64,000 nucleotides of DNA from Sediminitomix flava (GTDB lineage: Bacteria > Bacteroidota > Bacteroidia > Cytophagales > Flammeovirgaceae), in assembly GCF_003149185.1 (NCBI RefSeq), contig NZ_QGDO01000006.1, positions 62,001-126,000 of the forward strand. Direction: 5' to 3'. Shown here piece after piece: positions 1 through 64,000 of the stretch (its first letter is position 1; each line of letters starts with the position of its first letter). The notes under the pieces are model-generated. The model worked only from the letters and a program-made list of their open reading frames with translations. It was not told the origin of the DNA and searched no databases. The position numbers and the translations under genes are program-made.

Positions 1-1
1 G

Positions 2-139
2 CAACAATTGGAAAAGAGGATTCTTCAATTAGATGAACAAACAAAAGAGCGAATTCAGCGAATCTTTGATCATTTCGGACTTACAATTTATAATGCTTAT
101 TCTCCTATTTCGTCGAAAAAAAACATTAATCTTGCATAG
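2..139 (+). CDS. 3' end of an unidentified gene (partial)
   Basis: An open frame enters from the left edge and ends with TAG at 137-139, giving a 45-residue C-terminal tail. It is charged and helical-looking (LEKRILQLDEQTKERIQRIF), then has a short hydrophilic end. The tail is too short to assign to a family; it might end a helical regulator or enzyme. Codon use resembles the neighbouring genes. The reading frame is open from the first full codon, so this could be a chance open stretch, but the gap that follows has no other candidate gene. Confidence 0.5.
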   Translation, partial: QQLEKRILQLDEQTKERIQRIFDHFGLTIYNAYSPISSKKNINLA

Positions 140-576
140 TTAAGAGCAAATAATCAGCCTTTTGAAAGAAAAACAGGCGAATAAGTTTTTCGCTTGTCGA
201 ATGTCATTTTTTTTGTTGATTATTAATTAGTAAAATGCAATACCTTGTTGTATTAAACAGAAATACTTAAGGTTACGCCTCTAAAGGTAGTTATTCGTTT
301 GTCAACTATTCTGATCTATATTCAGCGATAAACTACCAATTAAAAAGGTGTGTGTACAAGAAATTCCAAGTCAGAAAAAGACAATCATTGCAAATAACTT
401 TCGAGTGTTTTTGAAGGAGTGGAATTCCTATTATTTTAGATTTAGCTTCAGCATTATAACCACTAATATTTGAAGTGAAAATCATACAATCATCTGTACC
501 AAGTAGACAGATAGATGATCTGTAAAGATGAAAATGAAATGAATTAAAAACTTAATAACCAAATTATACCTACCAC
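140..576. other. Intergenic region upstream of malQ
   Basis: About 440 bases with no credible coding frame. An imperfect hairpin (arms about 175-181 and 189-195), followed a little later by eight T residues at 207-214, may end the upstream gene. The rest is AT-rich and presumably carries the malQ promoter. TAACTTTC near 395 is one base off the Bacteroidota TAnnTTTG box, but no clear upstream element goes with it. No RNA gene is recognisable. Confidence 0.5.
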
Positions 577-3315
577 ATGAAATTACGATTTAAGGTCAAC
601 TATTATACGCAATGGGGGCAAAGGCTGTATATCGTTGGTTCTGTACCAAGTCTTGGAAAATCAGATTATACAAAAGCGATACCTATGAATTCATTCCCAA
701 ATGGAAATTGGGAGCTAGACGTTGAATTTAAGGGAAGATCGAGCAAACTCGAATACAGATATTTTGTAAAAGACGAAAATACGGGTGCGATTATAAAAGA
801 AGAGCACGGAGATGACCGTATTCTTAAAGTTGATAAGCAATTTGATCTGATCGAAATTAATGATGCTTGGCGCAGTAAAGATGTTTATACTTCATCTTCT
901 TTTACAAAAGCGGTCTTTGGAGGGAAACGTACTTCAGCAAAAGCAAAAGCGATTAAAGTATCTTCAAAGCAAAAAGAGCTCGTTCATCGTTTTGAGATAT
1001 TAGTCCCAAGAATTGGTGATAATTATGAAGTTCATATGGTTGGTAATATACCTTCTTTGGGCGAATGGGATAATTCAAAAGCTATTAAGTTAGTTGCTGA
1101 TGAAGATGGTGTGAGATGGTCTACGACTGTAAATCTTCAAGTTAGCCACGAACATGTAAGATATAAATTCTTCTTAGTAGATTCTAAAACAGGTGAAGTT
1201 GTTAATTATGAAGCTGGTGACAACAGATATTTGTACGTTACAGCGGCAGGTGATGAACATATTCTTCAAATTATCTCAGAAGGAATTTTCAGATATGATG
1301 CCAATGCATGGAAAGGTACAGGAGTAGCAGTTCCTGTATTCTCTCTGCGTACGCATGAAGGCATGGGAGTAGGAGAGTTCAACGACATTAAACTGTTGGT
1401 GGATTGGGCAAAGCGAGTAGGAATGAAGATGGTACAGATTCTTCCTGTAAATGATACAATTGCATCTCATTCTTGGATAGACTCATACCCTTATGCAGCT
1501 ATTTCAGTTTATGCACTTCATCCTATTTATATCAATCTTGAAAAAGTTGGTTCATTAAAGACGAAGAAAAAAATGGACGAACTAGAGAAGAAGCGTAGAG
1601 AACTAAACGCTCTTCCTGAGATTGACTATGAAGCGGTCTTGAATACTAAAATGACTTACTTAGAAGCTTTATGGAAAGAAAAGAAAACAGCATTCTATAA
1701 AGCCACAAAAGTTAAAGCATTTATCAAAGAGCATGAGCATTGGTTGAAACCATATGCTGCATTCTCATATTTGAGAGAAAAATTTGGTACACCAGATTTT
1801 AATACTTGGAAAGGATATCAAAAGTATTCAGCAAAGAAAATTGATGCTCTTTTCACAGATAAAGCCTCTAAAGATGCCGTACATTTCTATATTTTCTTGC
1901 AATATCACCTTCATCTACAATTGTTGGAGGCAGCTGAATATGCAAGAGAAAACCATGTGGTGTTGAAAGGTGATATTCCGATTGGTATCTACAGAAATAG
2001 TACTGATGCTTGGTTTGAGCCAGAGCTATTTAACATGGATGGACAAGCTGGTGCTCCACCAGACGACTTCGCGGTGAACGGTCAAAACTGGGGATTCCCA
2101 ACCTATAATTGGGATGAAATGAAAAAAGACGGGTATAAGTGGTGGGTAAGCCGAATGACACATCTTTCTCAGTATTTTGATGCATTCCGTATTGATCATA
2201 TTCTTGGCTTCTTCCGTATTTGGGAAATTCCATTACATTCAGTTCAAGGACTTCTTGGTCAGTTCAGTCCTGCGGTACCTCTTCATATCGATGAGTTTAG
2301 ACACAAAGGAATGTACTTTGATTATGACAGATTATGTAAACCATATATCAGAGGTCATTTCTTAGGCGATTTGTTCCATGAGTCTACAGACATGGTTCGT
2401 GAAACTTACTTTGATGAATATAAGTTTGGTGAGTTTCAGTTTAAGGAAGAATTCGATACTCAACGTAAGCTAGAGGCTCATTTTAATAAAATGAAGCCAA
2501 AGTCTGATGGAGAGAAAAAGCATAATGATTGGCTTAGAGATACACTTTATCATTTGCATAATGAGGTAATTCTTATTGAAGCCAAAGGTCACGATGATAA
2601 GCAACATTTTGTACCTAGAGTATCTTTAGATCGTACAAGGTCATTCCAAGAACTAAGTAAGAATGAGCAGAATATTATCCGTGAATTATATCTAGATTAC
2701 TTCTATCATAGACAAGAAGGACTTTGGAGAGAGCAAGCTTTAGAAAAGCTTCCTGCAATCACCAATGCTACAAACATGCTGATTTGTGGAGAAGATTTAG
2801 GTATGGTTCCAGATTGTGTACCTGGAGTAATGGATGAGTTAGACATCCTTTCTTTGGAAATTCAGCGTATGCCTAAAGATCCAAAAATTGAATTTGGACA
2901 CCCTGCCGATTATCCATATATGTCAGTAGGTAGTACTTCTACCCATGATATGGCTACTGTAAGAGGCTGGTGGGAAGAGTCAGGTGATGCAACCCAACGA
3001 TTCTACAATCAATGGATGGGACATTGGGGGGAAGCACCATTCTACTGTGAGGCTTGGGCAGCAGAAGAAATTCTGAATATGCACTTGTATTCACCAAGTA
3101 TGTGGGCTGTATTCCCAATTCAAGATATAATGGCAATTGATGCTGAGCTTCGCCGTAATGATGCAAAAGCAGAACAAATCAATGTTCCAGCAATAAAACA
3201 TCATTATTGGAGATATCGCTTCCATATGTATTTGGAAGATCTGTTGAAAGAAGATGCATTCAATAATAAGGTGGAAACATTGATCAAGAGATCAGGTAGA
3301 AATACACCATTCTAG
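577..3315 (+). CDS. malQ: 4-alpha-glucanotransferase (amylomaltase) with two N-terminal CBM20 domains
   Basis: Cytoplasmic GH77 enzyme that transfers glucan segments between maltodextrins. Residues about 1-105 and 135-245 are two CBM20-type starch-binding domains (each with a G-x-x-P-SLG-W/Y pattern), and the rest is the GH77 barrel. The predicted nucleophile is D540 (FDAFRIDHILG), the acid/base E739 (ICGEDLG) and the third acid D791 (STSTHD). The roughly 200 residues between D540 and E739, against about 50 in E. coli MalQ, are the insertion typical of plant DPE2 and Bacteroidota homologues, which act on maltose and heteroglycan. At 912 residues it is full length for that subgroup. It stands alone, with a terminator just downstream. 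Family assignment is firm; substrate preference is inferred from architecture. Confidence 0.95.
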   Translation: MKLRFKVNYYTQWGQRLYIVGSVPSLGKSDYTKAIPMNSFPNGNWELDVEFKGRSSKLEYRYFVKDENTGAIIKEEHGDDRILKVDKQFDLIEINDAWRSKDVYTSSSFTKAVFGGKRTSAKAKAIKVSSKQKELVHRFEILVPRIGDNYEVHMVGNIPSLGEWDNSKAIKLVADEDGVRWSTTVNLQVSHEHVRYKFFLVDSKTGEVVNYEAGDNRYLYVTAAGDEHILQIISEGIFRYDANAWKGTGVAVPVFSLRTHEGMGVGEFNDIKLLVDWAKRVGMKMVQILPVNDTIASHSWIDSYPYAAISVYALHPIYINLEKVGSLKTKKKMDELEKKRRELNALPEIDYEAVLNTKMTYLEALWKEKKTAFYKATKVKAFIKEHEHWLKPYAAFSYLREKFGTPDFNTWKGYQKYSAKKIDALFTDKASKDAVHFYIFLQYHLHLQLLEAAEYARENHVVLKGDIPIGIYRNSTDAWFEPELFNMDGQAGAPPDDFAVNGQNWGFPTYNWDEMKKDGYKWWVSRMTHLSQYFDAFRIDHILGFFRIWEIPLHSVQGLLGQFSPAVPLHIDEFRHKGMYFDYDRLCKPYIRGHFLGDLFHESTDMVRETYFDEYKFGEFQFKEEFDTQRKLEAHFNKMKPKSDGEKKHNDWLRDTLYHLHNEVILIEAKGHDDKQHFVPRVSLDRTRSFQELSKNEQNIIRELYLDYFYHRQEGLWREQALEKLPAITNATNMLICGEDLGMVPDCVPGVMDELDILSLEIQRMPKDPKIEFGHPADYPYMSVGSTSTHDMATVRGWWEESGDATQRFYNQWMGHWGEAPFYCEAWAAEEILNMHLYSPSMWAVFPIQDIMAIDAELRRNDAKAEQINVPAIKHHYWRYRFHMYLEDLLKEDAFNNKVETLIKRSGRNTPF

Positions 3316-3345
3316 AAAAATTGATATTTTCAAATTGAGATATAT

Positions 3346-3376
3346 AGCTCCTGTCTTTTGGCAGGGGCTTTTTTTA
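3346..3376 (+). terminator. Rho-independent terminator of malQ
   Basis: Hairpin GCTCCTG / CAGGGGC with a TCTTTTG-type loop, followed by a run of T residues, 30 bases after the malQ stop. Confidence 0.85.
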
Positions 3377-3380
3377 TGAT

Positions 3381-3414
3381 AAAAAAAAAGGGAGGTGAAC
3401 CAAAGTTTACCTCC
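3381..3414 (-). terminator. Minus-strand hairpin terminator without an obvious gene
   Basis: Arms GGAGGTGAAC (3391-3400) and GTTTACCTCC (3405-3414) pair almost perfectly around a 4-base loop, preceded on the plus strand by nine A residues. Read on the minus strand this is a strong hairpin followed by poly-T. No minus-strand gene is recognisable to its right before the AraC gene, so either it backs up the malQ terminator or it ends an unrecognised antisense or small RNA. Confidence 0.6.
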
Positions 3415-3612
3415 ACAGTTTCTATCCCCTTTAAATAATTCACATGTAGTCAAAAAAGAACTAAAAAAGTTATGTATACATAGTCTTACTCCTCAAAAAT
3501 TTAAAATGATTTCATTTGAAAAAGTCATCCGTACTAGACGGTGGAAAAAAGTAATGAACCACTTTTTCACCTTAATCTTAACATGATAAAGCACAAGTTT
3601 CCCCCATTTGTG

Positions 3613-3864
3613 ACTTTACCGTATTCTTAAAAAAATTAAACTTTAAAAAATTAGGTTAATCAGAAAAAATCTAAAGTTTTATTCAAAAACAAACGTGAAG
3701 TCTATAACTAAAAAATGGAACTATGATAGACTTGTTATACGTTGTTGACTAATGATAACATTACAAAAGTAGAGAAATCAGTAGCTTGAGGATTGCAAAA
3801 AAAACGATAATAGTTGCAAAAAAACATTAAACTAGTTAACGCGACTACAATGTTACGGTAAAGT
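3613..3864. repeat. Distant 11-bp inverted repeat flanking the AraC upstream region
   Basis: ACTTTACCGTA at 3613-3623 and its exact reverse complement at 3854-3864, ten bases before the ATG of the AraC gene. The 241-base centre-to-centre distance would suit DNA looping by a dimeric regulator; function is inferred. Confidence 0.5.
3793..3825 (+). promoter_or_regulatory. Tandem TTGCAAAAAAA sites, candidate AraC-family operators
   Basis: TTGCAAAAAAAAC at 3793-3805 and TTGCAAAAAAAC at 3814-3825 are direct repeats with a 21-base period, two helical turns, which is the geometry AraC-family proteins commonly bind. They lie about 50-80 bases before the start of the AraC gene, so autoregulation is plausible. 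Confidence 0.45.
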
Positions 3865-3873
3865 TAAAAATCG

Positions 3874-4857
3874 ATGGATCAACTAGTTAAGTTTACCTTA
3901 GGAAGAGGCGATATGAGCCACGTATTGTCAGAAATAAGTCAAACCTATCCAGGAAGCAGTTGGGATGGGCAAGTTTTTACGGTAGATACGCCCAATACAA
4001 GTGTAAAAATCACTAATCTAGATAACCTTCCTGGGGTGAATATGAGTATCAACGAAGTATGGTTTGATTACGATGTATTATTCCAAGAAGAAGCCCAAGA
4101 AGAAACAAGTATTCTTATCCGATTTGTACATGATTCTGTTCTTTTCCATCAAGGAACAGGAAACGGAGCTGTAGGGGAAAATCAACTTAACAGTGCCGCA
4201 ATGTATAATACTTTAAGAGCCCATCAAGTTTTTATACCAAGACACCGTAACATCCGATGGCTTACTTTTAGAGTAAGCATTGAAACTTGGAAAAAAGTTA
4301 CTTATGGTTTATTGCCAAGTATAGATCAATTGCTTCAAAGAAAAGAAGAGTGGATCATCTTTGAAACAATCGATTACAATATGGAGAAGTGCATTCGCCG
4401 TATTTTTGAGGTGCAAAGTAAAAACAGAGCTGAGAGACTAGGTTTTAGTTTAGCTAAAGGTATGGAGCTGCTAACTTATTTCTTCAGACAACTTTCCAAA
4501 CGACTAGAAAATGATCATAGTGTAGGATTAGTCACAATGGATGTGGATACCATCTTTCTTATAAAAAATGATCTCATCAAGAATATTCAAAGTCCACCGA
4601 GTATTGAAGACCTTTGTAGGAAATATGGAATGAGTGCAGATCGTCTCCGTAATAACTTTAAGAAAGTATTCGGATTACCTCCGCGTCAGTATGTGCTCAA
4701 AAAGCGTTATCAAGAGGCTTATCAACAAGTAAAGCAAACCAACGAATCCCTTAGCTCTATTGCACATTCTTTAGGCTTTTCTCATTCGAGTCATTTTGCC
4801 AATGGTTTCAAAAAACACTTTGGCGTAAGCCCATCTGCTTTAAGAGAAAATAAATAA
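3874..4857 (+). CDS. AraC family transcriptional regulator
   Basis: A 327-residue protein whose C-terminal ~95 residues form an AraC-type double helix-turn-helix (SIEDLCRKYGMSADRLRNNF, then SLSSIAHSLGFSHSSHFANG and FKKHFGVSPSALR). The N-terminal ~220 residues resemble the sensor part of PchR-like Bacteroidota regulators, without a clear cupin signature. It lies 255 bases upstream of and co-oriented with the RND efflux operon, so it probably regulates that pump and perhaps itself, as suggested by the repeats in its upstream region. The inducer is unknown. Domain call is firm; target genes are inferred. Confidence 0.9.
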   Translation: MDQLVKFTLGRGDMSHVLSEISQTYPGSSWDGQVFTVDTPNTSVKITNLDNLPGVNMSINEVWFDYDVLFQEEAQEETSILIRFVHDSVLFHQGTGNGAVGENQLNSAAMYNTLRAHQVFIPRHRNIRWLTFRVSIETWKKVTYGLLPSIDQLLQRKEEWIIFETIDYNMEKCIRRIFEVQSKNRAERLGFSLAKGMELLTYFFRQLSKRLENDHSVGLVTMDVDTIFLIKNDLIKNIQSPPSIEDLCRKYGMSADRLRNNFKKVFGLPPRQYVLKKRYQEAYQQVKQTNESLSSIAHSLGFSHSSHFANGFKKHFGVSPSALRENK

Positions 4858-5016
4858 AGCATACGTTCTGCATAGAATAGAACAACAAAGACACTCTATT
4901 TTTTAATTCATGCTTTTTTATCTGAATTACTTCGAAAAATACTCCAATCACTTTCCTTAGGCGATATATAACATTCATAATATTTCGATTTATAGTCGGA
5001 ATTTATTTGAAAAAGT

Positions 5017-5033
5017 CACTGTTGCAATCAGTG
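5017..5033. promoter_or_regulatory. Palindrome upstream of the RND operon
   Basis: CACTG-TTGCAAT-CAGTG, a 5-bp inverted repeat around TTGCAA, 80 bases before the adaptor start. It shares TTGCAA with the direct repeats upstream of the AraC gene, so it may be a site for that regulator. Confidence 0.35.
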
Positions 5034-5112
5034 TGAAGTTGGTATGTGTAAAGACTGAAACCGAAAACTAAAAACAAACATCCTAACTAAATAGGAGGAT
5101 AAACCAACATTC

Positions 5113-6333
5113 ATGAGAAGACAACATAGGCTAGAAACGACTTTTCTCGTATTAGTCATCCTACTTTTTTCTGCCTGTAAAGAGGTCAAGCAAAAGCCTC
5201 CTGCTCCTGTAGTCTCCATTACCAAATCGCATCAACGCGATGTCGAAATTTTTGGTGAATATGTAGGGCGAACAAGAGCATTCCAACAGGTTGAAATAAG
5301 AGCAAGGGTGAGTGGCTTTCTTCAGAAAGTAGCTTTCAAACAAGGAAGTAAAGTCAAGAAAGATGATCTTCTTTATATCATTGATCCCCGACAATACAAT
5401 GCTGATTATAACCGAGCACAAGCCCAACTTGAGCTTGAGAAAGCGGGTGCTCTAAAAGCACAAAGAGATTTGGAGCGTTTAAAACCGCTTTACAAAGAAA
5501 ATGCAGTCAGTCAGCAAGATTATGATAATGCGATTGCAGCAAAAGCCTATGCAGATGCTTCGGTAAATAGGAGTAAGGCAGAGCTCAATCGGATGGCACT
5601 TCAACTAAGTTTTACAAAAATAAAAGCACCAACCGATGGTTTTATCACAGAATCATTAGTGGATTTGGGTACACTTGTAGGTGGCGGAAGTGGAGAAACA
5701 TCTCTGTTGGCAACTATTGTAAAGACTGATCCAATCTATGTAAACTTCAGTATGACGGCCTTGGATTATTTAGCTTCTCAACGAAGAAATGTAGGAGGTG
5801 GAGATAGTACTAATCTTACAAAGAATGTAGTGACAATCACACTACCAGATGATACAGAATACAAGCAGAAAGGTAGTCTTAACTTCACAGAGCATAAACT
5901 GAATCCTGAAACAGGTACATACTCTGTACAAGCTGTATTCCCGAACCAAAGAGGAGTTTTACTTCCAGGACAGCCAACAAGAGTGAAACTGTTACTAGAT
6001 ATTGTAAAAGATGCAGTAGTAGTACCGCGTAAATCAGTTCAGATTGAAGATGGTGGTGCTTATCTGTTCTTAGTTAGAAAAGATACAACGGTAGAAAGAC
6101 GCTTTGTAGAGTTAGGTCCTGAAATTGACAATGAAATTATCATTGAAAGAGGACTGAATCCGCAAGAAACGGTTATTTCTGAAGGAATGCATAAAATTAA
6201 AGCAGGGCAAAAAGTAAAAATAGCAGAGCCAGAAGCAGAAGAACCAGAGGAAAACCAAAAAGAAACTTCCAAAGAAAAATCAACAGAAGCAGTTTCTGAA
6301 AATAAAGCTGAGAAGGAGGCAGCCAAGTCATGA
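5113..6333 (+). CDS. RND efflux periplasmic adaptor subunit (AcrA/MexE-like lipoprotein)
   Basis: Membrane-fusion protein that links the inner-membrane RND pump to the outer-membrane channel. The N-terminus has a lipoprotein signal with lipobox LFSAC (acylated Cys about residue 22). Then come the barrel-sandwich hybrid/lipoyl halves (VEIRARVSGFL, KAPTDGFI), an alpha-helical hairpin in between, and beta-barrel and membrane-proximal domains. The C-terminal ~35 residues are a low-complexity Glu/Lys tail not needed by the family. An AGGAGG lies 14 bases before the ATG. The stop overlaps the pump start by 4 bases (ATGA), indicating translational coupling. Drug or metabolite specificity cannot be read from sequence. 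Confidence 0.94.
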   Translation: MRRQHRLETTFLVLVILLFSACKEVKQKPPAPVVSITKSHQRDVEIFGEYVGRTRAFQQVEIRARVSGFLQKVAFKQGSKVKKDDLLYIIDPRQYNADYNRAQAQLELEKAGALKAQRDLERLKPLYKENAVSQQDYDNAIAAKAYADASVNRSKAELNRMALQLSFTKIKAPTDGFITESLVDLGTLVGGGSGETSLLATIVKTDPIYVNFSMTALDYLASQRRNVGGGDSTNLTKNVVTITLPDDTEYKQKGSLNFTEHKLNPETGTYSVQAVFPNQRGVLLPGQPTRVKLLLDIVKDAVVVPRKSVQIEDGGAYLFLVRKDTTVERRFVELGPEIDNEIIIERGLNPQETVISEGMHKIKAGQKVKIAEPEAEEPEENQKETSKEKSTEAVSENKAEKEAAKS

Positions 6334-9300
6334 ATGTATCAAAGTTTATTGATAGACCAGTACTTTCAATGGTAATCTCGGTATTGATTGTGCTTGTAGG
6401 TGTGATCTCTCTTTTCCTTTTACCTATTGAACAATATCCAGATGTAACACCACCAGCGGTTCGTATTAGGGCAGTCTATCCGGGTGCGAATGCGAAAACG
6501 GTAACAGAAGCGGTTGCGACACCAATCGAGCAAGAATTGAATGGTGCTCCAAATATGATTTACATGGAGTCTAAAAATACCAACAATGGTGGTATGACCA
6601 TTATGGCTACGTTTGCTGTAGGTTCCGACCCCGATCTTGCTGCTGTAGAAATCCAAAACCGTATCAAATTGGCAGAGGCTCGACTACCTATTGATGTAGT
6701 TCAGAATGGTATCGAGATTGAAAAAGTCTCTCCGAATCAGTTGATGACGGTATCCCTCATTTCAGATGATCCAAGATATGATGAAGTCTACTTGAGTAAC
6801 TTCACGAGTATCAATGTACTTGATGTATTGCGTCGAACACCAGGTGTAGGTAGGGTAGTGAACGTGGGTAAGCGTAACTATGCCATGCGTATTTGGGTGA
6901 ACCCTCACCTTATTGCCTCATACGGACTTACAATTAAGAATATTACGGATGCTATTAAAGATCAGAACCGTGAATCTGCGGTTGGTGCTTTAGGTATTCT
7001 TCCCAACAAAGGAAATATAGATATAACCCTGCCAATTACCAGTCAAGGACGTCTTTCCACGACAGAACAATTTGGAAATATAATTATCAGAACTGCAGAT
7101 GATGGTTCGGTTATTCGGATTAGAGATGTAGCAAGAGTCGAACTTGGAGCATCGGCTTATCGAGATGCTTCCAGTTTGAACAATGGTAATGCTGCTATGA
7201 TGGATGTATTTCTTCTTCCAGGAGCAAATGCCATGGAAGTTTCAAAATATATCAAAGAAAAAATGAAAGAGTTGTCCAAATCCTTTCCCGATGGTTTGGA
7301 TTATGTGTATTCCTACGATGCAACTCAGTTCATTGAAGCTTCTATTAATGAGGTATATCAAACGCTTTTTGAAGCGATCTTTTTGGTAATCCTAGTAGTT
7401 TATCTTTCCCTTCAAAGTTGGAGGGCTGCACTTGTTCCAACTATTGCGGTACCCATCTCTTTGGTCGGAACATTTGCCGTCATGCTCGCTTTCGGATTCT
7501 CCTTGAATACACTTACCCTTCTAGGGCTTATTCTTGCCATCGGTATTGTAGTAGATGATGCCATTGTGGTGGTAGAAAGTGTAGAGCAGATTATGGAGGA
7601 ACAAAAAATTGGAGCAAGAGAAGCTACACACATTGCGATGAAAGGACTTTCGGGAGCTTTGATAGCAACCTCTATGGTATTGGCCGCAGTATTTATTCCT
7701 GTAAGTTTCTTAGCTGGTATTACTGGAGAGTTATTCCGACAATTCTCCGTTACGATTGCTGTATCTGTACTGATTTCTACGATTGTAGCACTTACGCTCA
7801 GTCCTGCCTTGTGTGCAATTATAATGAAACCGAGAACAGGGAAAAAAAATTGGTTATTCCGAGCAATTGATCAAGGACTAGAATATGGAAATTCAAAATA
7901 CACAGGCTTAGTAAAAGCTACGATCAATAACCATCGAAGAACATTAGCTTGCTTTGGTGTATTGATTGTCTTGACGGCATTTATCATCAAAATAGTGCCT
8001 TCAAGTTTCTTACCTGAAGAAGACCAAGGGTGGTTTACAGTAGAGATGGAACTTCAAGAAGGAACTGCTTTTCCTAGGATGAGTAAGGTGATGGATAAGG
8101 CCAATGATTTCTTACTTACACTCCCAGAGATTGAATATGTCCAATCTTTAAAAGGACGAAGTAATCGAATTGGAGGTAGTGAAGCAAGAGGTGTTTTGAC
8201 GGTAGTTTTAAAGCAATGGGAGGAACGTTCAGAGTTACGTTCATTAAACGAAATAATTGATGTAGTAAGAGCTGAATTCCAAAAATATCCCGAAGCAATA
8301 GCCAATATTTCGAAGCCTCCAGTAATTCCAGGATTGGGTACAGGTGGTGGTTTTGAGTTTCAGTTACAAGACCGTTCGGGAGGGAACTTTCAAAATTTGA
8401 TGGCAGCCTCTGATACGATGATGTATTATGTCAGACAAAGTCCGATGCTGCAAGACGTGAGTACGAACCTACTACCAGAAATCCCAATGCTTTATTTTGA
8501 CCTTGATCGTGATAGGGCAAGATTCTTAGGTATTCCTTTAGGTGAAATATTTACAACGATGAAAGCCTTACTCGGTTCGGTTTACATCAATGACTTCAAC
8601 CTTTTCAATCGTATTTATCGGGTGTTCCTTCAAGCGGATGAAAATTACCGTTTACGTCCGAGTGATCTGAACAACTTTTATGTGAAAGCGGATAATGGAA
8701 CGATGGTTCCACTTTCTGCACTCGGTAAAGCTGAATTGAGTACAGGACCTGGTACAATCACAAGATTCAACCTTTTCAACACATCCACTTTTGTAGGAGT
8801 CCCTGCAGCAGGTTACAGTTCGGGGCAAGCCATGGATGAGTTGGAAGATATTGCTGATAAGCATTTACCCGAAGGAATCGGTTATGAGTGGAGTGGGGTT
8901 TCGTATCAAGAAAAGCAGTCGGCAGGGCAAACAGGGCCAATTATGTTGGTGGTACTCTTATTCGTCTTCCTTTTCTTGGCAGCACAATATGAAAGTTGGA
9001 TCATCCCGATAGCCGTTCTTCTCTCTATGCCTGTTGCTGTATTTGGAGCATTTCTAGGCGTATGGATGAGAGGTTTGGAAAATGATGTTTATTTCCAGAT
9101 TGGTTTGGTTGCACTGATTGGTCTAGCAGCAAAAAATGCCATTCTGATTGTAGAGTTTGCCAAAGAAAAATATGAGTCGGGAAGTACACTGACCGAAGCA
9201 GCGTTAAGTGCTGCAAGTCTCCGATTCAGACCTATTGTGATGACATCCCTAGCCTTTATTTTGGGTATGATTCCATTGGTGACAGCCACAGGTGCGGGGT

Positions 9301-9455
9301 CTGCAAGTAGACATTCGATCGGTACTGGAGTATTTGCGGGAATGCTTGTCGCAACTTCTCTAGGAATTGTATTTGTTCCGTTATTCTATGTTGTCATTGG
9401 TAAAATGAAAGAAAAATGGAATAAGAAATTGGGAAAAGAGAACACCACTAAATAG
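6330..9455 (+). CDS. RND efflux transporter permease (HAE1 family, AcrB/MexF-like)
   Basis: Inner-membrane proton-driven trimeric pump of 1041 residues, the normal length for the hydrophobe/amphiphile efflux-1 family. It starts MNVSKFIDRPVLS and has twelve predicted membrane segments and two large periplasmic loops. The proton-relay pair D409-D410 is present in segment 4 (GIVVDDAIVVVE), and GLAAKNAILIVEFAKE marks segment 10. It overlaps the adaptor by 4 bases and is followed 7 bases later by the outer-membrane component, a complete adaptor-pump-channel operon. Substrates are unknown; such pumps in Bacteroidota export antibiotics, bile acids or dyes. Confidence 0.96.
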   Translation: MNVSKFIDRPVLSMVISVLIVLVGVISLFLLPIEQYPDVTPPAVRIRAVYPGANAKTVTEAVATPIEQELNGAPNMIYMESKNTNNGGMTIMATFAVGSDPDLAAVEIQNRIKLAEARLPIDVVQNGIEIEKVSPNQLMTVSLISDDPRYDEVYLSNFTSINVLDVLRRTPGVGRVVNVGKRNYAMRIWVNPHLIASYGLTIKNITDAIKDQNRESAVGALGILPNKGNIDITLPITSQGRLSTTEQFGNIIIRTADDGSVIRIRDVARVELGASAYRDASSLNNGNAAMMDVFLLPGANAMEVSKYIKEKMKELSKSFPDGLDYVYSYDATQFIEASINEVYQTLFEAIFLVILVVYLSLQSWRAALVPTIAVPISLVGTFAVMLAFGFSLNTLTLLGLILAIGIVVDDAIVVVESVEQIMEEQKIGAREATHIAMKGLSGALIATSMVLAAVFIPVSFLAGITGELFRQFSVTIAVSVLISTIVALTLSPALCAIIMKPRTGKKNWLFRAIDQGLEYGNSKYTGLVKATINNHRRTLACFGVLIVLTAFIIKIVPSSFLPEEDQGWFTVEMELQEGTAFPRMSKVMDKANDFLLTLPEIEYVQSLKGRSNRIGGSEARGVLTVVLKQWEERSELRSLNEIIDVVRAEFQKYPEAIANISKPPVIPGLGTGGGFEFQLQDRSGGNFQNLMAASDTMMYYVRQSPMLQDVSTNLLPEIPMLYFDLDRDRARFLGIPLGEIFTTMKALLGSVYINDFNLFNRIYRVFLQADENYRLRPSDLNNFYVKADNGTMVPLSALGKAELSTGPGTITRFNLFNTSTFVGVPAAGYSSGQAMDELEDIADKHLPEGIGYEWSGVSYQEKQSAGQTGPIMLVVLLFVFLFLAAQYESWIIPIAVLLSMPVAVFGAFLGVWMRGLENDVYFQIGLVALIGLAAKNAILIVEFAKEKYESGSTLTEAALSAASLRFRPIVMTSLAFILGMIPLVTATGAGSASRHSIGTGVFAGMLVATSLGIVFVPLFYVVIGKMKEKWNKKLGKENTTK

Positions 9456-9462
9456 GTCTTTT

Positions 9463-10896
9463 ATGAGAAAAATGTACCGTCCAAATTATGTAGTCTCTCT
9501 TTTCTTTAGTTTGAGTTTTCTCTTACTGTTCTCGACTTGTAAAGTAGGACCAAATTATACTCGTCCTACCATTGAGTCACCAGCAAAGTGGCAGTTGTCA
9601 GAAGAAGAAACAGAGACTTTAGCAGAAAAACCTTGGTGGGAATTGTATCAAGATACTGTACTTACCAATTTGATAGATGAAGCACTTTTTGCCAATAGAG
9701 ATTTGAGAATTGCAGCCGCAAGAATCAATGAAGCGGCTGGTATCAGAAGAATTGCAACGAGTAATCTGATACCAAGTGTAAGTGCTGTTGGTGATGCAGA
9801 GTTTGAATCAGATCCTGTAGATGGAAATGATAGCAGTCCCGATGGAATAGAAACCATTCAGTTTTATGGAGGACTTAGATGGGAAGTAGACCTTTGGGGT
9901 AAACTAAGACGAGGGAGAGAAGCTGCCATTGCTGAATTTATGGCATCAAGAGAAGGGCATCGAGCTTTAGCAATCCTAATTACGAGTAGTGTCGCACGAG
10001 CTTACTTTGAATTACTAGATTTAGATTATCGACTAGAGATTACAAATAATACGGTAGATGCCCGTATTGAAGCTTACAGAATTGCTGAGTTGCGATTTAA
10101 AGGAGGGCTTACATCTGAACTAGAACTCCGACAGGCTGAGGTAGAATTGATTCAAACCCGAACAAGAATACCATCTCTTGAAAAGTTGATTGTATTTAAA
10201 GAGAATGAATTGAATGTGTTATTGGGTAGAAATCCAGGGGCAATTCAAAGAGGTCTGCAATTGACTTCTCAACCTATTCCCCCAACAGTACCTGCAGGTC
10301 TTCCTTCAGAACTATTACTTAGAAGGCCAGATATCATACAAGCAGAGCAGCAGCTTATTGCAGCCAATGCTTTTATAGGAGTGGCAAAGGGTAATTTTTA
10401 TCCTTCATTGACACTGACAGCAGAAAATGGTTTCGAGAGTCTTTCTTTACGAGATTTTAATCTTATTCCTTATTGGGATGATATTATAAACCTTGACCTT
10501 CCCATTTATACAGGTGGAAGAAACAAAGGACAATTAGCTGCGGCAAAGGCACGGTATGAGCAGAGTCTGAATTTCTATCAACAGACAATTTTGATTTCCT
10601 TTCAAGAAGTGAGTAATGCACTAACTGATTACCACAAATCGAAAGAAAATAAAAACCTTCAAGTCAGATTTGCAGCTACTTCTGAGCAATACCTTCGTTT
10701 GGCAACCTTACAATATATGAATGGGCTCAAAAGTTATATTGATGTACTTGATGCCCAACGTCGTTTGTTTGAAGCCGAGTTGGCAGTCAGTGAAGCTATC
10801 CGAAGCGAGTTACTATCTGTTGTAGACCTGTACAAATCTTTAGGTGGAGGTTGGCAGACATTACCGAAAGAGGAAGAAACAACTTCGGAGAACTGA
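9463..10896 (+). CDS. TolC/NodT family outer-membrane efflux lipoprotein
   Basis: Outer-membrane channel of the RND system, 477 residues. The signal peptide ends in lipobox FSTC, with C26 as the lipidated residue, followed by the KVGPNYTRP motif typical of OprM/NodT-type factors. Two outer-membrane-efflux repeats follow (ELELRQAEVELIQTR and SYIDVLDAQRRLFEAE are the characteristic coiled-coil segments). It begins 7 bases after the pump stop and so is cotranscribed. Two close starts exist (Met1 and Met4); the first is kept. Confidence 0.95.
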   Translation: MRKMYRPNYVVSLFFSLSFLLLFSTCKVGPNYTRPTIESPAKWQLSEEETETLAEKPWWELYQDTVLTNLIDEALFANRDLRIAAARINEAAGIRRIATSNLIPSVSAVGDAEFESDPVDGNDSSPDGIETIQFYGGLRWEVDLWGKLRRGREAAIAEFMASREGHRALAILITSSVARAYFELLDLDYRLEITNNTVDARIEAYRIAELRFKGGLTSELELRQAEVELIQTRTRIPSLEKLIVFKENELNVLLGRNPGAIQRGLQLTSQPIPPTVPAGLPSELLLRRPDIIQAEQQLIAANAFIGVAKGNFYPSLTLTAENGFESLSLRDFNLIPYWDDIINLDLPIYTGGRNKGQLAAAKARYEQSLNFYQQTILISFQEVSNALTDYHKSKENKNLQVRFAATSEQYLRLATLQYMNGLKSYIDVLDAQRRLFEAELAVSEAIRSELLSVVDLYKSLGGGWQTLPKEEETTSEN

Positions 10897-11003
10897 TAAA
10901 TTTGAATGAAAGAAACTTTTAACTACTTAAAAATAAATAACATGTAAACATTTTTATTTATTTTAAGTTTTAAGAGAGACTATGACCAAAAACGCTATTG
11001 TAC

Positions 11004-11687
11004 ATGATCCGTTCAAGTATTTTTTTAGGTATAATATCTATCCTTATATCTTCATGCATTGGAGATGATATCAAATTTGATACAGTAGAGCAAAGTGTAA
11101 GTATTTCAAATCCTATTGACTCCCTTAAAGTTGGAGCTAGTTATCAGTTTGAGGCTATTTATCTGAATAATGTTGGGCAAGAAGAAGCTCAAGATATTAT
11201 GTGGGAAAGCTCAAATGAAGAAGTTGTAAGTATTACCAGTGGTGGCCTTGTAGAAGGTTTGACCGAAGGTATGACAACTATTTTCGCTTCTGTTCAGATG
11301 CCTGGAGATAGTTTTGTCGATTCGATAAAACTAGCCGTTGATGAAGATTTGGAGCAAGAGGTTATAGGTGGTGCTAAAGGTGGGACAATCCAATCAACAA
11401 GCTCTTATTTATTGGAAGGAGACTTTACCGTATCATCTATTAACGGAGGAGGTATCCAAATTGATATAGCTGACAATTACAGAGCATCAACAGCTCTTCC
11501 CGACTTGGTACTTTACCTCACAAATAACCCATCAACAAATGCCGGAGCTTTAGAGATAGGTTCAGTACAAGTTTTTGAAGGGGCACATTCATACATTATT
11601 CCTAATGTAGATATAGGTACCTACGAATATTTGCTTTACTACTGCAAACCATTTAGAGTTAAAGTTGGTGACGGAAAAATTGAATAA
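11004..11687 (+). CDS. Ig-like (BIG2) plus DM13 domain lipoprotein
   Basis: Predicted secreted lipoprotein of about 227 residues with lipobox ISSC (C18). Residues roughly 30-110 look like a bacterial Ig-like group 2 domain (SSNEEVVSITSGGLVEGL). Residues about 118-227 match the DM13 pattern: a LVLYL strand, ALEIGSV, a Y-IIP-V segment and a YYCKPFRVKVG end with the conserved Cys. DM13 domains have been proposed to mediate redox or electron transfer, which is not established here. The frame also opens upstream at TTG; the ATG at 11004 gives a clean signal peptide. It lies 107 bases after the RND operon and 24 bases before the next gene, so it forms a pair with the outer-membrane protein. Confidence 0.8.
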   Translation: MIRSSIFLGIISILISSCIGDDIKFDTVEQSVSISNPIDSLKVGASYQFEAIYLNNVGQEEAQDIMWESSNEEVVSITSGGLVEGLTEGMTTIFASVQMPGDSFVDSIKLAVDEDLEQEVIGGAKGGTIQSTSSYLLEGDFTVSSINGGGIQIDIADNYRASTALPDLVLYLTNNPSTNAGALEIGSVQVFEGAHSYIIPNVDIGTYEYLLYYCKPFRVKVGDGKIE

Positions 11688-11711
11688 AACCATAGCTAAA
11701 AATATACGAAC

Positions 11712-12572
11712 ATGAGATTCTTTCTAATACTATCTTTTTTGCTCTCGCTATCTTTTTCAGCTATGGCGGGAGGACCTTGGCCACAGAAAAAAGGAGAAGG
11801 CTTTTATAAGTTATTCCAATATTGGGTTATAGCAGATCAACATTATACGGATACAGGTGAAATTGATCCGAATGTAACAACAGGGTTTTTCAGTACAAAC
11901 CTATATGCCGAATACGGAATTACAGATCGTCTTACTGCGGTAGCTTATCTCCCTCTTTTTGTTCGAACCTATTATAATAATGAGGTTTCTGCTACAACTG
12001 GAGAAACTTTAGAGCCTGGAGATGATTTTAATAGTATCGGGGACATTGATCTGAGTTTTACGTATGGAATAATTAGAGATAGAAGAGTAGTGATGAGTGC
12101 ATCGGTACTATTGGGAATTCCATCGGGGCAGACAGGAAAAGGTGGGTTAGGTATACTACAAACAGGAGATGGAGAGTTTAACCAAATGTTGAAAGTTGAT
12201 GTAGGTACAGGATTTAAATTAGGAAGTCTGAATATGTACTCTTCGGCTTATGCTGGTTATAACAATCGTACGAATGATTTTTCGGATGAATTTCGTTATG
12301 GTTTCGAAGCTGGAGCGACATTCTGGAATGATAAGATTACAGCTATTGCACGTTTTACAGGTATTGAGTCGATGCAAAATGGATCAGCTCCATCTTTATC
12401 AGAGGTTTCAAGTCTATTCTCAAATAATCAAGAGTATTTGGCATTCTCTCCTGAAGTAGCTTATAATTTCAGCGAAAAGTGGGGTGTTTCAGCCACTTAC
12501 AATACAGTATTCTTCGGAAAACTTATCATGGCAAATCCTGCATATTCTGTGGGTGTTTTCCTTAAAATGTAA
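11712..12572 (+). CDS. Outer-membrane beta-barrel protein, transporter-like
   Basis: A 286-residue exported protein with signal peptide ending at about residue 19 (FSAMA). The mature part alternates polar and hydrophobic residues as in a beta-barrel. Early motif GGPWPQKKGEGFYKLFQYW, and strands such as TNLYAEYGITDRLTAVAYLP, resemble putative MetA/phenol-degradation-type transporter porins of proteobacteria and Bacteroidota. It directly follows the DM13 lipoprotein, and the two probably work together at the outer membrane. Substrate unknown. The terminal residues (VGVFLKM) would form the last strand, although Met rather than an aromatic ends it. Confidence 0.7.
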   Translation: MRFFLILSFLLSLSFSAMAGGPWPQKKGEGFYKLFQYWVIADQHYTDTGEIDPNVTTGFFSTNLYAEYGITDRLTAVAYLPLFVRTYYNNEVSATTGETLEPGDDFNSIGDIDLSFTYGIIRDRRVVMSASVLLGIPSGQTGKGGLGILQTGDGEFNQMLKVDVGTGFKLGSLNMYSSAYAGYNNRTNDFSDEFRYGFEAGATFWNDKITAIARFTGIESMQNGSAPSLSEVSSLFSNNQEYLAFSPEVAYNFSEKWGVSATYNTVFFGKLIMANPAYSVGVFLKM

Positions 12573-12610
12573 TTAACCAATTCAACTATACATTAAAGAG
12601 AGGTAATAAA

Positions 12611-12642
12611 GGTCGCTGATCATCTGAGGATGATAGCGACCT
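12611..12642. terminator. Bidirectional terminator between convergent genes
   Basis: GGTCGCT-GATCATC-TGAG-GATGATAGCGACC forms a long hairpin placed between the convergent outer-membrane protein gene and the P-type ATPase gene. It is flanked by T-rich sequence on the right and A-rich sequence on the left. Confidence 0.8.
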
Positions 12643-12658
12643 TATTCGTTTTAAACTT

Positions 12659-15334
12659 TTACTTCATGATTGATTTCCGAATCATATCAATCGGAATGAT
12701 TGAGAATGCAAAACCAAAAACAAGTCCCCATTCTTTTAGATTCAATGGAACAGTACGCAGAATGCTTCCGCCAATGTAGGTAAATACAATTTGCAGTACT
12801 GCAATTCCTAGCATCACTTGGAAGAACATCAAGTTCTCTTTTAGGTGTTCAAACAAGTTCCTCCTTTCAGTACGCACATTGAAGGCATTGAATAGGATAA
12901 GGAAAATGAAGATATTGAAAAAGGCGGTAAGGAATACTTTTTCATTGAATACACCGTCTCGAAGGAATAATTCTTTGAAGAATGGAACGGTCAAGAATAG
13001 GATTGAGAATAGCGTGATATAAATTCCGCTAGAGAGAATGGAAGTTCGCATATTTTTGGTGAGAATATGTTCTTCACGATCAATCGGAGGTTCATTCATA
13101 TAACGATGTAAAGCAGGTTCACCACCAAAGGCAATAGCAGCCAAAGTATCCATGATCATATTGATCCAAAGTAATTGGATAATGGTCAATGGAAAATCGA
13201 CACCAATCAGAGGGCCTAGAAAGGCGGTACTCACTGCAGCCACGTTTACGGTAAGTTGGAAGGTTACAAACTTTCTGATTGAACGGAAAATAGTTCTTCC
13301 GTAACGAATAGCATTTCCGATAGACAAGAAGTTGTCATCAAGAATGACGATACCACCAGCTTCTTTAGCAACTTCTGAACCACTACCCATAGCAAAGCCT
13401 ACATCCGATTTTTTCAAGGCAGCAGAGTCATTTACGCCATCACCTGTCATACCGATTACTTTACCGATACTTTTAGAGATTCTGACCATTCTACTTTTAT
13501 CGGTAGGTAGCGCTCTTGCAATGACTCTCAAACGAGGAAGAATTCCTTTTACCTCTTCATCGCTCATTTTATTCAGATCGGCTGAGGTAATGACAATATC
13601 ATCCTCAGACTGAAGTAGGTTTGTTTCTTTTGCTATCGCTTGTGCAGTTCCTTTACGGTCGCCTGTCATCATGACTACTTGCACACCCGCTTCCTGTACT
13701 TCTCGGATTGCACTTTTCGATTGTACCCTAATTTCATCTCTGATACCTAATACACCAACCAAACTGGTATTAGAAGGCATTTTCTTTTCAATCGGATCAA
13801 TCGATTCTTCTGAAACGGCAAGAGCAATGACACGAATACCTTGATCTGCCAATTCATCTAAATGTTGACTAAAAGCTTCTTTATTGTCAAAAGATACTTT
13901 CTTTCCTTCAGCATTGAAATAAGAATTACAGTGGTCAAAAATTGCTTCTGGAGCACCTTTGATCAATGTGATTTCTTTTCCTAGTCCATCAAAGATAGTC
14001 TCGGCACTCTGAACTTGAGTAGCTGAAAACTTAATGGTACTATTGAATTGAATTTGATTGATGGTTTGTGTACTGACTTTACTCTCTTTTTCTAGTACTG
14101 AGCGAGAGATATAAGCTAAAAGTGCTTTCTCAGAAACGTTTCCACCAATAATTTCTCCACTAGGATCAATGTGCGCTGTCGCATTTTCTTGGATAGTGAA
14201 TTCGCAATATTCCTTTAGCTTTTCTGGGATTTTGAAGAAGTCGTGGTAAGAATTGCCATCGGGAGAAAGAAATTGTGTTACCTCCAATTTACCTTTGGTG
14301 ATTGTTCCTGTTTTGTCAGAAAAGAGAATATTCAGACTACCTGCTGTTTCGATACTCAATAACTTTCTGACCAAAACTTTCTCTTTCAGCATTTTTTTCA
14401 TGTTGAGAGAAAGTACAATAGCCACCATCATAGGAAGTCCTTCGGGAACGGCTGCTACCACAATAATGATAGAAAGCACAATTGCATCCATCAAGTCTTT
14501 GATGACAACATCGGTATTCTGAAAATATTGAGAAATCAGATCGGGGTCAAAACCATTGGCAAAAATCGCTTTGTTGGCAAAAAAGACAACAGCAATTAGA
14601 ACCGCAACTCTGTAGCCAATATTACTTATGAGTTTAGCCAACTCTTTTAGTTTGACTTGGAGTGGAGAAAGTCTTTGCTCTGACTCGCCTAATTCTTTAG
14701 CCAATTTTCCATAGAAAGTGTGGTCGCCTACATTTTCGACAAGCATGATCGCTTCTCCTTCTTCAACCAAAGCACCTCTAAACACAGAGTTGGGATCAGA
14801 GAAATCTCTCTCCAATGCAATACGTTCTTCGGGAATAGGCGTACGTTCTAGGGCTTCGCTTTCTCCCGTAAGTGATGCTTGGTTGATTTTGATTCGTCCA
14901 TCAACCAAATAGCCATCGGCAGGGATTTTATCTCCTGCTTGAAGTAACACGTAATCTCCTTTTACGATTTCTCCGACAGGAACAGCTTGTACGTTACCAT
15001 CTCTGATCACGTTGTTATTAATTTTGGAAGCTTCCCTTTGCAGCTCTTGGAAGGATGATTCGTTGCTGTACTCTGAGTAGGTGGATACAAGAGTGGAAAG
15101 TAGTACAGCCAAACCAATTGCGAGGGCTTCATACCATTCTGTTAGCTCATAGAGCGATAGTACAATCATGGCTCCTAATGCCACTAACAAAATGATGATA
15201 ATAGGGTCTTTAAAATTTTGGATCAGTTTATCCCCGAAAGTCTCCGACTGAGGGGGCGTAAGCTCATTACTTCCGTGTGTGTTGCGAGAAGTATTGACCT
15301 GATCATTGCTTAAACCTTTTATTTTATAGTGCAT
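12659..15334 (-). CDS. P-type cation ATPase, P2 type (calcium-translocating)
   Basis: Inner-membrane ion pump of 891 residues with the full P2 layout: an N-terminal cation-ATPase domain, actuator loop (LTGESEAL), phosphorylation site D340 (DKTGTITKG), nucleotide-binding domain (KGAPE), hinge TGDGVNDSAALKKSDVGFAMG and a C-terminal six-helix block. Segment 4 has VPEGLPM and segment 6 has NMIMDTLAA, patterns shared by SERCA/PMCA-like bacterial Ca2+ exporters. The frame opens at GTG (15340), but the ATG two codons in (15334) is the likelier start. It lies 98 bases downstream of the LysR gene in the same direction and may be partly cotranscribed. Ion specificity is inferred from family. Confidence 0.92.
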   Translation of the reverse strand: MHYKIKGLSNDQVNTSRNTHGSNELTPPQSETFGDKLIQNFKDPIIIILLVALGAMIVLSLYELTEWYEALAIGLAVLLSTLVSTYSEYSNESSFQELQREASKINNNVIRDGNVQAVPVGEIVKGDYVLLQAGDKIPADGYLVDGRIKINQASLTGESEALERTPIPEERIALERDFSDPNSVFRGALVEEGEAIMLVENVGDHTFYGKLAKELGESEQRLSPLQVKLKELAKLISNIGYRVAVLIAVVFFANKAIFANGFDPDLISQYFQNTDVVIKDLMDAIVLSIIIVVAAVPEGLPMMVAIVLSLNMKKMLKEKVLVRKLLSIETAGSLNILFSDKTGTITKGKLEVTQFLSPDGNSYHDFFKIPEKLKEYCEFTIQENATAHIDPSGEIIGGNVSEKALLAYISRSVLEKESKVSTQTINQIQFNSTIKFSATQVQSAETIFDGLGKEITLIKGAPEAIFDHCNSYFNAEGKKVSFDNKEAFSQHLDELADQGIRVIALAVSEESIDPIEKKMPSNTSLVGVLGIRDEIRVQSKSAIREVQEAGVQVVMMTGDRKGTAQAIAKETNLLQSEDDIVITSADLNKMSDEEVKGILPRLRVIARALPTDKSRMVRISKSIGKVIGMTGDGVNDSAALKKSDVGFAMGSGSEVAKEAGGIVILDDNFLSIGNAIRYGRTIFRSIRKFVTFQLTVNVAAVSTAFLGPLIGVDFPLTIIQLLWINMIMDTLAAIAFGGEPALHRYMNEPPIDREEHILTKNMRTSILSSGIYITLFSILFLTVPFFKELFLRDGVFNEKVFLTAFFNIFIFLILFNAFNVRTERRNLFEHLKENLMFFQVMLGIAVLQIVFTYIGGSILRTVPLNLKEWGLVFGFAFSIIPIDMIRKSIMK

Positions 15335-15355
15335 GATCACTAAAAGTTAATCTTT

Positions 15356-15408
15356 GGACGTCCTCTTTCCTAAGTTCGAAATAAATCGAGAGAATAGTGC
15401 AGACGTCC
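15356..15408 (-). other. Possible structured leader upstream of the P2 ATPase
   Basis: GGACGTC (15356-15362) and GACGTCC (15402-15408) are matching arms with a smaller TTCGA/TCGAG pairing inside. The element sits between the LysR stop and the ATPase start, so it may be a weak LysR terminator or a 5' untranslated structure. It lacks a poly-T tail. Confidence 0.3.
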
Positions 15409-15432
15409 CAGATTTTGTTTGCGTTCAGATTA

Positions 15433-16272
15433 TTATGCAGAACGGAAATTCATCAAAGCTTTTGAATGATTTCCTTTTTTCCACACGAACGTAATCTTTC
15501 GCTTAAAGTTGGCGTCTGTGATCGGTAAAAATTTTACACCAACATTTTCTTTTCTAGGTTTAGGTAAAAGTGATACACCAATTCCCGATGCAACGAGTGC
15601 CAAAGCAGTGTCATCGCCATTGGCAGTAAACACATAATCAGGCTCTATTTGCTTTTCTTCAAAGGCAGAACTCACTTCTTTGAAAAGAGAACAATTACAT
15701 CTTTTGATAAAAGAAATTTTATGCAGCGCATTTAGTTCTACTTTATCTTTCATGGCCAACGGATGTGTGTCGGGAACACCTATCATCAGTTTATCTTCCG
15801 AAACAACACAATGCTCCAGTTGCTCCTCTTCGGGTATAGCTTTGCTAAAGTACCCATCCAATTCATTCCGCTGTAATTTTGAAGATAGGTATTCATGATC
15901 TCCTTCTATGAGGTTGACTTTACAGCCACTATGTAACTCTTTGAAGGCTTTCATTTTCGGAACAATCGTATCGAAATCTAAGGTGTTGAGTACACCAATA
16001 TTGAGTTCTTTTATGGTTTCGTGAGCAAATTCGGTCTCCATACTGTTCCATATAGAAAGCATCGATTTTGCTTTTGGAAGTAAAATCTCTCCTTCTTTTG
16101 TGAGGCTTACATTTCGTCGGTCTCTAAAAAAAAGTTGGCAGCCTAAATGTTCTTCTAGCTTCTTTATTCCTGTTGAAAAGGTAGACTGAACAACGTGTAC
16201 TTTGTCGGATGCTTGCGTGAAATTCTGCGTTTCTGCTAGCGCCACGAAGTATTTTATAAATTGAAGATTCAT
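15433..16272 (-). CDS. LysR family transcriptional regulator (OxyR-like role likely)
   Basis: A 279-residue protein. Residues 1-60 form the winged helix-turn-helix (MNLQFIKYFVALAETQNFTQ, then AST-type FSTGIKKLEEHLGCQLF). The rest is a periplasmic-binding-like effector domain. It is divergent from the peroxiredoxin-like and MdaB-like genes, and a perfect inverted repeat lies in the shared promoter region, so control of that pair is the obvious role. Two Cys lie close together in the effector domain (KRCNCSLFKE), which could be a redox switch as in OxyR but at different spacing. The domain call is firm; oxidant sensing is inference. Confidence 0.9.
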   Translation of the reverse strand: MNLQFIKYFVALAETQNFTQASDKVHVVQSTFSTGIKKLEEHLGCQLFFRDRRNVSLTKEGEILLPKAKSMLSIWNSMETEFAHETIKELNIGVLNTLDFDTIVPKMKAFKELHSGCKVNLIEGDHEYLSSKLQRNELDGYFSKAIPEEEQLEHCVVSEDKLMIGVPDTHPLAMKDKVELNALHKISFIKRCNCSLFKEVSSAFEEKQIEPDYVFTANGDDTALALVASGIGVSLLPKPRKENVGVKFLPITDANFKRKITFVWKKGNHSKALMNFRSA

Positions 16273-16281
16273 GTTATCGCT

Positions 16282-16315
16282 AAAATAGATTACTGTGATT
16301 GAATAAATCTATTTT
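16282..16315. promoter_or_regulatory. Perfect 10-bp inverted repeat, candidate LysR operator
   Basis: AAAATAGATT (16282-16291) and AATCTATTTT (16306-16315) are exact complements separated by 14 bases, in the 133-base gap between divergent genes. LysR proteins bind interrupted palindromes of this kind. It overlaps the start side of the LysR transcript and lies just upstream of the peroxiredoxin promoter, fitting autorepression plus activation. Confidence 0.65.
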
Positions 16316-16316
16316 A

Positions 16317-16324
16317 CAAATATA
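16317..16324 (-). promoter_or_regulatory. Candidate -7 box of the LysR gene
   Basis: Minus-strand TATATTTG matches the Bacteroidota TAnnTTTG box, 45 bases before the LysR ATG. An opposing near-match, TTCCTTTG at 16336-16343, would serve the peroxiredoxin gene. Confidence 0.45.
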
Positions 16325-16405
16325 CAAAATATACTTTCCTTTGTATCGTCAAAAGGGATTAGTAGATCAGAAAAAATTCATAATAACGATTAAAATAAAT
16401 ATTCC

Positions 16406-17056
16406 ATGGCAACACTAAACGAAAGACTTGAACAATTAAAAGAGCGCCTTGAAGGAAGTATGCCTCCTGAAGCTCTAAAGATCATGCATGGAGCAACGGA
16501 CGATCTTCGTGCCTCTGGAATTATGGAAAAAGTAGCTAAAGTGGATGATACATTTCCAAGTTTTACTTTGGTAAATCAAGATAATGCAGAGGTGAGTTTA
16601 GCAGATCTTTTAGCAAAAGGACCTGTAGTAGTGACTTTCTACAGAGGAGTTTGGTGTCCGTATTGTAACGCTGATTTGGCAAACTTGAAAAAGTATGCTG
16701 AGGAAATTGAGTCTTTGGGTGCTTCGGTGATTGCTATTTCTCCTGAGAAACCAGAATTCTTGAAAGATATCATTGCTAAGCAACGTCTGAACTATGACAT
16801 TCTTCATGATGCAAATAATGAGTTAGCAGCAGAGTTGGGCTTGAAGTTCCACTTGCAAGAAGATTTGAAAGTCTTGTACAGAGATGCATTTAAAATTGAC
16901 TTAGCAGGACATCAAGGAAATGACGAATGGGCATTGCCTATGCCTGCTCGATTCTTAATTGATAAGGATGGAAAAATTCGTTTTGTGGAAACTGATCCAG
17001 ACTACCGAATCAGACCAGAAGTAGAACCTTTAATCGAGGTTCTGAAAAGTATTTAA
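16406..17056 (+). CDS. Peroxiredoxin-like (AhpC/TSA family) protein
   Basis: A 216-residue cytosolic thioredoxin-fold protein. The core motif is FYRGVWCPYCNADL with C84 and C87, a CxxC in place of the usual single PxxxTxxC peroxidatic motif, as in the peroxiredoxin-like family of Bacteroidota and cyanobacteria. About 60 N-terminal residues precede the redoxin domain. It probably reduces peroxides or acts as a disulfide oxidoreductase. It is followed 40 bases later by the MdaB-like gene and is divergent from the LysR gene, which suggests an oxidant-inducible operon. The starting ATG is the first in frame. Confidence 0.88.
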   Translation: MATLNERLEQLKERLEGSMPPEALKIMHGATDDLRASGIMEKVAKVDDTFPSFTLVNQDNAEVSLADLLAKGPVVVTFYRGVWCPYCNADLANLKKYAEEIESLGASVIAISPEKPEFLKDIIAKQRLNYDILHDANNELAAELGLKFHLQEDLKVLYRDAFKIDLAGHQGNDEWALPMPARFLIDKDGKIRFVETDPDYRIRPEVEPLIEVLKSI

Positions 17057-17096
17057 ATAGAAACAGACAACAACTTCAGAATAAGAAAATATTAAA

Positions 17097-17681
17097 ATGA
17101 AAAAGGTACTTATTATCAACGGACACCAGTATTATCCGTTTTCAGAGGGGAAACTTTCAAACACGCTTGTAGACAATGCAAAAGCCTTTTTGGAAGGAAA
17201 AGGTTATGAAGTAAAAACAACAACTATGCGTGAGGAGTACGATGCGCAAGCGGAGATTGACAAACACCTTTGGGCTGATGTCGTGATCTTGCAGTCTCCT
17301 GTAAACTGGATGGGTGTTTCTTGGTCATTCAAAAAGTACATGGACGAAGTTTATACCTTGGGTATGATGGGACAGCTTTGTAATGGTGATGGTCGTACGG
17401 AAGCAGAACCAAAGAAAAATTATGGTTCTGGAGGTTTGATGCAAGGTAAAAAATATATGCTTTCACTTACATTCAATGCACCAAAAGAATCTTTCAATAA
17501 CAAAGAAGAGAAGTTCTTTGACGGAGGAAGCGTAGATGATTTGTTCTGGCCAATGCACCTAAATTATAAGTTCTTTGGTTATGAGCCGCTAGAAACATTT
17601 GCGGCTTATGATGTAATGAAAAATCCAGACGTAGAAGAAGATTTCAAAAGATTTGAAGCGCATCTAGCAAAGCATTTCTAA
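17097..17681 (+). CDS. mdaB: NAD(P)H-dependent quinone oxidoreductase, MdaB-like
   Basis: A 194-residue flavodoxin-fold protein of the MdaB/NQO1-like family, which reduces quinones by two electrons and limits redox cycling. Visible signatures are the N-terminal phosphate-loop strand ([20 protein letters not shown]), a central [27 protein letters not shown] segment (the family substrate/FAD contact, with PxxW-xxP altered to PVNW), and the [14 protein letters not shown] segment. Length is normal for MdaB. It lies 40 bases after the peroxiredoxin-like gene in the same operon and ends at a strong terminator. Confidence 0.85.
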
Positions 17682-17704
17682 TCGATATCAATAGCTATAT
17701 TATT

Positions 17705-17745
17705 AACCCAGTTTTTAGTGCTTAATAAGCATTGAAGACTGGGTT
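17705..17745 (+). terminator. Terminator of the peroxiredoxin-mdaB operon
   Basis: AACCCAGT (17705-17712) pairs with ACTGGGTT (17738-17745), with an inner hairpin TGCTTAATAAGCA, followed by a T-rich stretch. Confidence 0.8.
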
Positions 17746-17859
17746 CTTTATTTTTGGGAAAAATTACTTTGAACCAAAGCTCTAATTCTTTGAGCTATTT
17801 CTCCCATTCTTTCCTTTTTCTAAAGCTCACCTTTGTAGTGTACCAAAGACAAAAAGGAA

Positions 17860-18444
17860 ATGAATCAAAGCTTAGTAAAACTCAAACTCATTGTTATCGG
17901 ATTATTATTCAGTACTGTAGTATTAGCCCAAGAGCAAAAAACACAGGAATTTACAGTTGAAAGAATTATTCCTGTATCGGCAGAACGTGTATGGAAAGTA
18001 GTCGGATTAGAGTTTGCGGATATCGCGAAGTCTCATCCAAAACTAGCCGATTCGCATTATGTGGAAGGAACACCCATGACAGGTGAAGGTTGTGAAAGAA
18101 TCTGTACATTTTCTGAAGATGGAGAGAAGTACACAAAAGAAAAGATTGTAAACTTTGACCCAGAAAATTATTCTTTCAGAGCTGAAATTAATGGAATAGC
18201 AGGTTTACCGCTCGAAACAGATATTAGCTATGTCATTTATGATGTTGACCCGATTTCTGAAAACTCATGTAAGTTAAGCTTGAAGATGGTTTATCGTACA
18301 AACCCAGCGGTAATGGGAGTATTAGCGAAAGGTCGATTCAAAAAGAACTTAACCGATTATACGATTGCAATTGAGCATCATGTAAAAACAGGCGAAGATG
18401 TAAACCCAGAAACATTCAAGCAGATCAGAAAGCAGTATTTATAA
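17860..18444 (+). CDS. Exported SRPBCC family protein
   Basis: A 194-residue protein with an N-terminal signal peptide (IVIGLLFSTVVLAQ) followed by a START/polyketide-cyclase-like (SRPBCC) fold. The characteristic opening is FTVERIIPVSAERVWKVVGL; the rest shows alternating strands and a long C-terminal helix ending QIRKQYL. Such proteins bind hydrophobic ligands in a deep cavity, and an exported location is unusual for the fold. The start is the ATG that begins the signal peptide, preceded by AAAGGAA. It is a single-gene unit with its own terminator; function unknown. Confidence 0.75.
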   Translation: MNQSLVKLKLIVIGLLFSTVVLAQEQKTQEFTVERIIPVSAERVWKVVGLEFADIAKSHPKLADSHYVEGTPMTGEGCERICTFSEDGEKYTKEKIVNFDPENYSFRAEINGIAGLPLETDISYVIYDVDPISENSCKLSLKMVYRTNPAVMGVLAKGRFKKNLTDYTIAIEHHVKTGEDVNPETFKQIRKQYL

Positions 18445-18464
18445 TAAGGAGAATTGTCATTCTA

Positions 18465-18497
18465 AAATCCCTGTATCTGAAAAAGATATGGGGATTT
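18465..18497 (+). terminator. Terminator after the SRPBCC gene
   Basis: AAATCCC-TG-TATCT-GAAAA-AGATA-TG-GGGATTT hairpin followed by TATTTTTTC. Confidence 0.85.
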
Positions 18498-18640
18498 ATT
18501 TTTTCTATTGGTACAATCTGAAGCTTCAACGTCAGAATGAGAAGGAATTCGAGAACTAATTTGGGTATGACTTTACAGCCTTTTTTATAACTGTAGCTTG
18601 CAAGTAGTTTAATCTTTCCAAACAAGAGAGTGAAGTTTAT

Positions 18641-20377
18641 ATGCCTGAGGAAAAGAAAAACACAGACCCATCTAAAGAAATAAAAAACCCAGAAGTTCAG
18701 CTCGAAGTTGATGCGATGATCGAGGAGTATGAGATTGAACTTCGGAGGGAAGCTGATTTAACGCAATCAAAGTCTTTTCGTGAGATTGAGCGGAAAAAGA
18801 AGACCTTCTACCAACGTATTTTGGAATATGAGTTAGAAGATATCCGCAGAGATGTAAAAGAGATTGAGGAAGAAGAAGAAACCATAATCGGTTATAACTT
18901 TTGGATAAGTTTAGGAATCTCCATTCTGATTATTGTCTTAGCATTAATTGCAGGAGATCGATTGATTGAGATATCGGATAGTATTTCAAAGTTCATTACA
19001 CACAATCTCAATTGGTTTTATGTTCTGATCAGTTCCGTATTCTTAATATTCCTGATCTATATTGCTTCTAGTCGTTTTGGGCAAGTAGTTCTAGGTCCTC
19101 CCAACGAACGCCCTGAGTTTAGCGACTTTTCGTGGTATTCTATGCTGTTTTCGGCAGGGATGGGTGTTGGTATTTTATTTTGGGGAACAGCAGAACCTTT
19201 ACATCATTTCTTCTCCCCTCCTGTAGGAGAATCTAAAAGTATTTTGGCTGCTCAAAACTCTATGGCAATCTCTGTATTCCATTGGGGTTTACATGCTTGG
19301 GGAATTTATACGATCTGTGCTGTAGGAGTGGCTTATTATGGTTTTAGAAAGCGAAAGAAATACTTAATTTCTTCAAGTATTATTGATTTTTCAGCTAAAC
19401 GTAATACAAGAAAACTAACCAGATCAATTGTAGATCTGATCTCTATTTTGGCTGTCATTTTTGGTGTGAGTACTTCTCTAGGAATGGGAATCATACAGAT
19501 GAGTAGCGGAATAGAATTAATCTTTGGAATCAATTCTGCGAGTACCGCAGGCTATATAATCATTTCAGTAGCAGTAACGGCTGTTTTTATAGTTTCCTCT
19601 TCTACAGGTTTAGATAAAGGCATTAAAATACTCTCAAATACCAATATTATTGTCGCTATAGCACTCATGCTTTTTGTGTTTTTCACAGGACCAACATTAT
19701 TCAACATAAAGGTATTTGTAGACAGCATAGGACAGTATCTTTCTCAAATTACCCTTTTCAGTTTTAAGGTAGACCCTTATGAGCCTCAGTTTGAAGAATG
19801 GATGGGAAATTGGACATTGAGTTATTTCACATGGTGGATTTCATGGTCGCCTTTTGTTGGGATTTTTATTGCAAGAATTTCCAAAGGCAGAACAATCCGA
19901 GAGTTGATTTTTGGTTGTCTGCTTATCCCTACCATTTTTAGTATTTTCTGGTTTTCTGTATTTGGTGGTTCTGCTATTCATATGGAAATGGTAGAAGGTG
20001 TGTCTATCGGAGATAAAATCTTGAAAAATGCAGATTTGGGTACTTTCTTACTGTTAGATCAATTGCCTCTTTCTAAGATTACATCTTTTATAGCTGTTTT
20101 ACTGATTTTTACATTTCTAGTTACTTCAGCTGATTCTGCCACATTTGTGATCAGTATGATGACTTCCAAAGGAGATTTGGACCCAAGTATGAAAATGAAA
20201 ATCATTTGGGGAATTGTATTGGCAGCTTTGAGTCTGATCCTTTTACTTGGAGGAGGTTTGAAAGCACTACAGGCAGCAACACTCATTTTTGCATTCCCAT
20301 TTTCAATTGTTTTGATCATGATAGCACGATCCTTCTATTTCAGACTTTCTATTCAAATAAAGAGTAAAAGGAAATAG
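18641..20377 (+). CDS. BCCT family osmolyte transporter
   Basis: A 578-residue inner-membrane secondary transporter for betaine, carnitine or choline-type compounds. Twelve hydrophobic segments follow an unusually long (~85-residue), highly charged Glu/Lys/Arg N-terminal region. Family motifs include GMGVGILFWGTAEP, HWGLHAWGIY and the segment-8 WWISWSPFVGIFIARISKGRT stretch that carries the aromatic substrate box. The charged extension resembles the regulatory termini of BetP-type osmosensors but is inferred only by analogy. Substrate and coupling ion (Na+ or H+) cannot be fixed, though a quaternary ammonium osmolyte is likely. Single gene. Confidence 0.93.
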   Translation: MPEEKKNTDPSKEIKNPEVQLEVDAMIEEYEIELRREADLTQSKSFREIERKKKTFYQRILEYELEDIRRDVKEIEEEEETIIGYNFWISLGISILIIVLALIAGDRLIEISDSISKFITHNLNWFYVLISSVFLIFLIYIASSRFGQVVLGPPNERPEFSDFSWYSMLFSAGMGVGILFWGTAEPLHHFFSPPVGESKSILAAQNSMAISVFHWGLHAWGIYTICAVGVAYYGFRKRKKYLISSSIIDFSAKRNTRKLTRSIVDLISILAVIFGVSTSLGMGIIQMSSGIELIFGINSASTAGYIIISVAVTAVFIVSSSTGLDKGIKILSNTNIIVAIALMLFVFFTGPTLFNIKVFVDSIGQYLSQITLFSFKVDPYEPQFEEWMGNWTLSYFTWWISWSPFVGIFIARISKGRTIRELIFGCLLIPTIFSIFWFSVFGGSAIHMEMVEGVSIGDKILKNADLGTFLLLDQLPLSKITSFIAVLLIFTFLVTSADSATFVISMMTSKGDLDPSMKMKIIWGIVLAALSLILLLGGGLKALQAATLIFAFPFSIVLIMIARSFYFRLSIQIKSKRK

Positions 20378-20493
20378 AAAAGCTGTTGATTACGTATTTT
20401 ATACAAAAATGATTTGTAACATAGGTCACTGACTTACTAGGGAAAATGTCGGAACTTTGCATAAAATAAATAACGTACATAAAGAAAACGATC

Positions 20494-20850
20494 ATGGCTA
20501 CAATAAAAATGACAGCAGAGGTATTCAAGGAAAAAGTATTTGATTATACCACTGAAAAAGAATGGAAATTTAAAGGAGAAAGACCTGCTATCATTGATTT
20601 TTATGCAGATTGGTGTGGACCATGTCAGATGGTTGCTCCAGTATTAGAAGAACTTTCTGATGAGTATAAGGACAAGGTAGATATTTATAAAGTTGATACA
20701 GAAGTAGAAGAAGAGCTTTCAGCTGTTTTTGGTATCAGAAGTATTCCATCTCTTTTGTTTATTCCGATGGATGAAACACCAAAAATGCAAGCAGGAGCAT
20801 TGCAAAAGCAAGCTTTTGTGAATGTGATTGAGAAAGAATTATTGAAATAA
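20494..20850 (+). CDS. trxA: Thioredoxin
   Basis: A 118-residue cytosolic thioredoxin. The active site WCGPC has C41 and C44, preceded by the IDFYADW strand and followed by the cis-proline motif RSIPSLLFI. No signal peptide. It has ~25 residues before the canonical fold start, as in other Bacteroidota thioredoxins. It reduces protein disulfides with electrons from thioredoxin reductase, which is not in this window. It is a lone gene between the transporter and a histidine kinase, with its own terminator. Confidence 0.93.
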   Translation: MATIKMTAEVFKEKVFDYTTEKEWKFKGERPAIIDFYADWCGPCQMVAPVLEELSDEYKDKVDIYKVDTEVEEELSAVFGIRSIPSLLFIPMDETPKMQAGALQKQAFVNVIEKELLK

Positions 20851-21161
20851 ACAATGCAATATTTTATTGCCGACTCAGCAAGTATATAGTTTTAGGAAAT
20901 CCCAGCTTCGGTTGGGATTTTTGTTTTTATGAGTTTTAGCCTCTTTTACCTAAGATTTTCACACAACTATTTACCATTGGAAATTCCTTTAATTCTCGCA
21001 ATAAAGGTACGTTGGATAAATTTTAATAATAATTGGAGAATAAGGTTAAATATCTAGATCAACTTCAGACTTGATTTTACTCTAAGTACTTAATTATTAA
21101 TATGTAATTGAAATAAAGTACATGAACTAAAAATATGAGTTGACCAATAAATACTAACCCT
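20851..21161. other. Gap between thioredoxin and histidine kinase genes
   Basis: About 310 bases. The left third holds the thioredoxin terminator. The remainder is AT-rich with no coding frame; it presumably carries the kinase promoter, though no clean TAnnTTTG box was found. Confidence 0.5.
20897..20920 (+). terminator. Thioredoxin gene terminator
   Basis: AAATCCCA-GCTTCGGT-TGGGATTT hairpin followed by TTGTTTTTAT. Confidence 0.85.
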
Positions 21162-22298
21162 ATGATCGCTAAAGAAAACCAAACTATAACAGCTGAAGCA
21201 GAAAGAAAGGAATGGTTATTTGAAAACATCATTGAGGGAAGCCTAGCAGGTTATTGGGACTGGCTTGTTCAAGAAGAGTATGTCTATTATAGCCCAACAT
21301 TGAAGAAAATGTTAGGTTATCATGAAGATGAACTTGAACATAACCTAGAAGCCTTACAATCAAAGCTTGTACCTGAAGATAAAGTGAGGGTGATAGAAAC
21401 TTTTGAGAAGCATATATCCCTTCAAGGAATGGTCCCCTTTGAGGTTGAGGTTCGTTATTACCATAAAAATGGAGGGATTGTTTGGGTAATGTGTAAGGGG
21501 CAAGTCGTTTCTTGGGATGAAAATGGCCATCCTTTACGTATGATCGGCTGTCATATTGATATTACAGATTCTAAAAGAGCTGAGGAAACACAACGGAAGT
21601 ATACAAAGCTTTTAGAATCAAAGTATAGGGAGATGGAACAGTTTGCTTTTATCGCGAGTCATGATTTGAAAGAGCCTCTAAATACATTGATGGGATTGAC
21701 CAATATTCTGCATAAGGAATATGCCGATAAACTCGGTATATCGGGAGAAACTTACTTGGACTATATTAAGCAGACTACAGATCGAATGAGTGGATTAGTT
21801 CAAGGTTTATTAGAGTATTGTCGATTGGGAGGAAATAAAGAACGAGAAAAAATAGATACAAACATATTAGTCACTGAAGTACTAAAAGACTTGGGTTTAG
21901 AGGCAGAGCTTAGCTCAATTAAAGTAGTCTCAGAAAACCTGCCCACCATTTATGGAAATCCTACTGATATCCGACTATTATTTCAGAACTTGATTTCTAA
22001 TGCCAAGAAGTTTAGTCGATATTCTGAAAATCCTGAAGTAAGGATTTCTGCAACTAAAAAAGGAGAGTGTTGGCAATTTGCGATAAAAGATAATGGTATT
22101 GGAATTGACCCGAAACATCATGGTGTTGTATTCAATTTATTTAAGCGACTTCATGATCAGAGTCAATTTGAAGGAACAGGAATTGGACTCACACATTGTC
22201 GTAAAATAGTTGAAAACCATCATGGAAAAATATGGGTAGAGTCTGAAAAAAATAAAGGTGCAACATTCTATTTTACGCTATCTGTAAATTGTAGCTAA
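21162..22298 (+). CDS. PAS domain sensor histidine kinase (soluble)
   Basis: A 378-residue two-component sensor without membrane segments. Residues about 15-140 are a PAS/PAC fold (AGYWDWLV, YYSPTLKKMLGY, ending DITDSKRAEE). A short coiled linker leads to the HisKA domain with phospho-acceptor H167 (FIASHDLKEPLNTL) and a HATPase domain with N box (NLISNAKKFS), G1 (DNGIGID) and G2 (GTGIGL). The DLKEPL form is the phytochrome-like/PAS HK subgroup often seen in Bacteroidota. No response regulator gene is adjacent, so its partner is elsewhere. It probably senses an intracellular cue. Confidence 0.92.
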   Translation: MIAKENQTITAEAERKEWLFENIIEGSLAGYWDWLVQEEYVYYSPTLKKMLGYHEDELEHNLEALQSKLVPEDKVRVIETFEKHISLQGMVPFEVEVRYYHKNGGIVWVMCKGQVVSWDENGHPLRMIGCHIDITDSKRAEETQRKYTKLLESKYREMEQFAFIASHDLKEPLNTLMGLTNILHKEYADKLGISGETYLDYIKQTTDRMSGLVQGLLEYCRLGGNKEREKIDTNILVTEVLKDLGLEAELSSIKVVSENLPTIYGNPTDIRLLFQNLISNAKKFSRYSENPEVRISATKKGECWQFAIKDNGIGIDPKHHGVVFNLFKRLHDQSQFEGTGIGLTHCRKIVENHHGKIWVESEKNKGATFYFTLSVNCS

Positions 22299-22319
22299 CT
22301 GAAAATAAGAATCCATAAA

Positions 22320-22353
22320 AGAACCCTCTGCAAGACGAATTGCTGAGGGTTCT
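22320..22353. terminator. Bidirectional terminator between kinase and peroxidase genes
   Basis: AGAACCCTC pairs with GAGGGTTCT, with an inner GCAA/TTGC pairing. It lies between convergent genes, with T-rich sequence on the right and A-rich on the left. Confidence 0.85.
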
Positions 22354-22385
22354 ATTTTATATCTTAATAAGAAGGATATTTATAC

Positions 22386-23762
22386 CTATTTTACATACTC
22401 GCCATTATATTGACCAGTAAGTGTGTGTAAGAATAGTACAATCTTATCTACATCTTCATCAGGTAATTCTTTTCCTACTTGATACTTCAACATCTTTTCA
22501 GTCGCTTCTTTTAGTGTTTCAACGCTACCATCGTGATAATATGGAGCAGTTTGAGCTACATTTCGAAGTGTAGGAGTTTTAAAACGATGTTGGTCAGTTT
22601 CCTTTTTGGTTACGCCAATACGACCGTGGTCAGCTTCAGTTTCATTGCCTCTATCAGCAAAGTAATCTTCTTTTAAGCCCATAAATTCAAAAGATTGACC
22701 ACCCATAGCTTGACCTACGTGACATGTAGCACAGTTATTATCTTTGAAAAGTTCATAACCTCTAATTTCATCAGCAGATAGCGCATCTTTATCACCTTTC
22801 AAATACTGATCAAATCGGCTATTTGGAGTAATAAGTGTTTTCTCAAATTCAGCGATAGCTTCTGTAATTGTTTCCTCAGAATAGCCCTCAGGATATACTT
22901 TTGAAAACTCTTTCGTGAATGATCGATCTGCTTCTAGCTTTTGAATGATCTTTTCCCAAGACTGACCATCCATTTCAACTGGGTTCATAGGAGGGCCTCC
23001 AGCTTGTGCTTGTAAGTCATCTGCTCTACCATCCCAGAACTGATGGCTATTGAACGCTGCATTGTAAACCGTTGGAGCGTTGATACCGCCTTCTTGTTGA
23101 CGGATACCAATCGAATATTTCTTTTTATCTACACCACCTGTACCAAGGTCATGACAAGAGGCACAAGAAACCGTATTGTCTCCCGAAAGTCTTGTATCAT
23201 GGTAAAGTGCTTTTCCTAAGGCAACCTTCCCATGATCAACTTCCATGCTGTCTAAGATTGGTTGAATAGGTTCGTTCGCAAATTCTTTGGAAGCTGTTCC
23301 TGTAGCATAATAAGCAGCTCTGCTTTGTGAAATCCATTCTTGCATACTTCTTTTTTCATCAGAACTAATAAAGTTAGTCCAGTGCATTAGTTGGTATTGT
23401 GCAGGAGGCATTGTATTGTCCTCCAACATTTTTTCCAACTTTGCTAGATAAACTTCAGAAACGGCATTATCATTTTCTAAGGCACTTATAACGGGACTTA
23501 GGTTCGCATGTTTTAAAGCCTGATTCACATCTTTTTTTACCAAATCTCCAACTACAGGGAATTCAGCATAAAATGGAAGTTCAACTTTTTCAGCATGGCA
23601 GCTCATACAGCCATTGTCTGTTATAATTTTTTTTACAGTTTGATTTAGCTCGTGAGAAGGTTGTAATTCTTCAGTATTTTTTGAATGAAATTGAGCTTGA
23701 ATAAAGGGAATACTCAACATTGTCGAGAGTCCAATTATGAAGATTGCTTGTTTCGCTTTCAT
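22386..23762 (-). CDS. Triheme cytochrome c peroxidase with N-terminal heme-binding domain
   Basis: A 458-residue exported protein. A signal peptide spans residues 1-23. Then comes a heme-binding domain with CMSCH (52-56), of the type that precedes peroxidases in this phylum, followed by a bacterial diheme cytochrome c peroxidase core with CASCH (200-204) and CATCH (344-348). The core reduces H2O2 in the periplasm using electrons passed between hemes; the extra N-terminal heme may be the electron entry point, as in E. coli YhjA. Core motifs include GKALYHDTRLSG and KTPTLRNVAQTAPYYHDG. Single gene on the minus strand. Confidence 0.92.
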   Translation of the reverse strand: MKAKQAIFIIGLSTMLSIPFIQAQFHSKNTEELQPSHELNQTVKKIITDNGCMSCHAEKVELPFYAEFPVVGDLVKKDVNQALKHANLSPVISALENDNAVSEVYLAKLEKMLEDNTMPPAQYQLMHWTNFISSDEKRSMQEWISQSRAAYYATGTASKEFANEPIQPILDSMEVDHGKVALGKALYHDTRLSGDNTVSCASCHDLGTGGVDKKKYSIGIRQQEGGINAPTVYNAAFNSHQFWDGRADDLQAQAGGPPMNPVEMDGQSWEKIIQKLEADRSFTKEFSKVYPEGYSEETITEAIAEFEKTLITPNSRFDQYLKGDKDALSADEIRGYELFKDNNCATCHVGQAMGGQSFEFMGLKEDYFADRGNETEADHGRIGVTKKETDQHRFKTPTLRNVAQTAPYYHDGSVETLKEATEKMLKYQVGKELPDEDVDKIVLFLHTLTGQYNGEYVK

Positions 23763-24004
23763 TATTGTGAATGTTGTTGTCGCAAAATAAGTTGCGAAAC
23801 TAAAGAATTGTTTTTGTTGTGTACATGATGTTATACTTTATTAGGTAATTGATTTGTAGTGTTCTTATAGAACTGTAAATAGAAATGATCGGGGTCATTA
23901 TTTCAGACTTTTTTGCGATATTTTATGTCGTGAATGTGGTTTATGTGAGTTCTAGTCTTGGCTTTATATTTGATAAAAAGAAGGGAAACTATTAAACCAA
24001 AATA

Positions 24005-24718
24005 ATGAACCGTATTAAGATTTTTAAAACCTTTTTATTTCTAATACTGGCTATCTTGAGTGCTTGTTCGTCCGATGATGATCCTCAAAAAGCATGTAGT
24101 GATCTTTCACAATATTTATTTCAAGAACAAGATTCATTGATTTTAGCAGAATTTGAAGACGCTATTTTTGAGGGAGAAGATTGGAAACTGGTTAAGTCAG
24201 ATCAAACTACAGGTAGCGGTTATATGGTTTGGCAAGGAGATGATTTTCTTGGGAATCCAGGGAATGGTTTAGCAACTTTTAAACTGAATATAAACAATGT
24301 TGGCACTTACCGTTTTATTTGGAATTCGGCGGTAACTAAAGGGGATAATGGGACCGAACATAACGATACTTGGCTACGATTTGCTGATGCTAGTGATTTT
24401 TATGGAAAGAAGAATGGGCAAAGAGTATATCCTAAAGGTACTGGTAAATCACCGAACCCGAATGGCTCATCAAAAGATGGATGGTTTAAAATATATAGAA
24501 GCGGAAATGATTTAGACTTTAAGTGGCAAGCGAAAACATCAGATAATGACGGGCGGGATATTTATGTAGTGTTTGATGAACCCGGTACCTATTTGATGGA
24601 AATTGCAGCGCGTTCATCTTGGCATGGCATTGATAAATTTATGCTTTTCCAAGAAGAAGCATATACAGAAAAAGAAGCGGTTGAAATAACTGATTTTAGT
24701 ACAATTAGCTGTGAATAA
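24005..24718 (+). CDS. Lipoprotein with carbohydrate-binding-like jelly-roll domain
   Basis: A 237-residue lipoprotein with lipobox LSAC followed by SSDDDP, a spacer typical of surface-exposed Bacteroidota lipoproteins. The body contains GSGYMVWQGDDF, a strand series with YRFIWNSAVTKGD, and GTYLMEIAARSSWHGIDKFML, which resembles the PA14/CBM6-like or family-98-type sugar-binding modules that accompany algal-polysaccharide enzymes. Conserved Trp and Asp/His residues would suit ligand and metal contact. No enzymatic domain is present and no glycoside hydrolase is adjacent, so it may be a standalone surface glycan-binding protein. The fold call is tentative. Confidence 0.65.
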   Translation: MNRIKIFKTFLFLILAILSACSSDDDPQKACSDLSQYLFQEQDSLILAEFEDAIFEGEDWKLVKSDQTTGSGYMVWQGDDFLGNPGNGLATFKLNINNVGTYRFIWNSAVTKGDNGTEHNDTWLRFADASDFYGKKNGQRVYPKGTGKSPNPNGSSKDGWFKIYRSGNDLDFKWQAKTSDNDGRDIYVVFDEPGTYLMEIAARSSWHGIDKFMLFQEEAYTEKEAVEITDFSTISCE

Positions 24719-24741
24719 TTGAATTCCTATTAAAATAAAAA

Positions 24742-24764
24742 CCACAGTACATGGAGTACTGTGG
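24742..24764. terminator. Bidirectional terminator, CCACAGTAC palindrome
   Basis: CCACAGTAC (24742-24750) and GTACTGTGG (24756-24764) pair perfectly around a 5-base loop, with A-rich sequence on the left and TTCTTTTT on the right. It lies between convergent genes. It is the first of a family of similar palindromes downstream. Confidence 0.85.
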
Positions 24765-24771
24765 ATTCTTT

Positions 24772-25155
24772 TTATACAATATATTTTGTGAACAAATCTT
24801 CTAAGATTTCAGCAGGTTCGTTACACATACCCGGATGAACCTTAGAACTTTGTATAATCGTACTTCGGGTAGCAGTCAGCCAACGGAATCGTCCTCCCAT
24901 ATCAAGTTGGGCGATATGTCCTCCTTTTACACTTCCTTGGCATACCAAATCCCAAGAATTGAGATAATTCAGCAGTTGTTCGGAAGTACAATGCTCTGGA
25001 AAGGCAGCTAAGCGCTTTTCATCTATCTGATATTTTAAGCCTAGATATTTTTTATTCTTACAATAAAGGATAACTCCAACATTGATAAATTCTTCTCGCT
25101 CTACTCTAGGGACGTAGCGAATTACGGCATACTCATACACTTGCTTTTCTTGCAT
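24772..25155 (-). CDS. DUF3037 domain protein
   Basis: A 127-residue soluble protein of the DUF3037 family (YEYAVIRYVPRVEREEFINVGVILYC is the family opening). No catalytic motif is evident. It starts 23 bases inside the preceding HipA-like gene on the minus strand, so the two are translationally coupled. DUF3037 genes are frequently found beside HipA-like kinase genes, which suggests a partner, substrate or antitoxin-like role; none of these is demonstrated. Confidence 0.85.
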   Translation of the reverse strand: MQEKQVYEYAVIRYVPRVEREEFINVGVILYCKNKKYLGLKYQIDEKRLAAFPEHCTSEQLLNYLNSWDLVCQGSVKGGHIAQLDMGGRFRWLTATRSTIIQSSKVHPGMCNEPAEILEDLFTKYIV

Positions 25156-25924
25156 CCTTAGCTTCTTTCGTTAGTAATTCAATATTCGCAAATCGTCTAC
25201 TCAAAAATTCGGTATAGACAGTTCTCTTTTCTTCAGCAGTGATATCACTTCCTTCTTCGGTAAGTAAATCAGCTGGAATATGCGAAACTATCTCTTTAAT
25301 CACAGATTTATCAATAGATTGTACAATTTCTTTTGCAGCTTCATCCAACTTAGATGCTTCAGCTAATAATACATGATCTTTGATTGCAGGGAAAAGTCGT
25401 CCAGAATGTTCTTCCCAATTGTCCCACATATGATGGAAATAAAGACTCGCGCCATGGTCTATAAGCCACAGTTCTTTTTTCCAGTTCAATAAGTTTGTAT
25501 TTCTGTGTGTACGGTCAATATTGGTAATCAAGCTATCAAGCAATACCACTTTAGATGCAGTCATTGGATCTGCAATAGGCAAAAGTGGGTCGTAAGTGAT
25601 AGCACCCGATAAAAAGTGTAAGCCAACGTTAAGTCCAACACTAAAATCTAGTAGATCTTGAATTTCTTCATCAGGCTCTGTTTTGCTGAATGAGTCATTC
25701 AAAGTCATAAATACGATTTCAGGAACTTTAAGTCCCATAGCTCTAGCCAATTCCCCTCCAATAAATTCGGCGATCAAAGCTTTCTTGCCTTGCCCAGCCC
25801 CGCGAAATTTGATGACATAAGGAAATTCGTCATCAGCCTCCACAATTGCAGGTAAAGAGCCTCCTTCTCTCAGTGGTTTTACATATCGAACCACATCGAC
25901 TGTACGTATTTCTAGTTTTTTCAT
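25133..25924 (-). CDS. HipA-like kinase family protein
   Basis: A 263-residue protein resembling the HipA_2-type kinase family, shorter than true HipA (about 440) and lacking the N-terminal HipA domain. Residues about 12-60 hold a glycine-rich start and a Lys-containing strand (YVIKFRGAGQGKKALIAE). The catalytic loop is NIDRTHRNTNLL and the metal-binding motif is LIDHGASLYF (DHG instead of DFG). It is the first gene of a two-gene operon with DUF3037. True HipA phosphorylates GltX in toxin-antitoxin modules; whether this one is a toxin, a small-molecule kinase or a protein kinase is open. No HipB-like DNA-binding antitoxin is encoded nearby. Confidence 0.82.
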   Translation of the reverse strand: MKKLEIRTVDVVRYVKPLREGGSLPAIVEADDEFPYVIKFRGAGQGKKALIAEFIGGELARAMGLKVPEIVFMTLNDSFSKTEPDEEIQDLLDFSVGLNVGLHFLSGAITYDPLLPIADPMTASKVVLLDSLITNIDRTHRNTNLLNWKKELWLIDHGASLYFHHMWDNWEEHSGRLFPAIKDHVLLAEASKLDEAAKEIVQSIDKSVIKEIVSHIPADLLTEEGSDITAEEKRTVYTEFLSRRFANIELLTKEAKDARKASV

Positions 25925-26011
25925 ACCTCTTATACACTAAATCGTGTGCGATTGTTTGTGCTGTTTAATATTTAAAACACAATTAAGTTATTAAAGTATA
26001 AATGTGCTTTT

Positions 26012-26446
26012 TTAGCGTGATTGAGAAGGTAGAAATGGCGTGATATCTAGCTCGATAAGTATGAGAGATTTTTTGACTTCTTTTTTTAGTTCTGTCATAT
26101 TAATGATAACAGTTCCATTTACGGCATTCTTATGAATAGCACTCAGTTTCTCAGTTTCACGTTTCTCTTTATATACATAAATACTTTCGATCATGTTAGG
26201 ATCTATAAATGATGTGATATTATCATTATTATCTGAATAATAAGCTTGCTCCTTGTGAATGAGAATGAAAAGGGGGGCATGATCTGGGATACTTGTTGAA
26301 TTCTGCAAACGTATGCTTTTAATATCATCTTTATGTTCTGCATCTAATTTTCCTTGCTGAACAAGTTCATCGAGTAGCTCTTCTTCATTACATGAAAAAA
26401 ATGCGAATGTGAGTAGAATTAAAATAGAGGACAATAAGTATTTCAT
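26012..26446 (-). CDS. Small lipoprotein resembling a TonB plug fragment
   Basis: A 144-residue lipoprotein with lipobox FFSC followed by NEEE. The segment from about residue 58 to 118 (APLFILIHKEQAYY, then FIDPNMIESIYVYKEKRE, then NAVNGTVIINM) follows the order of the TonB-dependent receptor plug core, in which a DG loop, an IESI-V-LK strand and a NGV-II strand occur. There is no barrel. It could be a standalone plug-like protein, known in Bacteroidota as small proteins beside carboxypeptidase-regulatory domains. No homologous neighbour and no known function. Confidence 0.6.
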   Translation of the reverse strand: MKYLLSSILILLTFAFFSCNEEELLDELVQQGKLDAEHKDDIKSIRLQNSTSIPDHAPLFILIHKEQAYYSDNNDNITSFIDPNMIESIYVYKEKRETEKLSAIHKNAVNGTVIINMTELKKEVKKSLILIELDITPFLPSQSR

Positions 26447-26581
26447 ATGTGATTCGTTTTTTTTGATTTAGTATTAAATTTTAATTCTTTAAACTGTATT
26501 TCCCTAGTCTTTTAAATTGATTTAACGATAGTTAGTGGTTTTTACCAATGTGACCAGAATATTAATTAAGTTGAATAGGTC

Positions 26582-26611
26582 TTGTGAAAAAATCTAAAAC
26601 CCGTTTCTTTG
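26582..26611 (+). promoter_or_regulatory. Candidate promoter of the CAT-like gene
   Basis: TTG (26582-26584), a 19-base spacer, then TTTCTTTG (26604-26611), one base from TAnnTTTG. It would give a leader of only about 15-20 bases before the ATG at 26633. Confidence 0.4.
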
Positions 26612-26632
26612 CGAGGCATTAAAATTAGCGCA

Positions 26633-27328
26633 ATGACAACTTCAGAAATTTTAGAGAAATACGAAGGAAAAGCATTAACAGAAAATGATATAAGCTCTTA
26701 TGAAAAATGGTCTCTGAATTTTTTTCATGAACCTCAAATTGTAAGAGAACCTTACTTGCAGATGACTTTACAGTTAGATGTCACTGAGGCATTAAAAGTT
26801 TACAAACAAAAATATGCAGGTCATAAGGAGGCTTCTTTCACTGCTTATTTGATGTGGCATCTTGTACAGACACAGAAAGCACATCCATATTTTAGATACA
26901 GAAAGATTGAGGATAAATGGTATATATTTGAAAATCTACCTGTTTTTGCTCCTATTGCAGTGGGTGGAGATAAAAGGTTCTCTGACATTGTATTAGAAAA
27001 TCCTCTGTACTTAAGTTGTGAGGACTTTTTTAAGGCTTATAGAGAGCAAATTTATCTGAAAAAAGAAGGCCAAGATTTTAGTCCAATTGATGAAAAAGTC
27101 TGGCAGATAGCACATTTTGTGGGTAATTTACCTAATCTTCAATTTACAGGTTTTACTTTACACATGTCGGCTATCAATTCTGGTAGACCTTATTTCTATT
27201 TTGGAAAACGATATGTTCAAGAAGGGAAAACACAAATCCCACTCTTAGTATCTTTCGATCATGCAAACCTAGATCCGTTTGTGTTGTCAGCATTTATTGC
27301 CGATTTCGAACAAAGTATCAAATCGTAG
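26633..27328 (+). CDS. CatA-like chloramphenicol acetyltransferase family protein
   Basis: A 231-residue member of the CAT family of trimeric acyltransferases. FTAYLMWHLVQTQKAHPYFRYR is the typical N-terminal helix motif, and the catalytic HxxxD is present as FDHANLDPF. The usual preceding His (HHAxxDG) is Asp here and the following Gly is Pro. Divergent members like this one probably acetylate something other than chloramphenicol, so resistance should not be assumed. The reading frame also opens at TTG (26609); the ATG at 26633 lies beyond the promoter candidate and is preferred. Single gene. Confidence 0.85.
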   Translation: MTTSEILEKYEGKALTENDISSYEKWSLNFFHEPQIVREPYLQMTLQLDVTEALKVYKQKYAGHKEASFTAYLMWHLVQTQKAHPYFRYRKIEDKWYIFENLPVFAPIAVGGDKRFSDIVLENPLYLSCEDFFKAYREQIYLKKEGQDFSPIDEKVWQIAHFVGNLPNLQFTGFTLHMSAINSGRPYFYFGKRYVQEGKTQIPLLVSFDHANLDPFVLSAFIADFEQSIKS

Positions 27329-27352
27329 CCTAAGCTTTATTTAGAAAATTGG

Positions 27353-27383
27353 AATCCACATTACGTAACTCGTACTGTGGATT
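27353..27383. terminator. AATCCACA palindrome after the CAT-like gene
   Basis: AATCCACA (27353-27360) and TGTGGATT (27376-27383) pair around a loop with an inner ACG/CGT pairing. It is a member of the CCACA palindrome family, without a long T-run. Confidence 0.6.
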
Positions 27384-27412
27384 TGTTGTATATATAGTTC
27401 TAAAAAAGTGAT

Positions 27413-27949
27413 ATGAAAAGACTACGTTTATTTACAACAGAACATGATCATTTTCAAAAAGCTTGGCAACTTTATGAAGATGCCTTTCCTATTGATGAAA
27501 AAAGAGAATTAGGTTTACAAAAAGAGATTATTAAGAATCCGAAATATCACTTTGATGTCATCTTTGATGAAGATGATTTTGTCGGATTTTTACTTTGGTG
27601 GGAGTTTGAAAGCTTTCGGTATATAGAGCATTTAGCTACGCTTTCAGTTCATAGAGGGAAAGGTTATGGTAAGCAGATTGTGAAGCAGTTTATTTCGGAG
27701 TCTGAAGATGTGATCATTTTAGAGGTAGACCTTCCAAAAGATGAGGTCAGTAAAAGACGAATAAATTTCTATGAACGAATAGATTTCAAGCTCAATCAAT
27801 ATCCTTACAAGCAATTGCCTCTAAGAAAAGGTGGGGAATATGTTGATATGCTTCTTATGTCATCCCCTCAAATCCTTTCTAAACAGGATGTAGACAGGTT
27901 TAAAGAACAATTTAAAACAGAATGTTATGAGCCATATTTCTTGGGATAG
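27413..27949 (+). CDS. GNAT family N-acetyltransferase
   Basis: A 178-residue GNAT. The acetyl-CoA pyrophosphate-binding motif is HRGKGYGKQIV (Q/RxxGxG/A), preceded by strands FVGFLLWWEFES and EHLATLSVH. Substrate is unknown. It lies between two CCACA palindromes, so it is probably monocistronic. The start is the first ATG; the next in-frame Met would remove the N-terminal strand. Confidence 0.88.
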   Translation: MKRLRLFTTEHDHFQKAWQLYEDAFPIDEKRELGLQKEIIKNPKYHFDVIFDEDDFVGFLLWWEFESFRYIEHLATLSVHRGKGYGKQIVKQFISESEDVIILEVDLPKDEVSKRRINFYERIDFKLNQYPYKQLPLRKGGEYVDMLLMSSPQILSKQDVDRFKEQFKTECYEPYFLG

Positions 27950-27951
27950 AA

Positions 27952-27989
27952 AAAATCCACAGTTTTCTATGATGAAAATTGTGGATTTT
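27952..27989. terminator. Bidirectional terminator, AAAATCCACA palindrome
   Basis: AAAATCCACA (27952-27961) and TGTGGATTTT (27980-27989), with inner TTTTC/GAAAA pairing, form a long stem between the convergent GNAT and sulfotransferase genes. Confidence 0.8.
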
Positions 27990-28001
27990 GAGTACTCAAA
28001 A

Positions 28002-28784
28002 CTACTGTAACTTTGCTCTTATTTTCAGTATTTGCCTGTAAATGAATTTATTGAAAAAGACATTTAATTGATAGTTCCAAGTATAATGACTCTTGTAGTA
28101 GGTAGTTGGTAATGAGGTGTTTTTGAGTTCTTCTTGGTGTTCTTTTATTCTTTTTGGGTAGAGCTCATTTTTTACATATTCGTACAACTGAATGTCTAGC
28201 TCATTAGCCTCTGTTAATAGTTTTAGTTTAGTCGGATTATTTAAGATCTCTTTCTTGATAGAGTTATCTTGAGCAATATTCATCTTTTTAAACTTAAGAT
28301 TAAGCTTTTCTGGGCTAGTAATCTTAAAAAGTTTCAAAGACTCATCAAAACGTTCAGTTAACCCAATAAAGAAATATTGTTCATTTAAAAGCCGTTTAGC
28401 TTTTTCTAAATCATCGTTACCTGCAATTCGCTTAACTTGTAGGTTACGCATATCTTTATTTTGAATCCATGTCTCAAAGTCCATTTTAAGACCATTTCGA
28501 AGACATTGATCCTGGTAATGAGAAGCGGTTCTAGTAAGAGGATCTCTTAAGAATGTAAATATGTGAAGGTCTTTATCATTAAGGTTTTTTGTGGGTTCTA
28601 CTAAGTTGTGACCCGCCAAGCATTCAACATTTCCGAATATTTTTTTTGCAAAGTTGAGATCATCTTGGCTGAAAATGGCTTTTTTATTTTTTAGGGTATC
28701 AACCTGTCCTTTACCAAAGGTATTTCTAAATATAAACTTCAATGAAGTACCAGCAGTTTTTTCGATATGTACGAATACTAACAT
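28002..28784 (-). CDS. Sulfotransferase family 2 protein
   Basis: A 260-residue cytosolic or Golgi-type-family enzyme that transfers sulfate from PAPS. The 5'-phosphosulfate loop is VFVHIEKTAGTSL (residues 3-15, the carbohydrate sulfotransferase variant of PKTG). The 3'-phosphate motif is FLRDPLTRTASHY (78-90). Bacterial members sulfate exopolysaccharide, lipopolysaccharide or peptides. There is no transmembrane segment. The terminal half is Lys-rich. No glycan operon is adjacent, so the acceptor is unknown. A TACTTTTG box at 28950-28957 (minus strand) could be its promoter, 166 bases upstream. Confidence 0.85.
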   Translation of the reverse strand: MLVFVHIEKTAGTSLKFIFRNTFGKGQVDTLKNKKAIFSQDDLNFAKKIFGNVECLAGHNLVEPTKNLNDKDLHIFTFLRDPLTRTASHYQDQCLRNGLKMDFETWIQNKDMRNLQVKRIAGNDDLEKAKRLLNEQYFFIGLTERFDESLKLFKITSPEKLNLKFKKMNIAQDNSIKKEILNNPTKLKLLTEANELDIQLYEYVKNELYPKRIKEHQEELKNTSLPTTYYKSHYTWNYQLNVFFNKFIYRQILKIRAKLQ

Positions 28785-28949
28785 AGTGATCAGTTTTAAA
28801 TATTTAAATATTACTCAGAGTGAATGCAAGAAAAGAGAAAAGGAAAAAAACTGAGATCTATAGTTTATTCGAAGAACTTAAGACCAAAAAATACCTTTTG
28901 AAAATCATCATTCGGGCTAAAAGTAATTGTGCTTTTATATAGATTGGTA

Positions 28950-28957
28950 CAAAAGTA
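28950..28957 (-). promoter_or_regulatory. Possible -7 box for the sulfotransferase gene
   Basis: Minus-strand TACTTTTG fits TAnnTTTG exactly but is 166 bases from the start codon and lacks a clear -33 TTG. Confidence 0.3.
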
Positions 28958-28972
28958 ATAATAATTAAAGAC

Positions 28973-29007
28973 ATAAAGCCACAGAACGAATTGTACTGTG
29001 GCTTTAT
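28973..29007. terminator. ATAAAGCCACAG palindrome terminator
   Basis: ATAAAGCCACAG (28973-28984) and CTGTGGCTTTAT (28996-29007) pair over 12 bases. It probably terminates the minus-strand SnoaL lipoprotein gene that ends at 29029. Confidence 0.75.
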
Positions 29008-29028
29008 ATCTTTTTCTGAACAGAAAAA

Positions 29029-29892
29029 TTAGAATTTTCCATTCTGGTTTTTCCAATTGCTTTTAGCTGGGATTTCCTCTATTGTATCCCAATGTTCCAC
29101 AATTTTCCCACCTTCAATTCTGAATAGATCATAGAAAGCGACATACTTCTTCATGAAAATCCCTTCAGATGCAGATAAAACGAAATTTCCTTCACCAAGA
29201 ATGAAGTGATTTTTCTCGTAAGTCATTGGTGTTCTCGCTTCAGCCATCGCAGAAAGTGCTTCACCAAGTCCTTTAAGTCCATCTTTCACATGTGGGTTAT
29301 GTTGGTGGTATTGAGTAGTTGAGATGTACTCTGTGATTTTGTCTGGATTTCCACCCATCAGAATATCTTTTACAAAGCCTTCAATAAGTTGTTTGTTCGC
29401 TTTAGTTTTATCTAAATCTTGAATTTCTGTAGGGCCATCAAATTGCGTTCTTCCAGAAGCAGTTTCGTCTACAATGTCTTGGAGATTATCCCAGTGCTCG
29501 ACAATTTTTCCATCTTCAAAACGGAAAATATCAAAGCCAGCTTTAGGGCCAAAGAAATTATATTTTGTATGTGTGACTACGTAATCACCATCTTCGAAAA
29601 CTCTTTGGATGTCAACTTTAGCTGAACCTTCGGGTAATTGTTGAAGAACAGCTCCAAAACCTGCTAAGCCATCAGCAACGGCAAGGTTATGTTGAATGTA
29701 TTTATTCGGGTTGATAAATGTGACAGGAGCAGAGTCTCCAGTTTCAATGCTTTTAAGAAGAGCTGTAACTTGTTCTTTTTTTGGAGTAGTCATTTTGGCT
29801 TTAGGTTCAGATGTTGAAGTTTTGTTTTCTGTATTTGTACAAGCACTAAATAAAGCAATAGCACTTAGGAGAATTAGCTGTATCGTTTTCAT
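29029..29892 (-). CDS. Lipoprotein with two SnoaL-like (NTF2 fold) domains
   Basis: A 287-residue lipoprotein (lipobox LFSAC near residue 17) with two tandem SnoaL/NTF2-like domains of about 120 residues. Both carry the YIQHN/YHQHN and DG-xGFG/LGEAL pattern and an EHWD motif near the end (IVEHWDNLQ and IVEHWDTIE). These folds bind small hydrophobic ligands or catalyse dehydratase/hydrolase chemistry. The frame extends to 29943, but the signal peptide starts at the ATG 29892, which is chosen. It follows an AraC regulator in the same direction, 98 bases away, and may be its target. Confidence 0.82.
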   Translation of the reverse strand: MKTIQLILLSAIALFSACTNTENKTSTSEPKAKMTTPKKEQVTALLKSIETGDSAPVTFINPNKYIQHNLAVADGLAGFGAVLQQLPEGSAKVDIQRVFEDGDYVVTHTKYNFFGPKAGFDIFRFEDGKIVEHWDNLQDIVDETASGRTQFDGPTEIQDLDKTKANKQLIEGFVKDILMGGNPDKITEYISTTQYHQHNPHVKDGLKGLGEALSAMAEARTPMTYEKNHFILGEGNFVLSASEGIFMKKYVAFYDLFRIEGGKIVEHWDTIEEIPAKSNWKNQNGKF

Positions 29893-29989
29893 TTTTCTTT
29901 CTGTTTTAATGACAATACAAAGCTCCGAAATCTGACCTAGCACTTAAAGGTTCTTTTTTCTTCTTGAATGGTACTTTTCTCCCATCTGA

Positions 29990-30859
29990 TTACTTCAATT
30001 GTGTTTTGAAGTGAATAGGGGATTGTTGAGTATGCTTTTTAAAGTACTTTGTGAAATAAGAAGGGTCTTCAAAACCTAGTTCGTAACTGATTTCTTTTAC
30101 ATTTTTCTGATCGTGAACAAGCATTCTTTTAGCATGAAGAACGATACATTCATCAATCAACTGTTTTGGTGTTTTATCGATGAGGTTTGTTGTGATTTTG
30201 TGCAGTTGCTTTTCAGTTTGATTGAGTTGAGACGCATAGAATTGAACAGACTTTTCTTTCCAGAAATTTTCTTGAAGGAGCTGATGAAAGGATAGTAGAA
30301 CTTCTTTCTGAGGACTATTTTCTATGATTTTTATTCCTGTTTTTTGAAAAACACGCTCTGCATGTAGCATGAAATTGTGTAAGTCATTTCTAAGGATACT
30401 CTCATCGATTTCATCAAATGGTAGAGCCAATTCAGTCGAAATGCTCTTTATGACATTTTTAAGAGAAACTTCTGTACCTATAAATAATGGAAGTCTTTCA
30501 TATAAAGAATTCCAAAGTAAAGAGCGGTTTAAATAATTGCTGTGCGTTTGTGTGGCACAAAAGAAATCATCTGTGAATAGTATAATTTTACCATCGTAAG
30601 AATGTCCTCCATTCGCCCCAAATTTATTGATTGCATTGAATGGGATGAAAAGAAGATCGTTTTCATTCAGCTTATGGTCAATAAAGTCGACTTGATGAAT
30701 CGTTTCACCTTTTTCAATCCAGAGTATCTGAAAAAATTGAGCACGATGAGGCGTTTCTAGAGGTGTATTTTTTTGAAATAGATCAGATATTCGGATAATC
30801 TCAATCCCGATAGGTTGCTTCTGGTTGTTGAACTGGACTTTAGAAATTTCTTCGTGCAT
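29990..30859 (-). CDS. AraC family transcriptional regulator
   Basis: A 289-residue regulator with an N-terminal cupin-type domain (YDGKIILF, INKFGANGG) and a C-terminal double helix-turn-helix (LHKITTNLIDKTPKQLI, then SYELGFEDPSYFTKYFKKHT), the standard arrangement for AraC proteins that sense small molecules. It is encoded upstream of the SnoaL lipoprotein and divergent from the beta-propeller lipoprotein, separated by 231 bases, so either neighbour could be controlled. The effector is unknown. Confidence 0.9.
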   Translation of the reverse strand: MHEEISKVQFNNQKQPIGIEIIRISDLFQKNTPLETPHRAQFFQILWIEKGETIHQVDFIDHKLNENDLLFIPFNAINKFGANGGHSYDGKIILFTDDFFCATQTHSNYLNRSLLWNSLYERLPLFIGTEVSLKNVIKSISTELALPFDEIDESILRNDLHNFMLHAERVFQKTGIKIIENSPQKEVLLSFHQLLQENFWKEKSVQFYASQLNQTEKQLHKITTNLIDKTPKQLIDECIVLHAKRMLVHDQKNVKEISYELGFEDPSYFTKYFKKHTQQSPIHFKTQLK

Positions 30860-31090
30860 CTTTTCTGATTTTGTGGTAAAAATATGATTTAAGAGTCTAT
30901 ATGGAAAGTTGACTTTCTGAGTGTTTAATGTTATTAGAATGAAGAGTGTTTGATAAGTTGTGAGATAAAAGTAAATACTCTAATATTCAATTGTTTTAAA
31001 CTTGATAATCAGATATGTTTGTACTTTGTTAATACAAAATTCTATTATTTTTTAATCAACCCTTTTTATACTAAATACACCCAATTAATT

Positions 31091-32929
31091 ATGAAACAAA
31101 CATTTTACAAATGGCTAACTATTGTATGCATTGCATTCTTGATAACTAATGTTTCATGTCAAAATGAAGAAGTAATCGATCAATATTTGAGTGGAGATAT
31201 AACTCTTAATCTGAAGATGGGTAATGAAAATAAAATTACTCAAAGTAGATTATCGTCAGAGGTTTCTACTGATGATTTTTCTATACTTATTAACCTGGTT
31301 GGCTCAGAAGATACTACTGCATTTTATCCTCGATATGTAGATATGCCTTCTAGTATTACGTTGAGACAAGGAGGTTACATTTTGTCTGCTTATTCAGGAA
31401 CTGAACAAAGTGCCTCTTTTGAAAATCCAGTTTATTACGGAGAGACTGAATTTGAGGTAACAGCAAGTAATGAAACGGCAGTAAGTGTAGAGTGTTTATT
31501 ATCTAATGCTAAAGTAAGAGTAAGTTTTACTGAAGATGCTATTACTCGTTACCCCGATATTTATGCGACTATTAATCATGGTATTGATACTTTGATATAT
31601 ACTCAAGGTGAGAATCAAGCTGGATATTTTGGATTAAGTGATAATGATTCAATTTATCTAGATATGACGATATATTATACTGAAAATGATGTATTGGAAA
31701 CTTATGAAAAAAGCTATGAAGGAGTAAAGGCCAATGACTTCTATTCTATAACGATCAATGCATCTTTAGACGGGCAAGCCTCAGTAGGAGTAAGCATAGG
31801 TGATGAGAATGTTATTGAGGATGAAATTATACTTGGTGAAGAGACTGAGATCTTGACTTGGAGTAACTATTTTGGAGATATAGATAAAGATGAAGAGGTA
31901 TTTAGTCTGATTGAAAGTATAAATGGAGGTTATATTTTAGCAGGGTACAAACAAGGGGATGCATGGCTTTTTAAACTTGATGAAAAAGGTGAATTACTTT
32001 GGGAGCAAGAACAACTATCAGGTGATGAAATTAGAGGTATAGCAGAAGATGATTTAGGAAATATATTAATTGTTGGAGTAACGAGTACGCTTGGTAACGG
32101 AGAGGATGATATTCTTTTTGCTAAACTAGATCATGATGGAAATATAGTTTGGGAAAAAACATTTGGAGGAGACTATAATGATATTGCATTCTCTATTGAG
32201 AAAAGTAAAGATGACAATTACTTTATAGTTGGCAGTAAAGAGGTCGAACATAACGAGTATGATTTGTGGGTTATGAAGATAGACAGTGAAGGGAATCTAA
32301 TATGGGAATATACTTCATCTATTTTAGGAGGATTCACAGGAGCTCAGTCAATTTCAGAAAATACTGAATATGATTTATTTATTTCGGGTTACACTAATAA
32401 GAATAATCTAGTTATCTCAAAGTTGAATTCTGATGGTGTATTGATTTGGGAAAAAGTTTTTAATGATACAGTTTTTTTTAGCAATCCAGGGGGGATGACT
32501 CATAAAGCTAGTCTGATTGTTTCTAGTGAAGGCTATATTTATTGGGTAGGAAATAAATGGTCCAATAATAATATTGATTTTTGGTTATTAAAACTTGATT
32601 CATCTAATAATGTTTTATGGGAGACAAGTATTGGTGGAGGAGGTTCTGATTATGGAAACTCAGTAACAGAGGATGTTGATGGAAGTCTATTACTTGTAGG
32701 GAGAACATATAGTAAAGGAGCTGGTAGCACTGATGCATGGGTTATAAAAGTTGACACTGAAGGAAACCTTCTTTGGGATATTACTTATGGAAACACAAGC
32801 TTGGATGCAGCTAATGATGTTATTAAAAGTAAGGGTGGAGAAATAGTAACCGTAGGCTATACTAGAGTACCAGATACAGGGGATAATCAGGCTTGGGTGC
32901 TAAAGTTAAATGAAAGCGGAGAATTATAA
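31091..32929 (+). CDS. DUF4493 lipoprotein with seven-bladed beta-propeller
   Basis: A 612-residue lipoprotein. The signal peptide starts at the ATG 31091 and ends in lipobox VSC; the frame upstream has no Met suited to a signal. Residues about 25-235 are a DUF4493-type domain common in Bacteroidota surface lipoproteins. Residues about 245-612 form tandem repeats of ~50 residues around K(L/I)D-x-(D/E)G-x-(L/I)WE, seen six times and a seventh cut at the stop, the pattern of a PQQ/delta-60-like seven-blade propeller. It probably binds ligands or proteins at the cell surface. Regulation by the divergent AraC gene is possible. Confidence 0.8.
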   Translation: MKQTFYKWLTIVCIAFLITNVSCQNEEVIDQYLSGDITLNLKMGNENKITQSRLSSEVSTDDFSILINLVGSEDTTAFYPRYVDMPSSITLRQGGYILSAYSGTEQSASFENPVYYGETEFEVTASNETAVSVECLLSNAKVRVSFTEDAITRYPDIYATINHGIDTLIYTQGENQAGYFGLSDNDSIYLDMTIYYTENDVLETYEKSYEGVKANDFYSITINASLDGQASVGVSIGDENVIEDEIILGEETEILTWSNYFGDIDKDEEVFSLIESINGGYILAGYKQGDAWLFKLDEKGELLWEQEQLSGDEIRGIAEDDLGNILIVGVTSTLGNGEDDILFAKLDHDGNIVWEKTFGGDYNDIAFSIEKSKDDNYFIVGSKEVEHNEYDLWVMKIDSEGNLIWEYTSSILGGFTGAQSISENTEYDLFISGYTNKNNLVISKLNSDGVLIWEKVFNDTVFFSNPGGMTHKASLIVSSEGYIYWVGNKWSNNNIDFWLLKLDSSNNVLWETSIGGGGSDYGNSVTEDVDGSLLLVGRTYSKGAGSTDAWVIKVDTEGNLLWDITYGNTSLDAANDVIKSKGGEIVTVGYTRVPDTGDNQAWVLKLNESGEL

Positions 32930-32956
32930 TTCTTTGTTTGAATTATATTGAAATAA

Positions 32957-32995
32957 AAAATCCACAGTATTCTTATTTGAACACTGTGGATTTTT
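32957..32995. terminator. Bidirectional terminator, AAATCCACAGT palindrome
   Basis: AAATCCACAGT and ACTGTGGATTT pair, with inner TTC/GAA, between the convergent propeller lipoprotein and M3 peptidase genes; T- and A-runs flank both sides. Confidence 0.85.
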
Positions 32996-33021
32996 GTATT
33001 GAATTGGTTTAGAAAAGAAGA

Positions 33022-35145
33022 TTATCTAGCTGCTTTATCATTTACAAGTAGACCTCTTTTCTTCAATAAAGGCTCAATGCTAGGCTCTTTACCTCTGAAT
33101 TTCTTGTAAAGTGTCATTGCTTCTTCTGTTCCACCTCTTTCAAGGATATTTGAACGGAATTTAGCTGCTGTCTCTTTATCAAATAATCCATTTTCTTTGA
33201 AGGCTTCAAAAGCATCAGCATCCAATACTTCAGCCCAGATGTAGGCATAGTAACCCGAAGAATATCCTCCGTAGAAAATGTGGTTGAAGTAAGTTGAACG
33301 GTAACGAACTGTGATTTCAGGAATCATACCTAATGCGTTCATAGCTTTGTCTTCAAATGCAGCTGCGTCTACTTCTTCTTCAGAAGTGATTGTGTGCCAT
33401 TGCATATCCAAGAATGAAGCCGCTAAGTATTCTACAGTTGCAAATCCTTGGTTGAAGTTTCCTGCTTTTCTTACTTTCTCGACTAGTTCAGTAGGGATTA
33501 CTTCGCCAGTCTCGTAGTGTTTTGCATATAAAGCAAGCATTTCTGGCTCACCTGTCCAGTTTTCCATAACTTGAGATGGAAGCTCTACAAAGTCTCTCGC
33601 TACAGAAGTACCCGAAAGACTGTTGTACTTACAGTTAGAAAGCAATCCGTGAAGTGCATGACCGAACTCGTGGAATAGCGTTTCAACTTCGTCCATGCTC
33701 AAAAGTGCAGGCTTATCACCTACAGGCTCAGAGAAGTTACAAACCATAGAGATTACAGGAGTAACACCTTCTGATTGCTTACGGTAGCTCGTCATCCAAG
33801 CACCAACACGCTTAGAAGCACGAGGGTGGAAATCTGCATACAATAATCCTACGTGCGTACCATCAGCTTCTTTTACTTCATAAACGGAAGCCTCTGGGTG
33901 ATATTTAGGAATATCAGTTCTTTCAGTAAATGAAAGACCATAAAGTTTTTCAGCCAAAAGGAATGCTCCGTCCAATACGTTTTCCAATTGGAAATAAGGA
34001 CGTAATTCGTTTTCGTCTAGGTTGAATTTTTGCTTCTTCAATTTCTCAGCATAAAACCACCAGTCCCAGCCAGCAAGTTTGAAGTTACCACCTTCTTTAT
34101 CAATGATTTTTTGTAATTCAGAAGCTTCACGCTTAGCCATTGGAAGAGCAGCGTCCCAGATTTCTGTCAAGAAATCAGTTACTTTCTGAGGCTCTTTAGC
34201 CATGTTTTCAGCCAAAATGAAATCTGCATGAGAGTCATAGCCCAATAGGTTTGCTTTCTTCAGACGAAGAGAAGCAATTTTAGAAATGATGGCTTTGTTG
34301 TCGTTCTCATTTCCGTTATCACCTCTTTTGATATAAGCCGTATAGATTTCCTCTCTCAATTTTCTGTTTTCAGCATATTGTAAAAAAGGAATCATACTTG
34401 GTTTCTGAAGCGTAAACAACCACTTACCTTCATGACCTGCTGCTTTTGCTGCGCTTGCCGCTCCACCTTTTACCGCTTCAGGAAGACCCGCCAAGTCTTT
34501 TTCATCTTCAATGATAAGTTGGTAAGCATTTGTTTCAGCCAATACATTCTCACCAAACTTCAACGAAAGCATAGAAAGCTCTTTGTTGATTTCACGGAAA
34601 GAAGCTTGCTTATCTTCTGCAAGGTTTGCTCCACCTCTTACAAAACCTTTGTATGTTTTCTCAAGAAGAACTTTTTGCTCTTCAGAAAGCTCTAGTTTAT
34701 CTTTTTGCTCATAAACCGCTTTTACTCTTGCAAAAAGAGCTGGGTTTAGGTTGATGTCATCTGAATGAGCTGAAAGTAATGGCGAAACTTCTTTCGCAAT
34801 TGATTGAAGCTCGTCATTGGTGTTCGCTGACATCATGTTGTAGAAAACAGTAGACACTCTGTCTAACAATTTTCCAGAAAATTCAAGCGCTTCAATCGTA
34901 TTAGCGAAAGTAGCCGCATCTTTATTATCAATGATCTTTTGTATTTCAGCCTTATGTGCTTCCATCCCCTGTTTGAAAGCCGGTAAGTAATGACCATTTT
35001 GAATTTGCTCAAATGGAGGAACTTCAAAAGGTGTTTCGTATGCTGAAAAGAATGGATTTTCTTGATCTAGCATGTTATCATTTTTCGGTGTACTGCAAGC
35101 CATCATGAGACTACCTGCAGCTAAACTCATTAAGATTTTTTTCAC
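33022..35145 (-). CDS. M3 family metallopeptidase (Dcp-like), lipoprotein
   Basis: A 707-residue peptidyl-dipeptidase/oligopeptidase-type zinc enzyme. The zinc motif HEFGH begins at H492, with the third ligand Glu in the downstream SGTSVARDFVELPSQVMENW segment. Unlike cytosolic E. coli Dcp, it begins with a lipoprotein signal (LMMAC), so it acts in the periplasm or at the outer membrane, presumably degrading peptides. Full length for the family. Single gene; no peptide-transport genes adjacent. Confidence 0.93.
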   Translation of the reverse strand: MKKILMSLAAGSLMMACSTPKNDNMLDQENPFFSAYETPFEVPPFEQIQNGHYLPAFKQGMEAHKAEIQKIIDNKDAATFANTIEALEFSGKLLDRVSTVFYNMMSANTNDELQSIAKEVSPLLSAHSDDINLNPALFARVKAVYEQKDKLELSEEQKVLLEKTYKGFVRGGANLAEDKQASFREINKELSMLSLKFGENVLAETNAYQLIIEDEKDLAGLPEAVKGGAASAAKAAGHEGKWLFTLQKPSMIPFLQYAENRKLREEIYTAYIKRGDNGNENDNKAIISKIASLRLKKANLLGYDSHADFILAENMAKEPQKVTDFLTEIWDAALPMAKREASELQKIIDKEGGNFKLAGWDWWFYAEKLKKQKFNLDENELRPYFQLENVLDGAFLLAEKLYGLSFTERTDIPKYHPEASVYEVKEADGTHVGLLYADFHPRASKRVGAWMTSYRKQSEGVTPVISMVCNFSEPVGDKPALLSMDEVETLFHEFGHALHGLLSNCKYNSLSGTSVARDFVELPSQVMENWTGEPEMLALYAKHYETGEVIPTELVEKVRKAGNFNQGFATVEYLAASFLDMQWHTITSEEEVDAAAFEDKAMNALGMIPEITVRYRSTYFNHIFYGGYSSGYYAYIWAEVLDADAFEAFKENGLFDKETAAKFRSNILERGGTEEAMTLYKKFRGKEPSIEPLLKKRGLLVNDKAAR

Positions 35146-35423
35146 TATGATACCTTTCTTTAAGTAAAAAAATAAACGTTATACCAGAGGTATGAAAACA
35201 CTTTTTTTTACAAACTATTTTCAAAGAGCGTCAGCGTGAAATGCGTCTTCCTCTTGGTAAACATGAAATTACAAGGAATTAGAATATTATATCCTTAATA
35301 AATGCAAAATTCTAAATAACTGTAAATTGTGAATGTGTGTTTTCAGCGACAATACGCATTCTTCAAATAACTAAAATGTGTAAATTGCTAGATATACAAA
35401 TCTTTGGTTAGAGCTAACGAACG

Positions 35424-36632
35424 GTGAACATTCCTGAAGAATATAGATTTATTGTCCAACTCGGACGTGCCTTGCACAAGTATGGCGTTCCTTCTTATCG
35501 AATTCAAGAGTACTTGAAAGAAGTTTCTGCGACTCAGAATATTCAAGGTGATTTTATGGATTTACCCACATGGGTAAATTATGTATTTTATGATTCTGAA
35601 GATCAGCACACCTATAATTATATCCGTAACGTTCAGCCCGGCGAATATAACTTAAGTGCTTTGGGGGAAACGGTGGATATTACCAATCAATTTCTTTCAG
35701 GAGAATTGAAAGTTTCTGAAGCGAGACAGGCTTTGAAAGACTTGGAGCAGAAGCCAATGCTACATCGTAAAATGGTACAAGCTTTTGCTTATGGCGTGAC
35801 TGCTTCTGCATTTTCAATTTTGATGGAAGCGAATTATATCACGATTATCACTTCTTTTATCATTGGTTTTGTGATAGGTGCTTTTGCAATCATGGCACAG
35901 CGTTCGTCTTATCTCAATTCGGCACTCGAATCTTTAGCCGCATTTATTGCTACAATTTTAACGGGTTGTATATACTTTTTCTTTCCGCAAGTAAATCTAT
36001 TACTGACAGTTATTGCCTCTATCATCGTTTTTGTACCTGGTATGGCAATTACGCGTGCTTTAGAGGAAATCACCTCTAAGAGTTTAGTTTCGGGTACCGC
36101 AAAATTGTTTGATGCTTTAGTTTCTTTATTCAAGCAGTTTTTTGGTGTAATGCTAGGGCTTTCAATCTGGAAATATATTTTTGATCTGCCACCAATGACG
36201 GCTGGTACTGTTCCGCCATCTTGGTTAGGCTGGATAGCAATACCCTTATTTTTATTGAGCTTAGTTCCTATTTTCAATATTCGAAAGAAAGATATTGTAG
36301 GTTGTGTTATCATTGGTTTTATCAGCTACGGGTTGATGCTTTCTTTGGATGAACTAGGTCCAATGGTCAGTACATTTATTGCATCTGTATCTGTGATTTT
36401 GATAAGTAAACTAATCAAGAAAATTACAGCATCTCCAGAAATTATATTTTCTACTTTAGGTATTCTAATGCTCGTGCCAGGAAGTAAAGCTTTTCTTGGT
36501 TTGAGTAGTGCTTTTCAAATCAATGAAACAGTAGATAATGCGAGTCAGATCGGTTTGCAAGTAGCTTATATTTTGATGGGAGTAATTGGAGGATTAATAT
36601 TCTCGGGTGTATTTAAACAAACGAAGGGCTAA
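35424..36632 (+). CDS. Threonine/serine exporter ThrE family protein
   Basis: A 402-residue inner-membrane protein with the cytosolic ThrE N-terminal region (RALHKYGVPSYRIQEYLKEVS, residues about 10-115) fused to the membrane part of about ten segments, ending GGLIFSGVFKQTKG. Fused single-chain ThrE is one of two known layouts; the other splits it in two genes. It starts at GTG (35424), because no ATG lies between that codon and the conserved N-terminus, and the upstream frame lacks one. Substrate specificity (Thr, Ser, possibly other amino acids) is inferred by family. Confidence 0.88.
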   Translation: MNIPEEYRFIVQLGRALHKYGVPSYRIQEYLKEVSATQNIQGDFMDLPTWVNYVFYDSEDQHTYNYIRNVQPGEYNLSALGETVDITNQFLSGELKVSEARQALKDLEQKPMLHRKMVQAFAYGVTASAFSILMEANYITIITSFIIGFVIGAFAIMAQRSSYLNSALESLAAFIATILTGCIYFFFPQVNLLLTVIASIIVFVPGMAITRALEEITSKSLVSGTAKLFDALVSLFKQFFGVMLGLSIWKYIFDLPPMTAGTVPPSWLGWIAIPLFLLSLVPIFNIRKKDIVGCVIIGFISYGLMLSLDELGPMVSTFIASVSVILISKLIKKITASPEIIFSTLGILMLVPGSKAFLGLSSAFQINETVDNASQIGLQVAYILMGVIGGLIFSGVFKQTKG

Positions 36633-36667
36633 TATAAAAATAGGTTTTATTTAATTTATAGTCTTAC

Positions 36668-36675
36668 TACTTTTG
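36668..36675 (+). promoter_or_regulatory. Candidate -7 box of the beta-barrel gene
   Basis: TACTTTTG matches TAnnTTTG, 66 bases before the ATG at 36742. A hairpin lies between box and gene. Confidence 0.5.
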
Positions 36676-36683
36676 TGGCGTAG

Positions 36684-36701
36684 TCTCACGATGAGGTGAG
36701 A
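36684..36701 (+). terminator. TCTCAC/GTGAGA hairpin followed by AATTTTTT
   Basis: TCTCAC (36684-36689) and GTGAGA (36696-36701) followed by AATTTTTT. It either terminates the ThrE gene or is a leader attenuator of the next gene, since a promoter box lies just before it. Confidence 0.55.
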
Positions 36702-36741
36702 AATTTTTTAGATAAGATAAATTATATAGAAACTATTTTTT

Positions 36742-37332
36742 ATGAAAAAGCTAGTATTACTTTTCACAGTATTGATTGCATCAATATCGTATTCTAATGC
36801 TCAAGAAAAAGGACAATTTATTCTGGGAGGAAGTTTGTTGATTTCAACTAGTTCATTAGATTTTTCTCAAAGTGGAGAAACAATCTATGAAGAGAAGTCT
36901 AATGCCATTCGTATCAGCCCAACAGTAGGACTTATGGTAAGTGATAAGACTGCAGTTGGTCTTTCTTTAGCGTATGAAAAGAGCAATATTGAAGAAGGTC
37001 GAGATCAATCCTTTGAATCAAAGAATCTTGCTATTTTTGGTTTTCTGAGAACCCATCAAAAGATTTCTGAACGATTTACTAGTTATGTGGAGCCTTATTT
37101 CGGTAAAGAAATAAATTTAGAAGATGAGGATATAAAATTACCATTCCAGTTGGGTTCTAATGTAGGTATACTATATTTTCTATCTCCGCAGCTAAGTTTA
37201 GAAGCAACGCTCTTAAGTCTCAATTATTCAACATTGGTAGAAAAAGAAGACGATACTAAGCTGAGTGTAAATGAATTCACTTTTGGTTTTCTATTAGATA
37301 ATCCAGTAATCGGTTTAAAATATTATTTCTAA
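36742..37332 (+). CDS. Outer-membrane beta-barrel protein
   Basis: A 196-residue exported protein with signal peptide ending at SNAQ (residue about 21). It has an amphipathic strand pattern and a C-terminal strand ending in an aromatic residue (VIGLKYYF), the hallmark of BAM-assembled barrels. It resembles the small OmpX/OmpW-like porin-family proteins of Bacteroidota. Function unknown. Monocistronic, flanked by two hairpins. Confidence 0.75.
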   Translation: MKKLVLLFTVLIASISYSNAQEKGQFILGGSLLISTSSLDFSQSGETIYEEKSNAIRISPTVGLMVSDKTAVGLSLAYEKSNIEEGRDQSFESKNLAIFGFLRTHQKISERFTSYVEPYFGKEINLEDEDIKLPFQLGSNVGILYFLSPQLSLEATLLSLNYSTLVEKEDDTKLSVNEFTFGFLLDNPVIGLKYYF

Positions 37333-37356
37333 TCTTAGAAGAATTCTAATATTGAT

Positions 37357-37396
37357 AATCCCATCCATACATTTAGTATGAGTGGGATTTTTTTGT
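37357..37396 (+). terminator. Terminator after the beta-barrel gene
   Basis: AATCCCA (37357-37363) and TGGGATT (37383-37389) with inner CATAC/GTATG pairing, then a run of seven T residues. Confidence 0.8.
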
Positions 37397-37488
37397 TTTA
37401 AATTCTAGAATTATATCCTAAAAAGTACACTAAGGAATATTGCGTATAGCAATCCAAGTTTTTATCGGTAGACCAATGAGACGCAATT

Positions 37489-38313
37489 ATGATGGGTAAG
37501 ATTAGAAACTTGGCATTCACTATTTTCAGTTTTTTGAGTTTATCGTTATTATCTGCTTGTTCAGATAGTAGTGATGGAGACATAAATATTGCCTCTGATT
37601 TTGAAAACTCACGTACGTACTTTTCCACCAGTACGAGTGTAGAATTAGAGGTTGTTTATGAACCAGATGCAGCACCTTTGACAGAAGATACATTTGGAGG
37701 TGGAATACCGATTTGGGGAATTACACAAGCAAATATTGAAGAGGTATTTTCAGATAGACCCTTACCTGTATTTGTAAATGTACCAACCTCTTTAAGTCAA
37801 ATGACTCAAGTTCCAACTCAGAATAAAACAAGGTGGACAGTAGAAGACATCTTGCAGTTTACAGATGATTTCAGAAGAAATCGTTCTTCAGCTATTCAGA
37901 CCTATTTCTTTGTAGCATTTGTAAACGGAATTTTTGTGAATAATGACGGAGTGGAACAGCCCTCTACAATTGGGCTAAATGTTACAGGAACGCCAATCTG
38001 TTTTATTTTTAAAGATGTGGTGAGTGCTGGGTCTTCTGGTGATAATAATGCTCTCGTAGCTTTTTTAGAACAATCGACTTTAGTTCATGAACTTGGTCAC
38101 GCTTTTGGTTATGTAAATAATGGTATTCCTCTCGCTTCTGACCATTGGGATGAAGAAAATGGAGCACATTGTACCAATGAAAACTGCGTGATGTTTTGGT
38201 TAAATGAAGGGGTGAGAAATCTGACACAATTTGTTGAGCAGTATATGGACTCTGGAAGTCTGATTCTTTATGGCGAAGAGTGTATATTGGATGCAAGGGA
38301 ATATTTGCCTTAA
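37489..38313 (+). CDS. Zinc metallopeptidase-like lipoprotein, archaemetzincin-type motif
   Basis: A 274-residue lipoprotein with lipobox LSAC followed by SDSSDGD. The zinc motif HELGHAFG starts at H200. About 30 residues later comes AHCTNENCVMF, which copies the HCxxxxCxM part of the archaemetzincin signature (HExxHxxGxxHCx4CxM), with an inserted loop between. Metzincins of this kind cleave peptides; the present protein would act outside the cytoplasm. The second Cys pair of classic archaemetzincins is not evident, so it is a divergent or separate metzincin family. Single gene, no terminator seen. Confidence 0.75.
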   Translation: MMGKIRNLAFTIFSFLSLSLLSACSDSSDGDINIASDFENSRTYFSTSTSVELEVVYEPDAAPLTEDTFGGGIPIWGITQANIEEVFSDRPLPVFVNVPTSLSQMTQVPTQNKTRWTVEDILQFTDDFRRNRSSAIQTYFFVAFVNGIFVNNDGVEQPSTIGLNVTGTPICFIFKDVVSAGSSGDNNALVAFLEQSTLVHELGHAFGYVNNGIPLASDHWDEENGAHCTNENCVMFWLNEGVRNLTQFVEQYMDSGSLILYGEECILDAREYLP

Positions 38314-38379
38314 ACATTTTTTGCAGAAAATATCTACTAACTTGCCAACAGAGTGTAGTCAGAAAAGTTAGGAATAAGT

Positions 38380-38715
38380 ATGCGAGTAATTGTTCATGAA
38401 AAATTCTGTCGTTTGATCAAAGTTCAAGGAATAACCCTATATCCGTGGGTCATTCTGCGAGATCAGTATAGTAAATCAGATCTGGTTTTGCTCAATCATG
38501 AACATATTCATATTAAGCAACAGAAAGAGCTTTGGATTCTTCCATTTTACATCTTTTACCTCACACATTATCTGTGGAACTTGCTCAAATACAGAGATCA
38601 TTATAAAGCTTATCGAATGATTTGTTTTGAGAGAGAAGCTTATGATCATGAACATGATTTCACTTATCCCAATAGAAAGAAGTGGGGCGCGGCTTTTAGA
38701 TATCTTATCTCATAA
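38380..38715 (+). CDS. Small HEHIH-motif protein, minimal gluzincin-like
   Basis: A 111-residue protein with LLNHEHIHIKQQKELW, an HExxH motif, followed by a hydrophobic segment (ILPFYIFYLTHYLWNLL) and a downstream CFEREAYDHEHDF that could supply the third zinc ligand. This is the membrane-associated, minimal HExxH arrangement seen in conserved Bacteroidota proteins of unknown function. It lies 66 bases after the archaemetzincin-like gene, which may be a coincidence of two metalloproteases. No signal peptide. Confidence 0.65.
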   Translation: MRVIVHEKFCRLIKVQGITLYPWVILRDQYSKSDLVLLNHEHIHIKQQKELWILPFYIFYLTHYLWNLLKYRDHYKAYRMICFEREAYDHEHDFTYPNRKKWGAAFRYLIS

Positions 38716-38818
38716 AAGCTCGAAATCTTCCAATATTTTCCACTTTTAAGGTATTGCTTCATGGGCTAGATTTTGGTAAACTTCAATACGAAAGTTACAT
38801 CAACCTAGCCCATGAATT

Positions 38819-39328
38819 ATGCCCAAATACCTAATCATAATCCTACTATTTACTCGCTTTTTAGCTAGCGCTAGCTCACCTCCTCAAATTGTGTCCTCAG
38901 AAATAGGTATTAATGGATTGACCTGTTCTCTGTGCAGTCAGAGTGTGGAATATGCACTCAAGCAACTCCCTTTTATTGATAAGGTAGAAATGAATTTGAG
39001 CGAAACTACCGCGCTTATTTATTTCAAAGGAATTGGACGAGTAGCACCCGATCAAATAGCTAAAGCCGTTCAAGATGCAGGTTTTTCCCTCAGATATTTA
39101 AATCTAAATGTGGTTTTTGATCAGCAAGAAGAGCCTTGTATCGAAATCGCTTCTTATCAGTATTACCTCCTTTCGACAGAACAGCAAACCTTGAATGGTA
39201 CAATTAGCATTCAATTGTTACATCAAGATTTTTTATCCCGAAAAGTCTTTAAGCAATGGAAAGAAAAACTCCAAAATACAACTCCATGCCACACTACATC
39301 AAATACCTATTTTGCTGCCTTACTTTAA
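38819..39328 (+). CDS. Exported heavy-metal-associated (HMA) domain protein
   Basis: A 169-residue protein with a signal peptide (IIILLFTRFLASASS), then an HMA domain about residues 28-92 with the metal-binding GLTCSLCSQSVE (CxxC). The remaining ~75 residues are unlike known domains and end in a Cys/His-bearing tail. It probably binds Cu+ or a similar ion in the periplasm. Its 3' end overlaps the start of the following outer-membrane protein gene by 43 bases, so the two are coupled. Start ATG 38819 preferred over 38812, which is out of frame. Confidence 0.8.
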   Translation: MPKYLIIILLFTRFLASASSPPQIVSSEIGINGLTCSLCSQSVEYALKQLPFIDKVEMNLSETTALIYFKGIGRVAPDQIAKAVQDAGFSLRYLNLNVVFDQQEEPCIEIASYQYYLLSTEQQTLNGTISIQLLHQDFLSRKVFKQWKEKLQNTTPCHTTSNTYFAALL

Positions 39329-40239
39329 TCATATCAATAAATGGTGCTAATGCGCAAGAGCTATTTATTCTCAATGATGCTGCTACGCCTATGCCCAAAG
39401 GTGTTTGGGGCGTTAGAGGACAGGTGGAATATTATGAAGAAGGTACAGCCCAAAGATATATGACTTCTGTACGTCTGATGTATGGTGCATTCTCAAAGAC
39501 ATCTATTTATTTGACGCTTACAGGAAGCAATCATCATGGGAGTAAGCTAGAAGACGATTTTATTAGTCATACGCATTCGGGTTCTGGATTAGCTCCTGAA
39601 TATCCTTTTGCTTTTGCAGGAATTCATCTTTTCGGGAAATACAGTTTTTTATCTTTAGATGAACAGAACAGGCATTTCAGAATGGCAGCTTATGGCGCAA
39701 TTTCATCTTCAAATGCCGCACATGATGAAACAGAACCGCGCTTGATGGATGATACAAGTGGGGGAGAATTAGGGCTAATCACAACGTGGCTCAATAAACG
39801 CTTTGCTGTCTCTCTGACTTTAGGTGGTATTTTACCTTTAGCATACACAGAAACACAATTTCCGAATACCATTTATGAACGTGATGTGGAACTTCAATTC
39901 GGAAGGGCTGTCAAGTATAATCTATCTTTTGGTTACCTTCTCTATCCTAAAAAATACAAGGATTACGAACAAGCAAACTATAATGCTTATGTCGAATTTT
40001 TAGGAAAGGCTTTTGAAGATGCTGTTGTACTTTTTGATGGAGAACCACAAGAACTACAAACCGCTTTTTTGAGACAAGGACATTATGTCGAAATGCATTT
40101 AGGGATTCAGAAAATCATCAGATCGAAGAGCAGAATAGAACTTTCTGTAGGTTTTAGTTTGATTAATGAAGCTCTTATTCATCAAACACCAATTGTGAAC
40201 TTAGCCTATCAAGTATTTTTATTTAAGGAAAGAAAATAG
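39286..40239 (+). CDS. Outer-membrane protein coupled to the HMA protein
   Basis: A 317-residue exported protein; the signal peptide begins at the ATG 39286 (MPHYIKYLFCCLTLI), though the frame opens ten codons earlier. The mature part is beta-strand-rich (TSVRLMYGAFSKTSIYLTLTG, RIELSVGFSLINEALI) with repeated aromatic residues, consistent with a transmembrane barrel. The overlap with the HMA gene suggests a metal-linked function such as uptake or efflux of the bound ion, which is inference. No similarity to TonB receptors. Confidence 0.65.
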   Translation: MPHYIKYLFCCLTLIISINGANAQELFILNDAATPMPKGVWGVRGQVEYYEEGTAQRYMTSVRLMYGAFSKTSIYLTLTGSNHHGSKLEDDFISHTHSGSGLAPEYPFAFAGIHLFGKYSFLSLDEQNRHFRMAAYGAISSSNAAHDETEPRLMDDTSGGELGLITTWLNKRFAVSLTLGGILPLAYTETQFPNTIYERDVELQFGRAVKYNLSFGYLLYPKKYKDYEQANYNAYVEFLGKAFEDAVVLFDGEPQELQTAFLRQGHYVEMHLGIQKIIRSKSRIELSVGFSLINEALIHQTPIVNLAYQVFLFKERK

Positions 40240-40340
40240 GTGACTATCGATTTTTAAGGAAAAGAAGTGATCAGCTATTTTTAATTTGATATTCATTAAT
40301 TTAGAATTTCTTTATGATGTAAAATCAACTACTTAAGCTG

Positions 40341-40676
40341 ATGAATTACCACAATAAAACTTTTAGACCTGTCTCAAATACAGAAAATGGAGAGACTTCC
40401 GAGGAGACACTTTTTTACTATAAACAAGAAGGTAACATTCTGACTTCGTCTTATAAAGGAGGTAAAATAGTAGAAGGACATCTGATAGGAACAGTAGATG
40501 AAAATGGTCAGATTGATATGCGTTATCATCAAGTCAATACCGATGGAGAACTGATGACAGGAAAGTGTATTTCTCGACCTGAGATTTTAGCGAATGGAAA
40601 AATTAGATTACATGAGACATGGGAGTGGACATCTGGAGATTTTTCAAAAGGGGAGTCAATCATTGAAGAAGTATGA
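40341..40676 (+). CDS. Small conserved protein (family often labelled n-acetylglutamate synthase)
   Basis: A 111-residue protein rich in beta strands with the FRPVSNTENGETSEETLFYY and RLHETWEWTSGD segments that recur in a Bacteroidota family annotated, without good support, as N-acetylglutamate synthase. It lacks a GNAT acetyl-CoA motif. It overlaps the ABM-domain gene by 4 bases (ATGA), so the two are coupled. Function unknown. Confidence 0.75.
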   Translation: MNYHNKTFRPVSNTENGETSEETLFYYKQEGNILTSSYKGGKIVEGHLIGTVDENGQIDMRYHQVNTDGELMTGKCISRPEILANGKIRLHETWEWTSGDFSKGESIIEEV

Positions 40677-40990
40677 TACAAGAGGCCGTATTCCTTTACG
40701 TCAAACCCGAATTGACCACACAATTTGAGAAAGATTTTGTAGAAGCAAGTCAATATATTTCCTCCATTGACGGCTATATCTGTCATAGTTTACAGCGATG
40801 TTTGGAGCAAGAAAATAAATATCTGCTTCTGGTAGAATGGACGAATCTAGAAGCACATACCATTGGCTTTAGAGAATCGGAAGTTTATCAGAAATGGAAG
40901 AAAATACTCCATCATTATTATGAGCCATTTCCAGTAGTGGAACACTTTGAGATGGTCTTTAAACAAGCTAAAAAATGCTATGATTTTTAG
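40673..40990 (+). CDS. Antibiotic biosynthesis monooxygenase (ABM) domain protein
   Basis: A 105-residue dimeric ferredoxin-like ABM fold: QEAVFLYVKPELTTQFEKDF opening, then a central GYICHSLQRC strand and a YLLLVEWTNLEAH strand with the family Trp. ABM proteins act as quinol monooxygenases, heme-degrading or unknown. It overlaps the previous gene by 4 bases. Nothing in the neighbourhood identifies a substrate. Confidence 0.82.
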   Translation: MIQEAVFLYVKPELTTQFEKDFVEASQYISSIDGYICHSLQRCLEQENKYLLLVEWTNLEAHTIGFRESEVYQKWKKILHHYYEPFPVVEHFEMVFKQAKKCYDF

Positions 40991-41290
40991 AATATATATC
41001 CGTTGCATCGGACATTTATTTTCTATAAAAAAAACACTACTTTTATCGAAACTAATGACTGGATATTTTTTGATTATTTAAAACTATCAGATAATCATTT
41101 GGTTGAGTTTTATTGCTTGTTCATTTTTTATACTAAACAATATTTTATCTCTATTTGCTGAATATCTGCTTCTGAGAGGTGTATCATTAAACGATATGTT
41201 ATTTAGATATACACTTACAGTCGATTACTAAACATTGTGCACAGAATGTAGGAAGTGTGGTTTTAATCTAAAAATGTCTCATAAGATGCT

Positions 41291-41333
41291 GTGATACATT
41301 TTTTTAGTTTTGGGATTTCTGGTGATACATTTT
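41291..41333 (+). repeat. Direct repeats GTGATACATTTT flanking a promoter box
   Basis: Two exact 12-base copies 31 bases apart, about three helical turns, on either side of the TAGTTTTG box. A regulator pair or a duplicated site is possible. Confidence 0.45.
41305..41312 (+). promoter_or_regulatory. Candidate -7 box of the S8 protein gene
   Basis: TAGTTTTG fits TAnnTTTG, placed between two direct repeats; no clear TTG at -33 was found. It would give a leader of about 155 bases. Confidence 0.4.
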
Positions 41334-41376
41334 CTTTTTCACTTTTGCTCATAATGAAGCTATATACAGACTCATT

Positions 41377-41427
41377 ATGCTGATACCTATTCCATTACCA
41401 CCACCTTGGAGTCTGGTATATTTTTAA
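41377..41427 (+). CDS. Possible proline-rich leader peptide
   Basis: A 16-codon frame reading MLIPIPLPPPWSLVYF then stop. Three consecutive Pro after alternating Ile-Pro could slow ribosomes. It is followed by a 6-bp hairpin before the S8 gene, in the layout of a translational attenuator. Speculative: no ribosome-binding site is obvious and the length is small. Confidence 0.25.
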   Translation: MLIPIPLPPPWSLVYF

Positions 41428-41434
41428 TCTTAAT

Positions 41435-41451
41435 CTCTACTGATGGTAGAG
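41435..41451 (+). other. Hairpin before the S8 protein gene
   Basis: CTCTAC-TGATG-GTAGAG pairs perfectly over 6 bases, 20 bases upstream of the ATG; candidate regulatory stem. Confidence 0.35.
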
Positions 41452-41470
41452 TCCCAAAACTATATTTTTA

Positions 41471-42595
41471 ATGATGAAATTTTTTTTAAGAACACTCACA
41501 GTTATCTCGCTAGTTATTATTGGTTTTTCTTGTAGTCAACAAGAGGAATTAAAACAGACGACAAACACAAATTTATCAGATTATATCATTAACCTGTCTT
41601 CTGATTTTGAAGGTGATTTGACAGGTTTATCAAATGTTCTTGGCTTAGACGAAAGTGCAATTACTGCAAATTATGATTTACTAAACACAGTTGTTGTAAA
41701 GCTTACAGAAGAGCAAGCGGATCGTTTAGCAGGACATCAGTTAGTAGATGCTATTTCATTGGATGAGAAAGTGGAATTTGACTTTTCTCAAACAATCAAT
41801 ACTGCAAATGTTTCAAGTGTAAACTCAGGATTCCCTTGCGAACTACCTGATTTTTACGCAGATGAATACATTGGGCCTGGTATGAAAAATAAGGCATGGA
41901 TTTTATCTACAGGAATTAATGACCATAAAGATCTAAATGTGAATAGAGCATTGGAAGCAAACTTTATTGGCGGCTCTAATTACGATATTTATGGACATGG
42001 AACAGCAATAGCTGGTATTGTAGCTGGGAAAATTTATGGCATAGCTAAAGGAGCTGAAGTTGTTTCTGTAAAAGTTTTAACAGATGCAGGCTCAGGTTCT
42101 ACCTCAGGAATTATTGATGCCCTTAATTATACGGTTGGTCAGATTATCAATACAGGAACAGCAGATGTTATTGTGTTACCAATTGGAGGCGGTAAAAACT
42201 CTGCTTTGAATTCCGCTGTAAATGCAGTTTCAGCTGCAGGGATTAGAGTAGTTGTACCTGCAGGAAATTCAAATTCAAATGCATGTAATTTTTCACCAGC
42301 TAGTGCAGAAGGCGATAATGTATATACAGTTGGAGCTGTAGATTATAGTAATACATTGGCTCCTTATAGTAACTGGGGGATTTGTATCGATCTTGTGGCT
42401 CCAGGAGGTCCTTATACTACTTTAAGTAATACTTCTACTAATGGTTATTCAACTGCTTATGGTACATCTTATGCATCAGCATATGTAGGTGGTTTATTCT
42501 TACACACACTTCCTGGAGATACACTACCAACTAGTGACGATTATAATAAGAGAGGAACACCTACAGTAGCCCCAAGTATTGTACAGTGTAAATAA
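41471..42595 (+). CDS. S8 (subtilisin) family protein with altered catalytic Asp, lipoprotein
   Basis: A 374-residue lipoprotein (IIGFSC lipobox). Residues about 30-120 resemble an inhibitor-I9 propeptide. The catalytic domain has H176 (YGHGTAIAG), the oxyanion Asn in VVVPAGNSNS and S333 (YGTSYASA), but the position of the catalytic Asp in the DTGI motif reads S146 (AWILSTGIN). A neighbouring Asp lies four residues on (NDHKDL). The protein may be inactive, use another acid, or bind peptides without cleaving. Codons at 41906-41908 are unambiguously TCT. The leader region is unusually long and structured. Confidence 0.8.
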   Translation: MMKFFLRTLTVISLVIIGFSCSQQEELKQTTNTNLSDYIINLSSDFEGDLTGLSNVLGLDESAITANYDLLNTVVVKLTEEQADRLAGHQLVDAISLDEKVEFDFSQTINTANVSSVNSGFPCELPDFYADEYIGPGMKNKAWILSTGINDHKDLNVNRALEANFIGGSNYDIYGHGTAIAGIVAGKIYGIAKGAEVVSVKVLTDAGSGSTSGIIDALNYTVGQIINTGTADVIVLPIGGGKNSALNSAVNAVSAAGIRVVVPAGNSNSNACNFSPASAEGDNVYTVGAVDYSNTLAPYSNWGICIDLVAPGGPYTTLSNTSTNGYSTAYGTSYASAYVGGLFLHTLPGDTLPTSDDYNKRGTPTVAPSIVQCK

Positions 42596-42621
42596 TTAGA
42601 GCTTATCAGGTATCAGCATAG

Positions 42622-42669
42622 GCATAAAAACAGCTCAGCTTTAGAAAAGAAGTTGAGCTGTTTTTATGC
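42622..42669 (+). terminator. Long-stem terminator after the S8 protein gene
   Basis: GCATAAAAACAGCTCA pairs with TGAGCTGTTTTTATGC, a 16-bp perfect stem extended by a further 3 bp, with the T-run inside the right arm. Confidence 0.75.
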
Positions 42670-42670
42670 T

Positions 42671-42709
42671 AAAAAAAAATTCCCTAACATACAGGGTATG
42701 CAGGGAATT
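42671..42709 (-). terminator. Terminator of the DUF5689 lipoprotein gene
   Basis: AATTCCCT (42678-42685) and AGGGAATT (42702-42709) with inner CATAC/GTATG pairing, followed on the minus strand by a long poly-T. Confidence 0.8.
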
Positions 42710-42747
42710 GAAGTTTGTTAGTTTGTTTATTAAAGTGGTTCTACTGA

Positions 42748-44040
42748 TTATTCTTCGTAGAACGTAATATAATTCAAGTTAAATGTTGATGTCGCTCCAG
42801 TAATTTTTGATCCCACATATCTGAAAGCGATATAGACATTCTTATTCGCATAGGCAGAGAAATCAATATCTTCAAGAGGAGTCCAAGCTTGGGCTTTAAG
42901 ATCCCCAGACTTAACAACCGCAACTGGTTCACCCCATGCGTTTTTATCTATTTCTAATTCATCTGGATTATATGTTTCCGAGATGTAGATTTCTAATAAT
43001 GTATGAGGCTCAGTAAGTGAAGGAGTTGTTTCTCTTAGCATCAACTCTGCTTTAGGTGCCGAATATCCCGATAGTGAAATAGGGTCTTCCGAAATTAACC
43101 AAGTCACATTCTGAGCGGCGTCAACTCCGCCGTAATATGCCGATGCAGAAACATAACCAGATTCACCCATCCACGAAATCTTTCCATGCTCGATGATGTT
43201 TTGCCAGCCTTCAAATTCAGTATCCTTAAACTTCACATCAGCGAAATCTTCTCGATAAAAGATATTGTAATCAGTACGAGGCTCGTCTAATTCTACATCT
43301 TCTACCTCATTTATATAAAGGCCATATTCACCATCTACTTTTCCAAGAATTGCAGTTATTGAACCTTGTCCATTAGGCAAAGTTTGAGAAGCAAAATTAG
43401 CTGAGGCATTCGTGAATACATATTTTGTGCCTCCAGTAGGTCCTTCCAAAGTCCTTTTTGTTGGCTCATCACCAGCTTCGGCGTAACTCATTCCTACTTC
43501 AACAAATTGTGCTCTATTGATCTTGACAAGGCTACCTACAAGAGTATCGCTCAATACTGTAGTAGGGAAAATTTCATGTGCTTCAATCGTATTGCTAGCG
43601 CCAGTTCTTGTAAAGTGATTGCGGACTTCGGTTTCAGTGATTCCTCGATATGAGCTATCGCCACTACCTTCATCATAACCACCAATTTCAACACCATTTT
43701 TAGCGTCTTTATTGAAGTATAAGCCTTTTGTACTAATCTTGATTTCTTCTCCAAGTACAAAATTCTCATATATTTTATCTTCATCAATATAAATACGAAT
43801 ACCTCCTGTCGAGTCTTGTAGATAAAGGCTATTCGCTAGGTTTCCAGAAGCATCATTTCCAATCACAACCCCAGTTACAAAACTTGAATCTGATACTACA
43901 CCATGTGCTCTATTCTTGAATGACTTAATATCGTATTCCAATACCGGAATCGTCTCATCATCATCGTCATTACATGAATAAATGAATAAGGGTAGTGCTA
44001 GAAGTAGATAGATAAGTCTCTTTGAAATTGTGTTTGTCAT
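42748..44040 (-). CDS. DUF5689 lipoprotein with choice-of-anchor/jelly-roll C-terminal domain
   Basis: A 430-residue lipoprotein starting at the ATG 44040 (signal ending YSC followed by NDDDDE); the frame begins nine codons earlier. Residues about 25-235 fit a DUF5689-type domain with an OB-like fold (FVTGVVIGNDASGN, NSLYLQDSTGGIRIYI). The C-terminal ~190 residues (FADVKFKDTEFEGWQN, VYIAFRYVGS) resemble choice-of-anchor J / MAM-like jelly rolls used to bind glycans or proteins. Function unknown; probably surface exposed. Single gene with its own terminator. Confidence 0.75.
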   Translation of the reverse strand: MTNTISKRLIYLLLALPLFIYSCNDDDDETIPVLEYDIKSFKNRAHGVVSDSSFVTGVVIGNDASGNLANSLYLQDSTGGIRIYIDEDKIYENFVLGEEIKISTKGLYFNKDAKNGVEIGGYDEGSGDSSYRGITETEVRNHFTRTGASNTIEAHEIFPTTVLSDTLVGSLVKINRAQFVEVGMSYAEAGDEPTKRTLEGPTGGTKYVFTNASANFASQTLPNGQGSITAILGKVDGEYGLYINEVEDVELDEPRTDYNIFYREDFADVKFKDTEFEGWQNIIEHGKISWMGESGYVSASAYYGGVDAAQNVTWLISEDPISLSGYSAPKAELMLRETTPSLTEPHTLLEIYISETYNPDELEIDKNAWGEPVAVVKSGDLKAQAWTPLEDIDFSAYANKNVYIAFRYVGSKITGATSTFNLNYITFYEE

Positions 44041-44187
44041 CACTTTACTGTTGGTTAAACCGTTCAATTTTCAGTAAGAGAGACAAAGTTTTTCTAAAAT
44101 TCGTTGTACTGATTTAGTTTCTTTTGCAATTGGATAGCTTTAAAATAGCTCTATACCAAGATAGGTAGGAAAAAAGAAGAGTAAACG

Positions 44188-44195
44188 TAACTTTG
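44188..44195 (+). promoter_or_regulatory. -7 box of rdgB
   Basis: TAACTTTG is an exact TAnnTTTG match, 28 bases before the chosen rdgB ATG, so the start at TTG (44193) would lie inside the promoter. Confidence 0.6.
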
Positions 44196-44222
44196 TTTTT
44201 GGACGAACAAGATATAAAGACG

Positions 44223-44801
44223 ATGAAGAGAATTTGTTTTGCAACGAACAATCAGAATAAACTGCATGAGATAGCTGTACAACTTGGTGAAAAGTTTGAG
44301 CTAGTAATACTAAAAGAAATTGGCTGTGATGAAGATGTACCTGAAGAGCAAGAAACTTTAGAAGGAAACTCAAAACAAAAGGCTGAATACATTTGGGAAA
44401 ACTACAACCATTCTTGTTTTGCAGATGATACAGGTTTAGAAATAGAAGCTTTAGGTGGAGAACCAGGTGTTTACTCTGCCAGATATGCAGGCCCACAAAG
44501 AGAAAGCGAAGATAATATGGCCTTGGTGCTAGAAAAAATGCAAGGACAGACAAATAGAAATGCACGTTTTCGCACTGTTATTACATTGGTCATTGATGGA
44601 AAATATGAGCAGTTTGAAGGTATTTGTGAAGGTGAAATTATAGAAGAAAGGACAGGTGATAAAGGTTTTGGTTACGACCCGATCTTTAAGCCAAAAGGTT
44701 ATGATGTGACTTTTGCTCAGATGAGTACAGAAGAAAAAAATAAAATTAGCCATAGAGGATTAGCTGTGGCTAAACTAGTAGAGAGACTTAAAAGTCTGTA
44801 A
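44223..44801 (+). CDS. rdgB: RdgB/HAM1 non-canonical purine NTP pyrophosphatase
   Basis: A 192-residue cytosolic enzyme that hydrolyses XTP, dITP and ITP to monophosphates, clearing deaminated nucleotides. The N-terminal ICFATNNQNKLHEI and the central FADDTGLEIEALGGEPGVYSARYAGP are family signatures, with the acidic metal-binding residues in that segment; GFGYDPIFKP and ISHRGLAVAKL complete the pattern. The longer frame starting at TTG 44193 overlaps the promoter box, so the ATG 44223 is used. Single gene. Confidence 0.93.
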   Translation: MKRICFATNNQNKLHEIAVQLGEKFELVILKEIGCDEDVPEEQETLEGNSKQKAEYIWENYNHSCFADDTGLEIEALGGEPGVYSARYAGPQRESEDNMALVLEKMQGQTNRNARFRTVITLVIDGKYEQFEGICEGEIIEERTGDKGFGYDPIFKPKGYDVTFAQMSTEEKNKISHRGLAVAKLVERLKSL

Positions 44802-44817
44802 AGTATAAAGAAACAAA

Positions 44818-44848
44818 AAGAGGCACTGTTCAATGAACTGTGCCTCTT
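44818..44848. terminator. Terminator between rdgB and the porin gene
   Basis: AAGAGGCACTGTTC and GAACTGTGCCTCTT pair with one mismatch. T-rich on the minus strand, so it mainly ends the porin gene. Confidence 0.75.
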
Positions 44849-44883
44849 GTATTGTAATCTAATCTATCTGTAGAATGCACAAA

Positions 44884-46170
44884 TTAGAAATTAATCTGTG
44901 CCTGTAATCTCAAAATATTACCAGCTTGATAATTTGGTGTATAAACACCGTCATTGAATGATGAAGCAGAATCGTCATAACGACGGTCAGCAAATACATA
45001 CATTGCAACAAGCTCAAAAGCTTTGTGTGGTTGCCACTCTATACCAATCTCAAGGTCATTAACCTCGTAGCTTCTAGCATCCAACTCGAATTTCTTACCT
45101 CCATCATAGTAAATATAGCGAGTAAAAGGGAAAAATGTATGGTGTCCAATATCAAATTTACCCATTACCATAGCATATGCGCCATGTAAGTCTTGTACTT
45201 TGATGGTATTAGTTGCACCATCGTACTCAGGACCTTCACCATAGTTATATTCAGCTTGGAAACCGATTGGTTGAGGATACCAAACAAAAGTAGCTCCTAC
45301 ACGACGGTCAATAAAGTTGTATCCATTAGCATCGTCAGCAATTCTTTCGCCACTAGCATCAGAAACACCTACACCTTCACTTACTGAAGTTGTAACATAT
45401 TTACCCGTATATGCATGAACTGAAAGTTCCATGATTTGATCATTCGCAAATTGGAAAGGATAAGATGCTCTTACAACAGTGTGTAGATTATCATTTTCAT
45501 CTTTCTTATTTGCAGTTTGACCATTGAAAGCACCCAAAGCAAAAGCACCATAGTTACCACTATGTTTCAAATTGTTTGCCTTTAGGTATTTGTATACCTC
45601 ACGAGCAGGCTCTGGAGTATAATATAACACAGCCATCATATCACGCTCATTTTTCAATGCAGAGTTAATTGCATCAGAACGGTCAAGAGGTAGACGGTGT
45701 TGAGAAGACTGCATGTTTTCGTAACCGAAAGGTACTTTAGATTGACCTGCTCTTACCCAAAGACTTTTGTTGTCATCTAGGTAAAGATCCATATATGCAT
45801 CTTTTAAAGAGAATTCTCCTGCAAAGTCTCCTTGAATGTACATATAAACTTTTTCATGGATCCATCCACTCACTTTTACACGTACACGTCTTAATGAAAG
45901 ACCTTTATCTGCACCCCAGTTTTTATCCATTTGCTCAACGGCTAAATCTGGATTTGTTTCAAACAAACCGTTGTATCTAGATTGTACATATCCAGAGATT
46001 TTGATCGTTTCAAACCACTTTCTCGGAGGAGTAGGCATTTCTACCTGTGGTAATTCTTGATTAATAGAATCTTCTACTGAAACAAGTTTGTCTTGAGCAA
46101 CAGACGTGCGCGAAAGACCCATCACAGCCAATAGAAGGACTGTGATAAACCCAAAGTTTGAAAATTTCAT
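44884..46170 (-). CDS. Phosphate-selective porin (OprP/OprO) family protein
   Basis: A 428-residue outer-membrane porin with a signal peptide from ATG 46170 (MKFSNFGFITVLLLAVMG, ending SVAQ). A short linker leads to the barrel opening KISGYVQSRYNGLFET and RRVRVKVSGWIHEKVYMYIQGDF, the OprP-family signature; strands alternate to the end, RLQAQINF, closing with an aromatic. The phosphate specificity of OprP depends on loop Arg residues that cannot be judged here. The protein may serve general anion uptake. Confidence 0.88.
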   Translation of the reverse strand: MKFSNFGFITVLLLAVMGLSRTSVAQDKLVSVEDSINQELPQVEMPTPPRKWFETIKISGYVQSRYNGLFETNPDLAVEQMDKNWGADKGLSLRRVRVKVSGWIHEKVYMYIQGDFAGEFSLKDAYMDLYLDDNKSLWVRAGQSKVPFGYENMQSSQHRLPLDRSDAINSALKNERDMMAVLYYTPEPAREVYKYLKANNLKHSGNYGAFALGAFNGQTANKKDENDNLHTVVRASYPFQFANDQIMELSVHAYTGKYVTTSVSEGVGVSDASGERIADDANGYNFIDRRVGATFVWYPQPIGFQAEYNYGEGPEYDGATNTIKVQDLHGAYAMVMGKFDIGHHTFFPFTRYIYYDGGKKFELDARSYEVNDLEIGIEWQPHKAFELVAMYVFADRRYDDSASSFNDGVYTPNYQAGNILRLQAQINF

Positions 46171-46410
46171 GTTAGTTATATACAAGCATTATTTATTACA
46201 CGCTGCAAGTCTAGTACATAGCTCTGAACGGTCAAACTCAAAGGCTTATAATTAACATTAAGTTCATTTTGAGTTTTCTTTAAATTAAGTTAAAGTCACT
46301 TTTCGGTGAACGAATGTAAATATAAAGTGAACGAGCTTCGTTATTCACAAAAATATATGAGAAGAATTCAATGGTGTTCATTTTAAGTTTAAGTGTTTTT
46401 TGAGCACTTT

Positions 46411-46704
46411 TTAAGCTTGTTTTTCTTGCTCTTTTAACAAAATAAGTTGGATGTCTTCATCTATCTTTTTTCGGAAAGTGAAAAATTGAATGATACCAAT
46501 GATTAAGCAAGCAGAACTGAGTCCGGTCATAAGAACGAAGGTTCCAAATACAAGTGGAGTTTCATGTCCGAAGTGAAGTATGGCTAGTCCTAAACCTAAA
46601 AAAGCAAGTCCTGTTCGTATCCAAGCAAGTAGCGTACGCTCGTTGGCCAAGGAAGTTCGTCTTTTTGCTAAAATATCTGTGATTTTCATACCCATTACCC
46701 TCAT
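46411..46704 (-). CDS. DUF202 (YidH-like) small membrane protein
   Basis: About 97 residues with the conserved DUF202 motif DILAKRRTSLANERTLLAWIRTGLAFLGLGLAIL, then a second membrane helix (FGTFVLMTGLSSACLIIGIIQFF) and a Lys/Glu-rich tail. It is an inner-membrane protein of unknown function. The open frame continues upstream to a TTG at 46806; the first ATG at 46704 (or 46689) is more likely. Single gene. Confidence 0.7.
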   Translation of the reverse strand: MRVMGMKITDILAKRRTSLANERTLLAWIRTGLAFLGLGLAILHFGHETPLVFGTFVLMTGLSSACLIIGIIQFFTFRKKIDEDIQLILLKEQEKQA

Positions 46705-46909
46705 ATTCGATCTTCTATTCAACAAGGAAATCTTGATCAGTTGTTCCAGACTTAGCAATTGACTTTCAAAGCCTTTTAAGGAATCTGTTTTGGTGATCTT
46801 GATCAATAAAAGCTGTTGGTGCCTTTTGTAGTTTTGCTAGTAGGTGTTAATACACACCGATCTCATAACATCATCGCATTATAAAGTGGGGAGAAGAAAC
46901 TAACGATAC

Positions 46910-49351
46910 ATGAATCATAACATCACAACTACCGACCATGACAAAGATGCCAAGTGTTTCCATTGTGGCGAAGATTGTCTGGATGAAATTATAAAAGAGG
47001 ACGATAAAAGTTTTTGTTGTACAGGTTGCCATACAGTATATAGTTTGCTTTCGGCAAATGATATGGGAGCTTACTACGAAATGAACCTTCAGCCTGGAGC
47101 TTCTCAAAAGGATACCGTTGAAAATAGTCGTTTTGCATTTCTTGACGATGAAAATACACGAGCACAACTTATCGAATTTACAGATGGAACAATTACAAAG
47201 GTAAGTTTCAGTCTACCTCAAGTGCATTGTTCATCTTGTATTTGGCTATTAGAGAAACTTCCGATTTTTAATAAAGGAATATCTCAATCTAAGGTGAATT
47301 TCATGCGAAAAGAAGTCTATGTGACTTTTAATGAAAATGAAATTAGCCTACGTCAATTGGCAGAGCTGTTAACTTCACTTGGTTATACACCTCATATTAA
47401 TCTTGATGCTTTAGGAAAAAGTAAAAAAGAAGAAGAAGAGAAAAAGAAAAGTCGTTCGTTTTATATAAAGCTAGGCGTTACAGGTTTCTGTTTCGGAAAT
47501 ATCATGTTGCTTAGTTTCCCTGAATACTTAGGAATTGGAATTCCCGATCGTCAGTTTGTAGAGCTTTTTGGTTATCTGAATTTGGTGTTATCGCTTCCAA
47601 TCTTCTTTTATGGAGCTTATGATTATCTCCATTCGGCTTGGGCAGCACTTTCGCATAAATCAATCAATATAGATGTACCGATCTCACTCGGAATTTTTGC
47701 ATTGTTCTTCCGTTCGGTGTATGAAATCTTATCGGCTACAGGGGCAGGATATTTGGATTCTCTTGGTGCACTCATATTTTTATTATTGATAGGGAAGTGG
47801 TTTCAGCAAAAGACTTTTACCAATATTTCCTTTGAAAGAGATTATAAGTCCTATTTCCCAATTGCAGTTACGGTATTGAGAAATGGAGAAGAAAAAGTAA
47901 TTCCGATAGCGAACCTTGAAATTAAAGATATTCTGAGAATTCGTAGTGGAGAGCTAATACCAGCTGATGCACTTTTGTTGAAAGGAAAGGCGCATATCGA
48001 TTATAGTTTTGTGACTGGAGAATCGAAAGCAATTCCGATAAAGGAAGGAGAGCATATTTATGCTGGAGGAAAACAAAAGGGAGGAATGATAGAGGTACAA
48101 ATCATTAAAGAGGTATCTCAGTCGTATTTGACAAGATTATGGAATGATGAAGCTTTCCAGAAAGATCATTCTCAAAGTTTGAATAACCGAACAAATAGGC
48201 TTAGTAGATATTTCACAGCCGTAATTTTGGTTGTTGCCTTTTCTGCAGGAATTTATTGGTGGATGCAAAATGATGTAGCAGCGGCTGTAAATAGTTTTAC
48301 TGCTGTATTGATTATTGCGTGTCCGTGTGCTTTAGCTCTAAATATTCCATTTACACTCGGAAATGCTCTTCGTTTCTTAGCTCGAAATGGACTATATGTA
48401 AAAGATACCGATGCTATAGAGCAAATGGCTGAGTTAGATCATATGGTTTTCGATAAGACAGGGACAATTACTGTGGCTGAAAAAAGTAGTGTAAGTTATG
48501 TTGGTACCACACTGACGGAGGAAGAAGAGCAATGGGTAGCAGCTTTATGTAATCAATCGACTCATCCAGTAAGTCAGCAAATCCTAGATCGATATGCACA
48601 CAGAAAGTCTAATGTAAAAGTAGAAGACTTTAAAGAACTAAGCGGAAAAGGAACAGAGGCTATTATTGGTGGTAAAAAAGTGAAGATTGGGAAAAGGTCA
48701 TTTGTTTGTCCTGAAAAAGAAGTTGATCAATCCATCCAGTTTGAAACACATTCTTATTTCTCTATTGATGACGAGACAAAAGGATATTTCTTATTGAAAC
48801 AGCAACTTCGTTACGGAGCTGATAAGCTAATTTCAGATTTGTCCGAAAATGTAGCTGTTTCCATGCTTTCCGGGGATAATAAAGGAGAGGAGGAAAGATT
48901 GAAGGAAATCTTTGGAGAGAATGCAACACTTCGTTTCCAACAATCGCCTCAAGATAAGATGAACTACATTAAAGCTTTACAGGCTAAATCTGAAAAAGTG
49001 ATGATGCTTGGTGATGGTCTGAATGATGCAGGTGCTTTGAAACAAGCAAATTTGGGAATTGCAGTGGCAGAAAGTGTTCATCAATTTTCTCCAGCTTGTG
49101 ATGCCATTTTATCTGCGAAGTCATTTCATCAACTTTCTCAGTTTGTGAAGTACACCAAGAGCTGTATGAAAGTGACCTACATCGGGTTCGCTTTTTCTAT
49201 CCTATATAATATAGTAGGTGTAAGCTTCGCGGTACAAGCAGAGTTGTCTCCTGTAATTGCAGCTATTCTGATGCCTTTGAGTTCTGTGACTGTAGTAGGA
49301 CTTGGTGTGTTGCTATCATCTATTGTAGGATGGAGAACATTGAAGAATTAG
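46910..49351 (+). CDS. Copper-type P1B ATPase, CcoI/FixI-like
   Basis: An 813-residue heavy-metal P-type ATPase. The N-terminal Cys cluster KCFHCGEDC...CCTGC, then an HMA-like domain with VHCSSCIWLLEKLP, precede about eight membrane segments. The metal site CPC is at C471-P-C473, the phosphorylation site is D515 (DKTGTITVAE), the HP motif is in THPVSQQIL, and the hinge is MLGDGLNDAGALKQA. This architecture matches CcoI/FixI, which supplies Cu to the cbb3 oxidase. However, no ccoS or ccoNOP gene follows in this window, so the oxidase link is inferred only. Confidence 0.9.
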   Translation: MNHNITTTDHDKDAKCFHCGEDCLDEIIKEDDKSFCCTGCHTVYSLLSANDMGAYYEMNLQPGASQKDTVENSRFAFLDDENTRAQLIEFTDGTITKVSFSLPQVHCSSCIWLLEKLPIFNKGISQSKVNFMRKEVYVTFNENEISLRQLAELLTSLGYTPHINLDALGKSKKEEEEKKKSRSFYIKLGVTGFCFGNIMLLSFPEYLGIGIPDRQFVELFGYLNLVLSLPIFFYGAYDYLHSAWAALSHKSINIDVPISLGIFALFFRSVYEILSATGAGYLDSLGALIFLLLIGKWFQQKTFTNISFERDYKSYFPIAVTVLRNGEEKVIPIANLEIKDILRIRSGELIPADALLLKGKAHIDYSFVTGESKAIPIKEGEHIYAGGKQKGGMIEVQIIKEVSQSYLTRLWNDEAFQKDHSQSLNNRTNRLSRYFTAVILVVAFSAGIYWWMQNDVAAAVNSFTAVLIIACPCALALNIPFTLGNALRFLARNGLYVKDTDAIEQMAELDHMVFDKTGTITVAEKSSVSYVGTTLTEEEEQWVAALCNQSTHPVSQQILDRYAHRKSNVKVEDFKELSGKGTEAIIGGKKVKIGKRSFVCPEKEVDQSIQFETHSYFSIDDETKGYFLLKQQLRYGADKLISDLSENVAVSMLSGDNKGEEERLKEIFGENATLRFQQSPQDKMNYIKALQAKSEKVMMLGDGLNDAGALKQANLGIAVAESVHQFSPACDAILSAKSFHQLSQFVKYTKSCMKVTYIGFAFSILYNIVGVSFAVQAELSPVIAAILMPLSSVTVVGLGVLLSSIVGWRTLKN

Positions 49352-49372
49352 TAACTGCTTTTGATAAAAAAG

Positions 49373-49403
49373 AATCCCGACCTCTGAGCAAGAAGTCGGG
49401 ATT
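49373..49403. terminator. Bidirectional terminator after the copper ATPase gene
   Basis: AATCCCGAC and GTCGGGATT pair perfectly over 9 bases, with T-rich flank on the right. Confidence 0.85.
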
Positions 49404-49409
49404 TATTTT

Positions 49410-49895
49410 TTACTGATAATGTTTCGGATCTAATGCATTTGGTGTCCAAAGCTCAAAGAAACGTTTTACTTTAGCTTCATCATAACCTTGACCACTTTCC
49501 AAGTATCCAGAATCTTGTGTGTGCAGACGGTTTCCATTGCCATCTAAGATTACAAATGAAGGATAGCCAAAACGTTGAGGATAGTTGAGCTGAGCTAATG
49601 CTTTCTCATTCTTATTATCATTACTGTAATTGAGTTTTACAACTACGTAATTATCTTCCAAAATCTGTTTTAGTGTTTCATTTCCTCCAACAAATTTATG
49701 GAACTTGATACACCAGCTACACCAGTTACCTCCCACTTGAACAAATACATGTTTACCATCTTGTTTCGCTAGTGCAATAGCTTCTGTAAGCTGCTTTTGT
49801 CCGTCTAGAGAAGGATCGTAGATTTTGTGTTTTTGCGCCATTCCCAATAAGCATACAAATTGGAACAAGGCTACTAATAATATCTTTTTCATCAT
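49410..49895 (-). CDS. Exported thioredoxin family protein
   Basis: About 161 residues with a signal peptide starting at ATG 49895 (or 49892) and ending GMAQ. The thioredoxin motif is GGNWCSWCIKF (CxxC), followed by YPSFVILDGNGNRL with the cis-Pro. It is an extracytoplasmic thiol-disulfide protein of the DsbD-gamma/thioredoxin-like type. It converges with the copper ATPase gene. The frame extends 15 codons upstream, but that part is not signal-like. Confidence 0.82.
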   Translation of the reverse strand: MMKKILLVALFQFVCLLGMAQKHKIYDPSLDGQKQLTEAIALAKQDGKHVFVQVGGNWCSWCIKFHKFVGGNETLKQILEDNYVVVKLNYSNDNKNEKALAQLNYPQRFGYPSFVILDGNGNRLHTQDSGYLESGQGYDEAKVKRFFELWTPNALDPKHYQ

Positions 49896-49997
49896 ATTCT
49901 TAAAAATTGGGCTCAATTTAGAATACTCAAAGATATCCAATTTGTTAGCGCTAGTCGTGTCAATAAAAGTGAATGGCTAATTTTGAAAATAAAAAAA

Positions 49998-50017
49998 GGA
50001 AACCGTTTTCGGTTTCC
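49998..50017 (-). terminator. GGAAACCG/CGGTTTCC terminator
   Basis: An 8-bp perfect stem with a TTTT loop, followed on the minus strand by TTTTTTTATTTT; ends the coiled-coil secreted protein gene. Confidence 0.85.
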
Positions 50018-50053
50018 TTCATTCTAAGACTCCTTATTTTTTTTGAGGTTTTT

Positions 50054-50716
50054 CTAGTACCCCATTTCCTCCTGAATCATTTGCGCTTTCAGTCTCTGGA
50101 ACTCTTTTTTTTTTAGGACTCTTAGCTCTTTACTTTTTTCTGTAACCCATTTTTCACGGCTGTATTTGCCATCAGGGTGAACCATCTCGTAGTAGGTGTA
50201 TTCTTCACCTAACGCATTGTATTCTGTCTCGAAGTTTTCTTCGATCAGAATAAAGTTCATTACTACATTTGATTTTAAGCTAGAGATTTCTGCAGATTCT
50301 TTTAGCATCTGAGATTCGATTTCTTTGAAGTGAGCTTCTTGCTCGGCAGCAAGCTTAACTTCTTCAACGTGCGCAATTTCTTCTTGAGATTGCCCTTCTC
50401 CCCAAACTTTAGATACTGGTTGCGCTTTTTCTTCAGCTACAACTTTTTCTTCAATACTAGCTTGAATAGTAGCAAGAAGTTCAAGCTTCCAGCTTTCTAC
50501 TCTTTCTTTTTCGTTGTAGGTAAGTGTAATCCAAGGCTTACCAACGTATGTACTCCACAAAAAAGTACTTCCAGGGTCAGAAGTTAACATTCCCCAGATT
50601 TCAGGCTTATTAAGAGGGTCAGTACCCTCTTCGGCTTGTGCGAAAGAAGTTCCTGCAATAGTGATCGCGAGAGAACACAATAGTAATTTAAAGAGTCTTA
50701 GAATGTTCATTCTCAT
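50054..50716 (-). CDS. Secreted coiled-coil protein of unknown function
   Basis: A 220-residue protein with signal peptide (LLCSLAITIAGTSFAQA). An N-terminal aromatic segment (EIWGMLTSDPGSTFLWSTYVGKPW) is followed by Glu/Ala/Lys-rich helices predicted as coiled coil (residues about 90-150 and 185-215). It is unlike any recognised family. It may be an envelope or periplasmic scaffold. No neighbouring gene hints at function. Confidence 0.65.
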   Translation of the reverse strand: MRMNILRLFKLLLCSLAITIAGTSFAQAEEGTDPLNKPEIWGMLTSDPGSTFLWSTYVGKPWITLTYNEKERVESWKLELLATIQASIEEKVVAEEKAQPVSKVWGEGQSQEEIAHVEEVKLAAEQEAHFKEIESQMLKESAEISSLKSNVVMNFILIEENFETEYNALGEEYTYYEMVHPDGKYSREKWVTEKSKELRVLKKKEFQRLKAQMIQEEMGY

Positions 50717-50847
50717 GGTTTTTGTTTTTGTATTTCACAGCAAAAAAGTTGCCGAAATATTGCTTGTTGCCTATTAAATATAAATATATTGTATTATAAC
50801 TCCAATTTTTTTCACTTTACCGTTGTTGAAGTGTTTATTTAACACAT

Positions 50848-51039
50848 TTAATTCGCTTGTTTCCAGTAACGTGAAGCAATCATGTAATCAACAATTTTTT
50901 TTGCTTCATCAAGTGTGTCAGCCATCTGAATTACTTCGTAACGTTTCTCTGGGATATTAATCAACTGCATGATAATGTATTTGTTTTCTGCTTTATGCAC
51001 TTTATATCCTCGGTAATTGATATCTATTTGATTATTCAT
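50848..51039 (-). CDS. Small conserved-looking protein, 63 residues
   Basis: The frame extends to 51081, but the ATG 51039 gives MNNQIDINYRGYKVHKAENK, a balanced, soluble sequence with strand-helix alternation (YIIMQLINIPEKRYEVIQM, DTLDEAKKIVDYMI). It has no known family. The composition is protein-like and the neighbouring intergenic bases are AT-rich, which supports a real gene. The terminator downstream of it on the minus strand is not evident. Confidence 0.55.
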   Translation of the reverse strand: MNNQIDINYRGYKVHKAENKYIIMQLINIPEKRYEVIQMADTLDEAKKIVDYMIASRYWKQAN

Positions 51040-51120
51040 AACCACAGTGATTGTTTGGTTCTCACAATAATGAAACACCACGAGTAAATTTTGGGTTTAT
51101 CTGAATCCGACTTAAAAAAG

Positions 51121-51152
51121 AAAGAAGAATACTTCTGTAAGTATTCTTCTTT
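51121..51152 (-). terminator. Terminator downstream of fahA
   Basis: AAAGAAGAATACTT and AAGTATTCTTCTTT pair over 14 bases around CTGT, followed on the minus strand by a T-rich tract; about 90 bases past the fahA stop. Confidence 0.75.
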
Positions 51153-51240
51153 TAGTTTAATCAATTTTTCCGACTAGAGTGAAAAGTTCGGTGTTTTTAC
51201 CATTTATAAATTTAAAAAGGCAAAATGCCTATGTAAGATT

Positions 51241-52503
51241 TTAGCGAGAAGGTAAAAGTTTTGAGCGTACCTCACCGAAACCAACGCGAAGATCACCTTT
51301 TTGGCAATGAGCGCTCATAACCACAGTATCTCCATCACGTAGAAATTTTCGAGTTTCTCCGTTTGATAAAGGGACTTCTTTTTGTCCTGCCCAAGAAAGT
51401 TCGAGCATAGAAGCAAAGCTATCTGGAGTAGAACCACTAAGGGTACCAGAAGCCATCATATCTCCAACTCTAATGTTACAGCCATTAACGGTGTGATGTG
51501 TCAATTGCTGCGCCATAGTCCAATACATATATTTGAAATTGGAATTACAGACAACCGTTTCTTCACTATTTTCGGGAGCAATGGCTACACTCAAGTTGAT
51601 ATCATAGCTTTTATTTCCTTCATATTGTAAGTAAGGAAGAGGTTTTGGGTCTTGAGTAGGACTTTCTACTCGGAAAGGTTCAAGAGCATCCATTGTCACG
51701 ATCCAAGGGGAGATAGAAGAGGCAAAGTTTTTTCCTAAGAACGGACCTAAAGGAACGTATTCCCATTTCTGAATGTCACGAGCAGACCAATCGTTAAAAA
51801 CCACCATTCCGAAAATATGATCTTCGGCATTTTCTGTGGAAACAGTTTCTCCTAGTTCCGTATTTTTCCCAATGATAAATGCCATTTCCAATTCGAAATC
51901 CATTCTTTTTGAAGGACCAAATTCGGGTGTATCAGCTTCTGCAGCTAAAGTTTGCCCTTTGGGTCTGTGGATATCTGTGCCCGAAACTACGATGGAAGAT
52001 GCTCTACCATGATAACCAACAGGTAAATGTTTCCAGTTTGGCATAAGTGCATTATCAGCTCCTCTGAACATCGTCCCGACATTTGTGGCATGTTCGATAG
52101 AGGAATAAAAATCTGTATAATCTCCGATTTCTACAGGAAGAAGCATTTCTGCATCAGCCATTTCAACCAAGACATCTGTTTTGAAACTTTGTAATGCATC
52201 ATTCTCACTATCCAATAACTCTGTTAGTTTCTGTCTGACAGCAGTCCAATTTTTCTTACCTAAAGAAATAAAGTTATTGAGAGATGAAGAAGAGAAAACA
52301 CTAGTGTCAATATTTAAGTCATCGAAGAATCCTAGACGAGCAACTTCTTCGAGCACCAATATTTGTTCTCCAATGGCAACGCCTACGCTCGCTCCTCTTT
52401 TTTCAGTTTGGAAAATGCCATAGGGCAGGTTTTGGATAGGGAAGTCTGAGTTTTCAGGAACATGTACCCAAGAGTCTTGTAGTTTTTGTGTTGTTGTTTT
52501 CAT
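51241..52503 (-). CDS. fahA: Fumarylacetoacetase
   Basis: A 420-residue enzyme that splits 4-fumarylacetoacetate into fumarate and acetoacetate, the last step of tyrosine and phenylalanine catabolism. Key segments match the family: DFYSSIEHATNVGTMFRG with the metal Asp and catalytic His, DFELEMAFIIG with two metal Glu, MVVFNDWSARDIQKWEY with another metal Asp, and SGTLSGSTP near the end. Length is normal. No other tyrosine-degradation gene is adjacent, so it is not in an operon with homogentisate dioxygenase here. Confidence 0.96.
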   Translation of the reverse strand: MKTTTQKLQDSWVHVPENSDFPIQNLPYGIFQTEKRGASVGVAIGEQILVLEEVARLGFFDDLNIDTSVFSSSSLNNFISLGKKNWTAVRQKLTELLDSENDALQSFKTDVLVEMADAEMLLPVEIGDYTDFYSSIEHATNVGTMFRGADNALMPNWKHLPVGYHGRASSIVVSGTDIHRPKGQTLAAEADTPEFGPSKRMDFELEMAFIIGKNTELGETVSTENAEDHIFGMVVFNDWSARDIQKWEYVPLGPFLGKNFASSISPWIVTMDALEPFRVESPTQDPKPLPYLQYEGNKSYDINLSVAIAPENSEETVVCNSNFKYMYWTMAQQLTHHTVNGCNIRVGDMMASGTLSGSTPDSFASMLELSWAGQKEVPLSNGETRKFLRDGDTVVMSAHCQKGDLRVGFGEVRSKLLPSR

Positions 52504-52715
52504 GGTTTATTGTGTTTATCACTTTATAAATCGGTGATAGTGTGAATTGTTTTTGAGTTATGCTTCTAAAAGATAGAAAGTTCCTAGCTTTTTTTGAGTG
52601 CTTATTCCGATTAAAATCGGTGTGAATGAGTCAATGAAGCTGTTTCTTATCATATGAAAAGTACAAAAGCATCTAAACTGAAGATATAAATCCTTCACCA
52701 TTGCAGCAATGTTTG

Positions 52716-52723
52716 TATTTTTG
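52716..52723 (+). promoter_or_regulatory. -7 box of recQ
   Basis: TATTTTTG is an exact TAnnTTTG match, 28 bases before the chosen recQ ATG, which has an AAGGAGAAG upstream. Confidence 0.55.
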
Positions 52724-52751
52724 TCTGAAGGAGCTAAATAAAAAGGAGAAG

Positions 52752-54890
52752 ATGATAGTTATTGAGCAAGCCCAAGAAGCGCTAAAAAAGTATTTTGGTT
52801 ACGATCAATTTCGTCCCCATCAAGAAGAAGTCATTAAGGCTGTACTTGAAGGGAAAGACGCTTTGGTGCTGATGCCAACAGGTGGAGGTAAGTCAATTTG
52901 TTACCAAATACCTGCTTTGGTGAAAAATGGCGTAGCTATTATCGTATCGCCTTTGATTGCTCTGATGAAAGATCAGGTAGAAGGGCTTCGAAACAACGGT
53001 GTGGCTGCAGCTTATCTGAATTCTACTCAGAGTGGACAAGAGCAGCAGATGATTGAAAATAGTTTGCTGAATGGCCAACTGAAAATGTTGTATGTTTCTC
53101 CAGAGAAATTATTGACACAGCATTTTATCCGTTTGGTTTCTCATGTTCCTGTGAGCCTTTTTGCCATAGACGAAGCACACTGTATTTCGCAATGGGGGCA
53201 CGATTTCAGACCAGAGTATACACAGCTCTCATTTATGAAGTCGCAATTCCCAAATATCCCACTGATTGCGCTTACTGCTACTGCCGATAAAATTACACGA
53301 AGGGATATTCTTCATCAGCTCCATATTCCGAATGCAGAAGTTTTCTTAAGTTCCTTTGACCGTCCAAACTTGAGTTTGACGGTTGCCGGTGGTCAGAAGA
53401 GAATTCAGAAAATCATTCAGTTTATAGAGAAACGTCCTTATCAGTCGGGAATCATTTACTGCTTGAGTCGAAAATCTACAGAAAGTGTAGCTTCAAGTCT
53501 TCGAAAAGAAGGATTGAAAGTAGCCCATTATCATGCAGGAATGAGTGCTCAGCAACGAGCGAAAGTACAGGAAGATTTCCTTCGAGATAGAACACCTATT
53601 ATTTGTGCGACCATTGCTTTCGGGATGGGAATTGATAAATCCAATGTTCGTTGGGTGATTCATTATAACATGCCTAAAAACTTGGAAGGCTATTACCAAG
53701 AAATTGGCCGTGCAGGTCGTGACGGACTTCCGGGAGAGACTTTACTTTTCTACAGTTATGCTGATGTGATTGCGCAACGCAAGTTTGTAGAAGAAAGTGG
53801 GCAACGAGATTTACAGCAAGCCAAGCTGGAACGCATGAAGCAATATGCGGAGTCGTTGACTTGTCGTCGAAAAATCTTGTTGAGTTACTTTGGAGAATCT
53901 TTAGAGCACAATTGCGGAAACTGTGATGTCTGTAAAAATCCTCCGAAGTTCTTTGATGGTACAGTGATCGCACAGAAAGCACTTTCGGCATGCGTTCGTC
54001 TGAAAGAGGAAGTTTCTACAGGTATGCTGATCGATGTATTGAGAGGCTCAACCCGAATTGACCTTCGTCAGAAAGGTTATGATCAGATCAAGACTTATGG
54101 CGCTGGACGTGATTTATCTTTTATTGATTGGCAACAGTATTTCCAACAAATGCTCAATTTGGGCTTGGTGGAAATTGCCTACGATCAAAACAGCCATGTG
54201 CGAGTAACAGAGGCAGGGCGTGAAGTCCTTTTTCAAGGAAAGAAAATAGAATTTACACATCTATCCGAATTTGAAGAAAGAACTCAAAAGCAGAAAGCTG
54301 CCGAAAAACCAAAAACAAAAGAACAGTTATTCAGAGAAGAACTGTTCGAACAACTTTGGAAACTTCGTAAAGAAATTGCAGAACAAGAAAATCTGCCACC
54401 TCACCTTGTCTTTAACGATACGACGATCTCAGAAATGGCAAGTGACCGTCCGTACACAATCACAGATGTCAGAAATATATCGGGTGTCAGTGAAGAGAAA
54501 CTTCGTAAATATGGTCGTCCATTTATCTCAGCTATTGCGAAGTTTATCTACGATAAATATGTAGATGGAAACAGAATTAAAGGAGGGACACAACTGTGGA
54601 GTTACAATCTTTTGAAAAGAGGAATGCCTGTTTCAGAAATTATAAAGGTAAGAAAGCTATCGGCTGGAAGTGTGTATGGACACTTTGCTTTCCTCTATGA
54701 GCATGGATACAATATTGATATTTTTAAATATATCAGCCATGATGAGCTAGACCGAGTGAAATTGGTTTGTATGAAACTCGGCACTAAGGACACGCTAGAA
54801 AGAAAAATAGGAGAGAGTATCAATCCAAAACTTGAACAGTATAAAGTTGGACTAGCATTAGCACATTTTAGAAGGTTTGGTTTAAATTAG
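52752..54890 (+). CDS. recQ: ATP-dependent DNA helicase RecQ
   Basis: A 712-residue helicase. Motif I is LMPTGGGKSICYQ, motif II AIDEAHCISQWGHDF and motif VI YQEIGRAGRDG. The zinc-binding subdomain includes CGNCDVC, then the winged helix and an HRDC domain at about residues 540-610. The last ~100 residues resemble a HTH_40-type helix-turn-helix found in Bacteroidota RecQ. It unwinds DNA for recombination and fork repair. The frame begins at TTG 52701; the ATG 52752 with a good ribosome-binding site is chosen. Confidence 0.95.
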   Translation: MIVIEQAQEALKKYFGYDQFRPHQEEVIKAVLEGKDALVLMPTGGGKSICYQIPALVKNGVAIIVSPLIALMKDQVEGLRNNGVAAAYLNSTQSGQEQQMIENSLLNGQLKMLYVSPEKLLTQHFIRLVSHVPVSLFAIDEAHCISQWGHDFRPEYTQLSFMKSQFPNIPLIALTATADKITRRDILHQLHIPNAEVFLSSFDRPNLSLTVAGGQKRIQKIIQFIEKRPYQSGIIYCLSRKSTESVASSLRKEGLKVAHYHAGMSAQQRAKVQEDFLRDRTPIICATIAFGMGIDKSNVRWVIHYNMPKNLEGYYQEIGRAGRDGLPGETLLFYSYADVIAQRKFVEESGQRDLQQAKLERMKQYAESLTCRRKILLSYFGESLEHNCGNCDVCKNPPKFFDGTVIAQKALSACVRLKEEVSTGMLIDVLRGSTRIDLRQKGYDQIKTYGAGRDLSFIDWQQYFQQMLNLGLVEIAYDQNSHVRVTEAGREVLFQGKKIEFTHLSEFEERTQKQKAAEKPKTKEQLFREELFEQLWKLRKEIAEQENLPPHLVFNDTTISEMASDRPYTITDVRNISGVSEEKLRKYGRPFISAIAKFIYDKYVDGNRIKGGTQLWSYNLLKRGMPVSEIIKVRKLSAGSVYGHFAFLYEHGYNIDIFKYISHDELDRVKLVCMKLGTKDTLERKIGESINPKLEQYKVGLALAHFRRFGLN

Positions 54891-54902
54891 GAGAATATTA
54901 GA

Positions 54903-54936
54903 AAGTTGTGTTCACGCTTTGATGTGAATACAACTT
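54903..54936 (+). terminator. Hairpin after recQ
   Basis: AAGTTGTGTTCAC and GTGAATACAACTT pair with one wobble; no long T-run, so a weak terminator. Confidence 0.5.
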
Positions 54937-54977
54937 CATATTACTCTTTGTTGATTAGCTAAACTTTTTAAAGTTAA

Positions 54978-55706
54978 ATGGAAATTTTTCTGAACTCAGA
55001 AACATGGGTAGCCTTACTTACCCTTACTTTTTTAGAGATTGTTTTAGGGATAGACAATATTATTTTCATCTCAATTGTCACGAATAAACTACCAAAAGAA
55101 CAACAACCGAAAGCAAGGAATATAGGATTATTACTAGCACTCGTTTTTAGGGTTGGATTGTTGCTTGGTCTCTCTCATATTATTGGAATGACAAAACCTT
55201 TGTTTACGGTTTTAGAGTTTGAGGTGAGTGGACGTGATTTGGTACTATTTATTGGAGGACTTTTTCTTATCTATAAATCCACCTCAGAGATCCATCATAA
55301 AATAGAAGGAGAAGAACATACCGAAGAATCTTCGAATGGAAAGAAACATAGTTTTAATAGCATCATTACTCAGATTGTATTGTTGGATATAGTCTTTTCT
55401 TTCGATAGTATTCTAACAGCAATTGGTTTGACTGAGCATGTTCTCATCATGATTACGGCTGTAATTATTTCATTATTTATCATGATGGCATTCTCTGGAA
55501 AAATAGCAGATTTTATCAATGCACATCCGAGTCTTCAGATATTAGCTTTATCATTTCTAATTCTGATTGGTTTCATGCTAGTGCTAGATGCATTCCATAA
55601 TCATGTGCCAAAAGGATATATCTATTTTGCAGTTGCTTTTTCGCTTGGTGTAGAGTTCTTAAATATGAGATTTAGGAAAAAAAATGTTCGAACTCAGTCG
55701 AAGTAG
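54978..55706 (+). CDS. TerC family membrane protein
   Basis: A 242-residue inner-membrane protein of the TerC family (YkoY/Alx-like), with seven or so segments and two conserved acidic motifs, LGIDNIIFISI and VFSFDSILTAIG. Related proteins export Mn2+ or help metallate exported proteins. A cytosolic Glu/His-rich loop (IHHKIEGEEHTEE) could bind metal. No manganese riboswitch is recognisable upstream in the 87-base gap. Confidence 0.9.
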   Translation: MEIFLNSETWVALLTLTFLEIVLGIDNIIFISIVTNKLPKEQQPKARNIGLLLALVFRVGLLLGLSHIIGMTKPLFTVLEFEVSGRDLVLFIGGLFLIYKSTSEIHHKIEGEEHTEESSNGKKHSFNSIITQIVLLDIVFSFDSILTAIGLTEHVLIMITAVIISLFIMMAFSGKIADFINAHPSLQILALSFLILIGFMLVLDAFHNHVPKGYIYFAVAFSLGVEFLNMRFRKKNVRTQSK

Positions 55707-55911
55707 AAATATGCTTTTAAAGTACTTTTTTGTACGATATAAAGATATTTAAGGATAATTAATAAGTGTGTATGATGTTAGCTAATCGAATATTTTTTTA
55801 AGAATTTTTTAAAATATTATTAAAAAATTTATATATTGCATACATACCAATTCAATTATTTATCAATATAGAAATTCATGGAATTTCGTTTTTACTACTT
55901 ATACTCATTGC

Positions 55912-55944
55912 AAAAGCCTATTCCTTTTAGGGAATAGGCTTTTT
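55912..55944. terminator. Bidirectional terminator after the TerC gene
   Basis: AAAGCCTATTCC and GGAATAGGCTTT pair perfectly over 12 bases around TTTTAG, followed by TTTCTTTTT; it separates convergent genes. Confidence 0.85.
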
Positions 55945-55978
55945 CTTTTTAATGAATAAAAAGTTTGAATTCATTTTT

Positions 55979-56302
55979 TTATTTATTCAATGGAATAAAC
56001 TTTTCTTTTCCCCTTAGAAGGTCAAAAAACATGACAAAATCAGATGCTAAGCTGTAGAAAGGATAGGTGAAAGTGGCGGGTTTATTTTTCTCAAAGAAAG
56101 CATGACCAACCCAAGCAAAACCATAACCAGCCAAAGGCATTCCCCATAAATAGTTAGCATTTTGAAGATAGACTGAAAGGCCAAGAAAAATAAATACGAT
56201 GAAAGTTCCGATAAAGTGAAGCGTACGACAAGTTGTATTTGAATGCTCAGCTAAATAGTAGGGATAAAATTCTTTAAAGCTTTTGTATTTCTTTTCACTC
56301 AT
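55979..56302 (-). CDS. DUF962 (Mpo1-like) membrane protein
   Basis: A 107-residue protein of the DUF962 / yeast Mpo1 family. Conserved His are in EHSN...LHFIG and WVGHAFFEKNKPATFTYPFYSL, with several membrane segments. Yeast Mpo1 is an Fe-dependent dioxygenase in 2-hydroxy fatty acid alpha-oxidation; the bacterial activity is unproven. Normal length for bacterial members. Single gene. Confidence 0.85.
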   Translation of the reverse strand: MSEKKYKSFKEFYPYYLAEHSNTTCRTLHFIGTFIVFIFLGLSVYLQNANYLWGMPLAGYGFAWVGHAFFEKNKPATFTYPFYSLASDFVMFFDLLRGKEKFIPLNK

Positions 56303-56388
56303 GAGTAGTTCGTTTTTGTGTTGATAAGTTGGTGATTTTAAATGATAGAAGATACAAATTTTTCATTTGAAAGTTATAAAAAATAAAA

Positions 56389-56416
56389 CCCCAAAGAGCA
56401 ATTAAGCTCTTTGGGG
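56389..56416 (-). terminator. Terminator of the SusCD operon
   Basis: CCCCAAAGAGC and GCTCTTTGGGG pair over 11 bases around AATTAA, followed on the minus strand by TTTTATTTTTT; 30 bases after the last gene of the operon. Confidence 0.9.
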
Positions 56417-56445
56417 TAAACACACTACATTTATTCTGAGAGTAA

Positions 56446-57774
56446 TTATTCGTTGATTGTGATCGTTAATTTACCATCATAATAAGTGGTCTCAAGATCA
56501 ACATCAGCAATTTCAGTACCTGGGTCATAGCCATTCCAGTAGATATCAATTTCTACTTTTCCTGTAGCAGGATCATATGTACCATTTGAAGAAGACATGA
56601 TCCAATAATCATCGCCATTACTTTCTCTAGTTCCGTAAAGTTGCTTAGGAATAGAAACTGTGCCATTCTCTTCATCGATTACTAGTTCGAATGAACCTAC
56701 GAATAGGTAAACAGCATCACCCGTGATTTGAACTCTATCACAAGCTAAGCTTACTGGCTCTGCAGCAGAACCATCAGTATCTGTTCCACTGTATGCATCT
56801 GCATCAAAGAAATCTAGATAGTCAAGTGTAAGAGAGCTACCGATCAACATTTCACCTAAGCTAGTACAAGCTTTAAATGCACCCAATGAAATAGTAAGCT
56901 TACCATCATAGAATGAATCTTCAAGATCTACTTCTGAGATGTCAGTACCTCCAGCGTAACCATTCCAGTAAATGTCAACGTCAATTTCACCTGTTGTTGG
57001 ATTATAAGTACCATCTGAAGAAGACATGATCCAATAGTCATCGCCATTGCTATCTCTAGTTCCGTAAAGTTGCTTAGGAATAGAAACTGTACCATTTTCC
57101 TCATTGAAAATCATTTCAAAAGAACCAACAAAAAGAGCAACAGCATCTCCAGTGAATCTGATACGGTCACACTCTAAAGAAGTTGGTTCAAGTGCAAGAC
57201 CATTTTCATCTGTACCACTATAAGCATCAGCATCATAGAAGTCTAAGTAGTCTAAAGTAACAACTTGATTTAAATAAAGGTCAGATACAGAAATACACGA
57301 TTCATATTCTGGGAAGTCATCGTTCATTAGCATAACTGAAGCTGATGAATAAGAATCTGCAGTACCAAGACCAACAGTTGCTCCAGTAGCTCCTGTAAGA
57401 CTTACAGTTACACTGATATTTTCATCAATTAAATCATTATCGATTGCTTCTAGTTGAATAGTACCAAGGTATTCACCAGAACCCAATGTAACAGTTCCTC
57501 CAGTTACATCTTTCAATCTAGATTCCCAACCATCGGCACCCGTAATAGCATAAGTTACACTAACACTTCCAGAAGCATCTGTAGATGTTAATCGAACTGG
57601 GATTTGAATTTGTCCTGCAGTTCCATCAACTGATTCTGTAATGGTGAAGCTTGTTTCAGTAAGAGAAACGTATGCATCACCGCTGTAAATTACATCCGTA
57701 TGTTCTTCACATGCCGCTAGACCTAGCGCCATTGTGGCACCAAAAAATAGCGATTTGATATATTTTTTCATCAT
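56446..57774 (-). CDS. Surface lipoprotein with duplicated domain, third gene of SusCD operon
   Basis: A 442-residue lipoprotein (lipobox LAAC, start MM). Residues about 30-150 form a Calx-beta-like domain. Residues about 160-298 and 303-441 are two copies of one domain with a 143-residue period: each contains TLDYLDF(Y/F)DADAYSG, SIPKQLYGTR, DDYWIMSSS and DIYWNGY. DNA is nearly identical over parts of the copies, so the duplication is recent. It lies 25 bases after susD and probably binds the glycan or peptide substrate of the SusCD pair. The family is not recognised beyond that. Confidence 0.72.
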   Translation of the reverse strand: MMKKYIKSLFFGATMALGLAACEEHTDVIYSGDAYVSLTETSFTITESVDGTAGQIQIPVRLTSTDASGSVSVTYAITGADGWESRLKDVTGGTVTLGSGEYLGTIQLEAIDNDLIDENISVTVSLTGATGATVGLGTADSYSSASVMLMNDDFPEYESCISVSDLYLNQVVTLDYLDFYDADAYSGTDENGLALEPTSLECDRIRFTGDAVALFVGSFEMIFNEENGTVSIPKQLYGTRDSNGDDYWIMSSSDGTYNPTTGEIDVDIYWNGYAGGTDISEVDLEDSFYDGKLTISLGAFKACTSLGEMLIGSSLTLDYLDFFDADAYSGTDTDGSAAEPVSLACDRVQITGDAVYLFVGSFELVIDEENGTVSIPKQLYGTRESNGDDYWIMSSSNGTYDPATGKVEIDIYWNGYDPGTEIADVDLETTYYDGKLTITINE

Positions 57775-57799
57775 TGAATTTCGCTTTTAGAGTTAAAAA

Positions 57800-59194
57800 T
57801 TATTGCCACATTGGAGATTGAACCAAGTTTGGATTTACAATCAATTCTCTTCTTGGAATTGGGAATACCCATCTTTTATCTCCAGCAGGTAGGTTATTAA
57901 CAGTAACCTTTGGCTCATCAGCCATAGCACTTCTATCTAAGTCCTTACCCAAACGTTTGAGGTCATAGAAACGATGACCTTCAAAAGCTAACTCTCTTCT
58001 TCTTTCATCCAAGATTTCTTGCTCACTAAGAGAAGTAAGGTTTGCAACACCTCTGTTGGCTCTCAACGTATTTAGTCTTGTTAGAGCTTGAGTGGCGTTA
58101 TTTGTTCTGAAGTGTGCTTCAGCACTGATTAAATACATTTCACTAACTCTAAGGACATCTAGAGATCTATTTTGAAGAAATGCTCCACCATCGTTAGTAG
58201 AGAATTTTTTGACTAAAGTACCAAGAGTAGCATCCTCTAAGAAGAAAGCATCATATCTAGCATCACCAGCTTCGTATAGATCAATTAACTCTTGAGAAGC
58301 TCTTCTCGTTACACCTGCTTCATTCGCAGCCCAATATCCTGTAATGTATTCATCATCTACTTTACTGAAAGCTCTGAAAAGAACTTCTCCTTCACTCACA
58401 CTACTCCAATTTGAGACAAAAGCATCAGCTCCTAAAAGTGAAGTCTCAGTAATCACGTCATCAGCATATTTTGCAGCATTGGCATAATCTCCAGCATAAA
58501 GTGCTACACGTGCAGCAAGAGCTTTTACACTAACTTCATTGAAACGGTAGATATCAACAGCGCCTTTTCCACTTAAAAGCGAAATAGCTTCATCAAGATC
58601 TGCGAAGATTTGATCATATACTTCAGCGACTGTATTTCTTGAAGGGTAAGAAACTTCAGAAGCTAACATTACTGGAATACCTGAATTTGCTTCAGAATGA
58701 TTTCGATCTAATGATGTACCAAAGTTTTTCAGAAGATCAAAGTGTCCCATCGCTCTCAAAGCAAGAGCTTCTCCTCTGATTTGTTCCTCTAGATACGCGT
58801 CTTCACCTGTAAATTCTTCAAGTTTAGCTATAGTGAAGTTAGCTCTGTCGATTAAGATGTAACCATCAAACCACGCATTTTCTAATCCTCCACTGATCAC
58901 TGTGAAATCAAAGTTACCAAAGATAAGTACAGTACCTCCACCAGTACTTGGTGTGTTGTATACATTATCAGACATCATTTCAGGGATATTCATACTGTAG
59001 TGCAAGTAGTCTGCCCCTACCTCAATAATTGAGTTGTATGAACCAATCAAGGCTTTCTTAACATCCTCTACAGATTGGAATGCATTTAATTCCGTCTGAC
59101 TTTCAAATGGCTCTTCTTCCAAAAAATTCTCACAACTGCTAAAAGCCATAGAAGCAGCCATAAGTGCTATGATCGATTTATTTATGAATTTCAT
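57800..59194 (-). CDS. SusD/RagB family outer-membrane lipoprotein
   Basis: A 464-residue lipoprotein with lipobox FSSC and the SusD fold: EEEPFESQTELNAFQSVEDV opening, TPR-like helices, and the C-terminal ELAFEGHRFYDLKRLGKDL and WVFPIPRRELIVNPNL segments typical of the family. SusD caps the SusC barrel and binds oligosaccharides or peptides. It is encoded 19 bases after susC. Substrate cannot be predicted, since no glycoside hydrolase or lyase is encoded in this window. Confidence 0.95.
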   Translation of the reverse strand: MKFINKSIIALMAASMAFSSCENFLEEEPFESQTELNAFQSVEDVKKALIGSYNSIIEVGADYLHYSMNIPEMMSDNVYNTPSTGGGTVLIFGNFDFTVISGGLENAWFDGYILIDRANFTIAKLEEFTGEDAYLEEQIRGEALALRAMGHFDLLKNFGTSLDRNHSEANSGIPVMLASEVSYPSRNTVAEVYDQIFADLDEAISLLSGKGAVDIYRFNEVSVKALAARVALYAGDYANAAKYADDVITETSLLGADAFVSNWSSVSEGEVLFRAFSKVDDEYITGYWAANEAGVTRRASQELIDLYEAGDARYDAFFLEDATLGTLVKKFSTNDGGAFLQNRSLDVLRVSEMYLISAEAHFRTNNATQALTRLNTLRANRGVANLTSLSEQEILDERRRELAFEGHRFYDLKRLGKDLDRSAMADEPKVTVNNLPAGDKRWVFPIPRRELIVNPNLVQSPMWQ

Positions 59195-59213
59195 ATTTAT
59201 TCTCTTTAAGGTT

Positions 59214-62165
59214 TTAGAAAGTCAAGTCAACACCGAATGTAAGTACCTTACTCAATGGGTAAGCGTTGTTTACATTAGTACTTCCTGTACCGTTATTTGT
59301 TGACTGAACAGCCGTTGACATTTCAGGGTCAATACCCGTGAAAGATGTGAAAGTATACAAGTTCTCTCCTTGAGCGTAGAATCTAGCTTTTTCAACACCT
59401 AGTTTCTTTGTCCAAGTTTGAGGAAGTGTATATGCCAACGAAAGGTTTTTCAATCTTAAGAAAGAAGCATCTTCCCAATGGTCAGTTGTTGCGAATAATG
59501 CTTGACCTGACTCTGCTTTAGGGTAAGCAGAAATGTCTCCTGGCTTTTGCCAAGAATCTAACAGTTTAGTTGAGTGGTTTTGATCTGCATAAAGCACTCT
59601 TTCAATCTCAACTCTATCCCAGTTTAGTTTTGTTGCTCCTTGCTCCCAGTTGAAAAGAGCTCTAAGCTCAAGTCCTTTCCATGTGAACGTAGTTCCAAAT
59701 CCACCAAACCAAGGTGCTTCAGTAGTTCCAAGAACAATTCTTTCAGCTTGGTTGATATCATCAACAATGCTTCCATCAGAATTTCTGAAAAGTAAACGAC
59801 CAGTAGCAGGGTCTACACCTACTTTATCGTAAGCTCTAGCTAAGAACAATTGCTCTCCTTCAATATTTGCAAGTTCATCAACTTGAAGTTGTCCAACACC
59901 TCTGTATTCTACACCTTCTTCATTCAACTCAACTGCTTTAGACTGATTACGAGTTAGGTTAGCAAAAAGTGAAACTCTCAAATCTTGAGTTAAGTTAAAC
60001 TCAGAATTTAATGTAAGCTCAACCCCTTGGTTATTCAAGTGAGCATTGTTTCTTGTTTGACTGCTGAAACCAGAAGTGTAAGGTAGTGGCGTATTGATGA
60101 ATGATTCAAAGGAGTTATTGTTGTAGTAGTTGATACTACCTCCAAGTTTTCCTCCGAATAAAGCAAAGTCAACACCAGCATTCAATTGCTTAGAAACTTC
60201 CCATTGTAAGTCTGGGTTTGAAGGCTTATCTCTGTATAAACCAGCTCTACCATTATAACTGATAGGGCTAAGAGTTGCTAGAGAACCGTATCTGCTAATT
60301 GCTCCTTGGTTACCAACAGTACCATAAGATACGCGAAGCTTAAGGTTGTCAATCAATTCTGAATCTTGAAGGAATGCCTCGTCAGAAAGAACCCAACCAG
60401 CACCAATACTGTAGAAATCACCCCATTTTTTGTTTTCACCAAATACAGAAGTACCATCTCTACGATAAACCCCTCTTAAGATATATTTTCCTTTGTAGTC
60501 ATAATCAACATTTGCGAAATAAGACATTTGAGTAAAACGCTTATCATAAGCACCTGTAACACTTGGTTGGAAAATGTCAGGAGAATGTAATGCAGGTGAA
60601 ACGACATCAGTGAATCCATAAGCATCAAATCCTTCTGTAATACCATCTTCCAAAATATATTCTTGGAAAATACCAGCCGAAATTGTGTGGTCACCGAAAG
60701 ATTTATCGAATTGTAGAGCACTTGTACCTGTCACTAAATAATCTTGATAGTTACGAACACTTAGGCTTCCTTTATCACCAGGAGTCAAGTTTGCGTAAAG
60801 GCTATTAGGGGAAATAGCATCTTTTGTACGCTCTTGGTCGTATTCAACACCTGTTCTTGACCAAACTTTCAAGAAGTCAGTCAATTCATATGTAAGCTTC
60901 AAACTAGAAACAATACCTAGAAGAGAACTTGAGTTCTCACCTTTATCAATTCTTTCAAATGCATTTGAACCGTTGTAGTCAAGTGGAAGATACTCTCCGT
61001 TTTCATCTTGACTTTGGTAGTATGGAAGCATTGTAAGTACATTGTATGCATCATTTCTATAAATGTTATCGATCGTTGCAATACCCACTTGTGTTCTTAG
61101 GTCTACATCTAATCGTCCCATTTTTTGAGAAAGGTTCATACGAACTGTACCTCTTTCCATACCTGTTTTACGAACTACACCTTCTTGCGTGAAGTAGTTA
61201 CCTGAAATATAGTATTTGCTATCATCATCACCACCTGAAAGACTCAATTGGTGTGATTGCGTAATACCTGTACGATAGAACTCATCAAACCAGTTAGAAG
61301 TAACATCTGTATTTGGCTCTTGAAGCATGTAGCCATAACTTCCTGGTGCATATGTAGGTCCATCTTGAATCATTTCTTCAAACTGCTCTCTTTGTTCTGA
61401 ATCCATCATGTCGAATCCATTTGTTGTAGCTTCAGCAAAACCCATATAAGAGTTAAGTTTTAGAGTAGCTTTTTCAGAACCTGCTTTTGTAGTAACAACT
61501 ACTACACCATTAGCACCTCTAGAACCGTACATAGCTACTGCAGAGGCATCTTTCAAAACCTGATAAGAGCTAAAGTCGTTAGGGTTAAGAGTTGCGAAAG
61601 TTCTTCCGTCTACTTGTACCCCATCTACAATAAATAAAGCTTGGTTAGCTCCAGCTAAAGAACCTGTACCTCTAATTTTTACAGAAGCGGCAGCACCAGG
61701 TGCTTTAGAGTTCATGTTTACTTGCACACCGGCTACTTGTCCTTGAAGCGCTTGTTCAAAAGTAGGAACTGGTCTTTGTTCAAGTGCTGTAGCGTCTACA
61801 ACAGCTACAGTAGAAGTCATTTTTTTAACGTCTTGTGATGAGTAACCATCAACAACGACTTCTTGTAATTGAAGAAGATCTTCTTCAAGAGTAATTTCAA
61901 AATTAGTTTGATTACCTATCTCTACTAGTTGGGTCTTATAACCTACAAATCTAACTTCGAGAGTTGTAGCCCCAGCTGGTACCGATAACTTAAATTCACC
62001 ATCTATCCCTGTAACTGTACCTGTTGTTGTGTCTTTAATAAGTACAGAAACTCCTGGCAATGGATAAGTTCCATCGCTAACAGTACCTGCGATGAACCTT
62101 TCTTGTGCTAATCCTGCTGCGCAAAATGTTATGAGCAGAAGAATGGTAGAAAATAGTTGCTTCAT
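59214..62165 (-). CDS. SusC/RagA family TonB-linked outer-membrane protein
   Basis: A 983-residue TonB-dependent transporter. The signal peptide (FSTILLLITFCAAGLAQ) is followed by a carboxypeptidase-regulatory-like domain (SDGTYPLPGVSVLIKDT), a plug with LFIVDGVQVDGR and VAMYGSRGANGVVVVTTK, and a 22-strand barrel to the end (LTFGVDLTF). There is no STN domain, so it is not an anti-sigma-linked receptor. It imports oligosaccharides or peptides with the SusD partner. Slightly short for the family but complete. First gene of a three-gene operon; the promoter lies in the long gap to the right. Confidence 0.96.
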   Translation of the reverse strand: MKQLFSTILLLITFCAAGLAQERFIAGTVSDGTYPLPGVSVLIKDTTTGTVTGIDGEFKLSVPAGATTLEVRFVGYKTQLVEIGNQTNFEITLEEDLLQLQEVVVDGYSSQDVKKMTSTVAVVDATALEQRPVPTFEQALQGQVAGVQVNMNSKAPGAAASVKIRGTGSLAGANQALFIVDGVQVDGRTFATLNPNDFSSYQVLKDASAVAMYGSRGANGVVVVTTKAGSEKATLKLNSYMGFAEATTNGFDMMDSEQREQFEEMIQDGPTYAPGSYGYMLQEPNTDVTSNWFDEFYRTGITQSHQLSLSGGDDDSKYYISGNYFTQEGVVRKTGMERGTVRMNLSQKMGRLDVDLRTQVGIATIDNIYRNDAYNVLTMLPYYQSQDENGEYLPLDYNGSNAFERIDKGENSSSLLGIVSSLKLTYELTDFLKVWSRTGVEYDQERTKDAISPNSLYANLTPGDKGSLSVRNYQDYLVTGTSALQFDKSFGDHTISAGIFQEYILEDGITEGFDAYGFTDVVSPALHSPDIFQPSVTGAYDKRFTQMSYFANVDYDYKGKYILRGVYRRDGTSVFGENKKWGDFYSIGAGWVLSDEAFLQDSELIDNLKLRVSYGTVGNQGAISRYGSLATLSPISYNGRAGLYRDKPSNPDLQWEVSKQLNAGVDFALFGGKLGGSINYYNNNSFESFINTPLPYTSGFSSQTRNNAHLNNQGVELTLNSEFNLTQDLRVSLFANLTRNQSKAVELNEEGVEYRGVGQLQVDELANIEGEQLFLARAYDKVGVDPATGRLLFRNSDGSIVDDINQAERIVLGTTEAPWFGGFGTTFTWKGLELRALFNWEQGATKLNWDRVEIERVLYADQNHSTKLLDSWQKPGDISAYPKAESGQALFATTDHWEDASFLRLKNLSLAYTLPQTWTKKLGVEKARFYAQGENLYTFTSFTGIDPEMSTAVQSTNNGTGSTNVNNAYPLSKVLTFGVDLTF

Positions 62166-62315
62166 AAATGATAAATAATTGAGTGGCTCTATGTATAGCT
62201 TATTGTTATAATAAAATCATTAGCCTCAATGAAAAAGTATTCACTGAATGAGTAATCCAATATTTAGTCTACACTTCAATGTTAGGAGATTAAATATAGG
62301 GGTGCATGAACGAGG

Positions 62316-62328
62316 CCCTAGAATAGGG
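62316..62328. repeat. CCCTA-GAA-TAGGG palindrome in the SusC upstream region
   Basis: A perfect 5-bp inverted repeat about 150 bases upstream of susC; possible regulator site. Confidence 0.3.
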
Positions 62329-62793
62329 TGTCATGTTGTCTTTGAGAAAGTGTTGTTGAGAAATCATGTATAAAGAAAATTATACATGTGCAATCGTTAG
62401 TTTTTGAGGTAAAATAATAGCGTAAACGTAGTACGCATAGATCGTTAAACACACAAACTGATTGCTTTCACATGATAGTGAAAACTAACAGTCAAATATT
62501 GGTTGAAGTCCTTGTAGTTGAAAAGACTTACAAAAAGAAACGTTATGGTTGTTGGAAAAAGTCATTTGTTTTGCTTTTCGCTTTACACAATTTTATATAA
62601 TAATTGTAAATTTTCCAAAAAGGAATGATAAATTTTTAAATGGAATTATCCAATTATTATGAATTTATACATAGGTGTATAAAGTACGTCTAAATAATTA
62701 TTTGTCAGTTGTTTATGTGAGTGAATCTATTTTGATTCAATTCAAACACTTTTGAAATAGGTGTTTTAAGGAGGGGAAGAGTTAATTTATAGT

Positions 62794-62801
62794 TACTTTT
62801 G
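62794..62801 (+). promoter_or_regulatory. -7 box of the nuclease gene
   Basis: TACTTTTG is an exact TAnnTTTG match ending 5 bases before the GTG start; if functional it would give an almost leaderless transcript. Confidence 0.4.
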
Positions 62802-62805
62802 TACA

Positions 62806-64000
62806 GTGGAAAAATCGCAGTCTAACCAACAACTAGAAGAAGGTTATTACCTCCTAAATTTTTTAAAATTAATAGACTTTGTTTGTGTGCAATATGATGA
62901 TCTTCTTTCCGAAGAGGAGAAATTATTTGTAGAACAATTCAGAAGTTTATCTCAAGATGCACAACGATTGTACGTTCGATTGTTGAGTAGGAAAGGGCCT
63001 TATTTTTTAAGCTCAAAACTTCAGTATAAAGAGGTATTATCAATAGAAAATGCAATTACTGAACTGATAGATGATGACTTTGCAAAAAGTAATGATCGAG
63101 AGAATGCAGTTGTTGCACTTTATACGCTAACGAAAAGTGAATTAGTTGATTGGTTAAGTGTACAGTCGTTTCCATTTCCAAGTAGTTTTACAAAGGCTAA
63201 AAAACAGACAATCATTTCGTATCTGTTAGAAATGGAAAATGATAGTCTTTGGGATGCAATCGATTCTTCCATGAATTTTATTAGCCTTGAAAAACTAACG
63301 TATGTTCAGTTATTCAGATTGTTGTTTTTCGGGAACCTCGAACAAGAGCTTCATGAGTTTATTTTGGAGGATTTGGGTGTACTCAAATATGAGAATTACC
63401 CAATTCGGAAAGAAGATCGTTTTTTTCAGACCAGAGAAGTTATAGAAGCGAGTTTTTTGATGACTAACCTTAAAACTGAATTATGGTTGGCACAAGACGC
63501 TAAAGATGTAGATCGGGTTTTAGAACTTGGAGAAATTCTTCTTTCGTATCCTTTTCCTGAACGTTTGACCAAAAGAAGAGCTAAAGCGTGCAATCAGATA
63601 GGGCGATTTTTGGAAACCTTTAAACTTTGGGATCAAGCATTATTTTTCTATCAGCAAACAGAGCAGTCTCCTTCAAGAGAAAGACAGAGTAGAGTTTTAG
63701 ATAAAGTGGGGGAGTTTGAGCAAGCACTTTCGATCTGTAATGAAATCATGAAGAATCCGAAAGATGACGAAGAAGCTGAGTTTGCTCAGATGTTTGGTGA
63801 GAAGTTAAAGAAGAAATTAGAACTACCTTTTGAAAAAGCGAAACGAGTAAATTACCCGACAGAAAATTTGATATTGAAGAAAATCGAAGTTCGAGTAGAG
63901 CAAAGTGTTCTTCAGTATTATCAGACTTTAGGTTATGATGGATTTTATACCGAAAATTTGATTTGGTCTGCTTTATTTGGTTTAGCTTTTTGGGATATCA
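62806..64000 (+). CDS. FAN1-like VRR-NUC domain structure-specific nuclease (partial, 3' end missing)
   Basis: The first ~398 residues of a protein that runs off the right edge. The start (YYLLNFLKLIDFVCVQYDDL, then AQRLYVRLLSRKGPYF) and the internal helical repeats match the FAN1-like family of Fanconi-associated-nuclease homologues. The frame ends in VLQYYQTLGYDGFYTENLIW and LFGLAFWDI, the entry to the VRR-NUC catalytic domain, so the PD-D/ExK catalytic residues lie beyond the window. FAN1 enzymes cut branched DNA and act on interstrand crosslinks. GTG 62806 is the only start codon after an in-frame stop at 62767, so the start is fairly secure. Reported here although it has no stop in the window. 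Confidence 0.85.
   Translation, partial: MEKSQSNQQLEEGYYLLNFLKLIDFVCVQYDDLLSEEEKLFVEQFRSLSQDAQRLYVRLLSRKGPYFLSSKLQYKEVLSIENAITELIDDDFAKSNDRENAVVALYTLTKSELVDWLSVQSFPFPSSFTKAKKQTIISYLLEMENDSLWDAIDSSMNFISLEKLTYVQLFRLLFFGNLEQELHEFILEDLGVLKYENYPIRKEDRFFQTREVIEASFLMTNLKTELWLAQDAKDVDRVLELGEILLSYPFPERLTKRRAKACNQIGRFLETFKLWDQALFFYQQTEQSPSRERQSRVLDKVGEFEQALSICNEIMKNPKDDEEAEFAQMFGEKLKKKLELPFEKAKRVNYPTENLILKKIEVRVEQSVLQYYQTLGYDGFYTENLIWSALFGLAFWDI

Follow-up and report, generated by a model that had tools for sequence, protein, structure and literature searches.

Subtilisin-like pseudoproteases, in which the subtilisin fold is combined with an incomplete catalytic triad, are already known in bacteria, CspC and CspA of Clostridioides difficile being examples (PMC6636752, available portion). 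Those with a known role are few, the bacterial ones that we recognised in our literature search being the Csp proteins of C. difficile and a relative. As described in the available portion of PMC6636752, CspC retains Asp105, but T170 and G485 occupy the positions of the catalytic His and Ser; it carries a jelly-roll insertion of ~130 aa in its subtilase domain, leaves its prodomain uncleaved and acts in signalling. PIMMS2 is a Plasmodium subtilisin-like pseudoprotease whose P. falciparum orthologue is without the Asp (PMC5520436, in part). The corresponding residue of subtilisin has been removed by engineering: D32G enzymes become active when nitrite or azide is supplied, and azide takes the position of Asp32 in a D32A variant (PMC7935941, in part). 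Pro225Ala is the second mutation of subtiligase (S221C/P225A; PMC7921005, in part).

The gene analysed here, which lies in a 64-kb stretch of Bacteroidota DNA (hereafter the window), specifies a putative lipoprotein of the S8 family in which Ser (S146) stands in place of the catalytic Asp. Like CspC and CspA, this S146 lipoprotein pairs the subtilisin fold with an incomplete triad. One of its three catalytic residues is lost, and not one of those lost in CspC, since only the Asp is missing; it also does not contain the jelly-roll insertion. Both the removal of Asp32 in the engineered D32A and D32G subtilisins and the Pro225-to-Ala exchange of subtiligase have counterparts in the S146 lipoprotein, whose residue 337, an Ala, corresponds to subtilisin Pro225 when mapped by motif offset. 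Those enzymes are laboratory-made, however, with activity demonstrated in the available parts of the reports, whereas the S146 lipoprotein is known from its sequence. The initial annotation held that such a pseudoprotease would be new for a surface lipoprotein. With CspC and CspA on record (PMC6636752, available portion) the claim of novelty was too strong, and a narrower one stands: among the titles and abstract openings returned by our literature search, we recognised no Bacteroidota surface-lipoprotein pseudosubtilase and no natural Asp-to-Ser subtilase.

Our reading, to which we assign a probability of roughly 0.6, is that the S146 lipoprotein is a membrane-anchored S8 pseudoprotease of the proteinase-K branch that retains an uncleaved propeptide and acts by binding.

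An S8-fold lipoprotein with Ser in place of the catalytic Asp

The open reading frame at 41471-42595 (+) encodes 374 aa from an ATG start, and its GC content is 36.3%, compared with 36.4% for the whole window. Membership of the S8 fold family is indicated by a Pfam Peptidase_S8 score of 85.2 bits (cut-off 21.8), and the I9 propeptide profile scores 20.4 bits, slightly below its cut-off of 21.2. When solved structures were searched with phmmer, the best match was the proteinase-K-like 2b6n (E 6.4e-36), with residues 126-343 matching 21-234 of that structure and no large insertion interrupting the alignment. The features to which we refer are as follows.

41471..42595, + strand: gene of the 374-aa S8-fold lipoprotein, stop codon included (ORF, Pfam, phmmer)
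41471..41533, + strand: lipoprotein-like signal peptide with C21 (GFSC), followed by SQQEE (sequence; C21 invariant)
41576..41782, + strand: I9-like propeptide domain, residues ~36-104, folded in the model (Pfam, pLDDT, structural alignment)
41789..41881, + strand: linker, residues 107-137, of low model confidence (alignment, pLDDT)
41882..42505, + strand: subtilisin-fold catalytic domain, residues ~138-345 (Pfam, phmmer, model)
41906..41908, + strand: S146 replacing the catalytic Asp (ILSTGI; phmmer, alignments)
41996..41998, + strand: H176, intact catalytic His (GHGTA; phmmer on the HGT His, alignment)
42173..42190, + strand: substrate-binding strand VLPIGG (235-240) replacing NMSLGG (alignment)
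42257..42268, + strand: PAGN (263-266), with oxyanion Asn266 intact and A263 changed to Pro (alignment)
42467..42484, + strand: intact nucleophile S333 (Ser of GTS), with A337 and Y338 replacing a near-invariant Pro and His (alignment)

C21, the presumed lipoprotein Cys of the signal peptide, occupies an invariant column in a 30-protein alignment. Bacteroidota export signals follow a pattern of polar and then acidic residues (PMC5080379, in part), which the CSQQEE of the S146 lipoprotein resembles. Lipidation is predicted, surface exposure is plausible because SQQEE fits that pattern, and the protein is probably located at the cell surface. The linker, which is probably disordered judging from the model, does not contain the near-invariant Trp that relatives in the 30-protein alignment carry within WG[IL]xR[IV].

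The S146 lipoprotein shares its fold, His, Ser and oxyanion Asn with proteinase-K-like S8 enzymes of solved structure (2b6n, 1s2n/1sh7 and 8c4x), and its C272 and C305 align by phmmer with the Cys residues of 'DAC' and 'GSC' in 1s2n, a pair that we take to form a disulfide. It differs from these enzymes in the Asp-to-Ser replacement, in having VLPIGG for NMSLGG and GTSYASAY for GTSMASPH, and in its lipid anchor.

Active-site motifs are altered along with the Asp

The initial annotation placed S146, within ILSTGIN, at the Asp of the DTGI motif and described H176, S333 and the oxyanion Asn as intact, and both observations are borne out. In phmmer alignments to proteinase-K-like structures ILSTGI lies opposite VIDTGV with S146 on the Asp of 'DTG', an assignment that the family alignments share, and the same phmmer alignments place the His, the Ser and the oxyanion Asn. 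Thus, of the Asp-His-Ser triad of active S8 peptidases, the His and Ser are present and a Ser occupies the Asp column, and the oxyanion Asn is retained as N266. Residue 146 is encoded by TCT, which GAT or GAC can reach only through at least two base changes, so a lone miscalled base does not explain it.

In order to ask how far the rest of the catalytic domain has diverged, we defined near-invariant columns as those at least 95% conserved among 29 aligned relatives, of which the catalytic domain contains 43. The S146 lipoprotein departs from nine of them (D146S, V180I, V221T, N235V, S237P, L238I, A263P, P337A and H338Y) and keeps the other 34, H176, N266 and S333 among them. When each of the 29 relatives was left out in turn, the worst departed from 4 of 42 columns, two departed from 2, nine from 1 and seventeen from none. 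Eight of the nine departures fall inside active-site motif stretches, to which 22 of the 43 columns belong (hypergeometric p 0.013, a modest result for stretches that we defined ourselves). Judged from these alignments, the loss of the Asp is not a single local mutation, and the active-site wall is altered as well. Beyond the Asp, eight near-invariant columns have changed, and seven of these belong to active-site motifs; this supports the pseudoprotease reading, which the initial annotation had offered as one of two possibilities.

The other possibility offered there, a protease that uses another acid, has found no support so far. Under this explanation the third catalytic residue would be an acid from elsewhere in the protein, or Ser146 itself would serve in a Ser-His-Ser arrangement. 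D151 or D154 could be displaced by a one-residue deletion that directly follows STGIN; these residues, however, are acidic in 24 of 29 and 29 of 29 relatives, respectively, and the relatives have the Asp. The acids that are unusual for the family (E162, E196, D216 and D282, acidic in none or one of the 29 relatives) all lie outside the motifs, so that no replacement acid is evident within them, and we regard a different third residue as improbable.

Most relatives retain the Asp

We did not find a close orthologue of the S146 lipoprotein in any of the sets searched, which extended from its own genome to the class and included GTDB contigs and viral contigs. The genome itself encodes, besides the S146 lipoprotein, two other S8 proteins with the Asp, at 41% and 39% identity. 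The genus is represented by one genome, the source itself. At the family level 15 of 18 genomes (own included) gave a match, none of them close. In the order 130 of 390 genomes did so at E<=1e-25 (own included), with the best-scoring other match, among those listed, at 41% identity, and in the class 3 of 395 did so at E<=1e-34 (own included, among the matches listed), up to five candidates per genome being scored in the order and class searches. The matches listed for family, order and class share at most 47% identity, over part of the protein. Exact peptide patterns run against GTDB contigs gave 499 pattern stretches, none of which was confirmed; viral contigs gave 0 of 4; and no match in phage or plasmid records reached 60% identity, the four plasmid records examined all having DTG. 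A profile scan contributed the best 80 of 377 confirmed matches.

The Asp is close to universal among these relatives. All other rows carry it in our first alignment, as do 141 of 142 rows in a larger one. The collected loci contain 287 ORFs matching at E<=1e-5, which reduce to 276 distinct rows once repeats and the S146 lipoprotein are removed; 270 of these have Asp in the catalytic column and six have Ser. Asp, His and Ser are all present in the 59 distinct rows (59/59) obtained from 60 extra stretches of the same order, which were deliberately taken as a part of the order-search matches listed. The contrast between the S146 lipoprotein and the 270 of 276 relatives that keep the Asp is a further argument for a pseudoprotease. 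The initial annotation had reasoned that a majority of homologues with Asp would point to a local mutation. The majority is indeed what we observe, but the conclusion does not follow from it, because the substrate-facing wall has changed along with the Asp.

Another genome of the order encodes tandem S8 genes on the minus strand of one locus (86-1336 and 1429-2694). One S8 gene of this locus is changed at 4 of 42 near-invariant columns, one of which is the Pro that follows the nucleophile, but keeps the Asp.

A second group of Asp-to-Ser subtilases in actinobacteria

The six Ser rows correspond to five genes from three actinobacterial genomes (L109, L149/L206 and L150). One of them, brought up by the profile scan, specifies a Rhizocola hellebori protein with AYILSTGI (L109:4234-5736) and lies immediately downstream of another S8 gene, which has a full triad (locus L109:2446-5736), and tandem pairs of Ser-type genes occur in two more genomes of the same family (L149/L206 and L150). 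The Ser is fixed across all five genes, none of which has kept the oxyanion Asn, and one of them is also without the His and the nucleophile. A profile built on the Ser-type genes listed many high-scoring S8 genes in 298 genomes of the actinobacterial order; the new loci taken from that search (L178-L205) had Asp in 29 of 29 rows and Ser in none, and genus-level searches for Ser-type genes yielded no further genome.

Three changes are common to the S146 lipoprotein and the five actinobacterial genes: the Asp is Ser within ILS[TS]GI, SLGG has lost its Ser, and the fourth residue past the nucleophile is Ala instead of Pro. The SLGG Ser is absent in 2 of the 270 Asp rows, both remote and apparently shifted in the alignment, and Ala replaces that Pro in 3 of the 270. 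The LPIGGG of the S146 lipoprotein has a counterpart in the LPVGGG of one actinobacterial member. Unlike the S146 lipoprotein, the actinobacterial proteins combine S8 with a P-domain (all three members checked), have no lipoprotein Cys in the alignment, are without the oxyanion Asn and form a separate clade in the fuller of our trees.

The actinobacterial Ser-type genes, for which alone dN/dS was calculated (NG86), appear to be maintained. The three closest counterparts (L109b and the downstream genes of L149 and L150) gave dN/dS of 0.18-0.21 at dS 1.0-1.4, and the other seven of the ten pairs gave 0.25-0.46; dS among the Ser-type genes spans 0.76-1.46 and is thus near saturation. Comparisons with the intact paralogue gave 0.51-0.61. 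That these other Asp-to-Ser genes are maintained, with dN/dS 0.18-0.46 in all ten pairs, supports the pseudoprotease reading of the S146 lipoprotein. The recurrence of the replacement in five genes elsewhere also tells against a sequencing or assembly artefact, an explanation that the single genome invites. As an artefact would further have to account for two base changes at the Asp codon and for eight other near-invariant columns that change in frame, we give it almost no weight.

Separate origins of the Ser in the two groups are favoured, not proven. In a first tree, which included the motif columns and no actinobacterial rows, the S146 lipoprotein stood beside proteinase-K-type rows from another family of its order, with weak support (86/70). 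A second, quick tree, from which motif columns were excluded and to which actinobacterial rows were added, grouped it with a set drawn largely from Bacteroidota and placed the Ser-type actinobacterial proteins in one clade (98) among actinobacterial enzymes. In this alignment (84 rows, 171 columns), a tree that forces the S146 lipoprotein into one group with the Ser-type genes could not be rejected (p-AU 0.438). After removal of 20 long, odd or near-identical rows and inclusion of propeptide columns (64 rows, 248 columns), the held-together tree was rejected (p-AU 0.0124), and the split between the side of the S146 lipoprotein and the rest received 100/99, with the bootstrap not settled. We stop short of calling the case proven because the row set was changed after the first test and because the branch of the S146 lipoprotein is very long (2.03, against a median of 0.32, in the fuller tree). 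A lipid-anchored Bacteroidota protein that has lost the Asp alone, together with a matching set of changes maintained in a second phylum, would be evidence that the path from protease to binding protein has been taken repeatedly.

The branch of the S146 lipoprotein is long in every tree, as would be expected once catalytic constraint is lost, and so supports a pseudoprotease. The same branch, together with the restriction of the gene to one genome among those searched, could instead indicate a gene in decay, in which catalytic function was recently lost and the protein is no longer selected; with no orthologue in the searched sets, a gene heading for decay would look alike. However, the frame of 374 codons is intact with its signal peptide and propeptide, 34 of the 43 near-invariant columns are kept, the long divergence has introduced neither stop nor frameshift, and the GC content matches that of the window to within 0.1 percentage points. 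We therefore consider decay unlikely. The retention of the full-length frame, signal, propeptide and predicted fold speaks for the pseudoprotease.

Predicted structure and a proposed mode of action

An AlphaFold2 model built from a 30-row alignment has a mean pLDDT of 78 and a pTM of 0.80. Block means of pLDDT are 89-96 for residues 141-290, 71-93 for 291-350 and 75-95 for the propeptide (residues 31-100), and fall below 50 for most of the 107-137 linker and for the C-terminal end. Residues 36-372 of the model align with unprocessed pro-subtilisins at Z 31-33. Structural matches were obtained with Foldseek and with a second aligner, whose top matches were PCSK9 chains, ProN-Tk-SP and unprocessed pro-subtilisin E (Z 33-34 over 299-311 residues, rmsd 3.2-3.5), and mature proteinase K-type enzymes tie with them at Z 32-33. 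The presence of propeptide-containing or unprocessed subtilases among the top matches, tied though they are with mature enzymes, is consistent with a pseudoprotease that keeps its propeptide. PCSK9, which at Z about 34 is among the best matches and tied with others, has a prodomain that stays on the domain, as we suppose for the S146 lipoprotein. PCSK9 differs in that it cleaves itself once and is not known to carry a lipid anchor.

We propose that, without the Asp, the remaining His/Ser pair would be too weak for normal proteolysis, and that the protein would for this reason leave its own propeptide uncut. The propeptide would then stay docked on the domain, as the uncleaved prodomain of CspC, a protein that acts in signalling, leads one to expect (PMC6636752, available portion). 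The rebuilt cleft, or the surface formed by propeptide and domain, may bind a partner or a peptide rather than cleave it, and the S8 lipoprotein with a full triad encoded elsewhere in the genome (L002:1015-2214) could be an active counterpart.

Of the competing explanations, conditional activity has the widest reach. Residual or conditional activity is conceivable because, unlike the actinobacterial Ser-type proteins, the S146 lipoprotein keeps His176, Ser333 and Asn266. A small anion or a substrate carboxylate might fill the cavity left by the Asp, yielding a protease that needs a cofactor or accepts few substrates. Fluoride rescues an Asp-to-Ser mutant of glutamate dehydrogenase (PMC12018205, in part). 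Against this, other residues have been exchanged too, namely the Ser of SLGG, the Ala that precedes AGN and the Pro and His that follow the nucleophile; this exceeds what anion gating needs, and our literature search found no natural case; the chance of a conditional protease seems to us slim. A still bolder proposal is a long shot: that Asp-to-Ser subtilases form a natural class, which arose at least twice, once as a Bacteroidota lipoprotein and once as tandem secreted proteins of actinobacteria, each time through replacement of Asp32 by Ser and of Pro225 by Ala and disappearance of the Ser from SLGG. The lipoprotein, with its His, Ser and Asn retained, would then be a protease or acyl-transferase gated by a cofactor and, like the engineered D32 variants, would need a small anion or the carboxylate of its substrate to become active. 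The S146 lipoprotein does offer a clean natural test of anion rescue for a subtilisin site without Asp.

Flanking sequences and neighbouring genes

The initial annotation also described a leader region with a promoter box between direct repeats, a Pro-rich mini-ORF and a hairpin. The repeats of this leader, and a separate hairpin downstream of the gene, are as follows.

41291-41305 and 41322-41336, + strand: pair of 15-nt direct repeats, 93% identical (repeat scan)
42626..42665, no strand assigned: hairpin with perfect 12-nt arms AAAAACAGCTCA / TGAGCTGTTTTT and a loop of 16 (read in sequence)

The leader elements exist as described: TAGTTTTG lies at 41305-41312 between the two repeats and shares one base with the first of them, and a proline-rich mini-ORF, MLIPIPLPPPWSLVYF, starts at 41377. 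As promoter or structure they are not above chance level. TAnnTTTG boxes number 72 on both strands of the window against 77.8 expected by shuffling, with no excess; the 41320-41480 segment has a folding z of -1.52, and 18 of 200 shuffles fold as well; sigma-70-like sites in 40950-42760 are at background level (7 against 8.3); and no Rfam family reaches threshold in 40900-42800. The downstream hairpin, which is not listed by a scan permitting only loops of 3-8, separates the S146 lipoprotein gene from a convergent DUF5689 lipoprotein gene, and it probably ends transcription of both.

That convergent neighbour (42748-44067, -) encodes a lipoprotein-like DUF5689 protein with a choice-of-anchor J domain. 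On the other side, 37489-38313 (+) encodes a putative lipoprotein with HELGHAFG and, later, CVMFW, which has only sub-threshold Pfam Reprolysin matches and which we take to be metzincin-like by motif. Two more genes encode a heavy-metal-associated (HMA) domain protein (38819-39328, +) and, after it, a protein with no Pfam or NCBIfam match (39256-40239, +). Further along the window lies a SusC/SusD-type pair (57800-62165, -), families whose biology points to Bacteroidota, and the gene adjoining it (56446-57774, -) contains an internal repeat visible by eye.
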